DNA of 64,000 nt from an uncultured Acidobacteriia bacterium (GTDB lineage Bacteria > Acidobacteriota > Terriglobia > Bryobacterales > Bryobacteraceae): contig CAINNJ010000008.1 of the NCBI GenBank assembly GCA_903851195.1, positions 186,001-250,000 of the forward strand, in the 5' to 3' direction. The notes beneath the pieces were generated by a model that was not told where the DNA came from, searched no databases, and saw nothing but the letters and a program-made list of their open reading frames with translations. How positions within the stretch are numbered: the first letter of the stretch is position 1; every line of letters begins with the position of its first letter. Of the stretch, positions 1-64,000 are shown one piece after another. The position numbers were made by a program, and so were the translations under genes.

Positions 1-1868
1 TTGCCCGCCTCAGCCTCCGCCATCGACACATGGTTCACATCCAGCGTGCGCCCCACCGCATCGTCGAACGCGATCTTCGCGTGCGTGTAATTCGCGGTCG
101 CCTGCACCTCCGCGCTCTGGTCCGTCGCCAGATCCTTCTGGGCCTGAATCACCAGCGTGGCGTCGGGCACCGCGCCATACTTGAAGCGATTCTGTTCCGC
201 TTCCAGACTCTGCTCCGCCAGGGCGCGCGTATTCACCGCGGTCTCATAACGCGCCCGTGCCTGCTGCAGTCCGATCACCGCATTCTTCACTTCCACGCTC
301 ACCTGATTCAGCGCCCTCTTCAGTTGCAGTTCGTTCTGCCGCAACTGCAGCTGGTCCGTCACATAATCCGCCTGCGCGGCCCGGTTGCGAAAAGGAATAT
401 TCAGCGAAAAGCCCGCCGAATAATCGGGAAAACTGCGCCGGAACACCTGCGACGCCAGGTTCCCGTAGCCGCCCACGAAATAAGGATCCGGCGATCCGCA
501 GCAGTTGTTATACAGAGGATTCGGCGAGCCGCTGAGACCGTGATTCGTAAACTCCGCGAAAGCGCTCAGAATCGGCAGCAAACCATTGCGGTCGCCGCGG
601 ATCAGAATCTTATTGCTCTCCAGATTAATCCGCGTCTGCTCCAGTTCCGGCCGGTTCTCCACCGCCTCCCGAATCAGTTCCGCCGCCGGTCTCAGATCTT
701 CCGTCTTCGGCACTTCGATATGGTCCAGCGGAATAATATGCGCTTCATCGAGCCACGCGCTGTCGGACCCGTTGCGGCTCAGCGCGTTCTTCAGCACCGT
801 TTCCTGCTGCGCCACATTGGTCTGCGCGATCAGCAGATCTTCCTTCGCCGTCGACACCGCCGCCGCCGCGCGCGTCACTTCAATCGGAGCCAGCGCGCCC
901 AGCCGCGCCTGATTCCGGTTATCCTCATAAAGCTTTTCCGCCGTCGAGACCGCCCGCTCCGTAATCCGCAGACCGTCCTGAAAGCTCACCAGATCCCAAT
1001 AAAGATTCAGCGCGGCGGATATCGTCGTAATCACCTGCCGCTTCAGTTGCAGCGCGCTGACCTTCTGGTTATTCCGCGCCACCCGAATATCCCGGTTATT
1101 CACCGCGATATGAAATCCCTGCAGCAGATTCTGATTAATGGTCAGATCCAGATAACCGTTGGTGGAAGGATTCAGCAGCGGTGTCGGACTGTTTAATTTA
1201 TTCCTGCCGCTCACGTAAGTCATCTGACCGCTGGTGCCCGTGATGAACTGCTGCGAATACTGCAGCACATACTGCCGGTAATCGTTCGTCAGCGCCGTCG
1301 TCTGATTAAGCAGCGTATTCGTCTGCGGCGTGGTGCTGTGTCCGAACTGGAAGCTCGCATAGAGACTCGGATCCAGACTCGGCGGCACCGGCCCGATCTG
1401 AGAAACATATCCGCCTCCCGACCCCACGCCGGCCCCGCCCGCCAGCCCGTTCGCATTCACGTTCACGCCCGCCAGACTCACGCTCTGCGGCCCCTGCAGA
1501 ACGCCCGTATCCACCGCGCGCAAAAACCCGCCGCCTTCGGTGCGCCGCTGTACCTCCCGCGCCAGAAAAGGCCCGTAACGCTGGATGTCGATATCGAGAT
1601 TGTTCTCGAGCACCAGCGCCACCACATCCTGCGCCGTCAGATACAGATTGCCGCCGCGCACCAGCGATTCCAGCCGCGGGCTATCCGTCACCCGCGCCGG
1701 CGACACCACCCGCTTATCGATATGAAAAGGACGCAGCAAAGGCCCCACAATTCGCGGCGGCGGTGGCGACGTGATGGTGATTTCCGGCTGCCCGTAAACC
1801 GCGCCGGAACCGGCGATAAACAGGAGGCTGAGAGGACACAAATATAGTGCTCGGGCGCGTTTGAGCAT
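1..1868 (-). CDS. TolC-family outer membrane efflux protein (partial, C-terminus outside window)
   Basis: The reading frame opens at ATG 1868 and runs without a stop past base 1, so about 622 residues are visible and the C-terminus is missing. The N-terminus is a Sec signal peptide (MLKRARALYLCPLSLLFIAG) ending near AVYGQ. A proline-rich stretch follows, then a segment with LTAQDVVALVLENNLDIDIQ, the usual first helix of acidobacterial TolC-like proteins. The rest is rich in Gln, Asn, Leu and Ala, with long helices and short beta stretches, as in outer-membrane efflux channels. These form the outer-membrane duct of RND or ABC exporters; no pump partner lies in the window. The large plus-strand open frame here is an antisense shadow. 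The family call rests on overall pattern, not on a single diagnostic motif. Confidence 0.75.
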   Translation of the reverse strand, partial: MLKRARALYLCPLSLLFIAGSGAVYGQPEITITSPPPPRIVGPLLRPFHIDKRVVSPARVTDSPRLESLVRGGNLYLTAQDVVALVLENNLDIDIQRYGPFLAREVQRRTEGGGFLRAVDTGVLQGPQSVSLAGVNVNANGLAGGAGVGSGGGYVSQIGPVPPSLDPSLYASFQFGHSTTPQTNTLLNQTTALTNDYRQYVLQYSQQFITGTSGQMTYVSGRNKLNSPTPLLNPSTNGYLDLTINQNLLQGFHIAVNNRDIRVARNNQKVSALQLKRQVITTISAALNLYWDLVSFQDGLRITERAVSTAEKLYEDNRNQARLGALAPIEVTRAAAAVSTAKEDLLIAQTNVAQQETVLKNALSRNGSDSAWLDEAHIIPLDHIEVPKTEDLRPAAELIREAVENRPELEQTRINLESNKILIRGDRNGLLPILSAFAEFTNHGLSGSPNPLYNNCCGSPDPYFVGGYGNLASQVFRRSFPDYSAGFSLNIPFRNRAAQADYVTDQLQLRQNELQLKRALNQVSVEVKNAVIGLQQARARYETAVNTRALAEQSLEAEQNRFKYGAVPDATLVIQAQKDLATDQSAEVQATANYTHAKIAFDDAVGRTLDVNHVSMAEAEAG

Positions 1869-2045
1869 GGGCGTGGCGTTCCTCTGCCCGGTGCATGTGC
1901 CGGACCACTTCACGCCGCCCGCAACTCTCTCATTCAGAACGGGATGCGGCCCGCGCCAAGCCGCGCGCGGTGTTCGCTTGCGGAAACAAAGTGTCCGTTT
2001 CCGGGCGTTTTCTCAACCACCCGGAAACGGCCTTTACACTGGGAT

Positions 2046-3248
2046 TTGTCCTCAGCGAAAGAAAACACGGCGTTCCCCATCCTCTTCGCCATCAGTTTCT
2101 GCCATTTGCTGAACGACATGAACCAGTCCCTGCTCGCCTCGCTCTATCCGATTCTCAAGACTTCTTTCCATCTCGATTTCTCTCAAATCGGACTCATCAC
2201 GCTCGTCTTCCAGATCACCGCCTCGCTGCTGCAGCCCGTCGTCGGCCTCTATACCGACAAACGCTCCACGCCCTACTCCCTTGCGGGCGGCATGGGCTTC
2301 ACCCTCTGCGGTCTTCTCCTCCTCTCCGTGGCGCCCCGTTACGCCGTACTGCTGATGGCCGCGGCGCTCATCGGGATGGGCTCCGCCATCTTCCACCCCG
2401 AGTCTTCCCGCGTCGCTCGCATGGCCTCCGGCGGCCAACACGGCCTCGCCCAATCGCTGTTTCAGGTGGGCGGCAACGGCGGCACCGCCCTCGGGCCCTT
2501 ATTAGCGGCCTTCATCGTGGTCCCGCACGGCCAGGCCAGTATCGCCTGGTTCTCGCTCGCCGCGCTGCTCGGCATGGCCATCCTGATCCGCGTCGGCCAC
2601 TGGTACAAGAAGCGTCAGGCCGAACGCGCGAAGCGCAAAGCCGGCGCGGGCGCGTCAGGTCCCGCACTGCCGCCCCGCAAAGTGGCCTTCGCGATCGCCA
2701 TCCTGATCGCGCTGATCTTCTCGAAATATTTCTACCTCGCCAGCATCTCCAGCTACTACACCTTTTACCTGATCAGTAAATTCCACATCAGCGTCCGCAG
2801 CGCGCAGCTCTATCTGTTTCTCTTCCTCGGAGCCACCGCTGTCGGAACCTTCGCCGGCGGACCCGTGGGAGATCGCATCGGCCGCAAGTACGTGATCTGG
2901 GTTTCCATCCTGGGAGTCCTCCCCTTCACCCTGCTCCTCCCCCACGTCGGCCTGCTGCCGACCGCCGTGCTCACCGTCATCATCGGCCTGATCATCGCCT
3001 CCGCGTTCTCCGCCATTCTCGTCTACGCGCAGGAACTCGTGCCCGGCCGCGTGGGGATGATCTCGGGCCTGTTTTTCGGCTTCGCCTTCGGCATGGGAGG
3101 CATCGGAGCCGCCGTCCTCGGCCATCTCGCCGACCTCACCAGCATCGCCTTCGTCTACCGGGTCTGCGCCTTCCTTCCCGCCATCGGCCTCCTCACCGCC
3201 TTCCTTCCCGATCTGGAACACACCAGGCCGGCAGGAAAAAACTTGTGA
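2046..3248 (+). CDS. fsr: MFS transporter, fosmidomycin resistance protein type
   Basis: Twelve-helix major facilitator that closely follows E. coli Fsr by eye: SFCHLLNDMNQSLLASLYP, the LLQPVVG motif, HPESSRVARMASGGQHGLAQ, FSKYFYLASISSYYTFYL, GGPVGDRIGRKYVIW and GLFFGFAFGMGGIGAAVLG all have direct counterparts. Known role of the family: proton-driven inner-membrane export of fosmidomycin and related compounds. The physiological substrate here is unknown. The open frame extends back to an ATG at 1944, but those first 34 residues look non-coding and have no Fsr counterpart. The best start is probably the TTG at 2046, giving SSAKENTAFPILFAISF as the N-terminus. Start certainty is low because no strong Shine-Dalgarno is visible; family certainty is high. 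Confidence 0.9.
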   Translation: MSSAKENTAFPILFAISFCHLLNDMNQSLLASLYPILKTSFHLDFSQIGLITLVFQITASLLQPVVGLYTDKRSTPYSLAGGMGFTLCGLLLLSVAPRYAVLLMAAALIGMGSAIFHPESSRVARMASGGQHGLAQSLFQVGGNGGTALGPLLAAFIVVPHGQASIAWFSLAALLGMAILIRVGHWYKKRQAERAKRKAGAGASGPALPPRKVAFAIAILIALIFSKYFYLASISSYYTFYLISKFHISVRSAQLYLFLFLGATAVGTFAGGPVGDRIGRKYVIWVSILGVLPFTLLLPHVGLLPTAVLTVIIGLIIASAFSAILVYAQELVPGRVGMISGLFFGFAFGMGGIGAAVLGHLADLTSIAFVYRVCAFLPAIGLLTAFLPDLEHTRPAGKNL

Positions 3249-3272
3249 AATCATCCGGCCCCATGGTATCTT
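3243..3272 (+). promoter_or_regulatory. candidate promoter of the cold-shock gene
   Basis: TTGTGA at 3243-3248 and TATCTT at 3267-3272 are separated by 18 bases. Transcription from here would leave a leader of about 150 nt before the cold-shock start codon, in keeping with the long regulatory 5' leaders known for csp mRNAs. Prediction by eye only. Confidence 0.3.
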
Positions 3273-3429
3273 CACTGTAGCTTTTGAACCCGCTGTTAAT
3301 TCTTCCGACCACCCACGAAACACGTCACGTAGTTCGCTGCAAAGTCACAGCGCTCGGGTCCTACGGCCCTCCATGCGCGCAAAAAAAAGATTACACCGCC
3401 GGGAATTCTAATAGCTGGAAGAGAGACAT

Positions 3430-3642
3430 ATGAACGCAACAAAAGAAACAGGAACCGTGAAGTGGTTCAATGCCGCCAAGGGATTTGGATTCATCCAGCG
3501 TGAATCCGGGGAGGACGTGTTTGTACACTTCTCCGCCATTGAATCGAGCGGCTACCGCTCACTCGACGAAGGCAGCAAGGTTCAGTTTGTCGTGACCCGT
3601 GGCCCGAAAGGTCTTCAGGCCGAACAAGTCAGCCCCGCCTAA
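3430..3642 (+). CDS. Cold-shock domain protein (CspA family)
   Basis: Seventy-residue single CSD protein, the standard length for bacterial cold-shock proteins. It has the tryptophan-containing start of the fold ([15 protein letters not shown]), the RNP1 motif KGFGFI and the RNP2 motif VFVHF. The family binds single-stranded RNA and DNA through these aromatic residues and acts as an RNA chaperone or antiterminator in the cytoplasm. The start codon follows a purine-rich GGAAGAGAG ribosome-binding site. The gene stands alone behind a long leader and is closed by a strong terminator hairpin just downstream. Which Csp paralogue it is cannot be told from the sequence. Confidence 0.97.
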
Positions 3643-3665
3643 GCGCTGAAGCACGATTAAACCGA

Positions 3666-3710
3666 GAGGGAGTGTGCCCGCCACGGAAGACGGGTACACT
3701 CCCTCTTCGT
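3666..3710 (+). terminator. Intrinsic terminator after the cold-shock gene
   Basis: A 15-bp stem (3666-3680 with 3691-3705, one G-U pair) closes a 10-base loop and is followed by a T-rich stretch (TTCGTTTGTT). It lies 24 bases after the cold-shock stop codon and just before the convergent small membrane gene, so it may work for both. Confidence 0.85.
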
Positions 3711-3740
3711 TTGTTACCCGGAAATCCCGCCGACTAACGG

Positions 3741-4019
3741 CTAGCCGTGGCGAAAAATCGCCGCGAGCAGCGTAATCAGAATCACAACCGAACCGGACAC
3801 CACAAAGCACAGCCGATCGAATCGCGAAACCGGCTCCGGCTCCCTCTGCCGGTTCACAGGCTGCGGCGTTCCAATGATATTGAAGTTCCGGATGCCCTGC
3901 ACCAGGTCGTCCAGAAGCGTCGAGAAGCCGAGAAACACGGCAAAGCTTCCCACCAGCAGTGCGATCGCGATTCTCTTCTCCGGCATCTCCCTCCGATTGT
4001 ACATCAATTCGGTGTGCAT
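3741..4019 (-). CDS. Small two-helix membrane protein, unknown function
   Basis: Protein of 92 residues with two hydrophobic segments: RIAIALLVGSFAVFLGFSTL near the N-terminus and LCFVVSGSVVILITLLAAIF at the C-terminus. They are joined by a polar, proline-rich loop (NIIGTPQPVNRQREPEP). The ATG at 4019 shares one base with the ligase stop codon (TGATG), which implies translational coupling. A second ATG at 3986 (MPEKRIAIAL) sits directly behind GGAGGGAG and may be the real start. It is the last gene of the exonuclease-ligase operon. I do not recognise the family. Confidence 0.65.
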   Translation of the reverse strand: MHTELMYNRREMPEKRIAIALLVGSFAVFLGFSTLLDDLVQGIRNFNIIGTPQPVNRQREPEPVSRFDRLCFVVSGSVVILITLLAAIFRHG

Positions 4020-5608
4020 CAATTTGGTGACAACGCCCGAATCGTCTCGATCGTGTCCGCCTCCTCCGCCTTCTTATCCTCCCGCCACCGCGCAATCCGC
4101 GGAAAACGTACCGCAATCCCAGATCGGTGCCGCGGACTCTTCTGAATCCCTTCGAACGCCAGCTCGAAAACCAGTTCCGGCTTCACCCGCCGCACCGGCC
4201 CGAATTTTTCCACCGTATTCCGCCGGACCCAGCCATCCACCCGCGCGATTTCCTCGTTCGTCAGCCCCGAATACGCCTTCGCGAACGGCACCAGCTCTCC
4301 GTTATCCCAAACACCAAACGTATAATCCGTCATCAGACTGGCGCGCCGCCCATGCCCCGCCTGCGCATAAAGCAGCACGCAATCGATCGCATACGGCTCG
4401 ATCTTCCACTTCCACCAGTCGCCTCGCTTCCGTCCCACCCGATACGGCGACCCCACCCGTTTCAGCATGAAACCTTCCACGCGCCGGTCCCGCGACTCCG
4501 TCCGCAACCGGGCCAGTTCCTCCCACGACCCGAACGCCACCGGCGCCGAAAGCAATATCCGCCCCGTGGATGCCAGCGACCCCACCAGTTCCGCCAGTTG
4601 CCCCCGCCGTCGTTCGAGCGGCCACTCCCGGATATCCGCCCCGCCCCACTCGATCAGGTCGTAGGCCAGCAGCACCACCGGCACATCCGCCAGAATCTTC
4701 GGCCCCAGCACCTTCCGCCCGATCCGCCGCTGCATCTGCGCAAACGGCAGCGGTAATCCCTCTTTCCACGGCAGTATCTCCCCGTCGATCACCGTGCCTT
4801 CCGGCAATAACCCGCCCAGCGCCTGCAACTCCGGAAAGCGCTCCGTCACCAGTTCCTCGCCGCGCGACCACACAAACGTCTGCCACTGCCGCCGGATCAG
4901 TTGCGACCGGATCCCGTCCCACTTCCACTCGACAATCCACTCCGCCGGCTCACCCAGTTGCGCCGGCTCGCCTTCGAGCGGATACGCCAGAAAAAAGGGA
5001 TACGGCCGGCTGACATCCGTATCCCCCGTATCTCCCGCGATCAGCTGCGAATAGAACCCCGCCTCCGGATTCCAGTCCCCCATCAGCCTGTGCGCGATCA
5101 CCTCGGCGGAAAGCCCGGCGACCTCCGCCAGCGCCCGCACCACCAGGTTCTGCGACACACCCACCCGGAACTCCCCCGTAATCAGCTTGTTCCAGACAAA
5201 GCGCTGCCGCTCGTCCATCTCCCGCCACGCAAAAACCAGCGATTGGTGCTGCTGTTCGTCGCTCCACTGCCGCAGCGGCAACAGCCGCTCTTCCACCCAA
5301 TACCGCAATGGCTTTTCCGACGACGCCACCGGCGCCGGCAGCAGCAGCGCAATCGTCTCCCCCAGATCGCCGACCGCGTTATAACAATCGCCGAAGATCC
5401 AGTCCGGAATCCCCGCCTCCGCGATCGCCCACTCCGCCAGCTTCCGGGTCTCGATCAGCCGCTTGATCCGCCTGCCGATCAGAAAGTGGATCGCCCAAAC
5501 GGCGTCTTCCGGCGGCACCGCCCGGAAATACCCCACCAGCGCCTCCACTTTCGCGTTCGTTTTGGTCGTCTCGTCGAGCGCCGCGTAGAGATCCGCAAAC
5601 GCCTTCAT
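4019..5608 (-). CDS. ATP-dependent DNA ligase (exonuclease-associated type)
   Basis: A 529-residue ligase. An N-terminal helical DNA-binding domain (about 1-200) precedes the nucleotidyltransferase core. Motif I is EWKWDGIR, with Lys229 as the predicted adenylated lysine. Further motifs are VIDGEIL, EGFMLKR (IV) and WWKWKIEP (V). A C-terminal OB domain ends with a conserved-looking ELAFEGIQKSPRHRSGIAVRFPRI. The gene overlaps the upstream beta-CASP exonuclease by four bases (ATGA), the arrangement of the ligase-associated DNA-damage-response cluster, where these two enzymes travel with an Lhr-type helicase and a PdeM phosphoesterase. Neither of those partners is in this window. Likely role: sealing nicks during repair. 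Confidence 0.93.
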   Translation of the reverse strand: MKAFADLYAALDETTKTNAKVEALVGYFRAVPPEDAVWAIHFLIGRRIKRLIETRKLAEWAIAEAGIPDWIFGDCYNAVGDLGETIALLLPAPVASSEKPLRYWVEERLLPLRQWSDEQQHQSLVFAWREMDERQRFVWNKLITGEFRVGVSQNLVVRALAEVAGLSAEVIAHRLMGDWNPEAGFYSQLIAGDTGDTDVSRPYPFFLAYPLEGEPAQLGEPAEWIVEWKWDGIRSQLIRRQWQTFVWSRGEELVTERFPELQALGGLLPEGTVIDGEILPWKEGLPLPFAQMQRRIGRKVLGPKILADVPVVLLAYDLIEWGGADIREWPLERRRGQLAELVGSLASTGRILLSAPVAFGSWEELARLRTESRDRRVEGFMLKRVGSPYRVGRKRGDWWKWKIEPYAIDCVLLYAQAGHGRRASLMTDYTFGVWDNGELVPFAKAYSGLTNEEIARVDGWVRRNTVEKFGPVRRVKPELVFELAFEGIQKSPRHRSGIAVRFPRIARWREDKKAEEADTIETIRALSPN

Positions 5609-6642
5609 TCCGAATCCCCGGCCGCCGTGTCTTCAGCGACCACATCTTCCGCCTCCGCGCCTTCCCCCTCGAAACGTGTCTCCAGCGCCCGCGCCTGCTT
5701 GCCGTGCTCCTCCAGCCAGCGGACCATCGGCCCCCGGTACCCGTGCGTCACCAGCACACACTCCGCCTCCGTCGCCGTAATCGCCTTTTGCAGTTCCGGC
5801 CAGTCCGCATGGTCCGACAAGACAAAGCCCCGGTCCATCGGCCGGTGCCGCCGTTTCCCGCGAATCCGCATCCACCCCGACGCCATCCCCGTCGACGCCG
5901 CCCCAAAACGCCGCATCCAAGTGGATCCCTGCGCCGAAGGAGGCGCTACCACCATCGCGCTCCCCCAGTCGTAACCGCGCTCCACACGACCGGTATATAA
6001 GGTATCCGGCAACCCCACCCCGGTCTCCCGATACACCCGGTTCATCCTCTGGATCGCCCCATGACAAAAGATCGGTCCGATTGCCGGATCCAGCCCAGAC
6101 AGCAAGCGCTGCGATTTCCCCAGCGGATACGCGAAAATCACGCTGCACTGCCCGTTCTCCCGATTCGCGCGCCACCACTCATTAATTGAGCCGAACACCA
6201 CAACTTCCGGTTGCCACCGGTAAATCGGCAGCCCGAAGGTGGATTCGGTCACAAACGTATGGCATCGTACAGGCTCGAACGGCGTGCAGGTCGTGTCCCG
6301 GGACAGCTTGTAATCCCCCGATACCACCCAGACCTCGCCCCGGTGTTCCACCCGAATCTGCGCCGACCCCAGCACATGCCCCGCCGGATGAAACGAAACG
6401 GACACTTCCCCGATCGTCCGCCGCTCCCCGTACGGAACGGTCTCGACCCGCGCCTCCGCCCCCAGCCGCAACTGCAGAATCCCGCGCGATGGTTCCGCGC
6501 ACAAATAGCCCGCCGATCCCGCCCGCGAATGATCGGAATGCCCGTGTGTAATCAGCGCTTTCGGCACCGGATTCCACGGGTCGATATGGAACCCTCCCGC
6601 CTCGCACCACAATCCGTCCTGGTCCACCCGAAGCAGCGGCAT
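5605..6642 (-). CDS. Ligase-associated beta-CASP metallo-beta-lactamase exonuclease
   Basis: A 345-residue metallo-beta-lactamase-fold nuclease. The metal-binding motif HGHSDH lies at residues 33-38. Further ligands are expected in HPAGHVLGSAQ and SGDYK, and the beta-CASP region shows ESTFGLP, CHGAIQRMNRVYRE and LSDHADWPELQ. The C-terminal HGYRGPMVRWLEEHG is also typical. The family (ligase-associated DNA damage response exonuclease) degrades DNA and is encoded next to an ATP-dependent ligase, as here. First gene of a three-gene minus-strand operon; its promoter should lie in 6643-6799, shared divergently with the TPR gene. Confidence 0.9.
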   Translation of the reverse strand: MPLLRVDQDGLWCEAGGFHIDPWNPVPKALITHGHSDHSRAGSAGYLCAEPSRGILQLRLGAEARVETVPYGERRTIGEVSVSFHPAGHVLGSAQIRVEHRGEVWVVSGDYKLSRDTTCTPFEPVRCHTFVTESTFGLPIYRWQPEVVVFGSINEWWRANRENGQCSVIFAYPLGKSQRLLSGLDPAIGPIFCHGAIQRMNRVYRETGVGLPDTLYTGRVERGYDWGSAMVVAPPSAQGSTWMRRFGAASTGMASGWMRIRGKRRHRPMDRGFVLSDHADWPELQKAITATEAECVLVTHGYRGPMVRWLEEHGKQARALETRFEGEGAEAEDVVAEDTAAGDSE

Positions 6643-6799
6643 GCGCTTTCAGAATAGCCGCAATTCCGTGTTCCGGGGTCGCCGCCGGGACATCGGGAAC
6701 TCCCACACAGGTCCCGTACCACAATGGTTAAAGCTTAGACTCTTGCTGTTGCACGGGCGTTTCAGGAACGTGTTAGAGTGAACCCAAAGCGAGGGTTCG

Positions 6800-9700
6800 A
6801 TGCTCATGCGCACAACTGTAACGTTCCTCTTTTTGCTCTCTTCGTTGTACGCCAGTGAAGCCACCGATAAAGCCCATAAGTTTGAGGATTCCGGAGATTC
6901 CGCCGCCGCCCGCGACCTTTATCGGCAGTCCCTGCAGCTCACCCCCAACGATGCCGAACTTCGCACCGCCTATGCCGAGTTTCTGGAACGCTACCACGAT
7001 GCCGCCGCGCGCGAGGAATACCGCAAAGCCGCGAAAGCCTGGAAGTCGAACAACAAATCGGCCGAAGCGGTAGCCGCCGCACGCCGCACCGTCGTTCTGG
7101 ACCTGATCGCGGGCGACCGCAAAGCCGCCGAAGCCGATCTCGCGGATTACAAAGCGCTCGGCGGCGCCGACCTGCAACTTCCGAATCCGCCCGCCGAAGC
7201 CGCGAAGCGCCAGATGGTGCAGATTCCCGGCCCGCTTCGTTCCTTCGCCCGCATGGCGGCCATTTCCGCCGATTCCGCCCCCGACGACGTCCTGCCTGCC
7301 CTCGCCCGCAACGTCGTCACGAACGGTTTCCAGGCCTCCCGCAGTAACGACGAACTGGAAGAAACCGAGTACCTCAAGCTCGTCCATCGCTATCTCTCCC
7401 AGGCCCGCGAACTCGACAAACTCGCCGGAGCCGACCACGTCATCAAAGTCCCCGCCTGCGAATCCACGCAAACCAACGACCTGCTCCGCATTCTCGGCTT
7501 CCGCATGCGCGGCGGCTGCGGCAGTGAAGTGGTGCTGGAAACCGTCAACGCCCCGCGCGCCTTCCTCGCCACCGATTCCGGTTTCCCTCTCGCCCAGCTC
7601 GAACAGTCGCTCCGCACCGAAAAACCCTTCACTTACGATTTCCACCCCACTGAGGTCCCCGTTCTCTACACGGCCGACTACTGGATCACCGCCAAAGAAA
7701 AATCCCAGGGCGATTTCATTGACGCCTTCCTTGGCGACCCCGCCCTCTGTCGCTTCTACCTCGGCATGGCCAAACTCGACCCCGAAACAGCCGAGACACT
7801 GAAGCAATCCATCTCGCCGACCCGCCTGCGCGTCTTCGCCAGCGTGCTCGACTTCTTCGGCGGCAACTTCGAAATTCGCCAGGGCAAAGCCGTCCTGCCG
7901 GGTGGCCCGAAAGCCGCCGCGGGCTGGGCCGAACTCGCCGGAGCCTCGCCCGACAAAGGCGCGGAGTTCTTTGAAAAACTGATGATCCGCGACGATGGCT
8001 GGCTCGCCAGTCTTTACGACGCTCTCGCGCGCATTCACGGCCCCTTGCAGGAATACCTCACCGAACCGGCACGGATGAAGCGCTTCTATGCCGCCGTTCG
8101 CGGAAAGATCACCACGCCCGGCCCCGCCCGCCCGGTCTTCCGCTCCAACGCCGACATGATGCTGCTCACCACCCGCCTCCAGATTGAGCCGAGCGGCAAA
8201 CCCCACATCCCCGGCAACATCGAAGTCTGGCGCGGTCTGTTCGCCCGCAATCCCCACGGCCGCTACGACGCGAAACTCAGCAAAGCCTCCGCCCAGTGGA
8301 AAGATCCGGACGACGTCCTCGAAGCCCTCTTCGCCCTCAGCCGCAAACCCGTCGACAACGAGCCCCTGAAAATCTTCATGGCTCTGACCGATATCGACCG
8401 CAGCCGCGCCGCCCCGCTTCTCCCCGAAACCGTCGACCGCCTCGTCAAAGTCTGGAACGTCTTCGGCTCCCAGTACACCGTCTTCAGCGACGGCCCTTCG
8501 CTCACCGACCCGACCATCCTGAAATGGCTCGATTCCGCCGAAGCCATCGACAAGATTCGCGACTCCCGCCTCCGGCAGGAAACCATCGGCATGTACCAGG
8601 GTCTCACCGGTATCTGGCAGATCTTCTGCCGCCAGGGCAGCGTGTCTATCTCGAAGGCCGATGATGCCCTCGCGGCCATCTCCACTTCATTCGCCAACGT
8701 CAAAAACAATCGCGAACTCTTCGACGCGGGCCGCCAGGGCCTCACCACGCTCGTCAAAAGCACCGGCGCCACCAGCGGCACTCTGCAGGAAAGGATGCTG
8801 GCCCTTCTCGCCGGCGGCGCCCACCCCGACGAATCGGAGTCCCGCTCCGCCATCGTGCAGGATGAACAGCGCATCTTCGAATCCCAGAAACTGCTGCCCG
8901 CGGACCTCATCTTCGAACTCGCCGACAATCTGGAAGGCGTCGCAAAAGGCGACAAACTGAATGCCCAGCTGGCTCAGCGCATGGCCGCCCGCGTCGCCGA
9001 CATCCAGCTGCCGCGCAACTCCATGACCGGCGCCGAAAAGAACGCCATGGCTTTCGGTTACTACGTCGATAAACACATCGACGACGAGCGCAAACTGAAC
9101 TTCCGCGCCATGATCGACAAAGCGTCCAAGGACAAGAACCCCGAAGTCCTGAAGGACATCCGCGGCACCCTTGCCCCCAGCCTCCGCGACACCATCGTCG
9201 GCTACAACTACATCCACTACGCCCCGCCCGGAGCGCAGATCCTGATGACCAACCCGCTGTTCGTCCGCGGCCATGACTTCATCGGCATGCAGGGCGCCAA
9301 CCGCAGTTGGCGCGTCACGGAGATGTACGGCACCGGCTGGCCCTCGAACGCCGGCGGCCGACTCGTCGGCTCCCTCGCCGGTCTCGCCTATGCCCTGGCC
9401 GAAGCCGAACAGAACTTCCTTATCCCCACCCAGACGCAGGCCCTCATCTGGGGCGATCTGGTCCCGCAGATGATCCTCACCGCCAAAACGCCGCGCTTCT
9501 GGGGCGTCAAGCCGGTGCAGATGCACTGGGTCGGCATGAACATGCGGTTCGCCGAAGATCAGGTGGCCGAGGCCTCCATGAACCCGGCCGCCCGGCAGGA
9601 CGTTTTCGACGCCATCAGTTCCGCCGCCAGCCCGTGGCGCGCAGCTCTGGTCCGCAACGCCATCTCGAACGGCGAAGTCAAAGCCGCCATTGACTATATG

Positions 9701-10171
9701 ACGCCTTCCGAGCTCTACACGGTCGCCCGCGCGCTGGCAGGCAAGCCCGGGCAGAACAGTCCGGCCGCCCGCGAAATCGCCCATATCCGCTCCATCGCCG
9801 CCGAAGACGTCAGCCCGCGCGAAATCTCCCGCGCCTGGGGCACGCCGAAGCCGACGCTCTCGAACTCTTACCGCTCGGAGCTTCTGAACATCAAGACCTT
9901 CCCCACCCTGATGGGTTACTCCAGCCGCATCATGGCCGAAAGCTGGGAATCGAATCTGCTCTACTGGGCCGAAGTCGGCGACGAGATCGGCGCCCGCCCC
10001 GCCCAGCTCAACGTTTTAGTTCCCGAGTGGACCCAGAAAGTAGTCGAACGAATCTTCGCCTCGCATCTGGAAGATTGGCCCGCGCTTCTGAAGAGTCTGC
10101 GGTCGGTGGGTGACGAAGTTCGTACGCAAAACAATAAGCTCGCGGCGGCCGCCAAAGCGGGTACGGAGTAA
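6800..10171 (+). CDS. Large exported TPR-containing protein, function unknown
   Basis: A 1,123-residue protein with a Sec signal peptide (TTVTFLFLLSSLYAS) and an N-terminal TPR-like region (about 20-75: HKFEDSGDSAAARDLYRQ, LTPNDAELRTAYAEFLERY). The rest is a long, mainly helical region without a motif I recognise. The ATG at 6800 follows GAGGG; an in-frame ATG at 6806 is the alternative. The stop is 7 bases before the start of the VWFA gene, so the two are probably one transcript and one functional unit in the envelope. The C-terminal 300 residues (after NPLFVRGHDFIGMQGANRSW) look the most ordered. A conserved acidobacterial family is a guess. Confidence 0.8.
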   Translation: MLMRTTVTFLFLLSSLYASEATDKAHKFEDSGDSAAARDLYRQSLQLTPNDAELRTAYAEFLERYHDAAAREEYRKAAKAWKSNNKSAEAVAAARRTVVLDLIAGDRKAAEADLADYKALGGADLQLPNPPAEAAKRQMVQIPGPLRSFARMAAISADSAPDDVLPALARNVVTNGFQASRSNDELEETEYLKLVHRYLSQARELDKLAGADHVIKVPACESTQTNDLLRILGFRMRGGCGSEVVLETVNAPRAFLATDSGFPLAQLEQSLRTEKPFTYDFHPTEVPVLYTADYWITAKEKSQGDFIDAFLGDPALCRFYLGMAKLDPETAETLKQSISPTRLRVFASVLDFFGGNFEIRQGKAVLPGGPKAAAGWAELAGASPDKGAEFFEKLMIRDDGWLASLYDALARIHGPLQEYLTEPARMKRFYAAVRGKITTPGPARPVFRSNADMMLLTTRLQIEPSGKPHIPGNIEVWRGLFARNPHGRYDAKLSKASAQWKDPDDVLEALFALSRKPVDNEPLKIFMALTDIDRSRAAPLLPETVDRLVKVWNVFGSQYTVFSDGPSLTDPTILKWLDSAEAIDKIRDSRLRQETIGMYQGLTGIWQIFCRQGSVSISKADDALAAISTSFANVKNNRELFDAGRQGLTTLVKSTGATSGTLQERMLALLAGGAHPDESESRSAIVQDEQRIFESQKLLPADLIFELADNLEGVAKGDKLNAQLAQRMAARVADIQLPRNSMTGAEKNAMAFGYYVDKHIDDERKLNFRAMIDKASKDKNPEVLKDIRGTLAPSLRDTIVGYNYIHYAPPGAQILMTNPLFVRGHDFIGMQGANRSWRVTEMYGTGWPSNAGGRLVGSLAGLAYALAEAEQNFLIPTQTQALIWGDLVPQMILTAKTPRFWGVKPVQMHWVGMNMRFAEDQVAEASMNPAARQDVFDAISSAASPWRAALVRNAISNGEVKAAIDYMTPSELYTVARALAGKPGQNSPAAREIAHIRSIAAEDVSPREISRAWGTPKPTLSNSYRSELLNIKTFPTLMGYSSRIMAESWESNLLYWAEVGDEIGARPAQLNVLVPEWTQKVVERIFASHLEDWPALLKSLRSVGDEVRTQNNKLAAAAKAGTE

Positions 10172-10178
10172 TTTACGG

Positions 10179-11192
10179 ATGAACGGGAAGAGACTTCTGC
10201 ATATCGCGGTGGCAGGTGCCCTGCTCACGGCCACCGGCGCCGGTATCTGGCTGTTCGCTCAGGAACCGCCAACCCCCATCTTCAAATCCAAGGTCGACCT
10301 CGTCGTCCTCAGCTTCACCGTAACGGACAACAAGGGCAAGTACGTCAACGGCCTGAAGCCGGCGGATTTTAAGGTTCTCGAAGACGGCATCCCGCAGAAA
10401 CTGGCCACCTTCGCCGAAGGCAGCAAGCCCCCGCAACAGATCCTTGCCGATGGCACCATGCGCCCCCTGTTGCCCGGCTCTCCGGAAGCCGAGAAAATCG
10501 GCCATAAATCCGTCAATGCCGATGCTTTCGTCGGCACCAACGTCTTCGTTCTCTTCGATACCAGCAACTTCATGTATCGCGGCTTCGTCTACGCCGAAGA
10601 TGCCATCGCCGATTTCGTGCGCGGTCTCGACAAAGCCGATTCGGTCGCCGTCTACACCTTCAGCCGCAACCTCTCGCGCGCCGCATCCCTGACCGGCGAC
10701 CGCAACGACGCTCTCCTCGGCCTCCGCAAAGCCGTGGCCGGTGACGATACCGCTCTCTACAACGGCCTGCTGCTGACTCTGCGCGACGCCGCGAAGGTGC
10801 CCGGACGCAAAGTCGTCATCGTCTTCTCGAACGGCCCCGACAACGCCAGCATGGTGGCCCCCGACGACGTTCGCGCCGTCGCCGAAGACGAGGGCATTCC
10901 CATCTACGTCATCTCCACCAACGACGTGAACAAAGATCCCATCTCGAGCAGCGTCTTCCGCCGCCTCGCCACCCGCACCGGGGGCAAAGCCTACTGGGCC
11001 AAGACCTGGCAGAAGCAGGTGGAAGCCTTCGATCAGATTCGCGAAGATCTCGGCAACTCCTATACCGTCACTTACTACCCGGCGCAGAATCCCAACGAAG
11101 GCTTCCGCAAGATTGCCATCCAGATTCCGAGCGACACCGGCAAGCACTACCGCGTGCAGTCGCGCCCCGGCTACCGGCCCCGATCATTCTGA
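10179..11192 (+). CDS. VWFA-related protein (acidobacterial type), exported
   Basis: A 337-residue protein. The signal peptide is KRLLHIAVAGALLTATGAGIW. A short beta domain (FKSKVDLVVLSFTVTDNKGK, GLKPADFKVLEDGIPQK) typical of VWFA-related acidobacterial proteins follows, then a von Willebrand A domain with a MIDAS-like start, NVFVLFDTSNFMYRG. The canonical DxSxS is changed to DTSNF, so metal binding may be altered. The C-terminus (SYTVTYYPAQNP, FRKIAIQI, RPGYRPRSF) matches the family's usual ending. I chose ATG 10179 because it opens the signal peptide and follows GGAG; the frame is open further upstream. Such proteins are thought to mediate protein contacts in the envelope. It lies directly behind the TPR gene. 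Confidence 0.9.
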   Translation: MNGKRLLHIAVAGALLTATGAGIWLFAQEPPTPIFKSKVDLVVLSFTVTDNKGKYVNGLKPADFKVLEDGIPQKLATFAEGSKPPQQILADGTMRPLLPGSPEAEKIGHKSVNADAFVGTNVFVLFDTSNFMYRGFVYAEDAIADFVRGLDKADSVAVYTFSRNLSRAASLTGDRNDALLGLRKAVAGDDTALYNGLLLTLRDAAKVPGRKVVIVFSNGPDNASMVAPDDVRAVAEDEGIPIYVISTNDVNKDPISSSVFRRLATRTGGKAYWAKTWQKQVEAFDQIREDLGNSYTVTYYPAQNPNEGFRKIAIQIPSDTGKHYRVQSRPGYRPRSF

Positions 11193-11197
11193 TCGGA

Positions 11198-11608
11198 TCA
11201 CCAGAACTTCCACCAGGGTTTTCTGGTGGAAGCGGCAATGGCAGGCAGTACGCGGTCCATGCCACGGTACTCCGCCGCCATCAGCGGTAGATCCGCGCGC
11301 GTGACAAGCCGCCCGAGTTGCGGATCGAAGCAGCTGTAACCGGCCTTGTCCCGCAGTATTTCGACGATTTCCATCGCGGCGTCCATCGCCTGCTGCCGAA
11401 AGTAAGGGATCATGATCGACACGCTCGCGTGGTGGACCTCGATTACCATCCCCGCCTCAGGCCGGCACGCTTTCAACACCTCCACGATGCGCTGTCTCTC
11501 TGCCGGCGCGCTGTCCTCGCCCTGCTCCTCGCGTTCCATCAATTCCTCGAACGCCGCCGCGGGATCTGATCCCTCCGGCACCCGAAACAACGTCAGGTCG
11601 TAACTCAC
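11198..11608 (-). CDS. Conserved-looking small protein, partner of the TIR gene
   Basis: Protein of 136 residues starting at GTG 11608, which follows GGGGG eight bases after the TIR gene stop. It begins SYDLTLFRVPEGSDPAAAFE, has an acidic helix (ELMEREEQGEDSAPAERQ), a central beta-rich part (GMVIEVHHASVSIMIPYF) and an unusual aromatic C-terminal tail, KPWWKFW. No signal peptide or membrane segment, so cytoplasmic. The YDLTLFRVPEG opening looks like a conserved family of unknown function, but I cannot name it. The tight spacing behind the TIR gene suggests that the two products work together. Confidence 0.75.
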   Translation of the reverse strand: MSYDLTLFRVPEGSDPAAAFEELMEREEQGEDSAPAERQRIVEVLKACRPEAGMVIEVHHASVSIMIPYFRQQAMDAAMEIVEILRDKAGYSCFDPQLGRLVTRADLPLMAAEYRGMDRVLPAIAASTRKPWWKFW

Positions 11609-11616
11609 GAGCCCCC

Positions 11617-12747
11617 TTACCCGAACAAACGCAACTGCGCGGCCTCTCCACTGTCGACTGGCAGAATAGTCCCCGTCTCCGCGCCCTCCGACGAATCCCG
11701 CAACCAGGACTGCTCCCACTCGATCCGGTAAAGCGCCATCCCATCGTCCCGCGACCGCGCCGCCTGCTCCATCGCCTGCAACACCTCAATGGCCTCCGCG
11801 AATCGCTGTGCCCCCTTCAGCACCGCAACAATAGTCCAGCCCAGCCGCAACCCCGCCTCGAAATCACCCGCCAGTCCCTCGCCCATGCGGAACACCGCAT
11901 CGCCCAGCAAAGCCGCGCACTGCCCCTCATCCCGTGGCGGCGTGAAAAACACCGCTCCGATCTGTTCCGCGCTCGCCCGCGTCCGCGCCGGCCCATCGCA
12001 AGTGAAAACCACCGAACTCAGCCCGCCGAACTCCAACTGCCCCCGCTCCGCCTCCCCCACATTCGCGAACACGAACAACTCCCGATGCGCCGCGCACCGC
12101 GCCCGCAGTGCGTCCCAATTCTCGTCGGTATTCCCCGGCAAACGCATCCCCAACGCCCACCCGATATCCCCCGCGATTCCCGCCGCGCTCCGGCCCAGGC
12201 AGTCGAACGTATGCACCGCCTCGAAGTCCTTCTCCACCGCGCGTCCAAACGCAACCGCCTCGGCGTAAGGAATCGACGACGCCACCCCAGGCGCATCCAG
12301 CACACCCGTCAGCGGTCCCTCCAGGAAATCCTCCCGGCTCACCGGCAAGTCCGGCCGCAGCAGCCAGCGCCGAATCCGCCGGGCTTCCCGCAGCCACTCC
12401 CCGCCCCGCGCGTCGAAGAACCGCGCCCGGCTCCGCAGCAATTCCGGAAACCGGCATTCGTCCACCTGCACGAATCCCAGCAAAGCCCCGAACTCCTCCG
12501 GCTTCTGAAAAAACACCGGCTCCCATTTGGGACGGCTCCACGCCGCGGGCGCCGAATGCGAGGACAGCAGCACCAGCGCGACATCGGCCGAAAGCGCCTG
12601 CTCGGCCGCGTCGACGAGATCGAACCCCGCCTGCACCACCCCTTCGCCATAAGCCACGCCGATCCTCAGGTTGGCCGCTAAATAGCCCCCCAACCGCCGG
12701 GCAAATCCTTCATCTTCGGGGGCGTAACAGAGGACAAGAGAGCGCAT
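11617..12747 (-). CDS. TIR-domain protein with degenerate STAND-like middle region
   Basis: A 376-residue cytoplasmic protein. Residues 1-115 fit a TIR fold: LVLCYAPEDEGFARRLGGYL (strand A and helix A), then DAAEQALSADVALVLLSSHS leading to AAWSRPKWEPVFF. In NAD-cleaving TIR domains this last segment carries a catalytic Glu (W-C-x-x-E or C-x-x-E-W). Here that position appears to be Lys74. Residues about 165-260 (HTFDCLGRSAAGIAGDIGWALG, ENWDALRARC, LFVFANV, LEFGGLSSVVFTCDG) resemble the NB-ARC-like part of bacterial TIR-STAND proteins but have no P-loop. A helical C-terminus follows (EGLAGDFEAGLRLGWTIVAVL), possibly TPR-like. First gene of a two-gene operon, transcribed divergently from the enolase-family gene 44 bases away. 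The TIR call is from pattern only. Confidence 0.7.
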   Translation of the reverse strand: MRSLVLCYAPEDEGFARRLGGYLAANLRIGVAYGEGVVQAGFDLVDAAEQALSADVALVLLSSHSAPAAWSRPKWEPVFFQKPEEFGALLGFVQVDECRFPELLRSRARFFDARGGEWLREARRIRRWLLRPDLPVSREDFLEGPLTGVLDAPGVASSIPYAEAVAFGRAVEKDFEAVHTFDCLGRSAAGIAGDIGWALGMRLPGNTDENWDALRARCAAHRELFVFANVGEAERGQLEFGGLSSVVFTCDGPARTRASAEQIGAVFFTPPRDEGQCAALLGDAVFRMGEGLAGDFEAGLRLGWTIVAVLKGAQRFAEAIEVLQAMEQAARSRDDGMALYRIEWEQSWLRDSSEGAETGTILPVDSGEAAQLRLFG

Positions 12748-12791
12748 GCGTCAATCCCGAATTATCGCAGGACAGCATATACTGGCTTGTC

Positions 12792-14033
12792 ATGAACCGC
12801 CGCTCGTTCCTCCAGGCCATGGCCGCCGCGTCCGCCGTCTCGCTGACCGGCCTCCCCGCCCTTCGCGCCGCCATGCCGAAGATGAAAATCACCCGCGTCC
12901 GCGCCTACGCCCCGCCCAATCCGAACCCCCTCTTCAACCAGGCCGATACCGTCGTCACCATCGAAACCGACGCCGGCATCACCGGCATCGGCGAAGGCGG
13001 CTTCAGCGACACCCTTCGCCAGTGCGCCGGCCGCCTCATCGGACAGGATCCGCAATTCATCGAACGCCTCTGGCAGGATATGACCCGGTCCTTCTTCTAC
13101 CCGCCGGGTCGCGAGAAGGAACACGCCCTCGGCGCCCTCGATATGGCCCTCTGGGACATTCGCGGCAAAGTCCTCAAGCTGCCCGTTCACCAGATCCTCG
13201 GAGGCGCCAGCCGCAACTTCTGCGAGTGCTACAACACCGCCGGAACCATCCCCGGCATCCAGCCCGGTATGGGCGTGAAGGAACGCGCCGCGCTGACCAT
13301 CGCCGCCGGCTACCGCGCCTACCGCATGGACGCCGCCTCTCTGGGCCGCGGCAACTCCGTCTACAACACCCGCGAACGCGTCCTCAAAGTCGCTGAGGAC
13401 TGCGCGCAGGCCCGCGAAGGCGTCGGCAAAAACGGCGACTTCTGCATCGACTTCCACCAGCGCTTCGACTTCATCGACGCCGTCCGCTGCGCCACCCTCA
13501 TCGAACCCCTCGCCCCGCTGTTTATCGAAGATCCTGTCCGCACCGAAGTCTTCGATCAGGATCTGCCGAAACTGCGCACCATGGTCAAAGTCCCCATCGC
13601 CGCCGGTGAAGAATGGGGCAATAAATGGGACTTCAACCGCCTCGTCGAAAATCACGACATCGACTACGTCCGCGCCACGCTCCCCAACGTTGGCGGCATA
13701 ACCGAGATGATGAAGATCGCCGCCCTGTGCGAAACGCACTTCGTGGGCATCGTGCCCCACTTCACCGGACCTATCGCCACGGCGGCCCTCGTGAACTGCC
13801 TCAGCACCTTCTCCGGCCCCGTGCTCATGGAGTACAACTTCCAGGGCAAGACGCTCCCGCATCTCCCCGTCTGCCTCGATTTCAAAGACGGCAAACTCTA
13901 TCCCAACGAACGCCCCGGCCTCGGTGTCGAACTCGACATGAAGCAGCTGACCCAGTTACTCGAAGTGAATAAGTACGACACCAACCGCGCCCAGACTTAC
14001 TTCCGTCCGGACGGTTCAATTACCAACTGGTAA
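12792..14033 (+). CDS. Tat-exported mandelate racemase/muconate lactonizing (enolase superfamily) enzyme
   Basis: A 413-residue protein with a twin-arginine signal (MNRRSFLQAMAAASAVSLTG) ahead of the enolase-superfamily fold. The N-terminal capping domain begins MKITRVRAYAPP, with TDAGITGIGEGG and ALDMALWDIRGKVLKLPVHQILGG. Barrel metal sites are expected at CIDFHQRFD (Asp), LFIEDPV (Glu) and AAGEEWG (Glu); GIVPHFTGPIATAA supplies a late barrel histidine. This suggests an acid-sugar dehydratase of the galactonate-dehydratase-like branch, but the substrate is not certain. I placed the start at 12792 because it opens the Tat signal; the frame is open far upstream but that part is antisense to the TIR gene. 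Export of such an enzyme is unusual. Confidence 0.9.
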   Translation: MNRRSFLQAMAAASAVSLTGLPALRAAMPKMKITRVRAYAPPNPNPLFNQADTVVTIETDAGITGIGEGGFSDTLRQCAGRLIGQDPQFIERLWQDMTRSFFYPPGREKEHALGALDMALWDIRGKVLKLPVHQILGGASRNFCECYNTAGTIPGIQPGMGVKERAALTIAAGYRAYRMDAASLGRGNSVYNTRERVLKVAEDCAQAREGVGKNGDFCIDFHQRFDFIDAVRCATLIEPLAPLFIEDPVRTEVFDQDLPKLRTMVKVPIAAGEEWGNKWDFNRLVENHDIDYVRATLPNVGGITEMMKIAALCETHFVGIVPHFTGPIATAALVNCLSTFSGPVLMEYNFQGKTLPHLPVCLDFKDGKLYPNERPGLGVELDMKQLTQLLEVNKYDTNRAQTYFRPDGSITNW

Positions 14034-14046
14034 CTTACTCGCACCG

Positions 14047-15819
14047 CTATAACTGAGGACGGGGCAGCTTCACCGGAACCCAGGGCAACACGCCCGTGCG
14101 CCGCAGCGTGCGGGCGTACACCTTATCCCCTGCCGTCGCATACAGCGTGTGCAGTCCCGCGCCGCCAAACACCACCGAATTCACCACGCCAGCCTGTGGC
14201 TTGCGAAGAATCCCCACCACCCGCCCCGGCTGATCGCAAATCTGTATCCCGAGCTTCGTCGCCACGAACAAGTGTCCGGTCGTGTCCAGCGTCATCCCGC
14301 CCGCCTGCGTCACCGCCGAATCGTCCGGCGCTTCCAAATGATGAAACGCCATCCCGTACCGCAACAAATTATCCGGAGCGATCTCGAACGACCACACCCA
14401 CCGCCCGTCCCGATCCGCCACATTCAGCAAATGCTCATCCGGCGTCAGCCGCAAACCGGAAGGAAACGCCATCGAACTCTCCGCCGTGCTCTGGAACACC
14501 ACCCGCTTCCGCTTCGCCGCATCGAGTAACCAGATCCGCCGCGCCGCCGGATCCGTGAAATAGATCAGCCCCTTGCTCGTCACCGCCAGATCGTGCGCGT
14601 CCACCGCGCTCGCCACTACCGACTCCGCCCCGTCCGCGCCATACGAAACAATCCGCTTCTTCCCCGGCTCCGCCGCATACAGCCGCCCGTCCGGACCGAA
14701 CATCAGCCCGCTCACGCCGCCCGCGTTCTCCCGGAACACCACCGGCCGCCCATCCCCGCCCAGCTTATATATCTTTGACGCCTTCGAATCCCCGAAATAG
14801 AGCACGCCGTCTTTATCCACCGCCGCCGCGTCCGCCATCCCATATCCCTGCCCGACGACTTCCCAGTCCTTCCCGGGATCCAGAAAGTCCGTCACATAAT
14901 GCCGTGTGCCGGGACCGCCCGTCGACGCCGGAATCGGCTTCGGATATTCACGCCACAGCCACCGCAGCGCCTCCGGCAGAATCGATGAGCCCTGCCGCCC
15001 GCTGTGCCCCTCCGTTCCGATCACGAACTTCGCGTCATAACCCGCATACTCCAGCGACCCATACACCAGCTGATTCGCCGGAAACCACGCGCCCGAGTAA
15101 ATGCTCTGGTCGTTACTGCCGTCCTGCATGAAAACCCGCAGCGGCTTCGGCTCCACCTTGCGGATCATGTCCGCGATCGTGTCCCCGCCGCGCAGATTCG
15201 TGTAACTGCCGATGTAACTGATCACGCGATGGAACGCGTCCGGCCGCTCCCACGCCGCCGTGAACGCGGCGATCCCACCCGAACTTCCGCCCGCCACCCC
15301 CCGATCGTCCGGATTCGGCGAAATCTTCACGTGGAAACGCTTCTCCACTTCCGGAATCACATCTTCAATCAGGAAACGCGCGTTGCCATCGCCCAGTCCG
15401 TCGTACTCCAGACTGCGGTGATACCGTCCCATCTGTTCCGGCGTCACTCCCGGCGTCACGCCCGGATCCACAAAGATCCCGATTGTCACCGGCATCGAGC
15501 CTTCACCGATCAGGTTGTCCATCACCACCGGCGCGCGGCTCCCGGTCTCCGACGCATAACCCGACCCATCCTCGAAGACCATCAGGCAGGCCGGCTTCGA
15601 CCCGTCGTACTGCGCCGGCACGTACACGGAAACCGCCCGCGTCGTCCCCGGATAAATCCGGCTGGTCTCGAAACTGAACTTTTCCACCTTGCCCCTCGGC
15701 ACACCGGCCTTCGGCTTCGAATCGGGACCCAACACGTAATCGGGATTCTGAGGAATACTCTGCGCGGCGAGAACCGGCGTCAGCAGCAGCACTCCGGCGG
15801 CAATTCGGATCGTCATCAT
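14047..15819 (-). CDS. Exported esterase fused to an SMP-30/gluconolactonase-like propeller
   Basis: A 590-residue two-domain exported protein with a signal peptide, MTIRIAAGVLLLTPVLAAQ. Residues about 40-310 are an alpha/beta-hydrolase of the Fes/esterase-D type, with YVPAQYD, FEDGSGY and the nucleophile elbow GVAGGSSGG (Ser180). The acid and histidine probably lie in MQDGSNDQSIYSGAWF and GTEGHSGRQGS. Residues about 320-590 are a beta-propeller of the SMP-30/gluconolactonase kind (DAAAVDKDGVLYFGDS, GLMFGPDGRLYAAEP, PSGLRLTPDEHLLNVAD). Such fusions suggest hydrolysis of an ester and a sugar lactone from the same substrate; that is inference. The gene follows the VOC gene by 14 bases. The frame is open upstream, but ATG 15819 opens the signal peptide. 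Confidence 0.88.
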   Translation of the reverse strand: MMTIRIAAGVLLLTPVLAAQSIPQNPDYVLGPDSKPKAGVPRGKVEKFSFETSRIYPGTTRAVSVYVPAQYDGSKPACLMVFEDGSGYASETGSRAPVVMDNLIGEGSMPVTIGIFVDPGVTPGVTPEQMGRYHRSLEYDGLGDGNARFLIEDVIPEVEKRFHVKISPNPDDRGVAGGSSGGIAAFTAAWERPDAFHRVISYIGSYTNLRGGDTIADMIRKVEPKPLRVFMQDGSNDQSIYSGAWFPANQLVYGSLEYAGYDAKFVIGTEGHSGRQGSSILPEALRWLWREYPKPIPASTGGPGTRHYVTDFLDPGKDWEVVGQGYGMADAAAVDKDGVLYFGDSKASKIYKLGGDGRPVVFRENAGGVSGLMFGPDGRLYAAEPGKKRIVSYGADGAESVVASAVDAHDLAVTSKGLIYFTDPAARRIWLLDAAKRKRVVFQSTAESSMAFPSGLRLTPDEHLLNVADRDGRWVWSFEIAPDNLLRYGMAFHHLEAPDDSAVTQAGGMTLDTTGHLFVATKLGIQICDQPGRVVGILRKPQAGVVNSVVFGGAGLHTLYATAGDKVYARTLRRTGVLPWVPVKLPRPQL

Positions 15820-15833
15820 GGAATCTGCCGATT

Positions 15834-16214
15834 TTATACCAGCGGATATTCCGTAATACTCAGAACATTTCCGTCCGGATCGGGAAACCACGCGATCTTC
15901 GCCCCTCCCGGCGCCGTCCAGATCCCGCGCTCGTCCTGCCCGATCCCCTCATACCGATTCAGCCGCACCCCGGCCTTCTCCATCTCCCCGATGGTAGCCT
16001 CGATATCGGGAACCTGCCAGCCCAAAACGGTATGCTGCGCGGGCTGCAAAGCCGCCACTTTCGCCACCCGCAGTTCCGTCCCGTTCGCGTCGAACACCAG
16101 AGCGAACGCGTGTTCTTCTTTCAGTTCCAGCCCCAGCACATCGCGATAAAACCCGCGTGCCCGGTCCGCGTCTCCCGTGCAAACAAACGCCATCAGCTTC
16201 TTATCGTTCAACAT
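15834..16214 (-). CDS. VOC (glyoxalase/bleomycin-resistance fold) protein
   Basis: A 126-residue single-unit vicinal-oxygen-chelate protein with paired beta-alpha-beta-beta-beta modules: LMAFVCTGDADRARGFYRDVLGLEL and the C-terminal TAPGGAKIAWFPDPDGNVLSITEY. Members bind a divalent metal and act as lyases, dioxygenases or binding proteins; the reaction here cannot be read from the sequence. ATG 16214 opens the fold directly. The frame continues upstream through AT-rich DNA that looks like the promoter region. It heads a two-gene minus-strand unit with the esterase/SMP-30 fusion. Confidence 0.88.
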   Translation of the reverse strand: MLNDKKLMAFVCTGDADRARGFYRDVLGLELKEEHAFALVFDANGTELRVAKVAALQPAQHTVLGWQVPDIEATIGEMEKAGVRLNRYEGIGQDERGIWTAPGGAKIAWFPDPDGNVLSITEYPLV

Positions 16215-16321
16215 AATTTCTTTCGTATGATTCCGGACGAATTTACTACAATTCGGCTCGTGTAAACAGCTATACTTTCCCAAGCTCCATCGAATTTTTT
16301 TCAGTCGAAGAGGGAACGATC

Positions 16322-19300
16322 TTGAAACCACTCAGTATATGCCGAATTCTGCCCGTCGCCCTGTGCGCGATGGCGGCCACGCTTTCCGCGCAGGACTTTC
16401 GGGCCACGCTTTCCGGACAGGTCACCGATCCGAGCCACGCGGCCATTCCCGGCGCCAACGTCAAAGCCACCAATCTCAATAACAACGCGGTGAAAGAAGC
16501 GAAGACCAATATCGGCGGCTTCTACACGCTTCCCTACCTCGACCCCGGCGACTACGCCGTCGAAGTTACCGCCGCCGGCTTTCAGTCCGTAAAACGCGAT
16601 TCCGTCACCCTGCGCGTCGCCGACAAAGTCTCCCTGCCGTTTGAACTGACCGTCGGACAGATGACCCAGGTCTTCACCGTCACCGCCCAGCAGGAAGTGC
16701 TCGATACTGGCACCGCCGATCGCGGCTTGGTCTTCGATCCCATCAAAACCCAGGAATATCCGCTGAATGGCCGGCAAACGTATATGCTGATGGCGCTCAC
16801 CCCCGGCGTGGTCTTCACGCAGGAACAGTTCGGCGCCAGCGGCTTCTCCGGAACCCGCGGCTGGGACGTGAACAGCAGCTACAAGATCAACGGCGCCCGC
16901 ACCGGCGAGAACCTCTTCCTGCTCAACGGCGCGCCCATCAGCGACAACGGCGGCTCCTGGCAACTCGCGCCCAACGTCGAAGCCGTGCAGGAGTTCAAGG
17001 TCATGACCAATACCTATGACTCTTCCTATGGCCGCTTTGGCGGCGGCGTGGTCAACACGACCCTCCGCTCCGGCGGCAACCACTGGCATGGCGATGTCTT
17101 CGAATTCTGGCGCAACCGCATCCTCGATGCCAACACCTTCCAGAACAACGCGCAGGGGCTGAACAAGGGCTATCACAACCAGCACCAGTTCGGCGGTGTG
17201 GTCGGCGGACCCGTCCGCAAAGACAAGGATTTTGTCTTCGTCAGCTTCGAAGGCTGGCAGGAAGTGGTTCCCTTCCCCGCCCTCTCCAGCACGCCGCCCG
17301 TCATCCTTCGCGATGGCCAGCACTTCACCGATCTCGGCTACAAGATCTACGATCCCCTCACCACCCACGTCTGCAACGCCGCCACCGAACCCTGCCGCGG
17401 CCAGGCCAACATCGCCGACGCCTTCCCCGGCAACGTGATCCCCAACAGCCGCATCAGCCCCGCCGGCGCCAAGATCCTCTCCTACTACCCCGCGCCCACC
17501 GGCGGCGGCATCAACAACAACTTCGTTGCCGCGGGCAATCTCGGCCGTTACTATTACGAACAGCCCATCGCGCGCTGGGATCACGTCTTCGGCCCCAACG
17601 ACAAGCTCTACGGCACTTACACCGGCCAGCAGGGCTACGAATACCGCTCCACCACCGGCTTCCCCCGGCCTGCCGCCACCGGCAACACCAACAACAACCG
17701 CACCGACCAGAACGCCATCGCCGACTACACCCACGTCCTGAACGCTTCCACGGTCCTCGATGTCCGCGCCTCTTTCGGCCGCTTCGTGCAAACCACGCCC
17801 GGCTACAGCGACCTCGCGCTGAAATCGGCCGACGTCATCGGCGTCACCCTGCCACGCTCCGCGAATTCGCCCGGCCCCGTGCCGCCCTCCATCAACCTCG
17901 GCGATTACAGCGGCCCCATCTTCGGCAGCGGCACCGCCTATTCGTGGAGCGCCTTCAACCAGTGGAACTTCACCCCGAGCATCACCACCTCGCGCGGCCG
18001 TCACTCCCTCCGCGCCGGCTTTGAGATGAACTACGTCATGCAGGGGACCAACAGCACCGGCTCCTCCAACGGCTCCTTCACCTTCAACTCCGGCTGGACG
18101 CAACAGACCAAGAGCCAGCGCGTCAATGCGACCGACGGCAGTTCCGTCGCGAGCCTTCTGCTCGGCTACATCGATAGCGGCAGCATCGCTTCCAACGACA
18201 ATATCTACCGCACCCGCCCGTACTTCGGCTTCTACCTCCAGGACGATTTCAAAGTCTCCCAACAGCTCACCCTGAATATCGGCCTTCGCTACGATGTCCA
18301 GATCCCCTGGAAAGAGCGTTACAACCGCGAAAACCGCGGCTGGGATCCAAACGTAAAGAGCCCCTACAGCGACCAGATCCTGGCCAACTGGGCGAAGCTC
18401 AAAGCGCAGTACGACGCCGCCAATCCGAACGCCAAGTACCCGTACCCGAATCCGCCCGCCGTCCTCACCGGCGGCTTCGTATTCCCCGGCGTGAACGGCC
18501 AGCCCAGCCGCCTCTACAACACCGACTGGACCAACCTGCAGCCCCGCCTCGGCTTCGCCTATCGCATCGGCGACAAGACCGTCCTCCGCGGCGGCGGCGG
18601 TTTCTACTACCAGTCCACCACCCAGGGCGGCACCACCACCGGCTTCCAGCAGAGCACGCCGTTTCTCAACTCGCTGAACAGCCTGACGCCCGCCGCCGGC
18701 TCGAATCTGACCGGCCCCTACTCCATCTACAACCCGTTCCCGAACGGCATCCTCACGCCCACCGGCAGCACCCTGGGCGTCCTGACCAACATCGGCAACG
18801 GCGTCAGTTACGATCCTCCCGGCTTCCGCGTGCCGCGCACCTACCAGTACTCCTTCGGCATCCAGCACACCCTCGGCTGGGGCGTCGTCGCCGAAATCAC
18901 CTACACCGGCAACTACCAGAACCACATCAACCTCTCGCAGAATCTCAACCACGAGACGTTCCCCAACCAGCAGATCGCCATCGCGGATCCCGCGTATTAC
19001 AGCCGCAGCATCCCGAACCCCTTCTTCGGCATCCTGCCCGTCACCAGTTCCAACGGCGGCAGCGCCAACATCTCGGCCAACAACCTCTTCCGTCCGGACC
19101 CCATCTATCAGGGCATCACCAACAACCTGATCCAGCAGGGTAAGTATCGTTCGGATCAGTTGCAGGTCCGCATCGAACGCCGCGCCTTCGGCGGCACGGA
19201 CAGCAAAGGCGGCGTCTTCACCTGGGTGCTCTCTTATGCCTTCGCCAAGGCCTTCGAACAGAACCACCGTCTGAACGACTGGAACGTCAACGAGCCTCTG

Positions 19301-19846
19301 ATCCGCGAAATCGACAACACCGATAAAGCCCAGAACCTCTCCATCAGCGGCGTCTGGGATCTGCCCATCGGCAACGGCAAGCGCTTCCTCAACGTGAACA
19401 ATCGCTTCGCCGGAGCCCTCATCAACAACTGGCGCTGGGATCTGATCATGAGTTACGAATCCGGCAACCCGACCGGCTGGCCGAATCTGATCAACACCTG
19501 CGGCGACTGGCACGCCAAAGCCCAGAGCGAGAACAGCTGGTTCAATAACGACAAATCCTGCTACCAGCAACTCGCGAACGGCAACGTCCTCCGCACCAAC
19601 CCGGATCGCTTCGTCGATATCCGCGATCCTTCCGTGGGCCCGTCCGTCAACACGGCTCTCGAAAAGGATTTCCACATCGGCGAGCGCTACAAAGTGCAGA
19701 TCCGCGGCGAGTCGTTCAACCTCTTCAACCACCCGCAGCGTCCCGGCCCGGACACGTCGCTCACCAGCGCCACCTTCGGCCAGTTGCCCAAGAGCCAGTT
19801 GAACTTCCCCCGCCTCGTGCAGTTAGCCGCCAAGTTTTACTTTTGA
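16322..19846 (+). CDS. Oar-like TonB-dependent receptor with carboxypeptidase-regulatory domain
   Basis: A 1,174-residue outer-membrane receptor. The signal peptide runs to TLSAQDF. A carboxypeptidase-regulatory-like beta-sandwich follows (about 26-110: ATLSGQVTDPSHAAIPGANV, TNIGGFYTLPYLDPGDYAVEV), then a plug region (QEYPLNGRQTYMLMALTPGVV, SYKINGARTGENLFLLNGAP). The large beta-barrel ends in aromatic LNFPRLVQLAAKFYF, with a terminal Phe as outer-membrane proteins require. Acidobacteria carry many such proteins, presumed to take up oligosaccharides or peptides. The start is a TTG at 16322 behind a good GAGGGA ribosome-binding site; no ATG lies nearby in frame. A strong terminator follows the gene. 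Substrate unknown. Confidence 0.95.
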   Translation: MKPLSICRILPVALCAMAATLSAQDFRATLSGQVTDPSHAAIPGANVKATNLNNNAVKEAKTNIGGFYTLPYLDPGDYAVEVTAAGFQSVKRDSVTLRVADKVSLPFELTVGQMTQVFTVTAQQEVLDTGTADRGLVFDPIKTQEYPLNGRQTYMLMALTPGVVFTQEQFGASGFSGTRGWDVNSSYKINGARTGENLFLLNGAPISDNGGSWQLAPNVEAVQEFKVMTNTYDSSYGRFGGGVVNTTLRSGGNHWHGDVFEFWRNRILDANTFQNNAQGLNKGYHNQHQFGGVVGGPVRKDKDFVFVSFEGWQEVVPFPALSSTPPVILRDGQHFTDLGYKIYDPLTTHVCNAATEPCRGQANIADAFPGNVIPNSRISPAGAKILSYYPAPTGGGINNNFVAAGNLGRYYYEQPIARWDHVFGPNDKLYGTYTGQQGYEYRSTTGFPRPAATGNTNNNRTDQNAIADYTHVLNASTVLDVRASFGRFVQTTPGYSDLALKSADVIGVTLPRSANSPGPVPPSINLGDYSGPIFGSGTAYSWSAFNQWNFTPSITTSRGRHSLRAGFEMNYVMQGTNSTGSSNGSFTFNSGWTQQTKSQRVNATDGSSVASLLLGYIDSGSIASNDNIYRTRPYFGFYLQDDFKVSQQLTLNIGLRYDVQIPWKERYNRENRGWDPNVKSPYSDQILANWAKLKAQYDAANPNAKYPYPNPPAVLTGGFVFPGVNGQPSRLYNTDWTNLQPRLGFAYRIGDKTVLRGGGGFYYQSTTQGGTTTGFQQSTPFLNSLNSLTPAAGSNLTGPYSIYNPFPNGILTPTGSTLGVLTNIGNGVSYDPPGFRVPRTYQYSFGIQHTLGWGVVAEITYTGNYQNHINLSQNLNHETFPNQQIAIADPAYYSRSIPNPFFGILPVTSSNGGSANISANNLFRPDPIYQGITNNLIQQGKYRSDQLQVRIERRAFGGTDSKGGVFTWVLSYAFAKAFEQNHRLNDWNVNEPLIREIDNTDKAQNLSISGVWDLPIGNGKRFLNVNNRFAGALINNWRWDLIMSYESGNPTGWPNLINTCGDWHAKAQSENSWFNNDKSCYQQLANGNVLRTNPDRFVDIRDPSVGPSVNTALEKDFHIGERYKVQIRGESFNLFNHPQRPGPDTSLTSATFGQLPKSQLNFPRLVQLAAKFYF

Positions 19847-19865
19847 GTCGGCTGCAGCGGTAAAC

Positions 19866-19906
19866 AAAACGGCCCGCCGGAATTCATATCCGGCGGGCCG
19901 TTTTTT
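19866..19906 (+). terminator. Intrinsic terminator after the first Oar-like receptor
   Basis: A 16-bp perfect stem (19866-19881 with 19889-19904) with a 7-base loop. A-runs on the left and a T-run on the right make it bidirectional. It ends both the receptor gene and the convergent seven-gene cdaA operon. Confidence 0.92.
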
Positions 19907-19921
19907 GGTGCAGTCAAGAAC

Positions 19922-20404
19922 TCAGGCGATCGAAATCTCGTTCGACTGGAGCGTCACCCCGGGCATCGGTTCGCACGAAGCGCTCACCACATACCGCCCT
20001 CGCGCCCGCAGATTGAAGAAGGACCCGATCGGAATCTCGGTCTCCACGAATTCACCCGGCCCCAGATCCGCCGCAATCGACTCCACCCGCCGCTCCGGTT
20101 TCAGCATCTCCCGCCCGAACGGACTCAGCCCCATCCGCGAGCCATCCGGCAGTCTCACATCCACGTCATAAAAGAACTGCCACCCCGGCACCTCGAACCG
20201 CTTCCGCTCCTGGCCCACATTCCGAATCAACACCGAAATCCGCGGCAGCGAATCCGGATCTTCCCGCGGGATGTCGGCCACCGACACCACCAGCCCCGCC
20301 TGCTCCGGGCCCCACACCCGAACCGTCAGATCCACCACCTTCGGCGGGTCGTCGCGCACCGACAACCCCATCTTCGCCATGAAATCGAAAAAGCCTCTGA
20401 ACAC
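19922..20404 (-). CDS. Small beta-rich protein, last gene of the cdaA operon
   Basis: A 160-residue protein without a signal peptide. From residue 25 it looks like an all-beta domain (VDLTVRVWGPEQAGLVVSV, LPRISVLIRNVGQERKRFEVPGW, FFYDVDVRLPDGSRMGLSPFG, YVVSASCEPMPGVTLQSNEI), similar in feel to immunoglobulin-like or protease-inhibitor folds. The start is probably GTG 20404, one base after the phosphatase stop; ATG 20380 is an alternative. Its place behind the PafA-like gene suggests co-translation. Not recognised as a named family. Confidence 0.7.
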   Translation of the reverse strand: MFRGFFDFMAKMGLSVRDDPPKVVDLTVRVWGPEQAGLVVSVADIPREDPDSLPRISVLIRNVGQERKRFEVPGWQFFYDVDVRLPDGSRMGLSPFGREMLKPERRVESIAADLGPGEFVETEIPIGSFFNLRARGRYVVSASCEPMPGVTLQSNEISIA

Positions 20405-20405
20405 T

Positions 20406-21986
20406 CTATTGCCACATCTCCTGGAGTACCCGCCCTACCGACCCGCTCGGTTCCTGCACGCCGCTGATCGCCGCCAGTGTCGGCGCAATGTCGTTCGGAG
20501 CGGCCTTCTCATAGTAATGGCCTTTCCTGATCCCCGCGCCCATAAAGATAACCGGAACGTGCGTGTCGTAATTATATGGCGTGCCATGCGATGTCCCGGC
20601 GGCATCGTACAGGTAGTAATTTTCCGGCAGCACGTAGAGATCGCCGGAACGCCCCGCGAAAAAGCTGTTCGTCACCGCGGCGCTGATGCCGTCCGCCTGC
20701 ATCCGCCCTTTCCGCACCTGATCGGCCGTGTAAACCCGATAGATATGCGGCAGCGCCCGCACCGCCTCCGCCGCCGTCTCCTCCACGTCCGCTTCGCTGA
20801 CCTTGTACTTCCGGATTAGTTCCCGATTGAAATACGGATTCGGCCCGGCGTTTCCGATCACCCACTTCCCGGCCCCGTACTTCTTTTCGAGCGTCTGCTG
20901 CAGCGTGGTCGCCAGCAGCGTGTCGGACATCCGCCCACCGGGCATCTTGCGCTTCTGGTTCACTTCCGGCACCGGCGCCACGCCGTGATCGGCCGTCAGC
21001 ACCACCATCACCTGGTCCCGGCCAACCTGCTTCTCGGCCGTCTCGATCAGCTTCCCGATCAGCAAATCCGTGCGGATCGAAATATCGCGCGCCTCGGGCG
21101 AATCCGGTCCCATCGCATGGCCCACGTAATCGTTCGAAGAGTAGCTGACCGCCAGAATGTCCGTCCCCGGGTGCTTGCCCATCTGCTCCGCGGCCAGAGC
21201 CTTCTCGGCCATCTCTTCGATCATCTCGTTGCCCCAGGGGCTGGCTTCCAGCGACCCGCAGTACCGCGTCCCTTCCACGCCCGCCACCATGGTGCAGAAC
21301 GGTTTCGCATCCGGCTTCGCGTTCAGCGCGAACCACTGCGCGCCAAAAGCCCGCATGTTCGGCCGCGACGCGTTGATCTCTTCCACCCACGCCGGCAGCT
21401 GCGCCCGGTAGTAATCGCTCGTCACCCAGTGATTCGAATCCCCTTCGAACCAGTACGCCGCGTCCGCCATATGACCCACCGGAAGAATCGCGCTGCGGTC
21501 TTTGATGGAGATGCCGATAATTCGCGAGTCCTGGCCGCTCATGCGGATCTCGTCGCCCAGCGTGCTCACCAGCAAACGGCGCGGCGAAGAGCCCAGCCCT
21601 CCCGGCACGCCGCCAATCACCTTCGTCGCCGGATCGAATACGCTCGTGACGTTCTGCTTCACGTCCCGGTCGTACCATTCGTTGCCCACGATTCCGCTGA
21701 CATTCGGCGTCGCGCCGCTCAGAAACGTGGAGTGCCCGATCGCTGTGACCGTCAGCGCATGGACGTAGTGCGCGTTGTCGAATACCGCGCCTTCCTCCAG
21801 CAGCCGTTTGAAACCAGCCGTGTAATCGGCGCGGAAGCGCATCAGGTAGTCGTAACGAAACTGATCCACCACGATGGCGAGAATCAGTTTCGGCTTCTTC
21901 GGCGCGGGCGCCTGAGCGTGAACAGAGCCGGAAAAGCTCAAAAGCAGGAGTGCTGTAAGGAACCGTTTCATCGGGATAAGGTCCAT
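20406..21986 (-). CDS. Exported PafA-like alkaline phosphatase superfamily enzyme
   Basis: A 526-residue protein of the alkaline phosphatase/nucleotide pyrophosphatase superfamily. The signal peptide is MKRFLTALLLLSFSGSVHAQ. The first metal site is LAIVVDQFRYD (Asp41), and the predicted nucleophile is Thr81 in LTVTAIGHSTFLSGATP. Further metal sites are SYSSNDYVGHAMGPDS and LTADHGVAPVPE. Length and the motif GIVGNEWYDRD fit PafA-type phosphate-irrepressible phosphatases, which release phosphate from monoesters in the periplasm. ATG 21986 overlaps the deacetylase stop (TAATG); ATG 21971, which starts the signal peptide directly, is equally possible. It lies in the seven-gene cdaA operon. Confidence 0.92.
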   Translation of the reverse strand: MDLIPMKRFLTALLLLSFSGSVHAQAPAPKKPKLILAIVVDQFRYDYLMRFRADYTAGFKRLLEEGAVFDNAHYVHALTVTAIGHSTFLSGATPNVSGIVGNEWYDRDVKQNVTSVFDPATKVIGGVPGGLGSSPRRLLVSTLGDEIRMSGQDSRIIGISIKDRSAILPVGHMADAAYWFEGDSNHWVTSDYYRAQLPAWVEEINASRPNMRAFGAQWFALNAKPDAKPFCTMVAGVEGTRYCGSLEASPWGNEMIEEMAEKALAAEQMGKHPGTDILAVSYSSNDYVGHAMGPDSPEARDISIRTDLLIGKLIETAEKQVGRDQVMVVLTADHGVAPVPEVNQKRKMPGGRMSDTLLATTLQQTLEKKYGAGKWVIGNAGPNPYFNRELIRKYKVSEADVEETAAEAVRALPHIYRVYTADQVRKGRMQADGISAAVTNSFFAGRSGDLYVLPENYYLYDAAGTSHGTPYNYDTHVPVIFMGAGIRKGHYYEKAAPNDIAPTLAAISGVQEPSGSVGRVLQEMWQ

Positions 21987-22915
21987 TATCGCGGCACCGG
22001 AGTGCCCGCTGTATAACGGAACCGTGACACTTCCTCCCGCGCCGCCAGAAATGTGTTGGCGTGAGCCTGCACGGTTGCTTCAATCGGCTCGGAATAACCG
22101 CCCCCCAGCGTAATCACCAGCGGCAACCCGCGCGCGCGGACGCCCTCCAGCACCATCGCATCCCGTGCCTGTAGTCCCGCGTGCGTCAGCGCCAGACGCC
22201 CCAGCCGGTCCGTGCGTAACGCGTCGACACCGGCCTGGAAAAACACCATCTCCGGCGCGAACTCCCACACAGCCGGCAAGGCGGTTTCAAGACGCTGCAG
22301 ATACTCCATATCCTCCACGCCGTCCGCCAGTTCCACATCGAGCGAACTGCGCTGCTTTCGAAAAGGAAAATTGTTCGCGCCGTGCAGGGAAAGCGTGAAC
22401 ACGTCGGCATCCCCTTCGAAGATCGCCGCCGTGCCGTCGCCCTGATGAACGTCCAGATCCACCACCGCGACGCGCCGCACAAGCCCTTCGCGCTGCAGCG
22501 CCCTTGTCGCCACCGCAATGTCGTTGAACACGCAGAAGCCCGACCCCTCGCCCCGAAACGCATGGTGCGTGCCGCCCGCCAGCCCGCCCGAAATCCCCGA
22601 TACCAGCGCCTCCCGCGAAGCCTGTAACGTGCCGCCCGTGGAAGCCAGCGTCCGCGCCACCAGCCCTTCGGACCACGGGAACCCGATCCGGCGCTGCGCC
22701 TGCGCCGAAAGCGTCCCGTCCACGAAGGCCCGCACATACGCCGGATCGTGCGCCCGTTCGATCACCTCCAGCGAAGCCGCCTCGGAACGCCGCAGTTCGA
22801 AGCCCCCCGCCCGTTCCAGCTCTTCCCGCAATAAACGATACTTCCGGAGGGGGAATTTATGCCCCTCCGGAAGCGGGATCTCCAGATGATCGCAATAGTA
22901 AACGCGCAAGTTCAC
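21986..22915 (-). CDS. Histone-deacetylase-family (class IV-like) amidohydrolase
   Basis: A 309-residue arginase/deacetylase-fold enzyme. The catalytic histidine pair is His117-His118 (GGTHHAF). Zinc ligands are Asp155 and His157 in VDLDVHQGDG and Asp231 in QAGVDALRTDRLG, with the transition-state tyrosine in GGGYS. The short form starting MNLRVYYCDHLEIPLPEGHKF is typical of class IV-like bacterial members, which deacetylate lysine, polyamine or small-molecule amides. All catalytic positions are present. Cytoplasmic. It sits between the DUF1080 gene (27-base gap) and the PafA-like phosphatase (one-base overlap) in the cdaA operon. Real substrate unknown. Confidence 0.93.
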   Translation of the reverse strand: MNLRVYYCDHLEIPLPEGHKFPLRKYRLLREELERAGGFELRRSEAASLEVIERAHDPAYVRAFVDGTLSAQAQRRIGFPWSEGLVARTLASTGGTLQASREALVSGISGGLAGGTHHAFRGEGSGFCVFNDIAVATRALQREGLVRRVAVVDLDVHQGDGTAAIFEGDADVFTLSLHGANNFPFRKQRSSLDVELADGVEDMEYLQRLETALPAVWEFAPEMVFFQAGVDALRTDRLGRLALTHAGLQARDAMVLEGVRARGLPLVITLGGGYSEPIEATVQAHANTFLAAREEVSRFRYTAGTPVPR

Positions 22916-22942
22916 AGGCCGAGCATTTGCCGGACCGCCGCC

Positions 22943-23587
22943 CTACCGGACGGAAAGATCGCGCACGTAGATGTCCTTGAACATCATGTCCCCGCCGCCG
23001 CCCGCGTGCAGTTGCAGCGCGATCGTGCCGTCCACCGATTTCGGCGAAGGATCGGTGAAATCCGTAATCACGATCCCGTTCAGCCGCGCCACGAAGTGAT
23101 TGCCTTCCACCTTCAGCAGATAATCGTTCCAGTCCTGCTGGTGCAGCACATACTCGAACTCCGGCGAGGGCCACGCAATCCACCCGCGCCCGTCGCCGTA
23201 CAGCCCGCCGGTATGGTGATTCGCCGTCGGATCGATCTCGAACTGCATCCCCTGCGAAACGTCCGCCGTGCCGGGCTTAAAACGCGTATGGAAGAACACG
23301 CCGCTGTTCCCGTCCGCCACGCACTTGAACCGCAGGGAGAGATGGAAGTCTTTATAATCCTTCGCCGTCTCCAGGTAGCCGTACTCTTTCGTAATCGCCT
23401 TCCCGTGAATCAGGCCGTCTTCCACGGTCCACTTCTCTTTACCCACGGGATTCCAGCCCGTCAGATCTTTTCCATTGAACAGGGACACCCACTGCTCGTT
23501 CGGCAGCGGCGCCCGGTTCTTCGGAGTCTGCGCCAGACCCACCGCCACAATGGCTGCCATAATCGGCAAAAGCAAAGAAATTCGCAT
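22943..23587 (-). CDS. Exported DUF1080 / 3-keto-disaccharide hydrolase domain protein
   Basis: A 214-residue exported protein with signal peptide MRISLLLPIMAAIVAVGLAQ and one concanavalin-like jelly-roll domain of the DUF1080 type. Diagnostic pieces are WVSLFNGKDLTGWNP, WTVEDGLIHG, FHLSLRFKCVADGNSGVFFH, WNDYLLKVEGNHFVARLNG and VDGTIALQLHAGGGGDMMFKDIYVRDL. The family acts on 3-keto-glycosides or binds glycans and is greatly expanded in Acidobacteria and Planctomycetes. It lies 9 bases after glmM, so it is in the same transcript even though its role seems catabolic. Confidence 0.95.
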   Translation of the reverse strand: MRISLLLPIMAAIVAVGLAQTPKNRAPLPNEQWVSLFNGKDLTGWNPVGKEKWTVEDGLIHGKAITKEYGYLETAKDYKDFHLSLRFKCVADGNSGVFFHTRFKPGTADVSQGMQFEIDPTANHHTGGLYGDGRGWIAWPSPEFEYVLHQQDWNDYLLKVEGNHFVARLNGIVITDFTDPSPKSVDGTIALQLHAGGGGDMMFKDIYVRDLSVR

Positions 23588-23596
23588 ACGGTTGTT

Positions 23597-24937
23597 TTAT
23601 CCCAATTCGCTGCGAATTGCAGCAACAATGCGTTCGGCGCAGTGTTCAATCTGCCCCTGTTCGGCGCCTTCCACCATCACCCTCAGCAAAGGCTCGGTCC
23701 CGGAAAACCGCACCAGCACTCGTCCCGTGCCGTTCAGTTCCGCCTCGCACGCCCCGATCTCCCGTGTCACCTGCGGCATCTGCTCCAGCGGCTTCCGTTC
23801 CTTCACCCGCACATTGACCAGCAACTGAGGATAAACCTTCAGATCCGCCGCCAGTTCGTCCACGCTCGCGCCTTCGAGGACGGCCGTCTCCAGAACCTTC
23901 AGCGCCGTCAGCATGCCGTCTCCGGTCGTCGAATACTCCTGAAAAATGATGTGGCCGGACTGCTCTCCGCCCAGCGCCGCGCCCCGCCGCAGCATCTCTT
24001 CCAGCACGTACTTATCGCCCACCGGCGTCCGCAGCATCGCGATCCCGCGCCGCTCCAGAGCCTTCTCCAGCCCCAGATTGGACATGACGGTCGAAACCAC
24101 CACGTTCCCCGGCAGATGCCCTTGCGACTGCAGACGGCTGCCCGCGATCAGCAGAATTGCGTCGCCATCGATGATCCGGCCCGAAGGACCCACCATCAGC
24201 GCCCGGTCCGCGTCGCCATCGAAAGCCACGCCTGCATCGGCCCCGAGTTCCACCACCTTGGCCTGCAGCTGCTCCAGATGCAGCGCGCCGCAGTTCAGAT
24301 TGATGTTCCGGCCGTTCGGCTGATGGCAGATCGCCGTCACCTCCGCGCCCGCTTCCCGGAAAAGCGCCGGAGCCAGCGCCGACGCCGCGCCGTTGCCGCA
24401 ATCCATCACGATCTTCCGTCCCGCCAGACCGGTCTTCAGAATCGAGAGCAGAAACGCCACATACGGGCGCACGTCCAGGTTCACGTCCAGCGCCGCCGGC
24501 GAATCGTTGACCACAACGTCGTCGAGGATCCGGAATATCTCTTCCTCGATCTCGTGCTCTTCCGCATCCGGGAGTTTGAATCCCGTCCGCGCGAAAACCT
24601 TAATGCCGTTGTCCGCGAACGGATTGTGCGAGGCCGAAATCATGACGCCCGCCGCGAAATCCCCCGTCCGCGTGAGCCAGGCCACACCCGGCGTCGTGAT
24701 AACACCCGCGAACTTCACCCGCAAACCGCGCTGCAACATCCCTTCCGCCAGTTGCGCCGCAATCCCCGGCCCGGATTCCCGCGTGTCCATGCCGATCAGC
24801 ACCGGCTTGGCCCCCAACCCCTGCAGATTCAGATCGTCCGCCAGCGCGATCCCCAGCGCCGTAATCGTTCGCGGATCGAGCGGCGACTCGCCTGCCACCC
24901 CGCGAATGCCGTCCGTTCCAAAAAGCCGTTTTGCCAT
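23597..24937 (-). CDS. glmM: Phosphoglucosamine mutase
   Basis: A 446-residue phosphohexomutase that converts glucosamine-6-phosphate to glucosamine-1-phosphate on the route to UDP-N-acetylglucosamine, peptidoglycan and LPS. It begins KRLFGTDGIRGVAGESPLDP, the standard GlmM opening. It has the phosphoserine loop MISASHNPFADNGIK (Ser103), the magnesium loop FDGDADRALMV, the sugar-binding GEQSGHIIF and the C-terminal phosphate-binding VRFSGTEPLLRVMVEG. Length is normal. One base separates it from the cdaR stop. The cdaA-cdaR-glmM order is the conserved one in which GlmM is known to bind and restrain the diadenylate cyclase in Firmicutes. Confidence 0.98.
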   Translation of the reverse strand: MAKRLFGTDGIRGVAGESPLDPRTITALGIALADDLNLQGLGAKPVLIGMDTRESGPGIAAQLAEGMLQRGLRVKFAGVITTPGVAWLTRTGDFAAGVMISASHNPFADNGIKVFARTGFKLPDAEEHEIEEEIFRILDDVVVNDSPAALDVNLDVRPYVAFLLSILKTGLAGRKIVMDCGNGAASALAPALFREAGAEVTAICHQPNGRNINLNCGALHLEQLQAKVVELGADAGVAFDGDADRALMVGPSGRIIDGDAILLIAGSRLQSQGHLPGNVVVSTVMSNLGLEKALERRGIAMLRTPVGDKYVLEEMLRRGAALGGEQSGHIIFQEYSTTGDGMLTALKVLETAVLEGASVDELAADLKVYPQLLVNVRVKERKPLEQMPQVTREIGACEAELNGTGRVLVRFSGTEPLLRVMVEGAEQGQIEHCAERIVAAIRSELG

Positions 24938-24938
24938 G

Positions 24939-25586
24939 TCAGTGCCTGCGTTCTGCGTGAATCTTCACTGTAACCTGTGGCGTTGTGAAAAACCGCACCT
25001 GACTCTCGGCAACATAAACCGCAACCTGCTGCCGGGAGTCGCCCCGCACCTGACTCAGATCGATCGGATCGGTCACCGCGTTCTTCGCCGCCCGCACCCG
25101 GCTCTCCGGACCCGTGATCGTGAGAGTCGGCGGCACTACCTCTGTCGTAATGCCCGTAATCCCCGCCGGCAGTTCGCCCGAAACCGGCACATCCACGCGC
25201 AGCTCCCGCGACGCCCGGTTCTCAAAAGTGAACCGCAACTGCGCCGGAATGGTGCGTACCAGTTCCACGCCCCGCGGCAGTTTGACTTCCTTCGACGTCA
25301 GCGTAAACGTCCGCTCCCCCGCTACCTTCACGTTCGACAGATCGATCACGGCCGAAAGCCGCGCCGACCGCAAATCCCGCAGCAGCCCCGACGGACCCCG
25401 CGTCTCCACGTCGATGGTATCCGTGATCACCGAACTGATCTCCAGATCCTTCGGATAATTCTTGAACTGCACCGGAGCCGAAAGGATGGTCGCCAGATCC
25501 GGATCGTTGCCGATGCTCAGCCAAACCAGAAATCCGCCCAGCAACGACAGCAGCTTCCAGCCGAAATTGTGCGTCAGCAGCCGCAT
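24939..25586 (-). CDS. cdaR: YbbR-domain protein, cyclase regulator CdaR
   Basis: A 215-residue protein with an N-terminal membrane anchor (FGWKLLSLLGGFLVWLSIG) followed by two to three YbbR beta domains outside the membrane, for example LRFTFENRASRELRVDVPVSGELPAG and VVPPTLTITGPESRVRAAKN. The phrase VTGPESRV-like TITGPESRV is a hallmark of YbbR repeats. Bacillus CdaR has four YbbR repeats and is longer, so this is a short version. It lies between cdaA (25 bases) and glmM (1 base) and should modulate the cyclase through membrane contact. Confidence 0.92.
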   Translation of the reverse strand: MRLLTHNFGWKLLSLLGGFLVWLSIGNDPDLATILSAPVQFKNYPKDLEISSVITDTIDVETRGPSGLLRDLRSARLSAVIDLSNVKVAGERTFTLTSKEVKLPRGVELVRTIPAQLRFTFENRASRELRVDVPVSGELPAGITGITTEVVPPTLTITGPESRVRAAKNAVTDPIDLSQVRGDSRQQVAVYVAESQVRFFTTPQVTVKIHAERRH

Positions 25587-25611
25587 GCGCCCCCGCTCAT
25601 TTCCCGGCTCC

Positions 25612-26448
25612 TCATTCCCGGCTCCTCAGTGCCGCTTCCGCCGCCGCGCCCGCCGGGACCGGTCCCGCGACCGCCGTCGGATTGCGCCGCGACACCCCGA
25701 AATGCTCGTAGATCCGCGTATCCACCCGTTCGATGCTGATATCTTTCTCCAGATGCCCGAAAGCCGCCACCGAAATGGCGCCCGTCTCCTCGCTCACAAC
25801 CAGCGAAAGGCAATCGGTCTCTTCGGTAATGCCGATCCCCGCGCGGTGCCGCGTCCCCATCTTCGTCGACACCGTCGGATTCACGCTCAGCGGCAGGAAG
25901 CACGCCGCCGCCGAAATCCGTTCTTTCTGGATGATCACCGCGCCATCGTGCAGCGCCGTGCCGTTATGAAAAACCGAGAGCAGTAAATCCCGCGAAATCT
26001 GCGCGTCCAGCCGCACGCCGCTCTCAATAAACGTGCGCAACCCGATGTCGCGTTCCAGCACGATCAGCGCGCCCACCCGGTCTCTCGACATCGCCACCAG
26101 CGCCAGCAAAATCTCGTCGGTCGATTCCGGCCTCTGGTACCCGCCGAGCAATCGCCGCCGGCCCAAACGCGCCAGCGTGCGCCGGATCTCCGACTGAAAC
26201 AGAATAATAATGGCGATCGCCGAATACGGCGCCAGCGACGACACCATCGAGCGCAGCGCTTCCAGATGCGCGAAAACGGCGATCTGGTAAATCGTCGCCA
26301 CCGCCACGATTCCCGTCAGAACATGCGCCGCGCGCGTGCCCCGGACAATCTGCAGCAACTGGTAAATCACCACCGAAACCGCAAGAATATCCAGCACGGC
26401 GGTGATGCCGATTCTCGGGATCGCGAAGTTGAGTTCTGCCGGAAACAT
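25612..26448 (-). CDS. cdaA: Diadenylate cyclase CdaA (c-di-AMP synthase)
   Basis: A 278-residue membrane cyclase that makes c-di-AMP from two ATP. The N-terminus has three membrane helices (GITAVLDILAVSVVIYQLLQ, HVLTGIVAVATIYQIAVFAH, SSLAPYSAIAIIILFQ). The DAC domain shows the catalytic DGA motif in GTALHDGAVIIQKERISAAACFLPLS and the RHR motif in GTRHRAGIGITEETD, so it should be active. The C-terminal 25 residues are Ala/Pro-rich and variable. It is the first gene of the operon; its promoter should lie within 26449-26580. c-di-AMP controls potassium and osmolyte transport and wall stress in other bacteria. Confidence 0.97.
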   Translation of the reverse strand: MFPAELNFAIPRIGITAVLDILAVSVVIYQLLQIVRGTRAAHVLTGIVAVATIYQIAVFAHLEALRSMVSSLAPYSAIAIIILFQSEIRRTLARLGRRRLLGGYQRPESTDEILLALVAMSRDRVGALIVLERDIGLRTFIESGVRLDAQISRDLLLSVFHNGTALHDGAVIIQKERISAAACFLPLSVNPTVSTKMGTRHRAGIGITEETDCLSLVVSEETGAISVAAFGHLEKDISIERVDTRIYEHFGVSRRNPTAVAGPVPAGAAAEAALRSRE

Positions 26449-26706
26449 TCTCTGACGAACAGGGGACGGCTGCCGCTATTGTAAACGAAGCAACCAGGCC
26501 TCTATCCGTATTGTTTATGGAGTCCATTTGCGTTCCTTGCGGGAAGCGGCGGACAAGGCTTCCCGCCCGGAAAAAGTGACACAATGGCGCAACAAATAAA
26601 AATGCGGTTTTTGGCCAAACCAGCAGCGAAGGGCACGCCGCCGCGTCTGGTTCCGGGAGCGGCCGTGTGTCAGGTTGTCATCCAGTCCGCCGCCACGCCC
26701 ACGGAT

Positions 26707-26961
26707 TCAGGCTCTTACCGGAAGGCTGAGCGTCTTGCGGACCCGGGCAAAAACATCGCCCTCAACCATGCCGCTGGCATCGCCCTCATCAATGGCCGCT
26801 CTCAGGTTTGCAAGCCGGATTTCGTACTGACGCTCTTCACGTTCCAGCGCCCGCAAGGCAGCGCTCACCACTTCGCTGGCGTTCTGGTAACGTCCACTCT
26901 GAGCCTTCTCCAGTACGAAACTATCGAGTTCGTCGGTCAGATCAACATTGCGCGCAGGCAC
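26707..26961 (-). CDS. ParD-type antitoxin, no toxin visible
   Basis: An 84-residue ribbon-helix-helix antitoxin of the ParD family. NVDLTDELDSFVLEKAQSGRYQNASEVVSAALRALEREE covers the DNA-binding strand and two helices, and the C-terminal half (IRLANLRAAIDEGDASGMVEGDVFARV) is the usual toxin-wrapping tail. A ParE toxin gene would be expected directly downstream, but the 258 bases down to cdaA hold no ParE-like frame. It may be an orphan antitoxin or the remnant of a pair. An antisense frame on the plus strand (26584-27006) is not credible. Confidence 0.88.
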   Translation of the reverse strand: MPARNVDLTDELDSFVLEKAQSGRYQNASEVVSAALRALEREERQYEIRLANLRAAIDEGDASGMVEGDVFARVRKTLSLPVRA

Positions 26962-27128
26962 GGACTCCGCACCTTTCCGAATGGGATGACTTCGGACTTA
27001 TCGTAACGCCCCGCCACGCCGATTTCTTTTCCCCGCCGGCCGGTCTGCCGCCTTAGCTTCACAGGAACCAAAACCCGCCCCGCCCTTCGCCGCCCGCCCG
27101 AACGCTATATTGGGACTTCAGCCCCTAT

Positions 27129-28223
27129 ATGTCATTTGCATCAGTACCGGAGGCCATCGAGGAGATCCGCGCCGGCCGCATGCTCGTCGTCGTCGACGAT
27201 GAGGACCGGGAAAACGAAGGCGACCTCACCATCGCCGCGGAAAAAGTCACGTCCGAAGTCATCAATTTCATGGCCACCCACGGCCGCGGACTCATCTGCC
27301 TCACCCTCACTCCGGAGCGCTGCGACGCCCTGCGCCTCCCCCTGATGTCGCCCCACAACACGTCGAATTTCGGCACCGCCTTCTGCGAGTCCATCGATGC
27401 CCGCGAAGGCGTCACCACCGGCATCTCCGCCTCCGACCGCACCAACACCATCCTCGCCGCCGTCAATCCCGAAACCCGCCCGAACGACCTCGCCCGCCCC
27501 GGCCACGTCTTCCCCCTCCGCGCCCGCGAAGGCGGCGTGCTCGTCCGCGCCGGCCAGACCGAAGCCTCCGTCGACCTCTCCCGCCTCGCCGGACTCGACC
27601 CCTCCGGCGTCATCTGCGAAATCATGAATGAGGACGGCACCATGGCCCGCGTGCCGCAACTCCGCGAGTTCTGCCTGCTTCACGGCCTGAAGATGATTTC
27701 CGTCGCCGAACTCATCCGCTACCGCCTGCAGCATGAGCACTGCGTCCATCGCCGCGCCGAAGGCGTTATTAAGACCGAATTTGGCGACTTCCGGACCATT
27801 CTCTACACCAGCGACCTCAGCCCCGATTCGCACATGGTCCTCCTCCGCGGCGACGTCGCGGGCAAGCAAAACGTCCTCGTGCGCATGCACTCCCACTGCG
27901 CCTACGGCAATCTCTTCGGGTCTTCGCAGTGCGAGTGTCAGGCTTTGGTCCGCGGCTCCCTCCGGCGAATCGCGGAAGAGGGCGCCGGAGCCCTCGTCTA
28001 CCTGCACCAAACCGGCCCCGGCCTCCGCACCGAAGACGGCCGCATCGTCGGCCACGACCGCCACGTCTCCCATCCGCCTCTCCAGCACGAAGTCGGCCTC
28101 GGAGCCCAGATCCTCTCCGATATCGGCCTGCGGACCATACGCCTGCTGACCAACAACCCGCGCCGCATCGTCGCGCTGGAAGGTTTCGGCATCCGCATCG
28201 TGGAACAGGTTCCGGTCGCATAA
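27129..28223 (+). CDS. ribB: 3,4-dihydroxy-2-butanone-4-phosphate synthase with inactive-looking GTP cyclohydrolase II half
   Basis: A 364-residue RibBA-type protein. The first domain (1-200) is intact DHBP synthase: [18 protein letters not shown] (catalytic acidic loop), [20 protein letters not shown] and [16 protein letters not shown]. It makes the four-carbon riboflavin precursor from ribulose-5-phosphate. The second half is GTP cyclohydrolase II-like and keeps the three zinc cysteines in [19 protein letters not shown]. However, the catalytic RQEGRxIGL stretch is replaced by HQTGPGLRT, and the C-terminus stops at RIVEQVPVA, about 20 residues early. Cyclohydrolase activity is therefore doubtful, as in the RibBX-type variants described in Proteobacteria. 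No FMN riboswitch is apparent upstream and the start has no clear ribosome-binding site. Confidence 0.93.
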
Positions 28224-28290
28224 GCTGCCGAACGCATAGAAACCACGCACCCGCCCTACAGAAATTCCGGCTTTTGCCGATATGTAGGGT

Positions 28291-29631
28291 ATGAAGGCTC
28301 CATTCCATGACGCGTCCGCCTCGGGCCTTAACCGGGCGAGCGTTTCCAGCAAGATCTTCCTCCTTGTAGCCACGTTCTCGCTTCCGATCGGCGTGCTGGC
28401 TTATCTTCTGGCGGCCAACTACACGCCGCAGATCAATACCGCAAAGCTGGAAATCAGGGGAAACCGGTTGCAGCGGCCGCTGATGCAGGCCCTGCGCGGC
28501 GTTCTCCGGTCTCAGAACATCATCGGTTCGTGCCTGCCCGCAGATTGCGCGGCCGGACTGAAACCTCATCGTGCTCCCGTGGACGCATCCCTGGCCGATG
28601 CGGTGGGCGCCGCGCAGGACTCCCTTTCCGAACTGGCGCTGGACAACTCATCTCTCGCCAAAGCGGGACGTCAAAACCTGAACCCCGTGGCGATTCAGGA
28701 AGACTGGAAATCGGTATCCGCCGCGGCGGAGGGAAACCTCACCGCGGACGACCAGATCAAACTCGCGGCACGTTACGGTAAGGTCGCGGGGCAGATCGCG
28801 CAACTGATCGGCTACGTCGGGAATTCCTCCAACCTGATTCTCGATCCCGATCTGGACAGCTACTACCTGGTCGACGTCACCCTGCTGACCATGCCCGACA
28901 CCCTCAATCGAATCGCAACAGCGACGTCTATGGGAAATCGGGTCCTCGGCGGCGCTTCGGCGGTAGAGCGGGCGGCGCTGGCAAACGAGGTCTCGCTGCT
29001 GCGCAAGGCGATGGAGAGAATGGCCGCGAGCAACCGGGTTACTCTCGATTCCGACGCGGCCAATCACGGCGTCAGCCCGTCGCTCGAACCGGCGCTGCAA
29101 CCGGCCCTGCAGCGCTATTCCGCCACCATGGAGTCGGCTTTGGCTACTCTCCAGGCAATCGCGGATGACCCCGCGCGTGTCACGCCCGCGGCTCTGGCCA
29201 GTCAAAGCGAAACTCTGCAGCAGGCCAGCCTGGACTACTGGAATGCCGCCGACGCGCAGCTCGATACTCTTCTCGACATCCGGATCTCCGATTTCGAGCG
29301 GAACCGCATCCAGGCCCTCGGCTTCTCGGCTCTCGCCGTCCTGGCTGCCGCCTTCCTAGCGTTTCTGCTCGGCCGCTCCATCACCAGACCGCTGAACGAA
29401 CTGCTGCGCGACCTGGCCCCCGGAGCGACGCTGCTCGGCGTCTCGGTTGAACGCATCGCGGAAGCCAGCCGGAACCAGACATCCGACCAGCAGGAAGCCG
29501 CTATCATTTGCGAGGAACTCAACGCCCATGCCGAAAGCATGCGACATGCCGTCTTCGAACTGGCCCGCCACGTTCAGGGCGCAGGCGCCCCGGAAGTCGT
29601 CGCCCAGGCAGGCGGAGAGCGAAAGGCGTAA
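28291..29631 (+). CDS. Chemoreceptor-like membrane protein without a signalling domain
   Basis: A 446-residue protein. The first membrane helix is around 20-45 (KIFLLVATFSLPIGVLAYLLA). A periplasmic helical sensor domain follows, with the phrase SSNLILDPDLDSYYLVD seen in many chemoreceptors and sensor kinases. The second helix (about 345-365: ALGFSALAVLAAAFLAFLLG) runs into a short HAMP-like RSITRPLNELLRDLAPGATLLGVSVERIAEAS. Only some 50 helical residues remain after that; the chemoreceptor hairpin tip that contacts CheA/CheW is absent. Output must therefore come from a partner, or the gene is truncated. The reading frame closes cleanly nine bases before the next gene. Ligand unknown. Confidence 0.82.
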   Translation: MKAPFHDASASGLNRASVSSKIFLLVATFSLPIGVLAYLLAANYTPQINTAKLEIRGNRLQRPLMQALRGVLRSQNIIGSCLPADCAAGLKPHRAPVDASLADAVGAAQDSLSELALDNSSLAKAGRQNLNPVAIQEDWKSVSAAAEGNLTADDQIKLAARYGKVAGQIAQLIGYVGNSSNLILDPDLDSYYLVDVTLLTMPDTLNRIATATSMGNRVLGGASAVERAALANEVSLLRKAMERMAASNRVTLDSDAANHGVSPSLEPALQPALQRYSATMESALATLQAIADDPARVTPAALASQSETLQQASLDYWNAADAQLDTLLDIRISDFERNRIQALGFSALAVLAAAFLAFLLGRSITRPLNELLRDLAPGATLLGVSVERIAEASRNQTSDQQEAAIICEELNAHAESMRHAVFELARHVQGAGAPEVVAQAGGERKA

Positions 29632-29640
29632 CCAGATCCC

Positions 29641-29874
29641 ATGCCAACTCCGGTCTATCTTTCACTTGTTCGCTTCGTCGGCGGCTATCTGGGCTCGCCA
29701 AAAGACGCCGAAGTGGTCGACCGCCAACTCGCCGCCATGAAGATGAGTTCGGATACCCTCACCGCAAGCGATCTCAAAGCTCTCGAGACTCGCCTCGGCT
29801 GCGCCTGCTGCCTCTACATCGACGACCCGAAAAAACGGGATGAGTTCAAGGCCAAAGTACGCACACTCGGCTGA
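29641..29874 (+). CDS. Small cytoplasmic protein, unknown
   Basis: A 77-residue protein (MPTPVYLSLVRFVGGYLGSP) with a mostly helical pattern and an adjacent cysteine pair in LGCACCLYIDDPKKRDEF. It starts nine bases after the receptor-like gene and keeps the same strand, so it is likely co-transcribed; whether it is an output partner of that receptor is speculation. I do not recognise the family. An inverted repeat follows it. Confidence 0.55.
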   Translation: MPTPVYLSLVRFVGGYLGSPKDAEVVDRQLAAMKMSSDTLTASDLKALETRLGCACCLYIDDPKKRDEFKAKVRTLG

Positions 29875-29901
29875 GCGCGCTCCCCGCCCGCATCGGATGG
29901 C

Positions 29902-29934
29902 GGAACCCGGTGGCCCTCGGCCTTTCCGGGTTCC
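29902..29934. terminator. Hairpin between convergent genes
   Basis: A nine-bp perfect stem GGAACCCGG/CCGGGTTCC (29902-29910 with 29926-29934) in the 64-base gap between the small protein and the amidohydrolase, which converge here. There is no clear T-run on either side, so termination strength is uncertain. Confidence 0.5.
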
Positions 29935-29938
29935 CCCG

Positions 29939-31324
29939 TCAGTGCTTCTGCTGCACCGAAGCCGCCACCTTCACCCCGTACTCCCGCGCCTTCGCCATCA
30001 CCGCCTGCTGATCGAGCGTCAGGCACCGCCGGTCCCGCACTACCTCCCGGCCATTCACAATCACGTCCGTCACGTTCGATCCCTTCAGCGCGTACACCAA
30101 CTGCGAATACACGTCGTAAAGCGGCGCCGCGTTCGGCGCGTCCAGATCGAGCGCGATCAGATCCGCCCGCTTCCCCGCCTCCAGCGAACCGATCTCTTTT
30201 TCGAGTCCAAGCACCCGCGCCCCGCCCATCGTCGCCATCTCGAACGCCTGTGCCGCCGGCAGCGCCTCCGGGTCGTTCCGCACCAGCTTCTGCAGCTTTG
30301 CCGCCAGATCCGACTCTTCCATCATGTCGAAATCATTATTGCTGCCCGCCGGACCATCCGTGCCCAGCCCCACCGCAATCCCCCGCTTCAGCATCTCCAC
30401 CACCGGCGCCGCGCCGCTCGCCAGTTTCATATTGCTCGACGGGCAGTGCGCCACACCCACGCCCTTCTGCTTCAGAATTCCCATGTCCGCCACGTCCACC
30501 CAAACGCAGTGCGCCGCCACCGTCCGGCCATTCAGAAAGCCCAGCGAATTCAGCGTCTGCGTCGGACTCTGATGGCGCTTCGCCTGATTGTCGTCGTTCT
30601 CTTTCTTCGTCTCCGACAGATGAATCAGAATCGGCGCGCTGTACTTATTCGCCAGCGCCCGCGCGGCCTTCAGAGTCTCATCCGAATTCGTATACAAAGC
30701 GTGCGGCGCCACTGCCGGCGTCACCAGCGGATCGTTATGGAACCGCGCCAGAAACTTCTCGCTCAGCCGCAGCGCATCCGCCGGAGTCTTCGCATCCGCC
30801 ACCGGGAACCCGATCACGGTTTCGCCCAGCACCCCGCGCATTCCCGCTTCCTTCGCCGTCTCAGCCACCACGTCTTCGAAGTAGTACATGTCGGTGAACG
30901 TCGTGGTCCCGGAAAGCAGCATCTCCAGACAAGCCAGCCGGGTCCCCCAGCGCACGAAGTCCGCCGAAACGTTTTTCGCCTCCGCCGGGAAGATGAAATT
31001 GTTCAGCCAGTCCTGGAGTTTCAGATCGTCCGCCAGCCCCCGGAACAGGCTCATGGCCGCATGGGTATGCGTGTTGATCAGCCCCGGCGCGACCATCGCA
31101 TTCGGCCGGTCGATCCGTTTCTTCGCCTGCCAGTCGCGATCGATCTCCGCCCGCGTCCCCACCGCCACGATCCGTTCGCCGCGCACCGCCACCGCGCCGT
31201 TCGGAATCACGCGCCGCGGAGTTCCCGCCATCGTGACCACATACCGCGCGCTCACGATCAGATCGCACGGAGCCGCCGTCAACCCGGCCGCGACAAAGAA
31301 CAACAAACTAAAGAAACGATGCAT
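29939..31324 (-). CDS. Exported amidohydrolase, MTA/S-adenosylhomocysteine deaminase type
   Basis: A 461-residue metal-dependent amidohydrolase. The family order is clear: GLINTHTHAAMSLFRGLADDL (HxH metal site), SGTTTFTDMYYF, ILIHLSETKKEN (His), AAHCVWV (His), VAHCPSSNMKLASG and GLGTDGPAGSNN (Asp). This is the pattern of MTA/SAH deaminases (MtaD branch) and related adenosine deaminases. Oddly, it starts with a hydrophobic segment MHRFFSLLFFVAAGLTAAP that looks like a Sec signal peptide, while the other enzymes of its operon are cytoplasmic. It overlaps the cytidine deaminase by 17 bases. Last gene of the nucleoside-salvage operon; the exact substrate is uncertain. Confidence 0.9.
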   Translation of the reverse strand: MHRFFSLLFFVAAGLTAAPCDLIVSARYVVTMAGTPRRVIPNGAVAVRGERIVAVGTRAEIDRDWQAKKRIDRPNAMVAPGLINTHTHAAMSLFRGLADDLKLQDWLNNFIFPAEAKNVSADFVRWGTRLACLEMLLSGTTTFTDMYYFEDVVAETAKEAGMRGVLGETVIGFPVADAKTPADALRLSEKFLARFHNDPLVTPAVAPHALYTNSDETLKAARALANKYSAPILIHLSETKKENDDNQAKRHQSPTQTLNSLGFLNGRTVAAHCVWVDVADMGILKQKGVGVAHCPSSNMKLASGAAPVVEMLKRGIAVGLGTDGPAGSNNDFDMMEESDLAAKLQKLVRNDPEALPAAQAFEMATMGGARVLGLEKEIGSLEAGKRADLIALDLDAPNAAPLYDVYSQLVYALKGSNVTDVIVNGREVVRDRRCLTLDQQAVMAKAREYGVKVAASVQQKH

Positions 31325-31694
31325 CGAACGCCCTCGGAAACAGACTCCCCAGCCGCACGGACTCCGTCTTACCCTGCAGATTCGCCATTACCACCTCGAC
31401 ATCCCCGCAAAACTCCCACAGAATCTGCCGGCACGCCCCGCAAGGAGGCGTCAGCGTCCCGGTATCCGCCACCACCGCCACCCGCGTGAACCGCCGCGCG
31501 CCTTCCGAAATAGCCTTGAAAATCGCCACCCGTTCCGCGCAAACCGTCAGCCCGTAAGTGGCATTCTCGACATTGCACCCGGTATGGATCCGCCCCGTCT
31601 CGTCTTCCACCGCCGCGCCCACCCGAAACTTCGAGAACGGCGCATGCGCATTCTCCCGCGCCTGCGTCGCCGCGAGGACAAGCGAATCGCTCAT
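31308..31694 (-). CDS. cdd: Cytidine deaminase
   Basis: A 128-residue homotetrameric-type cytidine deaminase that converts cytidine and deoxycytidine to uridine and deoxyuridine. Zinc site and catalytic Glu: TVCAERVAIF and TPPCGACRQIL. Substrate-binding parts are SKFRVGAAV and TGCNVENATYG. Length is normal. Its ATG at 31694 overlaps the PNP stop by four bases (ATGA). A longer open frame upstream is the PNP gene read out of frame. The product feeds the pyrimidine phosphorylase of the same operon. Confidence 0.97.
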   Translation of the reverse strand: MSDSLVLAATQARENAHAPFSKFRVGAAVEDETGRIHTGCNVENATYGLTVCAERVAIFKAISEGARRFTRVAVVADTGTLTPPCGACRQILWEFCGDVEVVMANLQGKTESVRLGSLFPRAFDASFL

Positions 31695-32494
31695 ACCAGT
31701 CGCGGAATCGTCCGCCGCAGCAACTCGATGAGAGTTCCCTTCATCCGCTCGCCCACGTCCAGCACCTCGCGATGGTCCAGCTTTTGCTCGATCACGCCCG
31801 CCGCATGATTCGTCACGCAGGAAATCCCCAGCACCCGCATCCCCATGTGATTCGCCGCGATCGTCTCGGGCACCGTCGACATCCCGACAAGATCCGCCCC
31901 GATCGCCCGCAAATACCGGATCTCCGCGGGTGTCTCGTAACTCGGCCCCGGCACCGCCGCGTAAACGCCCTCCGGCAGTTCCACGCCCAGCGAGGCCCCC
32001 GCTTCGCGCGCCGCCTGCCGGAACACCCGCGAGTACGCCTCGCTCATGTCCGGAAACCGCGGCCCCAGCGATTCGTCGTTCGCCCCCGACAACGGATTCT
32101 GCCCCAGCAGATTGATGTGGTCCGAAAGCAGCACCAAAGTCCCCGGCTTCCACTCCGCCCGGATCCCCCCCGCCGCGTTCGTCAGCACCAGCGACTCCAC
32201 GCCCAGCCCCCGCAGCGTCCGGATCCCGAACGCCGCCTGCTTCGCCGTGTAGCCCTCGTAAAGGTGCGCGCGGCCCGCCAGCGCCGCCACCGTCACACCC
32301 TCCACCTTGCCGATCGCCAGCTTCCCGGCATGTCCGATCGCCGTCGATTGCGGCCAGTCCGGAATCTCCCCGTAAGGAATCACAACCCGGTCGTCCAGGG
32401 TATCGGCGAACGCACCCAGTCCGCTCCCCAGCACCACGCCCACGCGCGGCCGCAGCGAAGTCCGCGAGGCAATCAGTTCAACAGCAGTCGGCAT
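31691..32494 (-). CDS. Purine-nucleoside phosphorylase (trimeric type)
   Basis: A 267-residue PNP that splits inosine, guanosine and their deoxy forms with phosphate. Signature pieces: VGVVLGSGLGAFAD (phosphate loop), GRAHLYEGY, VLTNAAGGI, YAAVPGPSYETPAEIRYLRAIGADLVGMSTVPE (substrate site) and ISCVTNHAAG. Trimeric (PunA/DeoD2-like) size. It lies 15 bases behind the nucleoside transporter and overlaps cdd. Confidence 0.97.
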   Translation of the reverse strand: MPTAVELIASRTSLRPRVGVVLGSGLGAFADTLDDRVVIPYGEIPDWPQSTAIGHAGKLAIGKVEGVTVAALAGRAHLYEGYTAKQAAFGIRTLRGLGVESLVLTNAAGGIRAEWKPGTLVLLSDHINLLGQNPLSGANDESLGPRFPDMSEAYSRVFRQAAREAGASLGVELPEGVYAAVPGPSYETPAEIRYLRAIGADLVGMSTVPETIAANHMGMRVLGISCVTNHAAGVIEQKLDHREVLDVGERMKGTLIELLRRTIPRLV

Positions 32495-32509
32495 AAATCA
32501 AATCAGGAT

Positions 32510-33730
32510 CTACAGCAGCATCCCGGCAATGCAGGCCGACATGAAATTCGCCATCGTGCCCGCCAGCACCGCCCGCATCCCCAGCCGCGCCAGATCCGAC
32601 TTCCGTTCCGGAACCAGTGCCCCGATGCCGCCCACCTGAATCGCGATCGAGCTGAAATTCGCAAACCCGCACAGCGCGTAAGTCGCAATCGTGAACGACT
32701 TAAAATCCAGCTGCGATTTAATCTTCCCCAGATCGATGAACGCGATGAACTCGTTCGTCACCAGCCGCTCGCCCAGCAACTGCCCGATCGCCGCGCAGTC
32801 CTTCCACGAAACGCCCAGCAGCCACGCAATCGGCGCGAAAACCATCCCGAACAGTTGTTCCATCGACGCCGGAATGAACGCCACATGTCCGTGCGCCCAG
32901 CCGAACGCCCCGTTCAGCAGTGCAATCAGCGCCAGAAACGCAATCAGCATGGCCCCGATATTCAGACTTAGCTGCAACCCGTCGCCGGCACCCTGCGCCG
33001 CCGCGTCGATCACGTTGACCGCATGGTTTTCCAGCTTCACTTCCACCTTGCCCGCCGTCACCGGATGCCCCACCTCGGGCTCCAGAATCTTGGCCAGCAT
33101 GATGGTCGCCGGCGCGGTCATAATCACCGCGGTCAGCAGGTGCTGAATCTCCACATGCGCGAACTTCACGTAAGCCGCCATCACCGCGCCCGAAACATGC
33201 GCCATGCCGCTGACCATAATCGTGAAAAGTTCGGATTGCGTGAGTCCCGCCAGAAACGGCCGAATCGTCAGCGGAGCCTCGGTCTGCCCCATGAAAATAC
33301 TGGCCGCGACGTTCAGCGATTCCGCCCCGCTCGCGCCCATGATCTTCTGCATCACAATCGCGAAAGCCTTCACGATCACCTGCATCACGCCAAGGTAGTA
33401 AAGGATGGAAAAGAACGAAGCGATGAAGATGATGATCGGCAGCACCTGAAAGGCGAAGATCACGCCCATCGAACCGCTCGACCGGCCCAGCGTGTCTCCA
33501 AACAGAAACGCGCTGCCGTTTTCCGCATACCCCAGCATGGCCGTCACGGCCACGCTGGCGGACTGGAACACGTCGCCCGCTCTGGTCTTCAGCACCAGCA
33601 GCGCAAATCCGAACTGCAGGCCCATGCCCCAGAGCACGACGCGAAGCTTAATCTGCCGCCGATGGTGCGACAACAGCCAGGATAAAAGAAGAATTGCCGC
33701 GATCCCGAGTAGCCCGGTGAACCGGCTCAT
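32510..33730 (-). CDS. Concentrative nucleoside transporter (CNT/NupC family)
   Basis: A 406-residue inner-membrane transporter with the N-terminal CNT helices (MSRFTGLLGIAAILLLSWLL) and the conserved core IFMGQTEAPLTIRPFL, MVSGMAHVSGAVMAAYV and ALCGFANFSSIAIQVGGIG, which contain the Q-T-E and N-F-S-S nucleoside and ion sites. CNTs import nucleosides with protons or sodium. The gene starts three bases after the pyrimidine phosphorylase stop, so import and cleavage are tightly coupled. Confidence 0.96.
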   Translation of the reverse strand: MSRFTGLLGIAAILLLSWLLSHHRRQIKLRVVLWGMGLQFGFALLVLKTRAGDVFQSASVAVTAMLGYAENGSAFLFGDTLGRSSGSMGVIFAFQVLPIIIFIASFFSILYYLGVMQVIVKAFAIVMQKIMGASGAESLNVAASIFMGQTEAPLTIRPFLAGLTQSELFTIMVSGMAHVSGAVMAAYVKFAHVEIQHLLTAVIMTAPATIMLAKILEPEVGHPVTAGKVEVKLENHAVNVIDAAAQGAGDGLQLSLNIGAMLIAFLALIALLNGAFGWAHGHVAFIPASMEQLFGMVFAPIAWLLGVSWKDCAAIGQLLGERLVTNEFIAFIDLGKIKSQLDFKSFTIATYALCGFANFSSIAIQVGGIGALVPERKSDLARLGMRAVLAGTMANFMSACIAGMLL

Positions 33731-33733
33731 CGA

Positions 33734-35038
33734 TCAGCCGACGACCTCGAGGATCAGTTCCCGCTCTTCCGGCCGTGCGCCGGAAATACGGAACGCGTCC
33801 TCGATCAGATCGGCCGCTTCGTCCAGATTCTCTTCCGCCGTGTAGTACAAGCGGCAAAGCACCGAACCCGCTTCCACCTTTTCGCCGACTTTGACTTCCA
33901 GAATCACGCCCACCGCCGGGTCGATCACATCTTCTTTCCGTGCCCGTCCCGCGCCCATCATCTGCGACGCCCGGCCGATGTCTTCGGCCATGATGGCGCT
34001 CACGAACCCGGCGCGAGGCGAAAGGATCTCGCGCATGCCCGATGCGTTCGGCAGCAGTTCGAAGCGGTCCAGCGCCTGCGGATTGCCGCCCTGCGCCTGC
34101 ACCACCTGCTTGAACTTGCGGTAAGCGGAACCGTCCATCAGCTTGTCTTCGGCCAGTTTGCGCGCTTCGTCCAGCGTCGGCGTAATCTTGCCCAGATAAA
34201 TCATGCGCGCCGCCAGTTCCAGACTCAGCCGGGTCAGATCCGCCGGACCGGCCTTCTGCAGCGTCTGCGAAACTTCCATCACTTCGAGCGCGTTGCCGAT
34301 CGCATAACCGAGCGGCTGGTTCATGTCGGTGATCAGCGCCTGCACCCGCTTGTCGAGCCGCCGTCCGATTCCCACCATCGCCTGCGCCAGGCGCCGCGCA
34401 TCCACCTGCTTCTTCATGAAGGCGCCGTTGCCGACCTTCACATCCAGCACCAGCGCGTCGATTCCTTCCGCCATCTTCTTCGACATGATCGAGGAAGCAA
34501 TCAGCGGAATCGATTCCACCGTGCCCGTCACGTCGCGCAGTGCGTACAGGCGTTTGTCGGCCGGCGAAATCTCTTCACTCTGGCCGATGAAGCACAGTCC
34601 CAGTTCCAGCAACTGCGCGCGAAACTGCTCCACGGTGAGATCGGTCCGAAAGCCCGGAATCGATTCCAGTTTGTCGAGCGTCCCGCCGGTATGCCCCAGG
34701 CCGCGTCCCGAGATCATCGGCACCGGCACGCCCGCCGCCGCCGCAATCGGCGCGCAGATCAGGCTGGTCTTGTCGCCCACGCCGCCCGTCGAGTGCTTGT
34801 CGACTTTGACGCCCGGAATATCGGAGAGAGTCAGCACTTCCCCCGACTGCATCATGCTTTCCGTCAGGGCGCTCAGTTCCCGGTCCGTCATGCCATTGAA
34901 ATACGTGGCCATCAGGAAAGCGGACATCTGATAATCCGGGATATCGCCGGAAGTGTACCCTGTCACAAGGTACTGGAGTTCTTCCACACTGAGCTCTTCG
35001 CCCCCGCGTTTCCGCAGGATCAGGTCAACTGTACGCAT
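33734..35038 (-). CDS. Pyrimidine-nucleoside (thymidine/uridine) phosphorylase
   Basis: A 434-residue class II nucleoside phosphorylase. The phosphate/substrate motif KVDKHSTGGVGDKTSLI, the family signature SGRGLGHTGGTLDKLESIPG, the catalytic region DVKVGNGAFMKK and a C-terminal hammerhead domain (KEDVIDPAVGVILEVKVGEKV) are all present. It releases uracil or thymine and (deoxy)ribose-1-phosphate. ATG 35038 is the natural start; a TTG nine bases upstream is also in frame. First gene of the five-gene salvage operon. An inverted repeat covers the start codon. Confidence 0.96.
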   Translation of the reverse strand: MRTVDLILRKRGGEELSVEELQYLVTGYTSGDIPDYQMSAFLMATYFNGMTDRELSALTESMMQSGEVLTLSDIPGVKVDKHSTGGVGDKTSLICAPIAAAAGVPVPMISGRGLGHTGGTLDKLESIPGFRTDLTVEQFRAQLLELGLCFIGQSEEISPADKRLYALRDVTGTVESIPLIASSIMSKKMAEGIDALVLDVKVGNGAFMKKQVDARRLAQAMVGIGRRLDKRVQALITDMNQPLGYAIGNALEVMEVSQTLQKAGPADLTRLSLELAARMIYLGKITPTLDEARKLAEDKLMDGSAYRKFKQVVQAQGGNPQALDRFELLPNASGMREILSPRAGFVSAIMAEDIGRASQMMGAGRARKEDVIDPAVGVILEVKVGEKVEAGSVLCRLYYTAEENLDEAADLIEDAFRISGARPEERELILEVVG

Positions 35039-35058
35039 GATAAACAATCAGGTTATCA
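35038..35058. promoter_or_regulatory. Inverted repeat over the start of the salvage operon
   Basis: TGATAA and TTATCA separated by nine bases form a 6-bp dyad that includes the pyrimidine phosphorylase start codon. Its position would suit a repressor site. No regulator gene is adjacent; a chance match in an AT-rich spot is quite possible. Confidence 0.25.
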
Positions 35059-35143
35059 TGTTAACCCACTGAAAGTAAAAGAGAATGTTGCGAAAATCGA
35101 CGTTTCGTGCTTCGTTCCGCCGAATTCCGCCGCCGATTCCAGG

Positions 35144-35170
35144 GCGCGGCCTGGACAATCCAGGCCGCGC
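35144..35170. terminator. Strong hairpin downstream of the Gfo/Idh/MocA gene
   Basis: A 12-bp perfect GC-rich stem (35144-35155 with 35159-35170) with a 3-base loop lies 71 bases past the oxidoreductase stop and about 100 bases before the salvage operon start. No T-run follows, so it may terminate weakly or protect the mRNA end. Confidence 0.55.
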
Positions 35171-35240
35171 GCGCCGGCAAACGGTTTCTCCGGTTTCGGG
35201 GGCGCTCAATGCGCCCACCGGGCTCTAAAACGGCGTCGCC

Positions 35241-36593
35241 CTAAACGACGTAACCCTTCCGGTACGCATCGCGCGTCAGCAACCGGTTCGCCGCCGGATC
35301 GCCCGTGAACTTCGGACCCGCCTCCAGCGTCAGCTTGTGCCCCGTCCGGTAACTGATATTCGCCAGATGACACATCGACGCGCTCAGGAACGCATTGTTG
35401 ATGCCGTCGTGCAGATCGCTGTACTTCCGCGACCGCACTGCGTCGAGGAAATTCTCCATGTGCAGCCGGGTCGTGTCCTGACCCTTCTCGGATTTCCCTT
35501 CCTCGATCAGTTCGCTGCTCTCGCCCTTGTAAACCTGATAGCCGGCGTCGTTCATCGACATCCAGCCTTCCGTTCCGTAGAAGAGATTGCCCACCGCCAC
35601 GTTCAGCGCCGGCCGGCGCGACGCGGGATCCACATTGATCGCCGGTGCGTTCAGCCCGGCCGCCCGCGGCGCCGGCGGCATGCCTTCCCCGCCCGTCAGC
35701 AGACCGCGCACCTCGAACACCATCTGCGAACCGCCGAAATCGAAGTTCGCCGTCAGCGTGTTCGGCGTCTCCTGATCGTCCTCCGGCCCGAACTTCCCGC
35801 CGAACGCGATCGCCGTCTTCGGCCACTCCGGATCTCCCAGGCCCCAGCGGGCGATGCCCATTTCATGGACGCCCTGGTTGCCGATATCCCCGTTCCCCGT
35901 GTCCCAGAACCAGTGCCAGTTGTACTTGAACCGCAGTTCATTAAAGGGACGCATCGGAGCCGGTCCCAGAAACAGATCCCAGTTCACGCCCGCCGGCGGC
36001 GCCGCCAGGTCGGCCTTGTGCCCGATCGACACGCGCCGCTTGTAGCACAGGCCCTTCGCTTCATACACCTTGCCGATAATGCCGCCCTGCAGCGCCGCAA
36101 TGCCCTTCATCTTGAACGGCGTGCTGCGGTGCTGCGATCCCACCTGCACCATCCGCTTCGTCTCCGCCGCCACTTTCATCATCATCTGGCCTTCGTGGAT
36201 GTTGTAGCAGGCCGGCTTTTCGCAATACACGTCCTTGCCCGCCTGACAGGCCCAGATCGTGGCCAGCGCGTGCCAGTGGTTCGGCGTCGCGATCGAGACC
36301 GCGTCCACGCCCTTGTCCGCGAACGTCTCGCGCATGTCCTCGAACTCTTTTGCCTTCTCACCCGTGTTCTTCACCAGCGTGGTCTGCGCCACTTCCCGCG
36401 CCGCCTGGTTGACGTCGCACAACGCGGCAACTCTCGCGCCCGGCAGCTTCGAGTACACATTCAGATGGTTCGTGCCGCGCCCGCCGATCCCGACGATGGC
36501 AACGTTCACCCGATCGTTCGCGCCCCAGACGCGTGAGGCCGCCGCCGCGCTCGCGGCGCCGATAAAAAATCTGCGGGTAGTTTCGTTTGACAT
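35241..36593 (-). CDS. Tat-exported Gfo/Idh/MocA family oxidoreductase
   Basis: A 450-residue protein with a twin-arginine signal (ETTRRFFIGAASAAAA). The NAD(P)-binding Rossmann domain is VNVAIVGIGGRGTNHL, with ALCDV, SIATPNHWHA and the conserved YCEKPACYNIHEG (EKP). The C-terminal alpha/beta domain contains YNWHWFWDTGNGDIGNQGVHEMGIARW, typical of the exported branch common in Acidobacteria and Planctomycetes. These enzymes oxidise or reduce sugars and cyclitols using a tightly bound cofactor and folded export. Neighbour of the alpha-galactosidase, which suggests sugar use. Substrate unknown. Confidence 0.95.
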   Translation of the reverse strand: MSNETTRRFFIGAASAAAASRVWGANDRVNVAIVGIGGRGTNHLNVYSKLPGARVAALCDVNQAAREVAQTTLVKNTGEKAKEFEDMRETFADKGVDAVSIATPNHWHALATIWACQAGKDVYCEKPACYNIHEGQMMMKVAAETKRMVQVGSQHRSTPFKMKGIAALQGGIIGKVYEAKGLCYKRRVSIGHKADLAAPPAGVNWDLFLGPAPMRPFNELRFKYNWHWFWDTGNGDIGNQGVHEMGIARWGLGDPEWPKTAIAFGGKFGPEDDQETPNTLTANFDFGGSQMVFEVRGLLTGGEGMPPAPRAAGLNAPAINVDPASRRPALNVAVGNLFYGTEGWMSMNDAGYQVYKGESSELIEEGKSEKGQDTTRLHMENFLDAVRSRKYSDLHDGINNAFLSASMCHLANISYRTGHKLTLEAGPKFTGDPAANRLLTRDAYRKGYVV

Positions 36594-36634
36594 AAAGAAT
36601 TAGTCTCTGCGCGGAGATTATATCAGCAGCGCAT

Positions 36635-38308
36635 TTAGTGCCCCACCCGCACCATCACCACCCCGTGCGGCGCCACCTTTGCCCGGAAACCCTCCGCCTG
36701 CTTCCCCAGGTCCGCATGCGACCACAAATCCCGCACCTGCGGCTTGCCCTTCACCTGCGCGTCCGCCCACTTCACCGCAACCTCCGCTTCCCGGTCCCCC
36801 CGGTTGAACAGCGCGACCGCCGTATAGCCCTTGTCCAGAGGCCGCGCCCAGACCTCCGTCTCCCCTTCTTTCGCGATCCGCCAGCCGCCCTTGCCCAACC
36901 TGTCCTGGTCCACCGCGATCACTTCCCGATTCGTCAGAATGTCGCGAATCTCCGGCGTCATACTCCGCAGATCGTTCCCCGCCATCAGCGGCGCCCCGAT
37001 CATCGCCCACAAACTCAGATGCGTCCGGTACTCCACCGCCGACATGCCGCCGTTACCCACCTCCAGCATGTCCGGATCCGGCCACCAGCCCGGCCGCGTA
37101 AACTTCGCCAGATCGCTCTGCGCAAAACCAATCTGCTCCATCGACTGCCACGTATCCCGGATATCCCCCGTCGTCCGCCACAGATTGCCGCCCACCAGAC
37201 TCCCCCACTCGCCCGCGTTGTCCCGCCCGTACTGGCAGAGACTGAACACCATCCGGTTCCCCGCCTTCCGCAGCGCCTCGCCCATGCGCTGGTACACGGC
37301 TCGCATATCCTCGTCTTTCCACACCCGCGACGCGCTGCACCAGTCGTATTTCAGGTAGTCGATACCCCAGTCGGTCCAGGTCTTTGCGTCCTGCTCCTCA
37401 TGCCCGTAGCTGCCCGTGTACCCGCCGCACGTCGTCGGCCCCGGTGACGAGTAGATCCCGATCTTCAGCCCTTTCCCGTGAACATAAGCCGCCAGCGCAT
37501 TCATATCGGGAAAGTTCGGATTCGGCAGCAGTTTGCCGTCGTCTCCGCGCTTCCACTGCCAGCCGTCGTCGATATTGATAAAGACGTACCCGGCGTCGCG
37601 CATCCCGCTCGACACCAGCGCATCCGCGATCTCCCGAACCGTTTTGTCGTCGATCTTCGTGTGGAACTTGTTCCAGCTGTTCCAGCCCATCGGCGGCGTC
37701 TTCGCTAACCCGTTCGGCGGCAGCGCCTGCAGCGCCGGCAGTTCCAGCTTCGGCAGCTTGCTGTAATCCACCGTCGCCGCGCGATAGGTGGGGGTCGGAA
37801 CCCCGCGTTTCGCAATAAACGGCCCCGCCATCATGCCGCGCCCCCGACCGCCACCCGGACCGCCAGGTCCGGCGCCCATCGGAGCACCGCCAGGTCCGGC
37901 GCCCATCGGCGCACCGCCAGGTCCGGCGCCCATCGGAGCACCGCCAGGTGCGGCGCCCGGACCACCCCTGCCGCGTCCGCCCCCGGCCGGCATCGCAGGC
38001 GTAATCTGCAGTTCGTCGCCCACAATCGTCGCCCTTGCCGTGGCCCTTGAGATCGTCCCGAAACTCTCCGTCTCCACCGTCATCTCGACCTGATCGCCCG
38101 TAATCCTGCCATCCACGATCGGCGAATCCCCGAACGGCATCCTCTGCGTGCCCGTGATCTTCCCGTTCGCGTCCACCTTCAGCTCATAAACGATTTCCAT
38201 CTCGCCCATCATCGGGTTGCTGGTCTTCGCCACCCAGGTCCCCGACAGATCTCTCGTCTGCGCTCCGGCGAGCAGGGCAAGCGCCCCGAAAACAATCAGC
38301 CTGTTCAT
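36635..38308 (-). CDS. Exported GH27 alpha-galactosidase-type glycosidase with extra N-terminal domain
   Basis: A 557-residue exported protein: signal peptide MNRLIVFGALALLAGAQT, then a beta domain (about 18-106, LSGTWVAKTSNPMMGEMEI, YELKVDANGKITGTQRMPFG). A Gly/Pro/Ala-rich linker (109-160) built from a repeated GAPMGAGPG unit precedes the GH27 catalytic barrel. Barrel motifs are PPMGWNSWNKF, FINIDDGWQWKRGDDG, YLKYDWC (nucleophile Asp322), WRTTGDIRDTW (acid/base Asp382) and WWPDPDMLEVGNGG. A small C-terminal beta domain follows. The family retains configuration and removes alpha-galactose or alpha-N-acetylgalactosamine. The start at 38308 opens the signal peptide; the frame runs on upstream through the VPEID locus without meaning. 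Confidence 0.95.
   Translation of the reverse strand: MNRLIVFGALALLAGAQTRDLSGTWVAKTSNPMMGEMEIVYELKVDANGKITGTQRMPFGDSPIVDGRITGDQVEMTVETESFGTISRATARATIVGDELQITPAMPAGGGRGRGGPGAAPGGAPMGAGPGGAPMGAGPGGAPMGAGPGGPGGGRGRGMMAGPFIAKRGVPTPTYRAATVDYSKLPKLELPALQALPPNGLAKTPPMGWNSWNKFHTKIDDKTVREIADALVSSGMRDAGYVFINIDDGWQWKRGDDGKLLPNPNFPDMNALAAYVHGKGLKIGIYSSPGPTTCGGYTGSYGHEEQDAKTWTDWGIDYLKYDWCSASRVWKDEDMRAVYQRMGEALRKAGNRMVFSLCQYGRDNAGEWGSLVGGNLWRTTGDIRDTWQSMEQIGFAQSDLAKFTRPGWWPDPDMLEVGNGGMSAVEYRTHLSLWAMIGAPLMAGNDLRSMTPEIRDILTNREVIAVDQDRLGKGGWRIAKEGETEVWARPLDKGYTAVALFNRGDREAEVAVKWADAQVKGKPQVRDLWSHADLGKQAEGFRAKVAPHGVVMVRVGH
37861..37960 (-). repeat. 27-bp tandem repeat encoding the GH27 linker
   Basis: Three full copies of a 27-bp unit (37861-37887, 37888-37914, 37915-37941) plus a partial fourth. 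Copies differ at single bases. Each encodes the nine residues GAPMGAGPG, and the repeat keeps frame, so copy number can change without breaking the enzyme. Confidence 0.9.
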
Positions 38309-38376
38309 TCTGTTCCCGTTCACACTGTCAAAGGTATACCCGCCACGCCTCCAGTTAAAATTTTCGGGAGTGAAAA

Positions 38377-38510
38377 TTGACACAGAGCTGGGCACGTCAT
38401 GGCTCGCTTTCCCCGCGCCTGTGGCTCCGGAGATCGATGCGGCGACGGACGGCAGCGCGCCCTCACTTCTCGCGGCCGCCGCCACCATCATCCGCAGTCG
38501 CCTGAGAAAG
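38377..38510 (+). pseudogene. Decayed third copy of a VPEID-CTERM peptide gene
   Basis: The stretch keeps a TTGACA -35 box (38377-38382) and, at 38421-38510, a frame reading VAPEIDAATDGSAPSLLAAA followed by a hydrophobic run and RSRLRK, clearly related to the two intact copies downstream. The distance from TTGACA to the GAG-ATC-GAT core is 53 bases here against 134 and 135 in the intact copies. An 81-base segment with the -10 box, ribosome site, start codon and most of the signal peptide is therefore gone. The stop codon after the basic tail is also lost. Apart from this element the 389 bases between the galactosidase start and the next gene hold nothing I recognise. Confidence 0.75.
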
Positions 38511-38635
38511 TTGCCCTGGACCGGTATGGAAATGAAGCCGCAAACCACTTCTCGTCCGAACTCCCCGGAACGTAGTTCCGCCTCGACCCGTTCCGCCGAC
38601 GAATCCGGAAATCAACAATCCGGTAAACGTAATTC

Positions 38636-38664
38636 TTGACACAACTCTGAGGGCATAATATTCT
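38636..38664 (+). promoter_or_regulatory. Promoter of first VPEID-CTERM peptide gene
   Basis: TTGACA (38636-38641), 17-base spacer, TATTCT (38659-38664): a near-consensus housekeeping promoter in an AT-rich patch, about 34 bases before the start codon. The same layout recurs before the second peptide gene. Confidence 0.7.
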
Positions 38665-38697
38665 TTCGGAACGGCCTTGTGCCTTCAAAGGAGAAAT

Positions 38698-38853
38698 ATG
38701 AACAAACTCAGCGTACTCGCCCTTCTTGTTATCGGTTCCTCCGTGTCGCTGCTGGCAGTTCCGGTGCCGGAGATCGATCCGGCCTCCGGTGGAAGCGCCC
38801 TCGCCCTGCTGGCTGCGGCAGCCGTCATGATCCGCGCTCGGCGCAGGAAATAA
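38698..38853 (+). CDS. VPEID-CTERM mini-protein, copy 1
   Basis: A 51-residue protein: MNKLSVLALLVIGSSVSLLA is a complete Sec signal peptide. After only VP it runs directly into VPEID (Glu25), a helix-forming hydrophobic stretch and a basic RARRRK tail. That is a full exosortase-type sorting signal of the VPEID-CTERM variant with essentially no cargo between the two signals. It has a strong AAAGGAG ribosome site and its own promoter, and lies two genes upstream of the exosortase E/protease fusion, its presumed processing enzyme. Anchored or released product would be only a few residues long. Role unknown; a pheromone, a competitive decoy or a sorted lipid-linked peptide are all speculative. 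Confidence 0.88.
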   Translation: MNKLSVLALLVIGSSVSLLAVPVPEIDPASGGSALALLAAAAVMIRARRRK

Positions 38854-38861
38854 CCGGAACC

Positions 38862-38900
38862 CCGGAATGGAAGCCAACCCTGCGGCGGGCTCCATTCCGG
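38862..38900 (+). terminator. Hairpin after VPEID-CTERM copy 1
   Basis: CCGGAATGGA (38862-38871) pairs with TCCATTCCGG (38891-38900), with an inner AGCC/GGCT extension. It lies 8 bases after the stop codon. No long T-run follows, so it may be a partial terminator or an mRNA stabiliser. Confidence 0.55.
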
Positions 38901-38920
38901 ACACCAAACAATAGTAATTA

Positions 38921-38949
38921 TTGACACCATCCTCTGGCGAGATTATCCT
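38921..38949 (+). promoter_or_regulatory. Promoter of second VPEID-CTERM peptide gene
   Basis: TTGACA (38921-38926), 17-base spacer, TATCCT (38944-38949). Spacing to the start codon and the following GGCC and AAAGGA blocks mirror copy 1, so promoter and gene were duplicated together. Confidence 0.7.
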
Positions 38950-38986
38950 TGTCTGAAATGGCCCTCTGGCCACCAAAGGAACAATG

Positions 38987-39139
38987 ATGAACAAACTCGC
39001 AGTCGTCGCTCTTCTTGCCATTGGCACCTCCGTTTCGCTCCTCGCTTCGGTACCGGAAATCGATCCGGCTTCCGGTGGCAGCGCCCTCGCCCTGCTCGCG
39101 GCAGCTGCCGTCATGATTCGCGGTCGCCGCAAAAAATAA
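38987..39139 (+). CDS. VPEID-CTERM mini-protein, copy 2
   Basis: A 50-residue protein starting MNKLAVVALLAIGTSVSLLA, directly followed by S and VPEID (Glu24), the hydrophobic stretch and a basic RGRRKK tail. The 24 residues from VPEID to MIR are identical to copy 1 although many third codon positions differ, so the sorting signal is under protein-level selection. Two ATGs are adjacent (38984 and 38987); I chose the second by analogy with copy 1. Ribosome site AAAGGA. A hairpin and 55 bases separate it from the exosortase gene. Confidence 0.88.
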   Translation: MNKLAVVALLAIGTSVSLLASVPEIDPASGGSALALLAAAAVMIRGRRKK

Positions 39140-39145
39140 CCACTG

Positions 39146-39184
39146 ACCGGAGTGGCAGCCATGCCCCGCGGCGGCTGCTCCGGT
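39146..39184 (+). terminator. Hairpin between VPEID-CTERM copy 2 and the exosortase gene
   Basis: ACCGGA (39146-39151) with TCCGGT (39179-39184) and an inner GCAGCC/GGCTGC stem. It stands in the only possible leader of the exosortase gene, so it may act as an attenuator that keeps enzyme levels below peptide levels. Inference from position. Confidence 0.5.
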
Positions 39185-39194
39185 TTCCCCTCCC

Positions 39195-40835
39195 TTGACA
39201 GCCTCTCCCCTCTCCCGTACCAATCCCGCCTTATTCATCCGCCGCGCCGTTCTGCTGGTCGTTCTTTTCTGCGCGGAACTTTCCGTGCTTTCCGTTTGGC
39301 TCGACGACGCTTCCCTTGCGGGTCGGAGCGGGGCCGCAGCTTTTGTCGCCACATGGGGTTCCTGGATCCTGAAATCGGTCGTCGGCTTCCTCGCCCTCTT
39401 CTCGGTGCTTGCATGGAGAAAAAACCGCGTCGGCTTCCTTCCCCCCTCGCTGCCGTTTCACCGCCCCGCCTTCCTCGTCCACCTCGCCGCGATGAGTGGC
39501 TTCGTGGCTCTCTCCGCCGCCCTCTACTCGCGCCAGGTCACCGCCCTCCCCGCAACCCCGGCCTTCCTGCTCTGGGCCCTGCTTGGCCTCACCGGAATCG
39601 CTGCCGCCGCTCTCGCCTTCTTCTCTCCGGATTTCTGGCGGAATCTGTTCCGCGGCACCACCCTGCTCTCCCTTTATGCGCTCGGGACCGTGCTCGCCGC
39701 CTGTCTCTCCGGCAACAGCCTCCGCTCCCTTTGGCGCCCCCTCACCAGCCTCACTTTCACCATCGTTTCCGTGCTGGTGAAGCCGCTCCTCCCGAGCTTC
39801 ATTTCGAATCCGGCCACCGCCACCCTCGGCACCGCTCGCTTCAACGTCGAAATCGCTCCGGAGTGTTCCGGCTTCGAAGGCATCGGCCTGATGCTCGCTT
39901 TTGGCGCCACCTGGCTGATGCTGTTCCGCAAAGAGTTCCGCTTTCCCCAGGCTTTGCTCCTGCTCCCCGCGGGCGCCATCGCCGTCTTTTTCTGCAACTC
40001 CCTGCGGATAGCCTCCCTGATTCTTCTCGGCAACGCCGGCGCGGAAGCCGTCGCCGTCGGCGGGTTCCACTCCCAGTCCGGCTGGATCATCTTCGTCTCG
40101 CTCGCCCTTGCCTTCCCCTTGCTCGCCCGGCGAATCGCCCAGTTCTCGTCCGCCGCGCCCGCCGCCGCCGCCCCCGCTTCGGTTTCGGTTTCGGCGTCGG
40201 TTTCGGCCTCGGCCGCCGACCCCTGGCTGTGGCCCTTCGTCGCCATTCTCGCCGCAGGCATGCTCTCCACCGCCGCTTCCAGCAACTTCGAATGGCTCTA
40301 CCCCCTCCGCTTCGCCGCCGCCCTTCTGGCCCTCCGGCATTTCCGCCGCAAATACGCGGAACTCGACTGGCGCTTCGGCTGGCCCGCGGCACTCGCCGGC
40401 ATCGCCATCTATCTGCTCTGGCTTGCCATGGACCGCCTGTTGTCCCACGGGAACGCCTCCATGCCTCCGGCCCTCGCCGCCGCAAGCCCCGCCGCGCGAA
40501 CCCTCTGGATCGCCTTCCGCGTCATAGCCGCCACTCTGACCGTCCCCATCGCCGAAGAACTGGCCTTCCGCGGCTTCCTGCTGCGCCGTCTCACGCGCGC
40601 CGATTTCGAGTCCGTCCCCTTCACGCAGCCGTCGTGGCCAGCCCTCCTTGGCTCCTCCCTCGCCTTCGGCCTGCTCCACGGCGGCTTCTGGCCCGCCGGC
40701 TTCCTCGCCGGCCTGGTCTTCGCCCTCCTGCTGCGCGCCAAAGGCCGCCTCGGCGACGCGGTGGCCGCCCACGGAGTCGCCAACGCCCTGCTCGCCGTCA
40801 ACGTCCTCGTCCTCGGTCAGTGGCAACTCTGGTAA
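39195..40835 (+). CDS. Exosortase E fused to CPBP (CAAX-type) intramembrane protease
   Basis: A 546-residue polytopic membrane protein of the exosortase E/protease type. The exosortase half (about 15-315) has the catalytic triad Cys224 in IAPECSGFEGIGLML, Arg271 in FFCNSLRIASLI and His292 in GGFHSQSGW. A low-complexity Ala/Ser/Val linker (319-342) leads to a CPBP glutamic protease half: EELAFRG (Glu454, Glu455, Arg459), FGLLHGGFW (His495) and HGVANALLAV (His526, Asn530). All catalytic positions are intact in both halves. The likely role is cleaving the VPEID-CTERM signal, with the protease half possibly trimming the leftover C-terminal peptide. The only possible start is TTG 39195 with no ribosome site, suggesting low expression or coupling. 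Confidence 0.93.
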   Translation: MTASPLSRTNPALFIRRAVLLVVLFCAELSVLSVWLDDASLAGRSGAAAFVATWGSWILKSVVGFLALFSVLAWRKNRVGFLPPSLPFHRPAFLVHLAAMSGFVALSAALYSRQVTALPATPAFLLWALLGLTGIAAAALAFFSPDFWRNLFRGTTLLSLYALGTVLAACLSGNSLRSLWRPLTSLTFTIVSVLVKPLLPSFISNPATATLGTARFNVEIAPECSGFEGIGLMLAFGATWLMLFRKEFRFPQALLLLPAGAIAVFFCNSLRIASLILLGNAGAEAVAVGGFHSQSGWIIFVSLALAFPLLARRIAQFSSAAPAAAAPASVSVSASVSASAADPWLWPFVAILAAGMLSTAASSNFEWLYPLRFAAALLALRHFRRKYAELDWRFGWPAALAGIAIYLLWLAMDRLLSHGNASMPPALAAASPAARTLWIAFRVIAATLTVPIAEELAFRGFLLRRLTRADFESVPFTQPSWPALLGSSLAFGLLHGGFWPAGFLAGLVFALLLRAKGRLGDAVAAHGVANALLAVNVLVLGQWQLW

Positions 40836-40859
40836 GCGCACCGCTAAACTAGTGGGTTC

Positions 40860-42011
40860 ATGCGCATTACCGCTATCGACACCTACATCGTCGGCAACCC
40901 CTGGAAAAACTGGCTCTTCGCGAAAGTCTCCACCGACGAGGGCATCCACGGCATCGGCGAAGGCACCATCAACTACTTCGCCAAAACCGTTCAGGCCGCC
41001 ATCCGCGAACTCACCCCGTTCGTCCTCGGCATGGACCCCTTTCAGGTCGAGACCATCTCCCAGCGCCTCATCCGTGACGTCTACACCGAAGGCGGCCAGG
41101 TGCACATGTGCGCCGTCTCCGCCATCGAAATCGCCCTCTGGGACATCATCGGCAAGGCCTGCAACCAGCCCATCTACAATCTGATGGGTGGCCGCTGCCA
41201 CGAGAAGCTTCGCGCCTACGCCAACGGCTGGTACCGCGGCCCCCGCACCCCCGAAAACTTCGCCGAAAACGCGAAGAAAGTCGTGGCGAAGGGCTACACC
41301 GCCATGAAGTTCGACCCCTTCGGCAACGCCTGGCGCCAGATGTCCCGCTACGATTTCGATCTCTCGCTCGACATTGTCCGCGCCGTCCGCTCCACCGTCG
41401 GCCCCAACGTCGACCTCCTCATCGAAGGCCACTGCCGCTTCGACGTCGCCACCGCCATCCAGATCTCCGAAAAGATGTACGAGTTCCGCCCCATGTGGTT
41501 CGAGGAACCCGTGCACCACTCCAACATCGGCGCCATGGTCGAAGTTGCCCGCCGCAGCCCCGTGCCCGTCGCCACCGGCGAAAGCCTGTCGTCCAAGTAC
41601 CAGTTCGCCGACCTGCTCAAGCACGATGTGGTCAGCATCCTGCAGCCCGAACCCCTCAACCTCGGCGGCATCTTCGCCACCCGCAAGATCGCCGACATGG
41701 TGGACGCCCACTACGGCTCCATCGCGCCCCACAGCGCCCAGGGCCCCATCTGCTCCGCCGCCTGCGCCCAGCTGAACGCGTCACTCCCCAACTTCCTGAT
41801 CCACGAAATCTTCGACGACTTTAACGAGCCCTGGGAAAAGAAGATCGTCACCAACCCGGTCGAAGTGGTCAACGGCTATATCGAACTCTCCGAAAGGCCC
41901 GGTCTCGGCCTCGATATCGTCATCGAGGAAATCGAGAAGTATCCATACCAGCAGGAAAACTACCTTCCCCTGTTCACGCCCGGCTGGGAAAAGCGCGAAC
42001 GCCGCCGCTGA
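40860..42011 (+). CDS. Enolase-superfamily enzyme, galactonate dehydratase-like
   Basis: A 383-residue mandelate-racemase-group enzyme without an export signal. It starts MRITAIDTYIVGNPWKNWLF; the capping domain has TDEGIHGIGEGTINYF and SAIEIALWDIIGKACNQPIYNLMGGR. Catalytic barrel positions: AMKFDPFG (Lys), LIEGHCRFD (metal), MWFEEPVHHSNI (metal Glu), ATGESL (metal Glu) and IAPHSAQGPICSAAC (His). The pattern follows D-galactonate and related acid-sugar dehydratases, which turn aldonates into 2-keto-3-deoxy acids. Substrate not certain. It starts 24 bases after the exosortase gene but looks functionally unrelated. Confidence 0.92.
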   Translation: MRITAIDTYIVGNPWKNWLFAKVSTDEGIHGIGEGTINYFAKTVQAAIRELTPFVLGMDPFQVETISQRLIRDVYTEGGQVHMCAVSAIEIALWDIIGKACNQPIYNLMGGRCHEKLRAYANGWYRGPRTPENFAENAKKVVAKGYTAMKFDPFGNAWRQMSRYDFDLSLDIVRAVRSTVGPNVDLLIEGHCRFDVATAIQISEKMYEFRPMWFEEPVHHSNIGAMVEVARRSPVPVATGESLSSKYQFADLLKHDVVSILQPEPLNLGGIFATRKIADMVDAHYGSIAPHSAQGPICSAACAQLNASLPNFLIHEIFDDFNEPWEKKIVTNPVEVVNGYIELSERPGLGLDIVIEEIEKYPYQQENYLPLFTPGWEKRERRR

Positions 42012-42013
42012 AA

Positions 42014-42054
42014 AGAAAAAACCGCTGCCGGACAACCCTCGTCCGGCAGCGGTT
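42014..42054 (-). terminator. Intrinsic terminator between convergent genes
   Basis: A 14-bp perfect stem (42020-42033 with 42041-42054), loop of 7. The A-rich run at 42011-42020 becomes a U-run for the minus-strand gene, making a textbook terminator for the glycine-rich protein and a plausible one for the enolase gene. Confidence 0.9.
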
Positions 42055-42091
42055 CCAAATTGCCCCGAATTGCCCGAATTGCAGTGACCGG

Positions 42092-42934
42092 TTACTGTTG
42101 ACGGGGACGCGGTCCGCGATCCTGCGGCCGCTGCCCGCCGCCCGGACCACCAGGCCCGCCCGGCCCGCCGAATCCCCGCCCGCCCGACTGCACCGTATAC
42201 CCCGCCGGCACCATGAACAGCGACGGGCTCGGCTCCGACTGCACCACATTCGTCAGTTCCATCGTCGTCGTCCCGAATCGCGGATCCGAACTCCGGATCT
42301 GCACCGGCACCTTCAGGTCGTTCGAAATCCACACCGTCCGCGACACCTGAATCGGCCGCTCATTCCCGATCGACCCCGCCGGAATCGTCTCTACATGCTG
42401 CGTCCCGGTCGCCATCAGGCCGTTGACCGACTGCGCCGCCAGCACATTCCGCGCCACCTGCGGAGAGTTCGCCGTCCCGGCTGCCCCGGCTCGCCCACCC
42501 GGCGGACGCCGCCCGATCGCCCCGCCATTGCCGCCGCCCTGCTTCGGGGTGTGGAGCGGACTCTGGTACGCCGTCATCGTGGACGAATCCAGCAGATACC
42601 GGTTCCCGCCCACGTAATCCAGAATCGTCACCAGCGTGTACGCCTGCTTTCCGGATCCGGCCGGCGGAGTCACCGTCTCCTCCGTTCGCAACCGCCCCTG
42701 GCCGTCCCGGGATACGCTCCTCTGGTGTTTGGTGGTGATGGTATTGCCATCCGCCAGCACTTCCTGGCTCTGCACCACTTCCACTCCGGAATACGGCGCG
42801 CCCGTCACGTAAGCCTGCGGGCCGCCGAACATCCCCGGACCCCGTCCGGCCATCGGCCCGAATCCGCCGCCGCCTCGCGGCCCCTGCGCCATTAACCCCG
42901 GCAACAGCGCGAAAAACACCACTGACTTTTTCAT
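42092..42934 (-). CDS. Exported glycine-rich protein, unknown function
   Basis: A 280-residue exported protein with signal peptide MKKSVVFFALLPGLMAQ. An N-terminal Gly-rich part (GPRGGGGFGPMAGRGPG), a beta-rich core (VEVVQSQEVLADGNTITTK, SVSRDGQGRLRTEETVTPP, GSIGNERPIQVSRTVWISND, LKVPVQIRSSDPRFGTTTME) and a C-terminal RGFGGPGGPGGPGGGQRPQD tail follow. The core resembles acidobacterial outer-membrane lipoprotein-like (LolA-like) domains, where phrases such as SRDGQGRLRTE are frequent. It starts behind a strong GGAGG, 24 bases after the anti-sigma gene, so it is probably part of the sigma/anti-sigma operon and may be its main target. Confidence 0.82.
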   Translation of the reverse strand: MKKSVVFFALLPGLMAQGPRGGGGFGPMAGRGPGMFGGPQAYVTGAPYSGVEVVQSQEVLADGNTITTKHQRSVSRDGQGRLRTEETVTPPAGSGKQAYTLVTILDYVGGNRYLLDSSTMTAYQSPLHTPKQGGGNGGAIGRRPPGGRAGAAGTANSPQVARNVLAAQSVNGLMATGTQHVETIPAGSIGNERPIQVSRTVWISNDLKVPVQIRSSDPRFGTTTMELTNVVQSEPSPSLFMVPAGYTVQSGGRGFGGPGGPGGPGGGQRPQDRGPRPRQQ

Positions 42935-42958
42935 TGCAAAACCTCCGTTCGGAAAACT

Positions 42959-43573
42959 TTAACTGCCACTGTCGGACGAACTCTCGGCCGAACTCTCATC
43001 CGATACCCGCACGGCCCTCGGGAATCCGTCCTGCCCGACCAGCACATCCGCCGGCAACTCCGTCGTCCAGGAGGGATCCACATTCACCCCCATGCTCGCC
43101 AGTTCGGCCGGCCGCAGTTCGGTATGGACTACCCGGACCGTCTCGCCCTCGGCCAGAGGCGGCGCGAACGGCACCTCGATAAACCCTTCTTCCCGCGGAT
43201 CGGCGTCTTCATAGGCCACCTCCGCGGCAACCGGCGCCGGCTTCTTCGCCAGATCCGGAATCACCAAAGCCGCCACCACGAAAATCGCCGCGGCCGCCAC
43301 GCTCCACAGCCATCTGCGGCCAAAACCCTGCCGCCCCCCGCCTGCCTTCCGCGCCTCGAACTCCCGCAGCAGCGTGCCCCGCAGCGCCTCCGGCGCGCGC
43401 TCTCCCGCCGACCGCAGCCGCACCACGCGCAGCGCTCCGGAAAGTTCTTCCTGCTCGCGCCACCGCTCCTCGCACGCCGGACACCCGTCCAGATGAGCGC
43501 GCGTCGCCGCATCCGGGCGCGCCCGCCGGCGGCAGGTTTCGACGATCTTCGTACTGGCAGCTTCACAGTTCAT
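42959..43573 (-). CDS. Membrane anti-sigma factor with zinc-finger domain
   Basis: A 204-residue anti-sigma factor. The ZAS-type motif is His-x3-Cys-x2-Cys in HLDGCPACEERW, preceded by an upstream Cys/His region. A single membrane helix follows (RWLWSVAAAAIFVVAALVIP), then a periplasmic sensor part of about 95 residues (EGFIEVPFAPPLAEGETVRVVHTEL) ending in a serine-rich tail. It should hold the ECF factor encoded directly upstream at the membrane. ATG 43573 was chosen; a TTG nine bases earlier, closer to GGGG, is the alternative. Confidence 0.9.
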   Translation of the reverse strand: MNCEAASTKIVETCRRRARPDAATRAHLDGCPACEERWREQEELSGALRVVRLRSAGERAPEALRGTLLREFEARKAGGGRQGFGRRWLWSVAAAAIFVVAALVIPDLAKKPAPVAAEVAYEDADPREEGFIEVPFAPPLAEGETVRVVHTELRPAELASMGVNVDPSWTTELPADVLVGQDGFPRAVRVSDESSAESSSDSGS

Positions 43574-43592
43574 CAGTTTCAAATCCCCGGAC

Positions 43593-44162
43593 TTAACCGA
43601 CCACCACCTGCAGCGTTCGCCCCGCGGGACGCAACCGCTTCAGCTTGCCCGCCAGTAGCGCCCGCGCCCGGTGCAGCCGCGACCGCACCGTGCCCACCGG
43701 ACAACCCATCAGCCGCGCCGCCTCGTCGTAATTCCGCTCTTCGATATCGCACAGCACCACCGCGTCCCGATAGGGTTCCGGCAGTTCCTGAATCGCCCCG
43801 CGCAGCGCCCGCACCTTCTCGCCGTCGATCAGTTCGCCCAGGATGTCGTGCTCGCACGCCTGATCCACCGGCTCTTCCACCGGCCCCTTGCGGCGCAGCG
43901 CGCGCACCAGATTCCGCGCCACCCCGAACATCCAGCCTTCCAGAGAACCCCGCCCTTCATCGAACCGGCAGGTCGCCGACATCAGCTGCAGGAACACGTC
44001 GTGTGCAATCTCTTCCGCCGCCGCCGCGCTGCCCGTCATATGCAGCGCATAGCGAAACAGTCCACCTTCCCGCCGGTCGTAAAGTTCGGCGAATGCGGAA
44101 CTATCGCCCTTCTTCATCAGCCGATATAGTTCCTCATCGGGCCTGTTCATGCGCGCGTTCAT
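43593..44162 (-). CDS. ECF (RpoE-like) RNA polymerase sigma factor
   Basis: A 189-residue sigma factor with the two ECF regions only. Sigma-2 is about 10-85 (DSSAFAELYDRREGGLFRYA, EIAHDVFLQLM, FDEGRGSLEGWMFGVARNLV). Sigma-4 is about 115-175 (LRGAIQELPEPYRDAVVLCD, NYDEAARLMGCPVGTVRSRLHRARALLAGKL, the -35-binding helix-turn-helix). It precedes its anti-sigma factor by 19 bases. Signal and regulon are unknown; the glycine-rich exported protein behind it is a candidate target. Confidence 0.95.
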   Translation of the reverse strand: MNARMNRPDEELYRLMKKGDSSAFAELYDRREGGLFRYALHMTGSAAAAEEIAHDVFLQLMSATCRFDEGRGSLEGWMFGVARNLVRALRRKGPVEEPVDQACEHDILGELIDGEKVRALRGAIQELPEPYRDAVVLCDIEERNYDEAARLMGCPVGTVRSRLHRARALLAGKLKRLRPAGRTLQVVVG

Positions 44163-44214
44163 CTCGTATTGCCCCCCGGCGCGGGAAAGTTCCCGCCGGA
44201 TTCGCGCATTCCGG

Positions 44215-45117
44215 CTAACCCTTCAGAAACGTGCCCTTGTCGAGTTCCGTGAACGCCTCCCGCAACTCTTCCTGCGTGTTCATCACGATCGGCCCGTACC
44301 ACGCCACCGGCTCCTCCAGCGGCTTGCCGCTCACCAGCAGGAACCGAATGCCGTCTTCCCCCGCCTGCACCGTCACCTCGTCCCCCCGATCGAACAGCAC
44401 CAGCGACCGGTTGCCCGCCTCCGCCGGCGGACTCTTTTCCGACCACTTCACCCCCTCGGTCGGCACCGCCAGCGGTTCCGACGCATTGCAGAACTTCCCG
44501 CTCCCCGCAAACACATACGCAAACGCATTCCGCGTCGTCTCCACCGGCAGCGTCCGCCGCCGCCCCGGAGGCACCGAGACATCGATATAGATCGGATCCG
44601 CCGCAATCCCGTCCACCGGCCCCTTCTTACCCCAGAAGCTCCCGCAGACCAGCCGCACCGCCGTCCCGTCATCCTCCGTCACCAGCGGAATCTCCGCCGC
44701 CTTCACTTCCTGATACCGCGGTGCCGTCATCTTCAGGGCCGCCGGCAGGTTCGCCCAAAGCTGGAACCCGTGCATCCGCCCCTCGGCATCGCCCTTCGGC
44801 ATCTCCTGATGGATGATTCCCCGCCCCGCCGTCATCCACTGCACGTCGCCGGCGGCAATCGCGCCCCGGTTCCCCATGCTGTCCCCGTGCTCCACCGTGC
44901 CCGCCAGAACATAAGTAATGGTTTCGATACCGCGATGCGGATGCCACGGGAAGCCGGCCAGATAATCGTCCGGCACGTCGTTGCGGAAGTCGTCGAGCAG
45001 CAAAAACGGATCGAAATCCGAAGTGTTGCCAAATCCAAAGGCGCGGCGCAGATGAACGCCCGCTCCCTCTCGGGTCGGCTTAGCCTGAATCAGTTTCCGG
45101 ACAGGTCTTATGGACAT
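44215..45117 (-). CDS. Pirin-family bicupin protein
   Basis: A 300-residue pirin. The first cupin domain has the metal site in GFPWHPHRGIETITYVLAGTVEHGDSMGN, followed by DVQWMTAGRGIIHQEMP, the pirin signature. The second, degenerate cupin ends YGPIVMNTQEELREAFTEL, the standard pirin C-terminus. Bacterial pirins bind iron and some act as quercetin dioxygenases or regulators. ATG 45117 fits the family start (MSIRPVRKLIQA) and follows GGGG; the frame is open a little further upstream. Confidence 0.95.
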   Translation of the reverse strand: MSIRPVRKLIQAKPTREGAGVHLRRAFGFGNTSDFDPFLLLDDFRNDVPDDYLAGFPWHPHRGIETITYVLAGTVEHGDSMGNRGAIAAGDVQWMTAGRGIIHQEMPKGDAEGRMHGFQLWANLPAALKMTAPRYQEVKAAEIPLVTEDDGTAVRLVCGSFWGKKGPVDGIAADPIYIDVSVPPGRRRTLPVETTRNAFAYVFAGSGKFCNASEPLAVPTEGVKWSEKSPPAEAGNRSLVLFDRGDEVTVQAGEDGIRFLLVSGKPLEEPVAWYGPIVMNTQEELREAFTELDKGTFLKG

Positions 45118-45225
45118 ACCAGGATTATCCCCCCGCGCGACCCTCTCCAAAACGCAAAACGGGTGGGCGTCACCGGAACATCGTCCGGCAACACCCACCC
45201 TTGAAGACCGCGAGAGCGAGACTGC

Positions 45226-45954
45226 TTACTTCCGGCGCCGGCGGAACAGCCCGGCAAAGCACAACCCGCCCGCCAGCAAGCCATAGGTCGCCGGCTCCGG
45301 CGTGTTGTCCAGACCGGCGGTGCCGTTCAGCGTGAAGATATCGCCCGCGCTCACTCGTGCGCCAATGCTGATATTGATCACGCCGTTGGCCGCCGACAGC
45401 ACCGCGAGATTCAGCATATTTTCCTGACCACACGCCGTGGACGAATGCGGCGCAACGGCGCCGGAGCAACCGCCCACAATAGCCCCGAAACTCCCGACAC
45501 CCGTTGCGTCCGGATTGTGAATGGCCGTCAACCCCGCGCTCGGCGTAACCGACACCATGCCGTCGCCATTATCCGTGACCGAGCCCGAGTAAGTGCTGAA
45601 AGCCACCGTATAAGGTCCGCCAGTAAAAGGCGCCATGACCGTCGCTGTAAAATCCTGGGCAGTGTTCGACGTATTCGCGAAGGTGATTCCGTAACTCACC
45701 TGAGGATCGGTATCCGCATTGACGGTGCCCGAAAACTGGTACCCGTTCGCGCCCCCCGCGTTCCAGTTCAGACTGTACATACTGGAACTCACCGGCGTCA
45801 CCGTTACCACCGGACTGATTATGTTCCCGCCCACGGTCAGAACAATCGTGGGACACGGATTCGCGGCACAATTCGCGGCGCTGATCGTATCGGCCCGCGC
45901 GGCAGGCAGCATCAATGCGGCCGCCAGCATAGTCATGGAAAGTATTTGTTTCAT
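45226..45954 (-). CDS. PEP-CTERM exported protein
   Basis: A 242-residue exported protein with signal peptide MKQILSMTMLAAALMLPAARA. The beta-rich Thr/Ser/Gly body has one cysteine pair near the N-terminus and another near 165-180 (GGCSGAVAPHSSTACG), likely disulfides. The C-terminal sorting signal is TPEPATYGLLAGGLCFAGLFRRRRK. Such proteins are processed by a PEP-CTERM exosortase (XrtA-like), a different class from the VPEID enzyme at 39-41 kb. Good GGAGG ribosome site. Body family not recognised. Confidence 0.88.
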   Translation of the reverse strand: MKQILSMTMLAAALMLPAARADTISAANCAANPCPTIVLTVGGNIISPVVTVTPVSSSMYSLNWNAGGANGYQFSGTVNADTDPQVSYGITFANTSNTAQDFTATVMAPFTGGPYTVAFSTYSGSVTDNGDGMVSVTPSAGLTAIHNPDATGVGSFGAIVGGCSGAVAPHSSTACGQENMLNLAVLSAANGVINISIGARVSAGDIFTLNGTAGLDNTPEPATYGLLAGGLCFAGLFRRRRK

Positions 45955-46263
45955 CTCGCCTCCGTTTGATTAAACCCAAAAGCCGCTATCCTTTTTCGCT
46001 GCGGATGCGCTCTGCAGCCAGCATCCGACAGTTCGCCGCCAGGGGTCAACGGAGTGCGTTTAAGAGCAGTAAGGCATATATCCGGTCAGAATCGGTACTT
46101 ACCCGGAAAGGCAAATCTGTTATCACCACAGAAACTGTGACACGCCACACCAACTTACATCATTTAATTACCACTTCTTATTACCCCGATCTTGGATTGT
46201 GATAGATTGCTGGGGCAGTACCGACCTCTTTCTACTCCGGCGCTGCCAAGGATACTGAGGAAC
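45955..46263. other. Intergenic region between two divergent PEP-CTERM genes
   Basis: This 309-base gap is clearly more AT-rich than its surroundings, especially 46140-46200, and must hold the promoters of both PEP-CTERM genes. I see no confident -35/-10 pair, no RNA gene and no coding frame. The apparent TGG/TGC pair near 46194 does not have sigma-54 spacing. Confidence 0.5.
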
Positions 46264-46839
46264 ATGAAAGTATTGACCATGCTGCTGACTTCCGCTTTGT
46301 TGGTCCCATCGGTCGCCTCCGCGGCCACCCTGACCTACATAGCGATTCTGAGTGGACCCAATGAGAGTCCCGCGAACACCTCACCCGGAACCGGCAGAGG
46401 GGTGATCACGATCAACACGACAACCAACATGATGGAGGTTGCCGTACAGTTCTCCGGCCTCACCTCGCCCACCACGGCCTCCCATATTCACTGCTGCACC
46501 ATGACTCCGTTTGCGGGAACCGCCGCCGTCGCCACGCAAACGCCCACCTTCCCCGGCTTTCCCCTCGGAGTCACCACCGGCGTCTATGACCAGACCTTCG
46601 ATCTGACGCTCGCGTCCACTTACAACACGTCCTTCGTCACCGCATCGGGCGCAAGCGTGAGCGCTGCGGAGAGTACTTTCCTGGCGGGAATCGCGGCAGG
46701 CGATACATACCTGAACATCCACACCTCCGCCTTCCCTTCCGGGGAGATTCGTGGCTTTCTGGTACCGACGCCCGAACCGGCAACCGTGCTTTTGGCCGGA
46801 GCCGCTCTGAGCGCTATGTTATTGCGCCGCCGCAGGTAG
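46264..46839 (+). CDS. PEP-CTERM protein with CHRD domain
   Basis: A 191-residue exported protein. The signal peptide is MKVLTMLLTSALLVPSVASA. The CHRD domain (about 22-165) shows LSGPNESPANTSPGTGRGVI, VQFSGLTSPTTASHIHCC, TFLAGIAAGDTYLNIHTSAF and PSGEIRGFL. The sorting signal is TPEPATVLLAGAALSAMLLRRRR. CHRD domains occur in extracellular proteins and are named after chordin; their biochemical role in bacteria is unclear. ATG 46264 follows GAGGAA. Divergent from the other PEP-CTERM gene. Confidence 0.93.
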   Translation: MKVLTMLLTSALLVPSVASAATLTYIAILSGPNESPANTSPGTGRGVITINTTTNMMEVAVQFSGLTSPTTASHIHCCTMTPFAGTAAVATQTPTFPGFPLGVTTGVYDQTFDLTLASTYNTSFVTASGASVSAAESTFLAGIAAGDTYLNIHTSAFPSGEIRGFLVPTPEPATVLLAGAALSAMLLRRRR

Positions 46840-46902
46840 GAGTCCCGGACACGGCAGGACGGATCCGCTCCGTTCTGCCGCTTCCGGTTTAGACAAAGTT
46901 CT

Positions 46903-48444
46903 TTAAGCGATCAGATCGTGCAGCACATTCCCGGCGACATCCGTCAGCCGGAAATCCCGCCCGCTGTACCGGTACGTCAGCTTCTTGTGGTCCACGCCCA
47001 TCAGGTACAAAATCGTCGCGTGGATATCGTGCACGTGCACCGGCTTCTCCACGGCCTTGAAGCCGAAGTCATCCGTGGCGCCGTAAATCGTGCCGCCCTT
47101 TACCGCGCCGCCCGCCAGCCACATCGTGAACCCGAACGGATTGTGGTCCCTGCCGCGCTTCACGCCGCTGCCCATCCCGCCCACTTCGCGCACCGGCGTC
47201 CGGCCGAACTCCGACCCGCAAACCACCAGCGTGTCGTCCCACATCCCGCGCTGCTTCAGATCCTTGATCACCGCCGCGAACGCCTGATCGGAATTCTTCG
47301 CGTTGATCTTATGCGCGAAAATGTCCGCATGCGCGTCCCACGGGTCGCCCTTGGCGTAATAGAGCTGCACCATGCGCACCCCCTTCTCCGCCAGCCGCAC
47401 CGCCGTCAGTGCCCCTCGCGCCACGTCGCCGGGTCCATAAAGATCGAGCGTCGCCTGGCTCTCTTTCCGGATATCGAACACATCCGGCGCTTCGGTCTGC
47501 ATCCGGAAGCCGATCTCCATCGACTTGATCACCGCTTCCATCTGCGGATCCGCTTCCGCCGCCCGCATCTTCTCCAGCTTCTGCAGCAGATCCAGTTCAC
47601 GCCGCTGCTCCAGCAGCGAAAACTTCGGATTATTCACGAAATTCAGAATCTTTTTCGGATCGAAGTTCTTCTCGACGACAATCTTCTTCGGAATCTCTTT
47701 GCCGTCTTTGTCCTTCGCCGCCGGCATCTCTTCGGGAGTCAGCTCCCCGTCCATGCCGTCCATCCCGCCCGCGCCCGCTGTCGCCACTTTGTTCGAGATA
47801 AACGTGCCCTGGTTGATGGCCGGCAGGAATCCGTTGCTCCACAAGGGCGGTCCCACCGTCGTCGGAATATCCGGACACAACACCACATACCCGGGCAGAT
47901 TCTGATTCTCCGTGCCCAGCCCGTAAGTCAGCCACGCGCCCACTGAAGGCCGGCCCGCCTGGTTCGCGCCGGTGTTCATCATCAGGCAGGAAGGCTCGTG
48001 ATTCGGAATCTCCGTATACACGCTGCGCACCCAGCAGATATCGTCCACCACGCCCGAAAGATGCGGCCACAACTCGCTCACGTCCATGCCGCTGTGCCCG
48101 TACTTCTTGAAGGCGAACGGCGACTTCATCAGTTCCCCGGTCTTCCGCTCCGTCGCCACCGACCCGCCCGGCATCGGCTGCCCGTCGTACTTCGCCAGCG
48201 CCGGCTTCGGATCGAACGCGTCGATCGTCGATAACCCCCCGTTCATGAACAGGAAGATCACCCGCTTCACCTTCTGCGGATAATCGAGCTTCGCAACCCC
48301 CAGCCCCGTCTCGCCCGTGCCGATTCCCGCCCGCGCCATCGACGACTGCAGCGTGGACGCGAACGCCATCATTCCAAAACCATTGCCTACGCGACGCAGG
48401 GCTTCTCTTCGGGTAACCGGATTTCGTGACTTATGATTCAGCAT
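46903..48444 (-). CDS. DUF1501 (sulfatase-like) Tat-type exported protein
   Basis: A 513-residue protein of the DUF1501 family. The N-terminus carries a Tat-like region (NPVTRREALRRVGNGFGMMAF), followed by KVKRVIFLFMNGGLSTIDAFDPKPAL, PFAFKKYGHSGMDVSELWPHLS, EPSCLMMNTGANQAGRPSVGAWLTYGLG, VVCGSEFGRTPV and GRDHNPFGFTMWLAGGAVKGG, all family hallmarks. The fold is alkaline-phosphatase-like. It is always found with DUF1549/DUF1553 cytochrome proteins in Planctomycetes and Acidobacteria and overlaps one here. ATG 48444 chosen; GTG 48453 overlaps the upstream stop. Reaction unknown. Confidence 0.94.
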   Translation of the reverse strand: MLNHKSRNPVTRREALRRVGNGFGMMAFASTLQSSMARAGIGTGETGLGVAKLDYPQKVKRVIFLFMNGGLSTIDAFDPKPALAKYDGQPMPGGSVATERKTGELMKSPFAFKKYGHSGMDVSELWPHLSGVVDDICWVRSVYTEIPNHEPSCLMMNTGANQAGRPSVGAWLTYGLGTENQNLPGYVVLCPDIPTTVGPPLWSNGFLPAINQGTFISNKVATAGAGGMDGMDGELTPEEMPAAKDKDGKEIPKKIVVEKNFDPKKILNFVNNPKFSLLEQRRELDLLQKLEKMRAAEADPQMEAVIKSMEIGFRMQTEAPDVFDIRKESQATLDLYGPGDVARGALTAVRLAEKGVRMVQLYYAKGDPWDAHADIFAHKINAKNSDQAFAAVIKDLKQRGMWDDTLVVCGSEFGRTPVREVGGMGSGVKRGRDHNPFGFTMWLAGGAVKGGTIYGATDDFGFKAVEKPVHVHDIHATILYLMGVDHKKLTYRYSGRDFRLTDVAGNVLHDLIA

Positions 48445-48452
48445 GCGATCCA

Positions 48453-51400
48453 CTAATTAATGAAAATGAATTCCGTCGAGCTCAGCAGCACCTTCGCGTA
48501 ACGTCCCCACGCGGTCGGTTCATACTTCACCTCGACCGGTCTGGCGCCACCGCGCCCGCGTCCGCCACCGCCCATCCCGAAACCGCCACCCGCCATTCCA
48601 CCCATGCCGCCCATCATCCCCATGCCCATTCCGGCATTCGGATCCGCGGCAGGCGCGGCGTCCGCTGCCGCGGCGACAGGCTCCGCGGGCATCTCCGGCA
48701 TCGCGCCGGGCGCAGGCTTGGCGGCCGCGCTGATGGTCTTGCCGGCATCGTCAGCGCCCGGCTTCGGAGCTTCCGGCTTGTCCTTTTCCTTCGCCTTGTT
48801 CTTGTTTTCCAGATACTCTTTCATCGGCTCGGTGTGCAGATAATCGAGAGCGATCTGAATCTCCTGCTCGTTCGGATCCCGCCCGTACGCGATGTTGTAC
48901 ATCTTCTTCACCCGCGCCCGGTTATTCGGCTCCGTGGCCACGCGCTTCACCAGCTCTTCCGCCTCGATCTGCATGAAATCGCTGTTCATCAGGAACAGCC
49001 GCTGCAGCGGCACCGTGGTCGTGAAGCGCTTTTCCGCGCTGATGTTGGGCGGCGGAAAATCGAACAGCTGCAGATAGGAATCCAGCTTGTACCGGCTGAC
49101 TTTGCCGTACAGCGTGCGCCGTTTGTAGTCCGGCGTCAGTTCCTGCGAGGGGCCGCCGATGGAATCGTCCAGATTGCCGGAGATCTCCAGCACCGAATCG
49201 CGAATCTGCTCCGCGTCCATGCGCTTCTTGTTCGCGCGCCAGTAGAGCCGGTTGCCCGAATCCTTCTCCAGCCCGATCTTGTTGTCTTCCGAACTCAGCT
49301 GATACACCGAACTCAGCATGATCTCGCGCTGCAGCTTCTTCACGGACATCCCGTTCTTCACAAAGTCGCTCGCCAGATACTCCAGCAGATCCGGATTGGT
49401 AGGCCTTTCCCCGCCAAAACCGAAGTTACTCGGCGTATCCACAATGCCAGTGCCGAAGTGGCCTTTCCAGATGCGATTGACGAACACCCGCATCGCGATC
49501 GGCTGCTGCAGAATCATCTCGGCCAGTTGCTTGCGCCCGCTGCCCTCAGTCAGAGGAGCCGGCTCGCCATTCGAAAACACACTCAGAAAGTGCCGGGGAA
49601 CTTCGTCGCCCAGCGTCTCCGGATTGCCCCGCAGCGCCAGCTGAATATTGACCGGCTTCTCCGCATCCTTCACGCCGTGGATAAACGGATAGAACGGATC
49701 CAGCTTCTTCCGCGCCGCGTCCACATCGTTCTGCACCGTTTTCAGGCGCCCCTGCGCTTCCGGACCCACGCGCGATTCCAGCCCCCAGCCGCGGAACAAC
49801 AGCACGCCCGGATTGCCCATGCGCCCGTTCATCGGCATCGCATTCGGATCGTCGGAATCTTTCAGTTCCCGCTGGAAAATCTCCGTCCAGAAGTTGCTCT
49901 GTTCGTCCGGCAGCGCTTTGAACCGCAGCAGCGCGCCCGGATTGAAGTCTTTGTTCGAAACGAAGTTGCTCGGCTTATCCGTCCGCTTCTTCGGCTTCGT
50001 CCCTTCCAGATCCTTATCGGCGATCACCTTGTTCTCGCCATCGATCTCGTTCTTGGCGAGCATCACGCCCACCACTTCTTCCTGGAACTTATCGGCCAGT
50101 TTCTGCGCATCCGCCTGCGCGCCGCCGCGCTTCATCATCGCCTGCCACGCGTCTTTGTTGTGGTACTTATCGGTGGGCTTCGCCATGTACTTCACCCAAC
50201 GGTCCAGCAACTCGTAATCGAGCCGCCGGGATTCCACCACCTGCGCCATCTCTTTCTTCTGCTTATTAGTCGCTTCCCAAACGCCCATCAGATAGTTCGA
50301 GGTCTGGAAGGCCAGCGAGCGCGAAAGCTCGTTCGACACGTTCTGGTTCATCTCCTGCAGAACCTTCTGCTTGTCGTCAAGATCGTCCTGCAGCTTCGTG
50401 AAGTCCGCCACCACTTTCTTCGGAGCCTGCGGATACTCGTCGTAGATCGTGTTGAAGAAAACGCCGGCCAGAGCGTAGTAATCGGTCTGCGGAATCGGAT
50501 CGTACTTGTGATCGTGGCACCGCGCGCACGCCACGGTCAGCCCCAGAAATCCGCGAGTCACCGCGTCCACCCGGTCGTGCCGCTCATCGGCGCGGGTCAC
50601 TTCATTCGAGCCGTTATCGTAGTACCACGGCCCAAGGCCCAGAAATCCCGTCGCGGGCAGCGTCTTGTAGCGCGTCTTCGCGTCCATCAGATCGCCCGCC
50701 AGCTGCGCCTTCACGAACTGATCGTAAGGAAGATCGTCGTTGAACGCCTGCACCACCCAGTCGCGATAAGCCCACGCATTCGGATACGGTCGATATCCGC
50801 GCGGATTCGGATTCAGGCTGCGGTAATCGTCTTCCCCATACCTCGCCACGTCGAGCCAGATCCGGCCCCAGCGCTCTCCATAGTGCGGCGAGGCCAACAG
50901 CCGGTCCACTACTTTCGCGAACGCATCCGGCGACGCGTCTTTCTCAAACGCCGCGTAGTCTTCCGGAGTCGGCGCCAAACCCGTCAGATCCAGCGTCGCG
51001 CGCCGCAGCAGATCGTGTTTGTTCGCCGGACCCACCGGCTTCAGTCCTTCTTTTTCGAGGCGCGCCAGAACGAAGCGATCAATCGGCGTCTTCGCCCACT
51101 TCGTATCCGCCACCACCGGAAGCGCGGGCTTCGCCAGCGGCTGGAACGACCAGAACGATTTCCGCTCCGGCGAGATCACATACTTTCCGCCCACGCCGGT
51201 AACCACAGGCGCCGCGGCACTCTTCGGCCAGACCGCGCCCGCTTTGATCCACGCTTCCAGATCCGCGATCTCGGAATCTTTCAGCTTCCCGCCCGAAGGC
51301 ATCTTCAGCGACGGATCCGTCTGCCGCACCGCCTTGATCAGCAGACTGTTGTCGGGATCGCCAGGCGCCAGGGACGAACCGCGCTTGCCGCCCGTCTTCA

Positions 51401-51602
51401 TCGCTTCCAGACTGTCGAGACGCAACCCGCCCAGCGCCGAATTCGTGTGGCAGCCGTAACAGTTGTTGGCCAGGATCGGGCGGACTTTATTTTCGAAGAA
51501 CTCGGGGCTTCCCGCATTCACGGCCTGCCCGAAGGCAACCGGAATGCAGAAAAAGGAAGAAGCAAAAGTGGCGAGAATGGCAGCGTTTTTCGAGCGAAGC
51601 AT
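48453..51602 (-). CDS. Exported planctomycete-type cytochrome c + DUF1549 + DUF1553 protein
   Basis: A 1,049-residue exported protein. The signal peptide runs to PVAFGQ. A PSCyt1 heme domain follows (ILANNCYGCHTNSALGGLRLDS, CxxCH). DUF1549 covers KTPIDRFVLARLEKEGLKP, RRATLDLTGLAPTPEDYAAF and WLDVARYGEDDY, with a second CxxCH in VACARCHDHKYDPI. DUF1553 covers RVFVNRIWKGHFGTGIVDTPSNFG, MSVKKLQREIMLSSVYQLS and ANKKRMDAEQIRDSVLEISG. Unusually, a Gly/Met/Arg-rich insert (around 990-1025) sits near the C-terminus before ending AKVLLSSTEFIFIN. Probably periplasmic, possibly sugar-oxidising. Forms an operon with the DUF1501 gene. Confidence 0.95.
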   Translation of the reverse strand: MLRSKNAAILATFASSFFCIPVAFGQAVNAGSPEFFENKVRPILANNCYGCHTNSALGGLRLDSLEAMKTGGKRGSSLAPGDPDNSLLIKAVRQTDPSLKMPSGGKLKDSEIADLEAWIKAGAVWPKSAAAPVVTGVGGKYVISPERKSFWSFQPLAKPALPVVADTKWAKTPIDRFVLARLEKEGLKPVGPANKHDLLRRATLDLTGLAPTPEDYAAFEKDASPDAFAKVVDRLLASPHYGERWGRIWLDVARYGEDDYRSLNPNPRGYRPYPNAWAYRDWVVQAFNDDLPYDQFVKAQLAGDLMDAKTRYKTLPATGFLGLGPWYYDNGSNEVTRADERHDRVDAVTRGFLGLTVACARCHDHKYDPIPQTDYYALAGVFFNTIYDEYPQAPKKVVADFTKLQDDLDDKQKVLQEMNQNVSNELSRSLAFQTSNYLMGVWEATNKQKKEMAQVVESRRLDYELLDRWVKYMAKPTDKYHNKDAWQAMMKRGGAQADAQKLADKFQEEVVGVMLAKNEIDGENKVIADKDLEGTKPKKRTDKPSNFVSNKDFNPGALLRFKALPDEQSNFWTEIFQRELKDSDDPNAMPMNGRMGNPGVLLFRGWGLESRVGPEAQGRLKTVQNDVDAARKKLDPFYPFIHGVKDAEKPVNIQLALRGNPETLGDEVPRHFLSVFSNGEPAPLTEGSGRKQLAEMILQQPIAMRVFVNRIWKGHFGTGIVDTPSNFGFGGERPTNPDLLEYLASDFVKNGMSVKKLQREIMLSSVYQLSSEDNKIGLEKDSGNRLYWRANKKRMDAEQIRDSVLEISGNLDDSIGGPSQELTPDYKRRTLYGKVSRYKLDSYLQLFDFPPPNISAEKRFTTTVPLQRLFLMNSDFMQIEAEELVKRVATEPNNRARVKKMYNIAYGRDPNEQEIQIALDYLHTEPMKEYLENKNKAKEKDKPEAPKPGADDAGKTISAAAKPAPGAMPEMPAEPVAAAADAAPAADPNAGMGMGMMGGMGGMAGGGFGMGGGGRGRGGARPVEVKYEPTAWGRYAKVLLSSTEFIFIN

Positions 51603-51821
51603 AGATCCTTATCAGGAAACAACCGGCAACGGCAAAATCGCGGACCGCGCGCAGGCAACAGAGCCAGGCTCACTCGAAGAACCTGGTGCGAGAGTATCAC
51701 AGAAACGGAAAATCAGTCAATTCAGTTGCCATCGCGATCAGCATCGGAGTTACACTGAAAGTTCCCCGTTATTGCTGGTCCCTGTCGGACTTGCTCTCCG
51801 TCTTTTCAGGTGCTACCCGGC

Positions 51822-52979
51822 ATGCGACTTCTTCTTACTCTAGGCTTTTTCTCCGCTCTGGCGCTCTCCGCCGAAAAGAACAGTGGCAAGACGCCACCCA
51901 AACCGGCTGCCCCGAAACAGGGCGTCCAGACACCCGGCGTCCGGATTCCGTTCGCCGGCCTGACCGCCGAAGCGACTCTGACTCCCCCTGACAAACCGGC
52001 GTGGGCGTTCTTTCTTCCCGATGGCGGCGGCGCGGGCGGACGCGGCGGAGCCGGTGGTGGTGGCGGACGCGCAGGCGGCGGACGCGGTGGGGCAGGTGGT
52101 GGAGGTGGCAGAGGCGCCGGAGCCGCTCCGGGCGGACCCGCCGCGCCTGCAGCCCCCGCAGCCGGAAACGTGTTCCTTCCCGCAAAAGACAAACTGAGCA
52201 AATTCGAAACCAAAACCAACAAGCCCGCCGATCCCATAGCCGGCCTTAAGAGCCCCTGCGGCGGCATGGTTTCCGCCTTCGGCAGCCTCTGGGTTCCCAC
52301 CTGCGGCGATGGCTCCCTGCAGCGCATTGACGCCAGGTCGTCCAAAATCACCGCCACCATCGCCTCCGGAGCGGCCGACATCCCTGGCGCCATCGCCGCT
52401 ACTGCGGACAGCGTCTGGCTCCTCTCCGACACCCGCGAAACGCTCTCCCGCATCGATCCCGATCAGAACGCCGTCGTCGGCGAAATCCGCGTCCCGGCCG
52501 GATGCGGCAGCCTGACCTTCGCCGAGACATCCCTCTGGCTGGCCTGCCCGGAACAGAACAAGGTGCTTCGCATCAACCCCGCCACCAACGTGGTCGACAA
52601 GCGCATCGAAGTCGCCGCGCGCCCCCTCCGCATTGCCGCGGGCGAAGGCTCCATCTGGGTCCTGTGCGGCAAGGACGGCAAGGTGGATCGCATCGATCCC
52701 AAGACCGACAAGGTCTCGAAAACCATCGAACTCGCGGTTCCGAATATCGAGGGCGGCATCGCGCTGAGCGATGGCTTCGTCTGGGTCACTATGACCGGCT
52801 TCCCGATTACCCGCATCGATCCCGTGGCCGAAACGGTCGCGCAGCAGTTCTGGGGTGAAGGTGGCGGAGCCATCACCGCCAGCGCCGGGGCCCTCTGGCT
52901 CTCGCATCTGAGCGGCCCCAACGCCGGCACCGTCTGGCGCATCGACCCCAAACTGATCCTCGCCACTCTCGCCGAATAG
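51822..52979 (+). CDS. Exported YncE/Vgb-like beta-propeller with RGG-type linker, paralogue 1
   Basis: A 385-residue exported protein with signal peptide MRLLLTLGFFSALALSAEK. A short region with QGVQTPGVRIPF, a 45-residue Gly/Arg/Ala linker (about 65-110) and a propeller of roughly 40-residue blades of the form S-x-W-V, I-D-P-x-T-x-K-V (for example GSIWVLCGKDGKVDRIDPKT) follow. Cys pairs such as SPCGG and PTCGDG may be oxidised. Similar to streptogramin-lyase-like and YncE propellers, but no catalytic set is evident, so binding is more likely. The start at 51822 is behind AGGTG. Its neighbour is a paralogue nine bases downstream. Confidence 0.85.
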   Translation: MRLLLTLGFFSALALSAEKNSGKTPPKPAAPKQGVQTPGVRIPFAGLTAEATLTPPDKPAWAFFLPDGGGAGGRGGAGGGGGRAGGGRGGAGGGGGRGAGAAPGGPAAPAAPAAGNVFLPAKDKLSKFETKTNKPADPIAGLKSPCGGMVSAFGSLWVPTCGDGSLQRIDARSSKITATIASGAADIPGAIAATADSVWLLSDTRETLSRIDPDQNAVVGEIRVPAGCGSLTFAETSLWLACPEQNKVLRINPATNVVDKRIEVAARPLRIAAGEGSIWVLCGKDGKVDRIDPKTDKVSKTIELAVPNIEGGIALSDGFVWVTMTGFPITRIDPVAETVAQQFWGEGGGAITASAGALWLSHLSGPNAGTVWRIDPKLILATLAE

Positions 52980-52988
52980 GCACCTTTT

Positions 52989-54044
52989 ATGCGATTGACG
53001 AAGTTCCTGCAAACCCTTACAGGCGTGTGTCTCGGTGCCTGCCTGCCGCTGCTCATGATGTTCGCCCAGCAGCCGCCCGAAGGCGCTCCGGCGCAGCCCG
53101 CTCCGGAAGCCGCCCCCAGGAAGAAGGGTCCGCCCCGCCCACCCAAGCCTGGCGTCAGCACCCCCGGCGTCAAACGGGAAATGACCACCATCACCCCCGT
53201 CGCCGTCTTCACCACGGGCGGCACGCCGGACTGGCAGGTGCTGACCGAGGACGCGCTCTGGGTCTCCAACGGACCCACCAACTCGGTTCACCATCTGGAC
53301 CCCAAAACCAACCAGATCGCCGCGACCGTCGAAGTCGGCAAGCGCCCCTGTTCCGGTCTCACGGAAGGCTTCGGCAGCATCTGGGTCCCGAACTGCGGCG
53401 ACAAGACCCTTTCGCGCGTCGATGAGAAGACCAACGCCGTGACCGCGACTCTCCCCATCGGTCCCGCGGAGAGCGAAGGCGGCATTGCCGCCAGTCCGGA
53501 CGCCGTCTGGCTGGTCACCGTGCCCGATGGCAAACTCTCCCGCATCGACCCCAAAACCAATACCGTCGTAGCCCAGGTGGACGTGCCCCCCGGTTCCGCC
53601 TCGGTCATCTATGGCGACGGCGCCGTCTGGGTGACCACGCCGAAGACCAACATGCTGACCCGCGTGGACGCGAAGACGAACAAGGTCACCGATTCCATCG
53701 AAACCGGACCCGGTCCCCGCTTCGCCACCTTCGGCGCCGGTTCCGTCTGGACCCTGAACCAGGGCGACGGCACCGTCTCCCGTGTCGATACCAAAACCCG
53801 CAAAGTCGTCGCCAATATTGAGTGCGGCATTCCCGGCACCGGCGGCGAGATCGCCTTCGGCTTCGGCCACGTCTGGGCCACGGTCTTCCAGATCCCGATC
53901 ACGGAGATCGACCCGGCCGTCAACAAAGTCGTCCGCCAGTGGACCGGCAACGGAGGCGATTCCATTCGGGCCGGACACGGCTCCGTCTGGCTCTCCAATC
54001 TCCGCGACCACAACGTCTGGCGCATCGATCCCAAACTGTTTTAA
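52989..54044 (+). CDS. Exported YncE/Vgb-like beta-propeller, paralogue 2
   Basis: A 351-residue exported protein: signal peptide LTGVCLGACLPLLMMFAQQ, a Pro-rich spacer with KPGVSTPGVK, then about six to seven propeller blades (ALWVSNGPTNSVHHLDPKTN, GSIWVPNCGDKTLSRVDEKT, SVWLSNLRDHNVWRIDPKLF). It shares the TPGV motif, the blade pattern and the terminal WRIDPKL ending with the upstream gene, so the pair arose by duplication, though this copy lacks the glycine-rich linker. Its stop codon lies in the first copy of an 18-bp tandem repeat. Role unknown, probably periplasmic binding. Confidence 0.85.
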   Translation: MRLTKFLQTLTGVCLGACLPLLMMFAQQPPEGAPAQPAPEAAPRKKGPPRPPKPGVSTPGVKREMTTITPVAVFTTGGTPDWQVLTEDALWVSNGPTNSVHHLDPKTNQIAATVEVGKRPCSGLTEGFGSIWVPNCGDKTLSRVDEKTNAVTATLPIGPAESEGGIAASPDAVWLVTVPDGKLSRIDPKTNTVVAQVDVPPGSASVIYGDGAVWVTTPKTNMLTRVDAKTNKVTDSIETGPGPRFATFGAGSVWTLNQGDGTVSRVDTKTRKVVANIECGIPGTGGEIAFGFGHVWATVFQIPITEIDPAVNKVVRQWTGNGGDSIRAGHGSVWLSNLRDHNVWRIDPKLF

Positions 54045-54083
54045 CGGCCCAAACTGTTCTAACGGCCCAAACTGTTCTAACGC
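54030..54083. repeat. Three 18-bp tandem repeats carrying stop codons of both converging genes
   Basis: Units at 54030-54047, 54048-54065 and 54066-54083, nearly identical (CCCAAACTGTTCTAACGG). The first holds the TAA of the beta-propeller gene; the third holds the TAG of the XRE-ImmA gene on the other strand. Because 18 is a multiple of three, every unit offers a stop in frame to both genes. Confidence 0.9.
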
Positions 54084-55249
54084 AGCAGTTGTTCCTCGCT
54101 CGTGCCCTCCCGCCGCAACCGCAGTTCGGCGGGAGGTTCGGGCCGCGCCGCCGCCAGGGACCCCGGCTGCAACCCCGCCAGTTCCTCCACATCGCGGGCA
54201 TTCAGACCTAACTCCGTCAGCAGGGAATGCCGGTCTTTCAGACCCGAATCCAGCAGCAGCCGGATGCTCCGCGCCAGCAACTGCGGCTGTTCCCGCTCCA
54301 TCGCGTCCTCTCGCGGTTCGGTAGCCTTCCAGCCCCGCCTCACCAGATTCACCGTCGCGCGCCGCACCTGATCCGCGTCGAACAGTCCTACCTCCCCGCA
54401 CCGGCAGACCATCACCGATACCGGACAGCGCCATTCTTTCTTCAGCGTCAGCAGCGCGTCGATCGTCGGCGCCCACACCTCGCTCGCGAACACGCCGGAG
54501 GGCATCAGGAACGCGCGCGCGAACCGGTCCGCCTGCGCTTCCAGAACCCGGTGCGTCTCGCTTTCTTCGATCCACTCTTCCGGCAGGTGACGATGCATCG
54601 TCAGATGACCCAGTTCATGCGCCGCGCTGTACCGCACCCAACTCGTGCGTGCATCGCCGGACCGCAGCGCGATGTACGGAACGCCGCCTTCGAACTGCGA
54701 GTACGACCCCTCCAGATCCGCGTCGAGAGCCCACCGCGTCACCATACAGCCGCGCGATTCCAGCAGCGGAATCAGTTCCTCCAGCGGACCGTTCCCCAGC
54801 CCGAACTCCCGCCGAACCTGCTCCGCCGCCGCTTCCACGTCGCTGTCCGGCGCGCCCGGCGCCAGCGGACACGCGGGCAAACGCACCTCCGGAAAATCCA
54901 CGAAACGTCCCGCATACCGGGCAATTTCGCGCAGCCAGCCCAGCCGCCGCTCAGCCTTGGTGCGGGCCAGTTTCGCCGTCACCCGCGAGTGCAGCGCATG
55001 AGCCCGGAAAAAGTACCCGTGACCTGGATACGTGCCCGCCGGCCGCAGGAAGAAGCGCTCCGGCAGTTCCAGCGCCCGGCAGATCATCCCCAGGGCTTCC
55101 GGACTCGGCGACTGCCTTCCCTGCTCATAATGCGAAATACTCTGCGATTTGATGCCCGTCATTTCCGAAAGCGAGGTCTGCGTCAGACCTCTCGCCTCAC
55201 GGCCTTCGGTCAGCCGCGCCGCGACAAAACCCGGTGTTCCTGTCCGCAT
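54077..55249 (-). CDS. XRE-family regulator with ImmA/IrrE metallopeptidase domain
   Basis: A 390-residue cytoplasmic protein. The helix-turn-helix at about 10-65 reads FVAARLTEGREARGLTQTSLSEMTGIKSQSISHYEQGRQSPS. The zinc peptidase domain at about 150-260 has the HEXXH motif in SAAHELGHLTMH and a third ligand probably in EAQADRFARAFLMPS. A C-terminal helical region of about 100 residues follows. In the family the peptidase cleaves a repressor or the protein regulates its own region after a signal. No phage or toxin gene lies next to it. ATG 55249 gives better spacing to GAGAGG than the ATG three bases upstream. Confidence 0.92.
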   Translation of the reverse strand: MRTGTPGFVAARLTEGREARGLTQTSLSEMTGIKSQSISHYEQGRQSPSPEALGMICRALELPERFFLRPAGTYPGHGYFFRAHALHSRVTAKLARTKAERRLGWLREIARYAGRFVDFPEVRLPACPLAPGAPDSDVEAAAEQVRREFGLGNGPLEELIPLLESRGCMVTRWALDADLEGSYSQFEGGVPYIALRSGDARTSWVRYSAAHELGHLTMHRHLPEEWIEESETHRVLEAQADRFARAFLMPSGVFASEVWAPTIDALLTLKKEWRCPVSVMVCRCGEVGLFDADQVRRATVNLVRRGWKATEPREDAMEREQPQLLARSIRLLLDSGLKDRHSLLTELGLNARDVEELAGLQPGSLAAARPEPPAELRLRREGTSEEQLLR

Positions 55250-55420
55250 CATGTCCTCTCAGGGGTGTGAAGCTGTGTGCGAAGTGAATGTGTATGTCAG
55301 TAATTCAGACGGGGCAGGCGGTAACACGGGGACCGGGGCCTGGCAGGAGGGGAGCTGACGTGAGCTTGTTGCTATTGTTGGTCGGACAGACGCAAAATGT
55401 CAAACGATTTCGAGGAAATG

Positions 55421-55452
55421 GGTCACGATCCGGAAAGTACCGGATCGTGACC
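55421..55452 (-). terminator. Hairpin after the second Oar-like receptor
   Basis: A perfect 13-bp stem GGTCACGATCCGG (55421-55433) with its complement (55440-55452), 6-base loop, 22 bases after the receptor stop codon. A T-run is only weakly present downstream. Confidence 0.7.
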
Positions 55453-55473
55453 CTGAACCACCCCCGCTGCGTG

Positions 55474-58400
55474 TTAGAACGAATACCGCAGAGCCAGCTG
55501 CAGCACCCGCGGATCCTGCGCCGCCGAGAACTCCCCGAACGTGCCGGGGTTCGACAACGAAAGACTCAGCGTCGTGAAGTTCACGAAGTTAAACGCATTG
55601 AACGCCTCCGCCCGGAACTGCAGGCTGTGACGCTCCCACGGCAACGCGAAGTCTTTCTGAACCGCGAGATCCACGTTGCGCTGCCACGGCGTCCGCACGA
55701 TGCCGCGGAAACCCGCCTGACCCGGATAGGAATCCGTGTAGGAAGCGGTAGCCGATGTCGACTGGAAGATGCTCGGATTGCCGGCATTATCGGTGAACAG
55801 ACCGGAGGCGGGCGAAGCGCCTTTCGGAATCGCGATGGAGCTGTTCCAGTAATTCGTCGGGAACACACCGGTACCCGAGATCGTCCGGGGCTGCCCCGAC
55901 TGGACGCGAATGAGAGACGACACCTGCCAGCCGCCCACAATCTCCTCCAGCCACTTATGCGACGTATTCAGCAGCATCTTGCCCTTGCCGAGCGGCAGCG
56001 CATAAGTGACGTTGGCGTTGACCAGGTGGCGATAGTCGAAATCGGAATCGCCGCGCGACGCATTCAGCACGAAGGCGTTCTGCAGCACGCCGCCCGAACG
56101 GCCGGCGCCGCTCGCCGCGGTCGATCCATTGTCGATGGAGTGCGACCAGGTGTAGTTGAAGTCGAAGGCGAAGCCCTTCGAGAGCGAGTGACGCAGCGTC
56201 ACCAGCATCGCGTTGTAGTTCGCGAAGCCCGCGTTGCTCCAGCTCGGATTCGAACTGCCCTGCGGCGCGAAGAACGTATAGCAGCCCGTCGCCACGATGC
56301 AGTTCGGGAACTGCGCCGAAGTCACGCGGTCCAGCTGGTGCAGCAGATCCAGATCGCTGCCCGCGTTCTTCCCGTAGATGCCGTAGAAATAGTTGGCGGA
56401 CGCGCTGCCGGGGATGTACAAATTCGCCAGACCCGGAAACAGGTTTTCCACAAAAGCGCTCGTCGGAACCAGTGACGGATTCTTCTGCACCGCCGCCGGT
56501 GTCACGCCGCTGTCGGACAACTGCCGCATCGCCGTGTTCGCCTGCACCCAGGTGGTGCCGCTCTTGGCGTCTTTGAAGTAAATCAGCGGAGAGTAAACAT
56601 CCTGCTGGATCAGCAGTTTGTGGGAGAGACGACCCGTGTAACCAACCTCCAGCGTGAAGTTATCCTTCAGCTGCCGGGATACCGAGGCGTTCAGTAAGTA
56701 CGAGTAAGGCGCCTTCAGATCCGGCATGATGCCGACATAAGTGCCGGAGATGGCCGAGATGTTCGGAGGCGTGTAAGGGAAGCCGCCCTGCGGCGCCGCC
56801 GGCAGCGCGGGCAGGACGCCGTTGCCGTACCGGGGCGACGTCGTGAAATCCGTGGAAGCCGCGTTGCTCAGGCTCGTCGAGAGTCCCAGCGAACCGGTGG
56901 ATGCCACGTTCGTAACCAGATCGTTGCCGAACTGGTCATAGGCGACACCAGCACCCAGGCGGACTACCGTCTTCGAGTTCGCCGCGTACGCCAGCGAGAG
57001 CCGGGGCGCGAAGTTGTTCTTGTCCGGAGCAAACCAGCTCGGTTTCCCGTTGGCCGGCCCGTTCAGCGAGTAAGTCACCCGGTCCGCGTTGGGCAGTTGG
57101 TTGCCGGGGATACCCGCGGCCTGCGCGCCGACGCGATTCGCGAAGTACGTATCGAGACCCGGCGTCGTGATCACCTGCGTGCCGTCGACTTCATAGGGCA
57201 CCGTGTCGTATTCGTAGTGCAGGCCATAAGTGACGGTCAGTTTGGGAGTAATCTTCCAGGAGTCCTGCACGTAGAACTCGTAGTTGTGGTCCACAAAGTC
57301 GTTCTGACGAGGCAAGCCGAAGGCCAGCGCCGTCCCGTCCTTCTGGAACTGGTACGTCGCGCTGTAAGAATTGAGCACGCCCAGCACGTCGCCGAAGGCG
57401 TTCGTCACGGCGGTCGAGTTGGCCAGTTTCAGACTCGAGTTCCCGTTCGCGACACTGTTGAGCGCCGCCGTATAGATATCCTGTCCCAGCCCGAGCAGCA
57501 CGCCGCGCGCCATCGAGTAAGAAGGATAAGAGTTGGCGTAGTTCAGCACGCGGTTATCGATCCAGCGGAAATTCACGCCGGCGGTCACCGTGTGGCTGCC
57601 CTTGGTCCAGTTCAGATCGTCGCTGAAGTTCCACACCGGGTTGATACGGCCACTGGCGCGCGCGAAGTTCTGCGTCGTGCTGATCGCGCCCAGAGAGAAC
57701 GAAGGGCCGGAAGCGCCGGTCTGCCCGAAGCCGATCCGGTTCAGACCCACGTTGGCGGTGTTGGTCAGATTGGGCCGCAGCAGGGCCGTGTAACGAATGC
57801 CGAAGCCGCGATTGTCGGAGAGCAACTGCTGCGCCGCTTCCTGGCCGGGGAACTGAGCGGCGGTCTTGGTCTCGCCGTTGTTCGACAGCGTGCCGCGGAA
57901 GGAGACCGAGTGCTTACCGGCCGAATCGACCAGCCAGTCCATCTTCGCGACGTAAGTCCGATAGTCCAGCTTGATAGGCGCGTTAAAGAGGTAACCCGAG
58001 AAGTTCAGGCCGCCGTCCGAGCCGGTCTGCGGAGAGTTGCCCACCGGGTACTGCTTCAGAATGTCGAGCATGGTCTGCGTCACACCAATGTGCAGCGGAT
58101 CCACCGCTTTCACATCGGCGGGCAGCAGTGTAAAGAGCTGTCCGTCCGTGGTCTTGAACAGAACCTTGCCGGCCTTCAGCGTTTCGCTCGGCACGGTGCG
58201 GGTCTGCGTCTGCTGACTTGCATCGATGCGGCGTTCATAGTTGCCGAAGAAGAACAGCCGGTTCTTCCGGATCGGCCCGCCCAGCGACGCGCCGAACTGG
58301 TTGCGCACCAACTGTGCCCGCGCCACGCCGGACCGGTTATTGAACCAGTCGTTCGCCGCGTAAGCCGTGTTCCGGTTGTACTCATAAGCCGAAGCGTGGA

Positions 58401-59151
58401 TTTCGTTGGTGCCGCTACGCGTCACCAGCGCCACCTGGCCACCCGAACTGCGTCCCGCGAACGCGCCCTGTCCGGCGACGGTCACGCGGAACTCCTGCAC
58501 GGAGTCGAGCGGCACGGGCAAGGACGAGTTAAAGCCCTGCGTCGAAGTCCCGCTGTTCGCTGACGGATTCGATCCGTTCTGACCCGACAGCGGATTCTGG
58601 TTATCGTTGTTATCCACGCCATCGAGCAGGATGTTGTTCTGATCGCGGCGGGCGCCCATCACTTCGCCGTTCTGCGTCACGCCCGGCTGCAGCCCGAGTA
58701 ACTGGACCACGTTGCGCGTCTGCAGCGGCAGCGACTGAATCTGCTTTTCCTGGAAGGCGTTGCCCACGCTGGCATCCACGGTGTTGAGTTGCGCCACGTC
58801 GGCGACGACACTGACGGTCGACGTGCTGCCCGCCACTTCCAGCGCGACATCCACGGTGGAGGGAGTATCGACCAGCAGCGTGATCCCTGCGACAACACGG
58901 GTGGCAAAGCCCGGCGATTCGATGGTCAGCGCGTAGTTGCCGGGACGCACCTGCAGGAACTGGTACTCGCCGGTCTGCGAGGAGAGCGCCGACCGGACGG
59001 CTCCCGCGTCTTTATCGGTCAGGGTGACTTTGGCCGTTGCGATAACGGCCTTTTGTGGATCGGTGACGGTGCCTCGCAGTGAGGACGCGCCCTGCGCCCA
59101 CAAGCTGCACGAGGCCGCGCAGAATATGGCGAATGTCGCGAAGATCTTCAA
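55474..59151 (-). CDS. Oar-like TonB-dependent receptor with carboxypeptidase-regulatory domain
   Basis: A 1,225-residue outer-membrane receptor. The signal peptide ends SLWAQGAS. The regulatory domain covers about 22-105 (SLRGTVTDPQKAVIATAKVTLT, SSQTGEYQFLQVRPGNYALTI). The plug has EKQIQSLPLQTRNVVQLLGLQPGV and RRDQNNILLDGVDNNDNQNP, then a Ser/Asn-rich loop. The barrel ends RVLQLALRYSF with a terminal Phe. It starts with TTG 59151, eight bases behind GGAGG. Adjacent to the urea/allophanate genes on the same strand but separated by 173 bases, so co-regulation is uncertain. Substrate unknown. Confidence 0.95.
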   Translation of the reverse strand: MKIFATFAIFCAASCSLWAQGASSLRGTVTDPQKAVIATAKVTLTDKDAGAVRSALSSQTGEYQFLQVRPGNYALTIESPGFATRVVAGITLLVDTPSTVDVALEVAGSTSTVSVVADVAQLNTVDASVGNAFQEKQIQSLPLQTRNVVQLLGLQPGVTQNGEVMGARRDQNNILLDGVDNNDNQNPLSGQNGSNPSANSGTSTQGFNSSLPVPLDSVQEFRVTVAGQGAFAGRSSGGQVALVTRSGTNEIHASAYEYNRNTAYAANDWFNNRSGVARAQLVRNQFGASLGGPIRKNRLFFFGNYERRIDASQQTQTRTVPSETLKAGKVLFKTTDGQLFTLLPADVKAVDPLHIGVTQTMLDILKQYPVGNSPQTGSDGGLNFSGYLFNAPIKLDYRTYVAKMDWLVDSAGKHSVSFRGTLSNNGETKTAAQFPGQEAAQQLLSDNRGFGIRYTALLRPNLTNTANVGLNRIGFGQTGASGPSFSLGAISTTQNFARASGRINPVWNFSDDLNWTKGSHTVTAGVNFRWIDNRVLNYANSYPSYSMARGVLLGLGQDIYTAALNSVANGNSSLKLANSTAVTNAFGDVLGVLNSYSATYQFQKDGTALAFGLPRQNDFVDHNYEFYVQDSWKITPKLTVTYGLHYEYDTVPYEVDGTQVITTPGLDTYFANRVGAQAAGIPGNQLPNADRVTYSLNGPANGKPSWFAPDKNNFAPRLSLAYAANSKTVVRLGAGVAYDQFGNDLVTNVASTGSLGLSTSLSNAASTDFTTSPRYGNGVLPALPAAPQGGFPYTPPNISAISGTYVGIMPDLKAPYSYLLNASVSRQLKDNFTLEVGYTGRLSHKLLIQQDVYSPLIYFKDAKSGTTWVQANTAMRQLSDSGVTPAAVQKNPSLVPTSAFVENLFPGLANLYIPGSASANYFYGIYGKNAGSDLDLLHQLDRVTSAQFPNCIVATGCYTFFAPQGSSNPSWSNAGFANYNAMLVTLRHSLSKGFAFDFNYTWSHSIDNGSTAASGAGRSGGVLQNAFVLNASRGDSDFDYRHLVNANVTYALPLGKGKMLLNTSHKWLEEIVGGWQVSSLIRVQSGQPRTISGTGVFPTNYWNSSIAIPKGASPASGLFTDNAGNPSIFQSTSATASYTDSYPGQAGFRGIVRTPWQRNVDLAVQKDFALPWERHSLQFRAEAFNAFNFVNFTTLSLSLSNPGTFGEFSAAQDPRVLQLALRYSF

Positions 59152-59324
59152 GATGATTGCCTCCAGTTACTGAAATTGAAATAGCTGGCAGGTAATACAC
59201 GGGGACCAGAACGCCGGATCGACAGGATCGCGAAACTCCGCTGAGAGTTTACAGGCTAAGAAAAGACGAGGACTTCTTTATATTATTGGTTTGCGGACTG
59301 CCGATTGTCAAACCAAGACCTGAG

Positions 59325-60989
59325 TTATCGGGCGAGATATTGCCTCCATCCACCGAGATGAGTAATATCGGCCGCGTCTTCGAGCGCCCAGGGCTCGCAG
59401 ACGAACGATTTGACCGAACGGCCGCTCGTGAGCTGACAGGTCCCGATGGCGAGCGGCGGCGGCACGGCCGCCACGAAGCGGCCGAACGTCGTCTCCGGCA
59501 CGGCCCAGACTTCGACATCGATCGGCGCTCCGTCTTCCGGAGTGAACTTGAGACCGGGCTTGGCGGGCACTGTCCCGCTCAGGGCATAGAGCCGGTAGTT
59601 CGGCGCGGTCTGACAGGCCTCGATAAAGAACGCGCCGGCCGAGGTCAACTGGTGGTTCAGAGGCTGACCTCGCAAGTGCGCGCCGCACACGGCGAGAGGC
59701 ACATAGCCGGCAGGACAGTACGGGGCGGACCTTTCCGCCGTCGCCAGCAGCGCCTCGTCCGACCACGCCGGTCCGATCAATGTTACGCCGAACGGGACGC
59801 CGTTGTCGCGCATGCCCGCCGGTATGGCCAGCGCCGCGAGATCCAGGAGGTTCACGAAGTTCGTGTAGTAGCCCAGATTCGTGTTCAGCGCGATGGGCTC
59901 GGCGGCGATCTCCGCGTGCGTGTAAGCCGCGCCGGCGGTGGGCAGCAGCATGAAATCCATGCGTTCCCATTCGCGTTCGGCGCGGCGCGCGAGGCCCGCC
60001 AGTATGTACATGGCGTCGAAGGTCTTCACCGCCGTGAGCGGCGCCGCGCCCAGGATGATCTTCGCGGTCACGGGATAGAGCGCGTCGGGGTGTTCGGTCG
60101 CGAACGCTTCGATGGCCGCCAGCCGCTCCGCCACCCACGGGCCCGCATAGAGTAACTGCGCCGCATCGCGGAAGACCGAGTAGTCGAACTCAACGGCCGT
60201 GCCGCCCCTCTGTTCGAAGCGGGTCACGGCCTCGCGGTAGAGCACTCTGGCGGACTCGTCGCCGAAGAACAGCAGCATGTCATCCGCCGGGACGCCGAAG
60301 CGGAAGCCCGGATCCGGCCAGGCCTTCTTCTGACCGGGCGCCCGCGAGTAGGCGTCTTCTTTGTCCGGCGCCTGGGAGACAGCGAGGACGCGCCCGGCCG
60401 TGACAGTGTCCGTCGAGAAGATCGAGACACAATCGAGCGTGCGGCACGCCGGGACCACGCCGCGCGTGCTCAGAGCCCCGCGGGTCGGCTTCAGGCCCAC
60501 GATGTCGTTGAACGAGGCGGGGATGCGGCCCGAGCCTGCCGTGTCCGTGCCCAGCGCGAAATCGACCATCCCGAAGGCGACCGCCACGGCCGAGCCGGAA
60601 CTGGAGCCGCCCGAGATGTAGCGATCGTCGAACACGCTGGAACAGGCGCCATAGGGCGACCGCGTCCCGACCAGGCCGGTGGCGAACTGATCGAGATTCG
60701 TCTTGCCGATCGGGATGGCGCCTGCGGCCATCAGGCGCTCCACGACGGTGGCCGAGCGCGAGGGCGTGTACGCGTACTCGGGACAGCCGGCGGTGGTCGG
60801 GACACCGGCGAGATCGATGTTGTCTTTGATGGCGAAGGTCATGCCGTAGAGCGGCAACCCCTCCGCGGGGCCGAGGGCTTCGAGCCGCGCGAGGCTCTCT
60901 TCTTCCGGGATCAGGTGGATCCAGATCGGCCGCTCGCCGCTCTCCCGAATAAGCTCGTACCTAAAGCGAATGGCCTCCACGGCTGTCAT
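59325..60989 (-). CDS. atzF: Allophanate hydrolase (amidase-signature family)
   Basis: A 554-residue amidase. The catalytic Lys-Ser-Ser set is in [20 protein letters not shown] (Lys) and [34 protein letters not shown] (both Ser). The C-terminal domain ([42 protein letters not shown]) is the one specific to allophanate hydrolases. It hydrolyses allophanate to CO2 and ammonia, the second step after urea (or carboxyguanidine) carboxylation. ATG 60989 overlaps the carboxylase stop by four bases, so the two subunits are co-translated. Length is normal for the full two-domain type. Confidence 0.96.
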
Positions 60990-63900
60990 TTGGCCTCCGG
61001 ACGAACAAACAGCAGGCTCTGTCCCGCCGTCACCCGCGCGCCCTGCGTACACAACACTTCCACGACGGTGCCCGCGAACGGCGTCGCGACCGCGATCTCC
61101 ATCTTCATCGACTCCACCACGACCAGTCTCTGGCCCTGTTCCACACGATCACCCGCCTTCGCGCTAATATGCCACACGCTCGCATGCGCGGGCGACTTCA
61201 GCGCGCGGCAGCCGGCGGGGACCGGTATTTCGAACACCGGCGCGGCATCGTCCACCACTTCGACGACGCGGTCGAGATTCGCCTGCCGCCAGCGCTCGCG
61301 CTCGGCTTCGAAGGCGGCCTGCTGGCGGTCTTTGAACACCTTTGTTTCTTCGCGAATACCGCCCAGGAAGGCATGGTAGTCGCGCAGGCGGAACTGCTCT
61401 TCTTCGATGTCGAGTTCGAAGCGGCCATGGGGGAAGCGGTCCCGCATGTCGAGCAGTTCGGCGGCTTCGACGGGATAGAACTGAATCTGGTCGAAGAAGC
61501 GGAGCAGCCACGGATGGCCGGGCGTGAACTCCTTCGTGGTCCGCCAGGTATTCCACATCTGGACGGTGCGGCCCACGAACTGGTAGCCGCCCGGGCCTTC
61601 CATGCCGTAGACGCAGAGGTAAGCGCCGCCGATGCCGACGGAGTTCTCGGCGGTCCAGGTGCGCGCCGGATTGTACTTGGTGGTCACCAGACGGTGACGC
61701 GGGTCGAGCGGCGTGGCGACGGGGGCGCCGAGGTAGACGTCGCCGAGGCCGAGCACGAGATAGCTGGCGCCGAAGACGATCTTGTAGACATCTTCAATGG
61801 ACTCGAGCCCGTTGATGCGGCGGATGAACTCGATGTTGCTCGGGCACCACGGCGCGTCGGGGCGGACGGAGCGCATGTACTTTTCGATGGCCAGTTGCGT
61901 CGCCGGATCGTCCCAGGACAGCGGCAGTTTGACGATGCGCGTGGGGATGACGAGGTCGTCGAGTTCGGGCAGAGAGGCCTCGGCGCGGTCGAGCAGGGTC
62001 AGCAGTTCGGCCCGGCTCAGGATGCCGCAATCGTAGTGGACCTGCAGGGAGCGGATGCCGGGGGTCAGGTCGATGATGCCCCTGGGCTGCTCGCGTTCGA
62101 ACCAGGCGAGCAGTTCCTGCACGCGGAAGCGGAGGTTCAGGTCGAGGACCGGCTCGCCGTACTCGATGAGCAGGTAGCGGTCGCCCGAAGCCCTGCAGAC
62201 CATGCCCGGCGCGATCGTCTTAACGATGGCGTCTTCGTGGTTGAGGCGAATGAAGCGGATGGTGTCGCCGGGGCGTAACTGGCCCATCTTCCAGAGTTCG
62301 TCATGGGCGATGACGGCGGGGCAGACGAAACCGCCCAGGCTCGGTCCATCCTGGCCGAGGATGACGGGCATGTCGCCGGTGAAGTCGATGGCGCCGATGG
62401 CGTAGGCGTTGTCGTGGATGTTCGAGGGGTGCAGCCCCGCCTCGCCGCCGTCGCGACGGGCCCACTGCGGCACGGGGCCGATGAGCCGGACGCCGGTGCG
62501 GCTGCTGTTGTAGTGCACTTTCCAGGACGTCGAGAAGAAGGTCCGGATGTCTTCGGGAGTGAAGAACTCGGGCCCGCCGTGCGGCCCGTAGAAGACGCCG
62601 ATTTCCCAGTCGTTCGTGAGCAGCGGCAGGGCGTCGGGCGTCGACGCGTCGCCCGAAGACGTGCCCAGATGCAGGATGTCACCGGTCCGCAAGGCCCGGC
62701 CCGCGTGCCCGCCGAAGTTGCCGAGAGTGAAGGTGCTCGCACTGCCGAGGTAGTCCGGCACGTCGAGCCCGCCGCGGAAGAGGATGTAAGCGCGCGCGCC
62801 CGGCCCTTCGCACTGCGGCAGTTCCAGCACGGCGCCTGCCCGCACCGGGACGACGGCCCACTGTTCGACCGGCTCGCTATCGAGGCTGGCAAGATAATCG
62901 GCGCCGGCGATGACGATTTCGGTGTCGCAGAGGAAGCGGAGGGTGGGGCCGGTAACCGTACATTCCAGCCCGGGCGCGCCTTCCGCGTTGCCCAGCATCT
63001 TGTTGCCGAGGCGGAAGGAGAGCGAGTCCATGGGACCGGAGGGCGGCACACCGACGTTCCAGTAGCCGAGGCGGCCCGGGTAATCCTGCACGGTCGTCAT
63101 GGTGCCGCCGTCGAGGACTTCGAGGGAGCGGCTCCGGTAAGTGAGGGTGTTGAGGAAGCCGGTGGTGACTCCGCCCTGTTCGAAAGCCGGAGTTGCGACC
63201 ACCTGAGCCAGATACGCCAGATTGGTCTCGATACCCGCGAGTCTGGTCTGCGCGAGTGCGGTGCGGAGACGGTCGATGGCCTGCTCGCGCGACGGGGCTT
63301 TCACCAGGAGCTTGGCGAGCATCGGGTCGTAGAACGGGGTGACTTCGGAGCCGCGCTCGACCCAGGAGTCGACCCGAATGCCGGCGGGGAACTCGACCTG
63401 CGTGAGGATGCCGGCGCTGGGCTGGAAGTTCTTGCCGGGGTCCTCGGCATAGACGCGCACCTGAATGGAGTGACCACTTGAGGCAGGTTTGGCGGGCATC
63501 GGTTCACCGGCCGCGACGCGCAGCATCCACTCGACGAGGTCGACGCCGGTGACTTCTTCGGTGACGCCGTGTTCGACCTGCAGGCGGGTGTTGACTTCGA
63601 GGAAGTAGAAGCGCTCGGCATCGGCGTCATAGACGAACTCGACGGTGCCGGCGGAGCGGTAGTCGACCGCTTTGCCCAGACGGACGGCGCAGGCGAGCAG
63701 TTCGGCGCGGAGTTCGGGGGCGAGGCCGGGGGCGGGCGTCTCCTCGATGACCTTCTGATTGCGGCGCTGGACGGAGCAGTCGCGCTCGCCCAGTTCGATC
63801 ACGTTGCCGAGGCCATCGCCGAAGATCTGGACCTCGATATGGCGGGCGCGGTCGACGAACTTTTCGAGATAGATGCCGCCCTCTTTGAAGCTGGAACGGC

Positions 63901-64000
63901 TGGTCCGCTCGACGGAGGCGAACGCCTCGGCGACTTCCTGCGCTTCGCGACAGAGCCGCATGCCGATGCCGCCGCCACCGGCGGTGCTCTTCAGCATGAC
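60986..64000 (-). CDS. Urea (or guanidine) carboxylase, biotin-dependent, partial at window end
   Basis: The open frame runs off base 64000; about 1,005 C-terminal residues are visible, the first about 120-200 being missing. Seen in order: biotin-carboxylase ATP-grasp part ([59 protein letters not shown]) and BC C-terminal domain ([21 protein letters not shown]). Next come the KipA-like carboxyltransferase ([38 protein letters not shown]) and the KipI-like part ([14 protein letters not shown]), then a biotinyl domain ([18 protein letters not shown]). It carboxylates urea to allophanate; many relatives prefer guanidine. The substrate cannot be decided here, and the 5' region that might carry a guanidine riboswitch is outside the window. 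Confidence 0.95.

Follow-up and report, generated by a model that had tools for sequence, protein, structure and literature searches.

Cargo-less VPEID-CTERM peptides encoded beside an exosortase-CPBP protease fusion in the order Bryobacterales

Both the fusion of an exosortase to a CPBP protease and the VPEID-CTERM sorting signal are already known. Four EpsH-CAAX fusion proteins were reported in the accessible part of the PEP-CTERM/EpsH work (Haft et al. 2006, PMC1569441), and the system described there shares with ours a homologous enzyme half and a tripartite C-terminal signal, but has many targets per genome, whereas the exosortase E/protease (XrtE) analyzed here has tiny dedicated ones. 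In the open literature searched, we found neither the term “VPEID-CTERM” nor an exosortase together with a fatty acid hydroxylase, and the records listed for VPEID, exosortase E, or XrtE were off topic by title, save PMC3048395 and PMC5244752, each with a single “exosortase e” match. The cargo-less rule, the peptide arrays, and the hydroxylase pairing presented below were not found in this literature either; the 2012 exosortase/archaeosortase paper or the NCBI family notes may describe small VPEID targets.

The window, i.e., the whole stretch of 64,000 nucleotides analyzed, comes from an uncultured member of the Bryobacterales and holds the features listed in Table 1. A first-pass annotation of this DNA had described two proteins of 50 and 51 residues upstream of an exosortase-CPBP fusion, and the genes are present as described. 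Its figure of one or two residues between signal peptide and sorting signal is right, since the predicted cleavage leaves VP or S ahead of VPEID (signal-peptide ends and starts were picked by a simple in-house rule, not SignalP). The range it covered begins at a TTGACA box (38377-38382) ahead of a degenerate third copy (38388-38510), which scores 35.8 bits to the peptide profile over model positions 12 to 52. The rule-based start search found no start with a signal peptide for this copy, so it was not counted as an intact peptide; within the window, degeneration applies to it alone. TTGACA was found upstream of 11 of 110 peptides of the order, compared to 1.8 expected from single-base shuffles, and because this excess is weak we claim the rule of one promoter per mini-gene for the window alone. 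Hairpins after the peptide stop codons were more stable on average than in shuffles (means of -19.4 and -15.2 kcal/mol, respectively; n = 108).

Table 1. Features of the mini-gene and xrtE locus, in window positions
Feature	Positions	Strand	Basis
Relic of third copy: TTGACA box, PEID-helix-basic tail in open frame, signal peptide lost	38377..38510	+	profile and sequence
Promoter-like site, mini-gene 1: TTGACA-17-TATTCT	38636..38664	+	consensus match only
GGAG ribosome-binding-like site, mini-gene 1	38690..38693	+	sequence
Mini-gene 1 (51 aa): VP between signal peptide and VPEID sorting signal, then basic tail	38698..38853	+	ORF, peptide profile
Promoter-like site, mini-gene 2: TTGACA-17-TATCCT	38921..38949	+	consensus match only
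Mini-gene 2 (50 or 51 aa, from either of two adjacent ATG): S between signal peptide and VPEID sorting signal, then basic tail	38984/38987..39139	+	ORF, peptide profile
XrtE (546 aa, listed with a TTG start): N-terminal exosortase half joined to C-terminal CPBP glutamic protease half	39195..40835	+	TIGR04162, TIGR03008, PF09721, PF02517
Exosortase Cys224 codon	39864..39866	+	homologue alignment
CPBP Glu454-Glu455 codons	40554..40559	+	homologue alignment

With 195.2 bits to TIGR04162 (exosortase E/protease, curated cutoff of 150) and 149.9 bits to TIGR03008 (cutoff of 81.05), together with matches to PF09721 and PF02517 and an exact peptide motif, the locus corresponds to the catalogued exosortase E/protease with VPEID-type targets, which the annotation had named as known. 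The catalytic residues named there were also correct: C224, R271, and H292 are conserved in all 49 aligned homologues, E454/E455 in 48, and H495/H526 in 47. The AlphaFold2 model of XrtE had a mean pLDDT of 89.1 and a pTM of 0.76, and no solved structural relative was retrieved by fold (E ≤ 0.001) or by sequence profile (E ≤ 1).

The same genome encodes a second XrtE (198.7 bits to TIGR04162) with its own cargo-less peptide, which gives three intact mini peptides for two XrtE. The window peptides have the VPEID-CTERM layout (signal peptide by the simple rule, motif, helix, basic tail, and adjoining xrtE), although despite the exact motif they score only 18.4 and 20.7 bits to TIGR04161 (VPEID-CTERM, cutoff of 33), for which the best score in the whole genome was 26.4. 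The peptide of mini-gene 1 scored 21 against the MYXO-CTERM model TIGR03901 (cutoff of 20); this was rejected as a cross-hit, as the invariant Cys of that signature is absent. Cargo-bearing VPEID proteins elsewhere in the genome, proposed earlier as something to look for, were not found by either TIGR04161 (E ≤ 10) or the peptide profile (E ≤ 1, with scores for 150 of 159 candidates). Many cargo-bearing targets, as is ordinary for PEP-CTERM, were found instead alongside two other exosortases of the genome: against the three tiny peptides of the two XrtE, these are accompanied by 46 PEP-CTERM matches over the cutoff, 45 of them in frames of 175 to 836 aa (stop-to-stop lengths; 150 of 165 candidates scored, some of the 46 weak with E up to 0.6, and the model also over the cutoff in 2 of 14 genomes used as controls).

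The two mini-genes of the window differ by 4, 4, and 21 changes at codon positions 1, 2, and 3, with a dN/dS of 0.11, and are under purifying selection. Pooled over 17 close peptide pairs, dN/dS was 0.20 (the pairs overlap, and six come from one locus, L211), with values near 1 in two of them. Chance small frames were ruled out by this codon-position bias and by the co-occurrence with XrtE described below. Across the order we collected 110 distinct peptides, with a median length of 52 aa and a median of 7 residues from the predicted cleavage to the Glu (rule-based starts and cleavage); among the 109 with a predicted site, 102 have at most 8 residues before Pro-Glu and four have at least 20. 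Sequence information is concentrated in PEID, the helix, and the arginines, while the tip is variable and 8% charged. A ribosome-binding-like match of at least 4 bases precedes 84 of the 110, their starts having been chosen partly by this criterion.

The peptides and the exosortase-CPBP enzyme belong together, as had been proposed from this single locus. Among 257 genomes of the order, peptides (E ≤ 1e-3) were detected in 49 of 50 with XrtE (E ≤ 1e-30) and in 5 of 207 without it (Fisher p 1e-45, kinship ignored), and in the window's own genus in 9 of 9 and 1 of 10, respectively. Only a limited number of candidates was scored per genome (5 in most XrtE searches, 26 in another search), so that genes may have been missed in these counts; one of the five genomes with peptides but no detected XrtE (G175) has XrtE fragments beside the peptide. 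The search of related genomes for small VPEID frames near such fusions, advised by the first-pass annotation, located a peptide within 1.5 kb at 44 of 53 XrtE loci, although the copies at two of these 44 are all broken or lack a start. Part of this link arises by construction, because profile A1 was built from 47 peptides found near XrtE (omitting L072, with a long P-rich linker; L076; a start-less copy in L081; broken copies in L065 and L077; and two chance frames in L050). Peptide arrays were also found distant from XrtE. The cargo-less observation made in the window is thus confirmed as general for XrtE in the order. For other taxa, contigs were searched with an alignment query and the best 80 of 279 matches were kept (a single-protein query matched nothing); here small targets are frequent for XrtE but with longer linkers, in a peptide set that includes some duplicates of the order's own loci, and in a Rhodocyclaceae genome (L212) PEID frames of 254 to 391 residues adjoin XrtE. 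Among cultured bacteria that encode both XrtE and small VPEID-type frames are Silvibacterium bohemicum S15, Terracidiphilus gabretensis S55, Acidicapsa dinghuensis 4GSKX, and Singulisphaera acidiphila DSM 18658. The earlier view that this enzyme does a job unlike that of exosortases with large targets needs qualifying: cargo-less peptides extend beyond this locus as the rule across the order, and larger XrtE cargo exists elsewhere.

A fatty-acid-hydroxylase-like gene lies within 1 kb at 20 of 80 mini-gene loci, convergent at 15, while genomes carry 0 to 3 PF04116 matches each (24 genomes). In a tree of 68 hydroxylases, chosen from the places among the matches listed (47 of 49 hydroxylase loci, L261 and L269 being too short, plus 21 from mini-gene and XrtE loci, with L099 omitted at 74 bits), one group with support of 96/99 gathered 28 rows, of which 26 adjoin cargo-less peptides and the other 2 belong to XrtE loci, compared to 0 of 40 outside it; some stretches end at a contig edge (e.g., L222), so a peptide could be missed beside some hydroxylases. 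In genomes without XrtE, the partners of this clade include cargo-less peptides whose signal is of the PEP type (5 of the 7 PEP rows are from one genus, and L223, which the peptide detector did not flag, was classed as PEP by hand). Profile A4 was built from hydroxylases found near peptides (16 of 18 places above 350 bits among the matches listed), and part of this link is therefore by construction as well. PMT-like glycosyltransferases were paired in 5 of 5 cases, a count restricted to the loci retrieved around a peptide, XrtE, or a hydroxylase. Hydroxylation cannot be a general step, since both PF04116 proteins encoded in the window's own genome fall outside the paired clade and lie away from the mini-genes. 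Of the 44 peptide-bearing XrtE loci, 39 have no hydroxylase within 1 kb, and in other taxa a match to the hydroxylase occurs at only 2 of 44 XrtE loci.

We consider the best explanation, with a probability of roughly 45% in its full form, to be that XrtE is dedicated to these peptides and converts each into a short tip on a membrane lipid. Once translated, the peptide would lose its signal peptide on export, leaving about 30 residues in the inner membrane: an outer tip of 4 to 9 residues that terminates in Pro-Glu, then a helix, then a basic end on the inner side. Cleavage at the PEID motif by the Cys224 site would then transfer the tip to an acceptor, for which an amine-bearing membrane lipid is the likeliest candidate, and the fused CPBP half may cut or clear the leftover helix. 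In this reading each peptide ends as a stub of 4 to 9 residues, probably lipid-linked; we infer the conjugate and its role. Such a product would be a short peptidolipid of ribosomal origin, with variants supplied by tandem mini-genes, and in some relatives its lipid part might be changed further by the dedicated fatty-acid-hydroxylase-like enzyme or, more rarely, by the PMT-like glycosyltransferase. A broader claim, that cargo-less peptides, an exosortase (PEID/XrtE or PEP type), and the dedicated hydroxylase clade or PMT-like glycosyltransferase form a module building ribosomally encoded peptidolipids, is put forward as a doubtful possibility. The lipid-linked reading offered in the first-pass annotation gains indirect support from the hydroxylase clade, and the dedication of XrtE to peptides from L206, where a peptide and XrtE are naturally joined in one frame. 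To our knowledge, the acceptor to which bacterial exosortases attach their targets is unsettled, and a signal peptide joined to a sorting signal alone is close to a minimal natural test substrate for these enzymes. Lipid mass spectrometry should be able to handle a product of this size, and the genes found alongside suggest lipid and sugar chemistry. Should the peptidolipid reading be true, sorting enzymes would have a new use, in small-molecule-like envelope lipids rather than protein display; if it fails, the peptides would be a widespread family of conserved membrane micropeptides.

That outcome corresponds to a rather unlikely alternative, in which the peptides stay uncleaved after removal of the signal peptide and act as small single-pass membrane proteins, serving XrtE as subunits or regulators or else working as partners of the hydroxylase or glycosyltransferase. 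It would accommodate the far stronger conservation of the helix and its small-residue positions relative to the tip, the peptides that adjoin hydroxylase or glycosyltransferase genes, sometimes distant from XrtE, and a natural in-frame peptide-XrtE joined frame (L206), but against it stand the Pro before Glu, invariant in the 47 A1 peptides although the picking motif required only the Glu, and the change of signal type to PEP, with the hydroxylase partner retained, in genomes that lack XrtE. Because of these last two observations, recognition by the local exosortase appears to matter. In conservation, a membrane micropeptide left uncleaved would look much like the peptidolipid precursor.

AgrB and MroQ act on AgrD in peptide signaling, and the peptides might similarly be precursors of a secreted signal, with XrtE and its CPBP half releasing a short tip or helix. 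The parts are alike (membrane cysteine protease, CPBP protease, and peptide of about 50 aa), tips differ between tandem copies, and 5 of 93 loci encode a member of a hybrid PAS sensor kinase family (neighbors annotated in part); but at only 2 of them does the kinase gene come within 1 kb of a peptide, tips are poorly conserved, and the closest neighbors of the peptides are lipid or sugar enzymes (25 commonest neighbor clusters, few annotated). We regard this as improbable, and the pheromone reading raised earlier gains little from the kinase. Even less probable are decoys or primers tuning XrtE for larger VPEID proteins elsewhere, for which the long PEID frames of L212 would be a precedent, as no such protein was found in this genome by TIGR04161 (E ≤ 10) or among the 150 of 159 candidates scored with the peptide profile (E ≤ 1). 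It is very improbable that the mini-genes are what remains, without function, of larger VPEID genes, given their dN/dS values, ribosome-binding-like matches, and co-occurrence with XrtE, even with a true relic in the window and another broken copy in G229. Taken together, the sequence evidence speaks against both outcomes by which the earlier proposal was to fail, i.e., that the mini-genes are untranslated or that they are non-functional duplicates with the real targets being large VPEID proteins elsewhere.

Among known systems, the closest is exosortase E/protease with VPEID-CTERM (TIGR04162 and TIGR04161), to which the locus is alike in an enzyme over the cutoff and in the VPEID motif. All 11 plasmid records with a match were annotated xrtE and belong to Rhodobacterales genera; four of five examined carry a PEI-type small protein (64, 71, 75, and 86 aa) directly upstream of xrtE, three annotated as hypothetical and one unannotated, and the fifth has an annotated VPEID-CTERM protein of 88 aa three genes downstream. 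Unlike the catalogued targets, the peptides of the order are essentially without cargo, stand in arrays, and are in some cases paired with the hydroxylase clade, and those of this genome fall below the TIGR04161 cutoff. GlyGly-CTERM/rhombosortase pairs also have the sorting enzyme gene adjoining its single target, but, as described in the available part of PMC3237569, the enzyme is an unrelated serine protease. In the myxosortases MrtX and MrtJ/JDVT-CTERM, too, a CPBP protease acts on the sorting signal at the C terminus, with one target encoded beside MrtJ, although MYXO-CTERM has an invariant Cys, absent here, and the accessible portion of PMC11980579 describes no exosortase half for them. 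Archaeosortase A with PssA/PssD, in the part of PMC7157517 available, is archaeal and has a large S-layer protein among its substrates, so only the exosortase half is comparable, but it provides a model for cleavage by a cysteine with transfer to an ethanolamine lipid and for partners in lipid synthesis.

The window holds two intact mini-genes and, downstream, a fusion of an exosortase with a CPBP glutamic protease (XrtE), as the first-pass annotation had described; a third peptide copy is a relic. Each mini peptide runs from a signal peptide through VP or S and VPEIDPASGGSALALLAAAAVMIR to a basic tail. The fusion matches both PF09721 and PF02517 and scores 195.2 bits against TIGR04162 (cut-off of 150), and the catalytic residues named in the same annotation are kept in 47 to 49 of 49 homologues. 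Its C-terminal Trp (window 40833-40835 region), found in 47/49, makes an unusually fixed end. The two intact mini-genes share 80.7% DNA identity and differ at 4, 4, and 21 sites in codon positions 1, 2, and 3 (dN/dS of 0.11), and therefore selection works at the protein level. A TTGACA-17-TATNCT box and a purine-rich site resembling a ribosome-binding site precede each of them. Repeated GGAPMGAGP segments were also seen at 37831-38025, within a reverse-strand frame of 637 aa (36635-38548).

Features of the window and of fetched loci (L handles) elsewhere
Feature	Position	Strand	Basis or remark
Third peptide copy, relic without signal peptide	window 38388-38510		peptide profile and start check
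Mini-gene 1, intact	window 38698-38853		window sequence
Mini-gene 2, intact	window 38984/38987-39139		window sequence
XrtE fusion, 546 residues	window 39195-40835		TIGR04162, PF09721, PF02517
Peptide array, then PMT_2-like membrane protein or relative	L273 5206-6439	-	
Peptide array, then PMT_2-like membrane protein	L274 4846-5741	+	
Hybrid PAS sensor kinase	L045 6064-8556	+	relatives at L072, L098, L099, L103

The window's genome encodes a second XrtE (C16:12063-13394) with its own 53-residue peptide just upstream. The VPEID-CTERM model TIGR04161 (E ≤ 10) matched only the three intact peptides, all under its cut-off, and a profile of the peptides (150 of 159 candidates scored) added only the relic and one chance-level match (E of 0.057); the cargo-bearing VPEID proteins proposed earlier as something to look for appeared in neither search. 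PF09721 revealed two further exosortases (246 and 133.5 bits). PEP-CTERM matches at or over the cut-off number 46; the open frames that hold them span 175 to 836 residues in 45 cases and 48 residues in one. Judging from these family matches, the longer PEP-CTERM proteins and the cargo-less VPEID peptides seem to use different exosortases within one cell. A cargo-bearing PEP-CTERM protein of 242 aa (TIGR02595, over cut-off) lies in the window at 45226-45954 (-), and elsewhere in the genome a match to the CPBP half of the XrtE model stands alone at C25:596456-597115, ca. 0.7 kb from a PEP-CTERM match (C25:597849).

Across the order, probably Bryobacterales, the mini-genes are conserved, cargo-less, and paired with XrtE. 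Among 257 genomes, XrtE was found in 50 (E ≤ 1e-30) and the mini peptide in 56 at E ≤ 0.01 or 54 at E ≤ 1e-3. With the latter threshold, both occur in 49 genomes, the peptide only in 5, neither in 202, and XrtE only in one (G239, a partial match covering profile positions 5-313 of 516); the suggested search of related genomes for small VPEID frames near such fusions thus recovered peptides in 49/50 XrtE genomes. A peptide lies within 1.5 kb at 44 of 53 XrtE loci, two of which (L065 and L077) hold only broken or start-less copies, the nearest being upstream on the same strand in 35, downstream on the same strand in 8, and downstream on the opposite strand in 1. Eight of the nine other loci belong to genomes with peptides elsewhere. 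Tandem copies occur (five in genome G015), and the order-wide scan also located arrays away from XrtE. The 110 distinct peptides have medians of 52 aa for length and 7 residues for the distance between the predicted cleavage site and Glu; Pro-Glu is preceded by ≤8 residues in 102 of 109 and by ≥20 in 4, so a few carry linkers. This tip is variable, abundant in V, A, P, G, T, and S, and 8% charged, while Ala+10, Gly+16, Arg+22, and Arg+24 are each >90% conserved. Pooled dN/dS from 17 close, overlapping pairs was 0.20, with two pairs near 1.

Small XrtE targets, portrayed initially as a departure from usual exosortase work, are real at the window locus but not peculiar to it. Among the best 80 of 279 XrtE loci, which include Acidobacteria isolates, Planctomycetota, and proteobacterial genomes and in which many contigs from the order recur, 72 have a peptide-profile match in the fetched stretch (E < 0.05), that of L140 being weak and incomplete. 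The non-order set of 59 peptides, some of them duplicates from the order, has a median of 63 aa, a 10-90% tip range of 6 to 35 residues, and longer linkers than the order's peptides. Larger PEID-ending frames also occur, three of 254 to 391 residues at L212 and one of 116 at L213. Five plasmid records with annotated xrtE were examined, of 11 with a match: four carry PEI-type proteins (64, 71, 75, and 86 residues) just upstream, and in the fifth a protein of 88 residues annotated as VPEID-CTERM lies three genes downstream. Thus, XrtE in general frequently has small targets, and in this order these are as a rule of the extreme, cargo-less kind. At L206 (3500-5458), one predicted open frame fuses a VPEV-type mini peptide to XrtE with no stop codon between them.

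Clustering of neighbors at 93 loci gave, as the commonest after XrtE, a fatty-acid-hydroxylase-like protein (PF04116) at 20 loci, with 20 of 21 genes ≤300 bases from a peptide. The next cluster, an outer-membrane-barrel family, occurs at 13 loci (peptide ≤1 kb for only 4/14 genes), and others at ≤9 (4/9 genes in one of them). A profile search placed a hydroxylase no farther than 1 kb away at 20 of 80 mini loci, namely 15 of 36 away from XrtE and 5 of 44 at XrtE, one of the 20 (L099) carrying a hydroxylase of another kind; the arrangement is convergent in 15. PF04116 matches number 0 to 3 per genome in 24 sampled genomes. The 18 best places of the hydroxylase profile (>350 bits, 257 genomes) all adjoin VPEID peptides, although for 16 this follows from how the profile was built. 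Weaker relatives gave a more independent test. Of 49 hydroxylase loci chosen for no VPEID peptide nearby, six (L219, L221, L233, L234, L235, and L242) have a cargo-less PEP-CTERM peptide of 50 to 56 residues, all in genomes from which XrtE is absent, and in four a same-strand peptide precedes the hydroxylase match by 29 to 40 bases. These peptides share the design of the VPEID ones with a different sorting motif; one pair gave a dN/dS of 0.12, and none was found in 682 kb of shuffled DNA or in the 779 kb that the XrtE and mini loci span. A 68-row hydroxylase tree has a branch (support of 96/99) that sets apart 28 rows, of which 19 adjoin VPEID peptides, 7 adjoin PEP peptides (that of L223 degenerate), and 2 are at XrtE loci; the six loci carry hydroxylases of this clade, and 0/40 rows outside it, including both hydroxylases of the window's genome, have a peptide in the fetched stretch. 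The clade tracks cargo-less peptides even across a change of sorting motif. Of 44 loci in other taxa, two (L211 and L207) have VPEID peptides with a related hydroxylase downstream. In the window's genome, the PF04116-type gene at C10:119630-120370 is read with one in-frame TAG and is possibly broken.

Cargo-less PEP-type peptides also form arrays, six at L273 and four at L274. These arrays, and single peptides at some loci, are followed by a second partner, a glycosyltransferase-like membrane protein. The membrane proteins of L274 and L221 show PMT_2 similarity; that of L273 has no Pfam match, yet aligns with them. Relatives come after the peptides at L278 and L111 (a VPEID array), and at L221 the PMT_2-like protein adjoins the hydroxylase.

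As rivals to the processing proposed below, the mini peptides may be uncleaved micropeptides or precursors of released signals; a hybrid PAS sensor kinase family at 5/93 loci (peptide ≤1 kb at 2) is the sole sign of signaling among these partly annotated neighbors. The XrtE and VPEID-CTERM families are already in NCBIfam, and a 2006 paper described fusions of the EpsH-CAAX type (PMC1569441); the cargo-less rule, the arrays, and the hydroxylase pairing were not found in print in the mostly open-access literature searched. For processing by XrtE, we propose that the mini preprotein would be exported and lose its signal peptide, and that Cys224 would cut it at PEID. The 4- to 9-residue tip might then pass to a lipid amine, for which the transfer proposed for archaeosortase offers an analogy and a model (PMC7157517). 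The CPBP half may clear the remaining helix, since MYXO-CTERM is cleaved upon coexpression of myxosortase, also a CPBP enzyme (PMC11980579).
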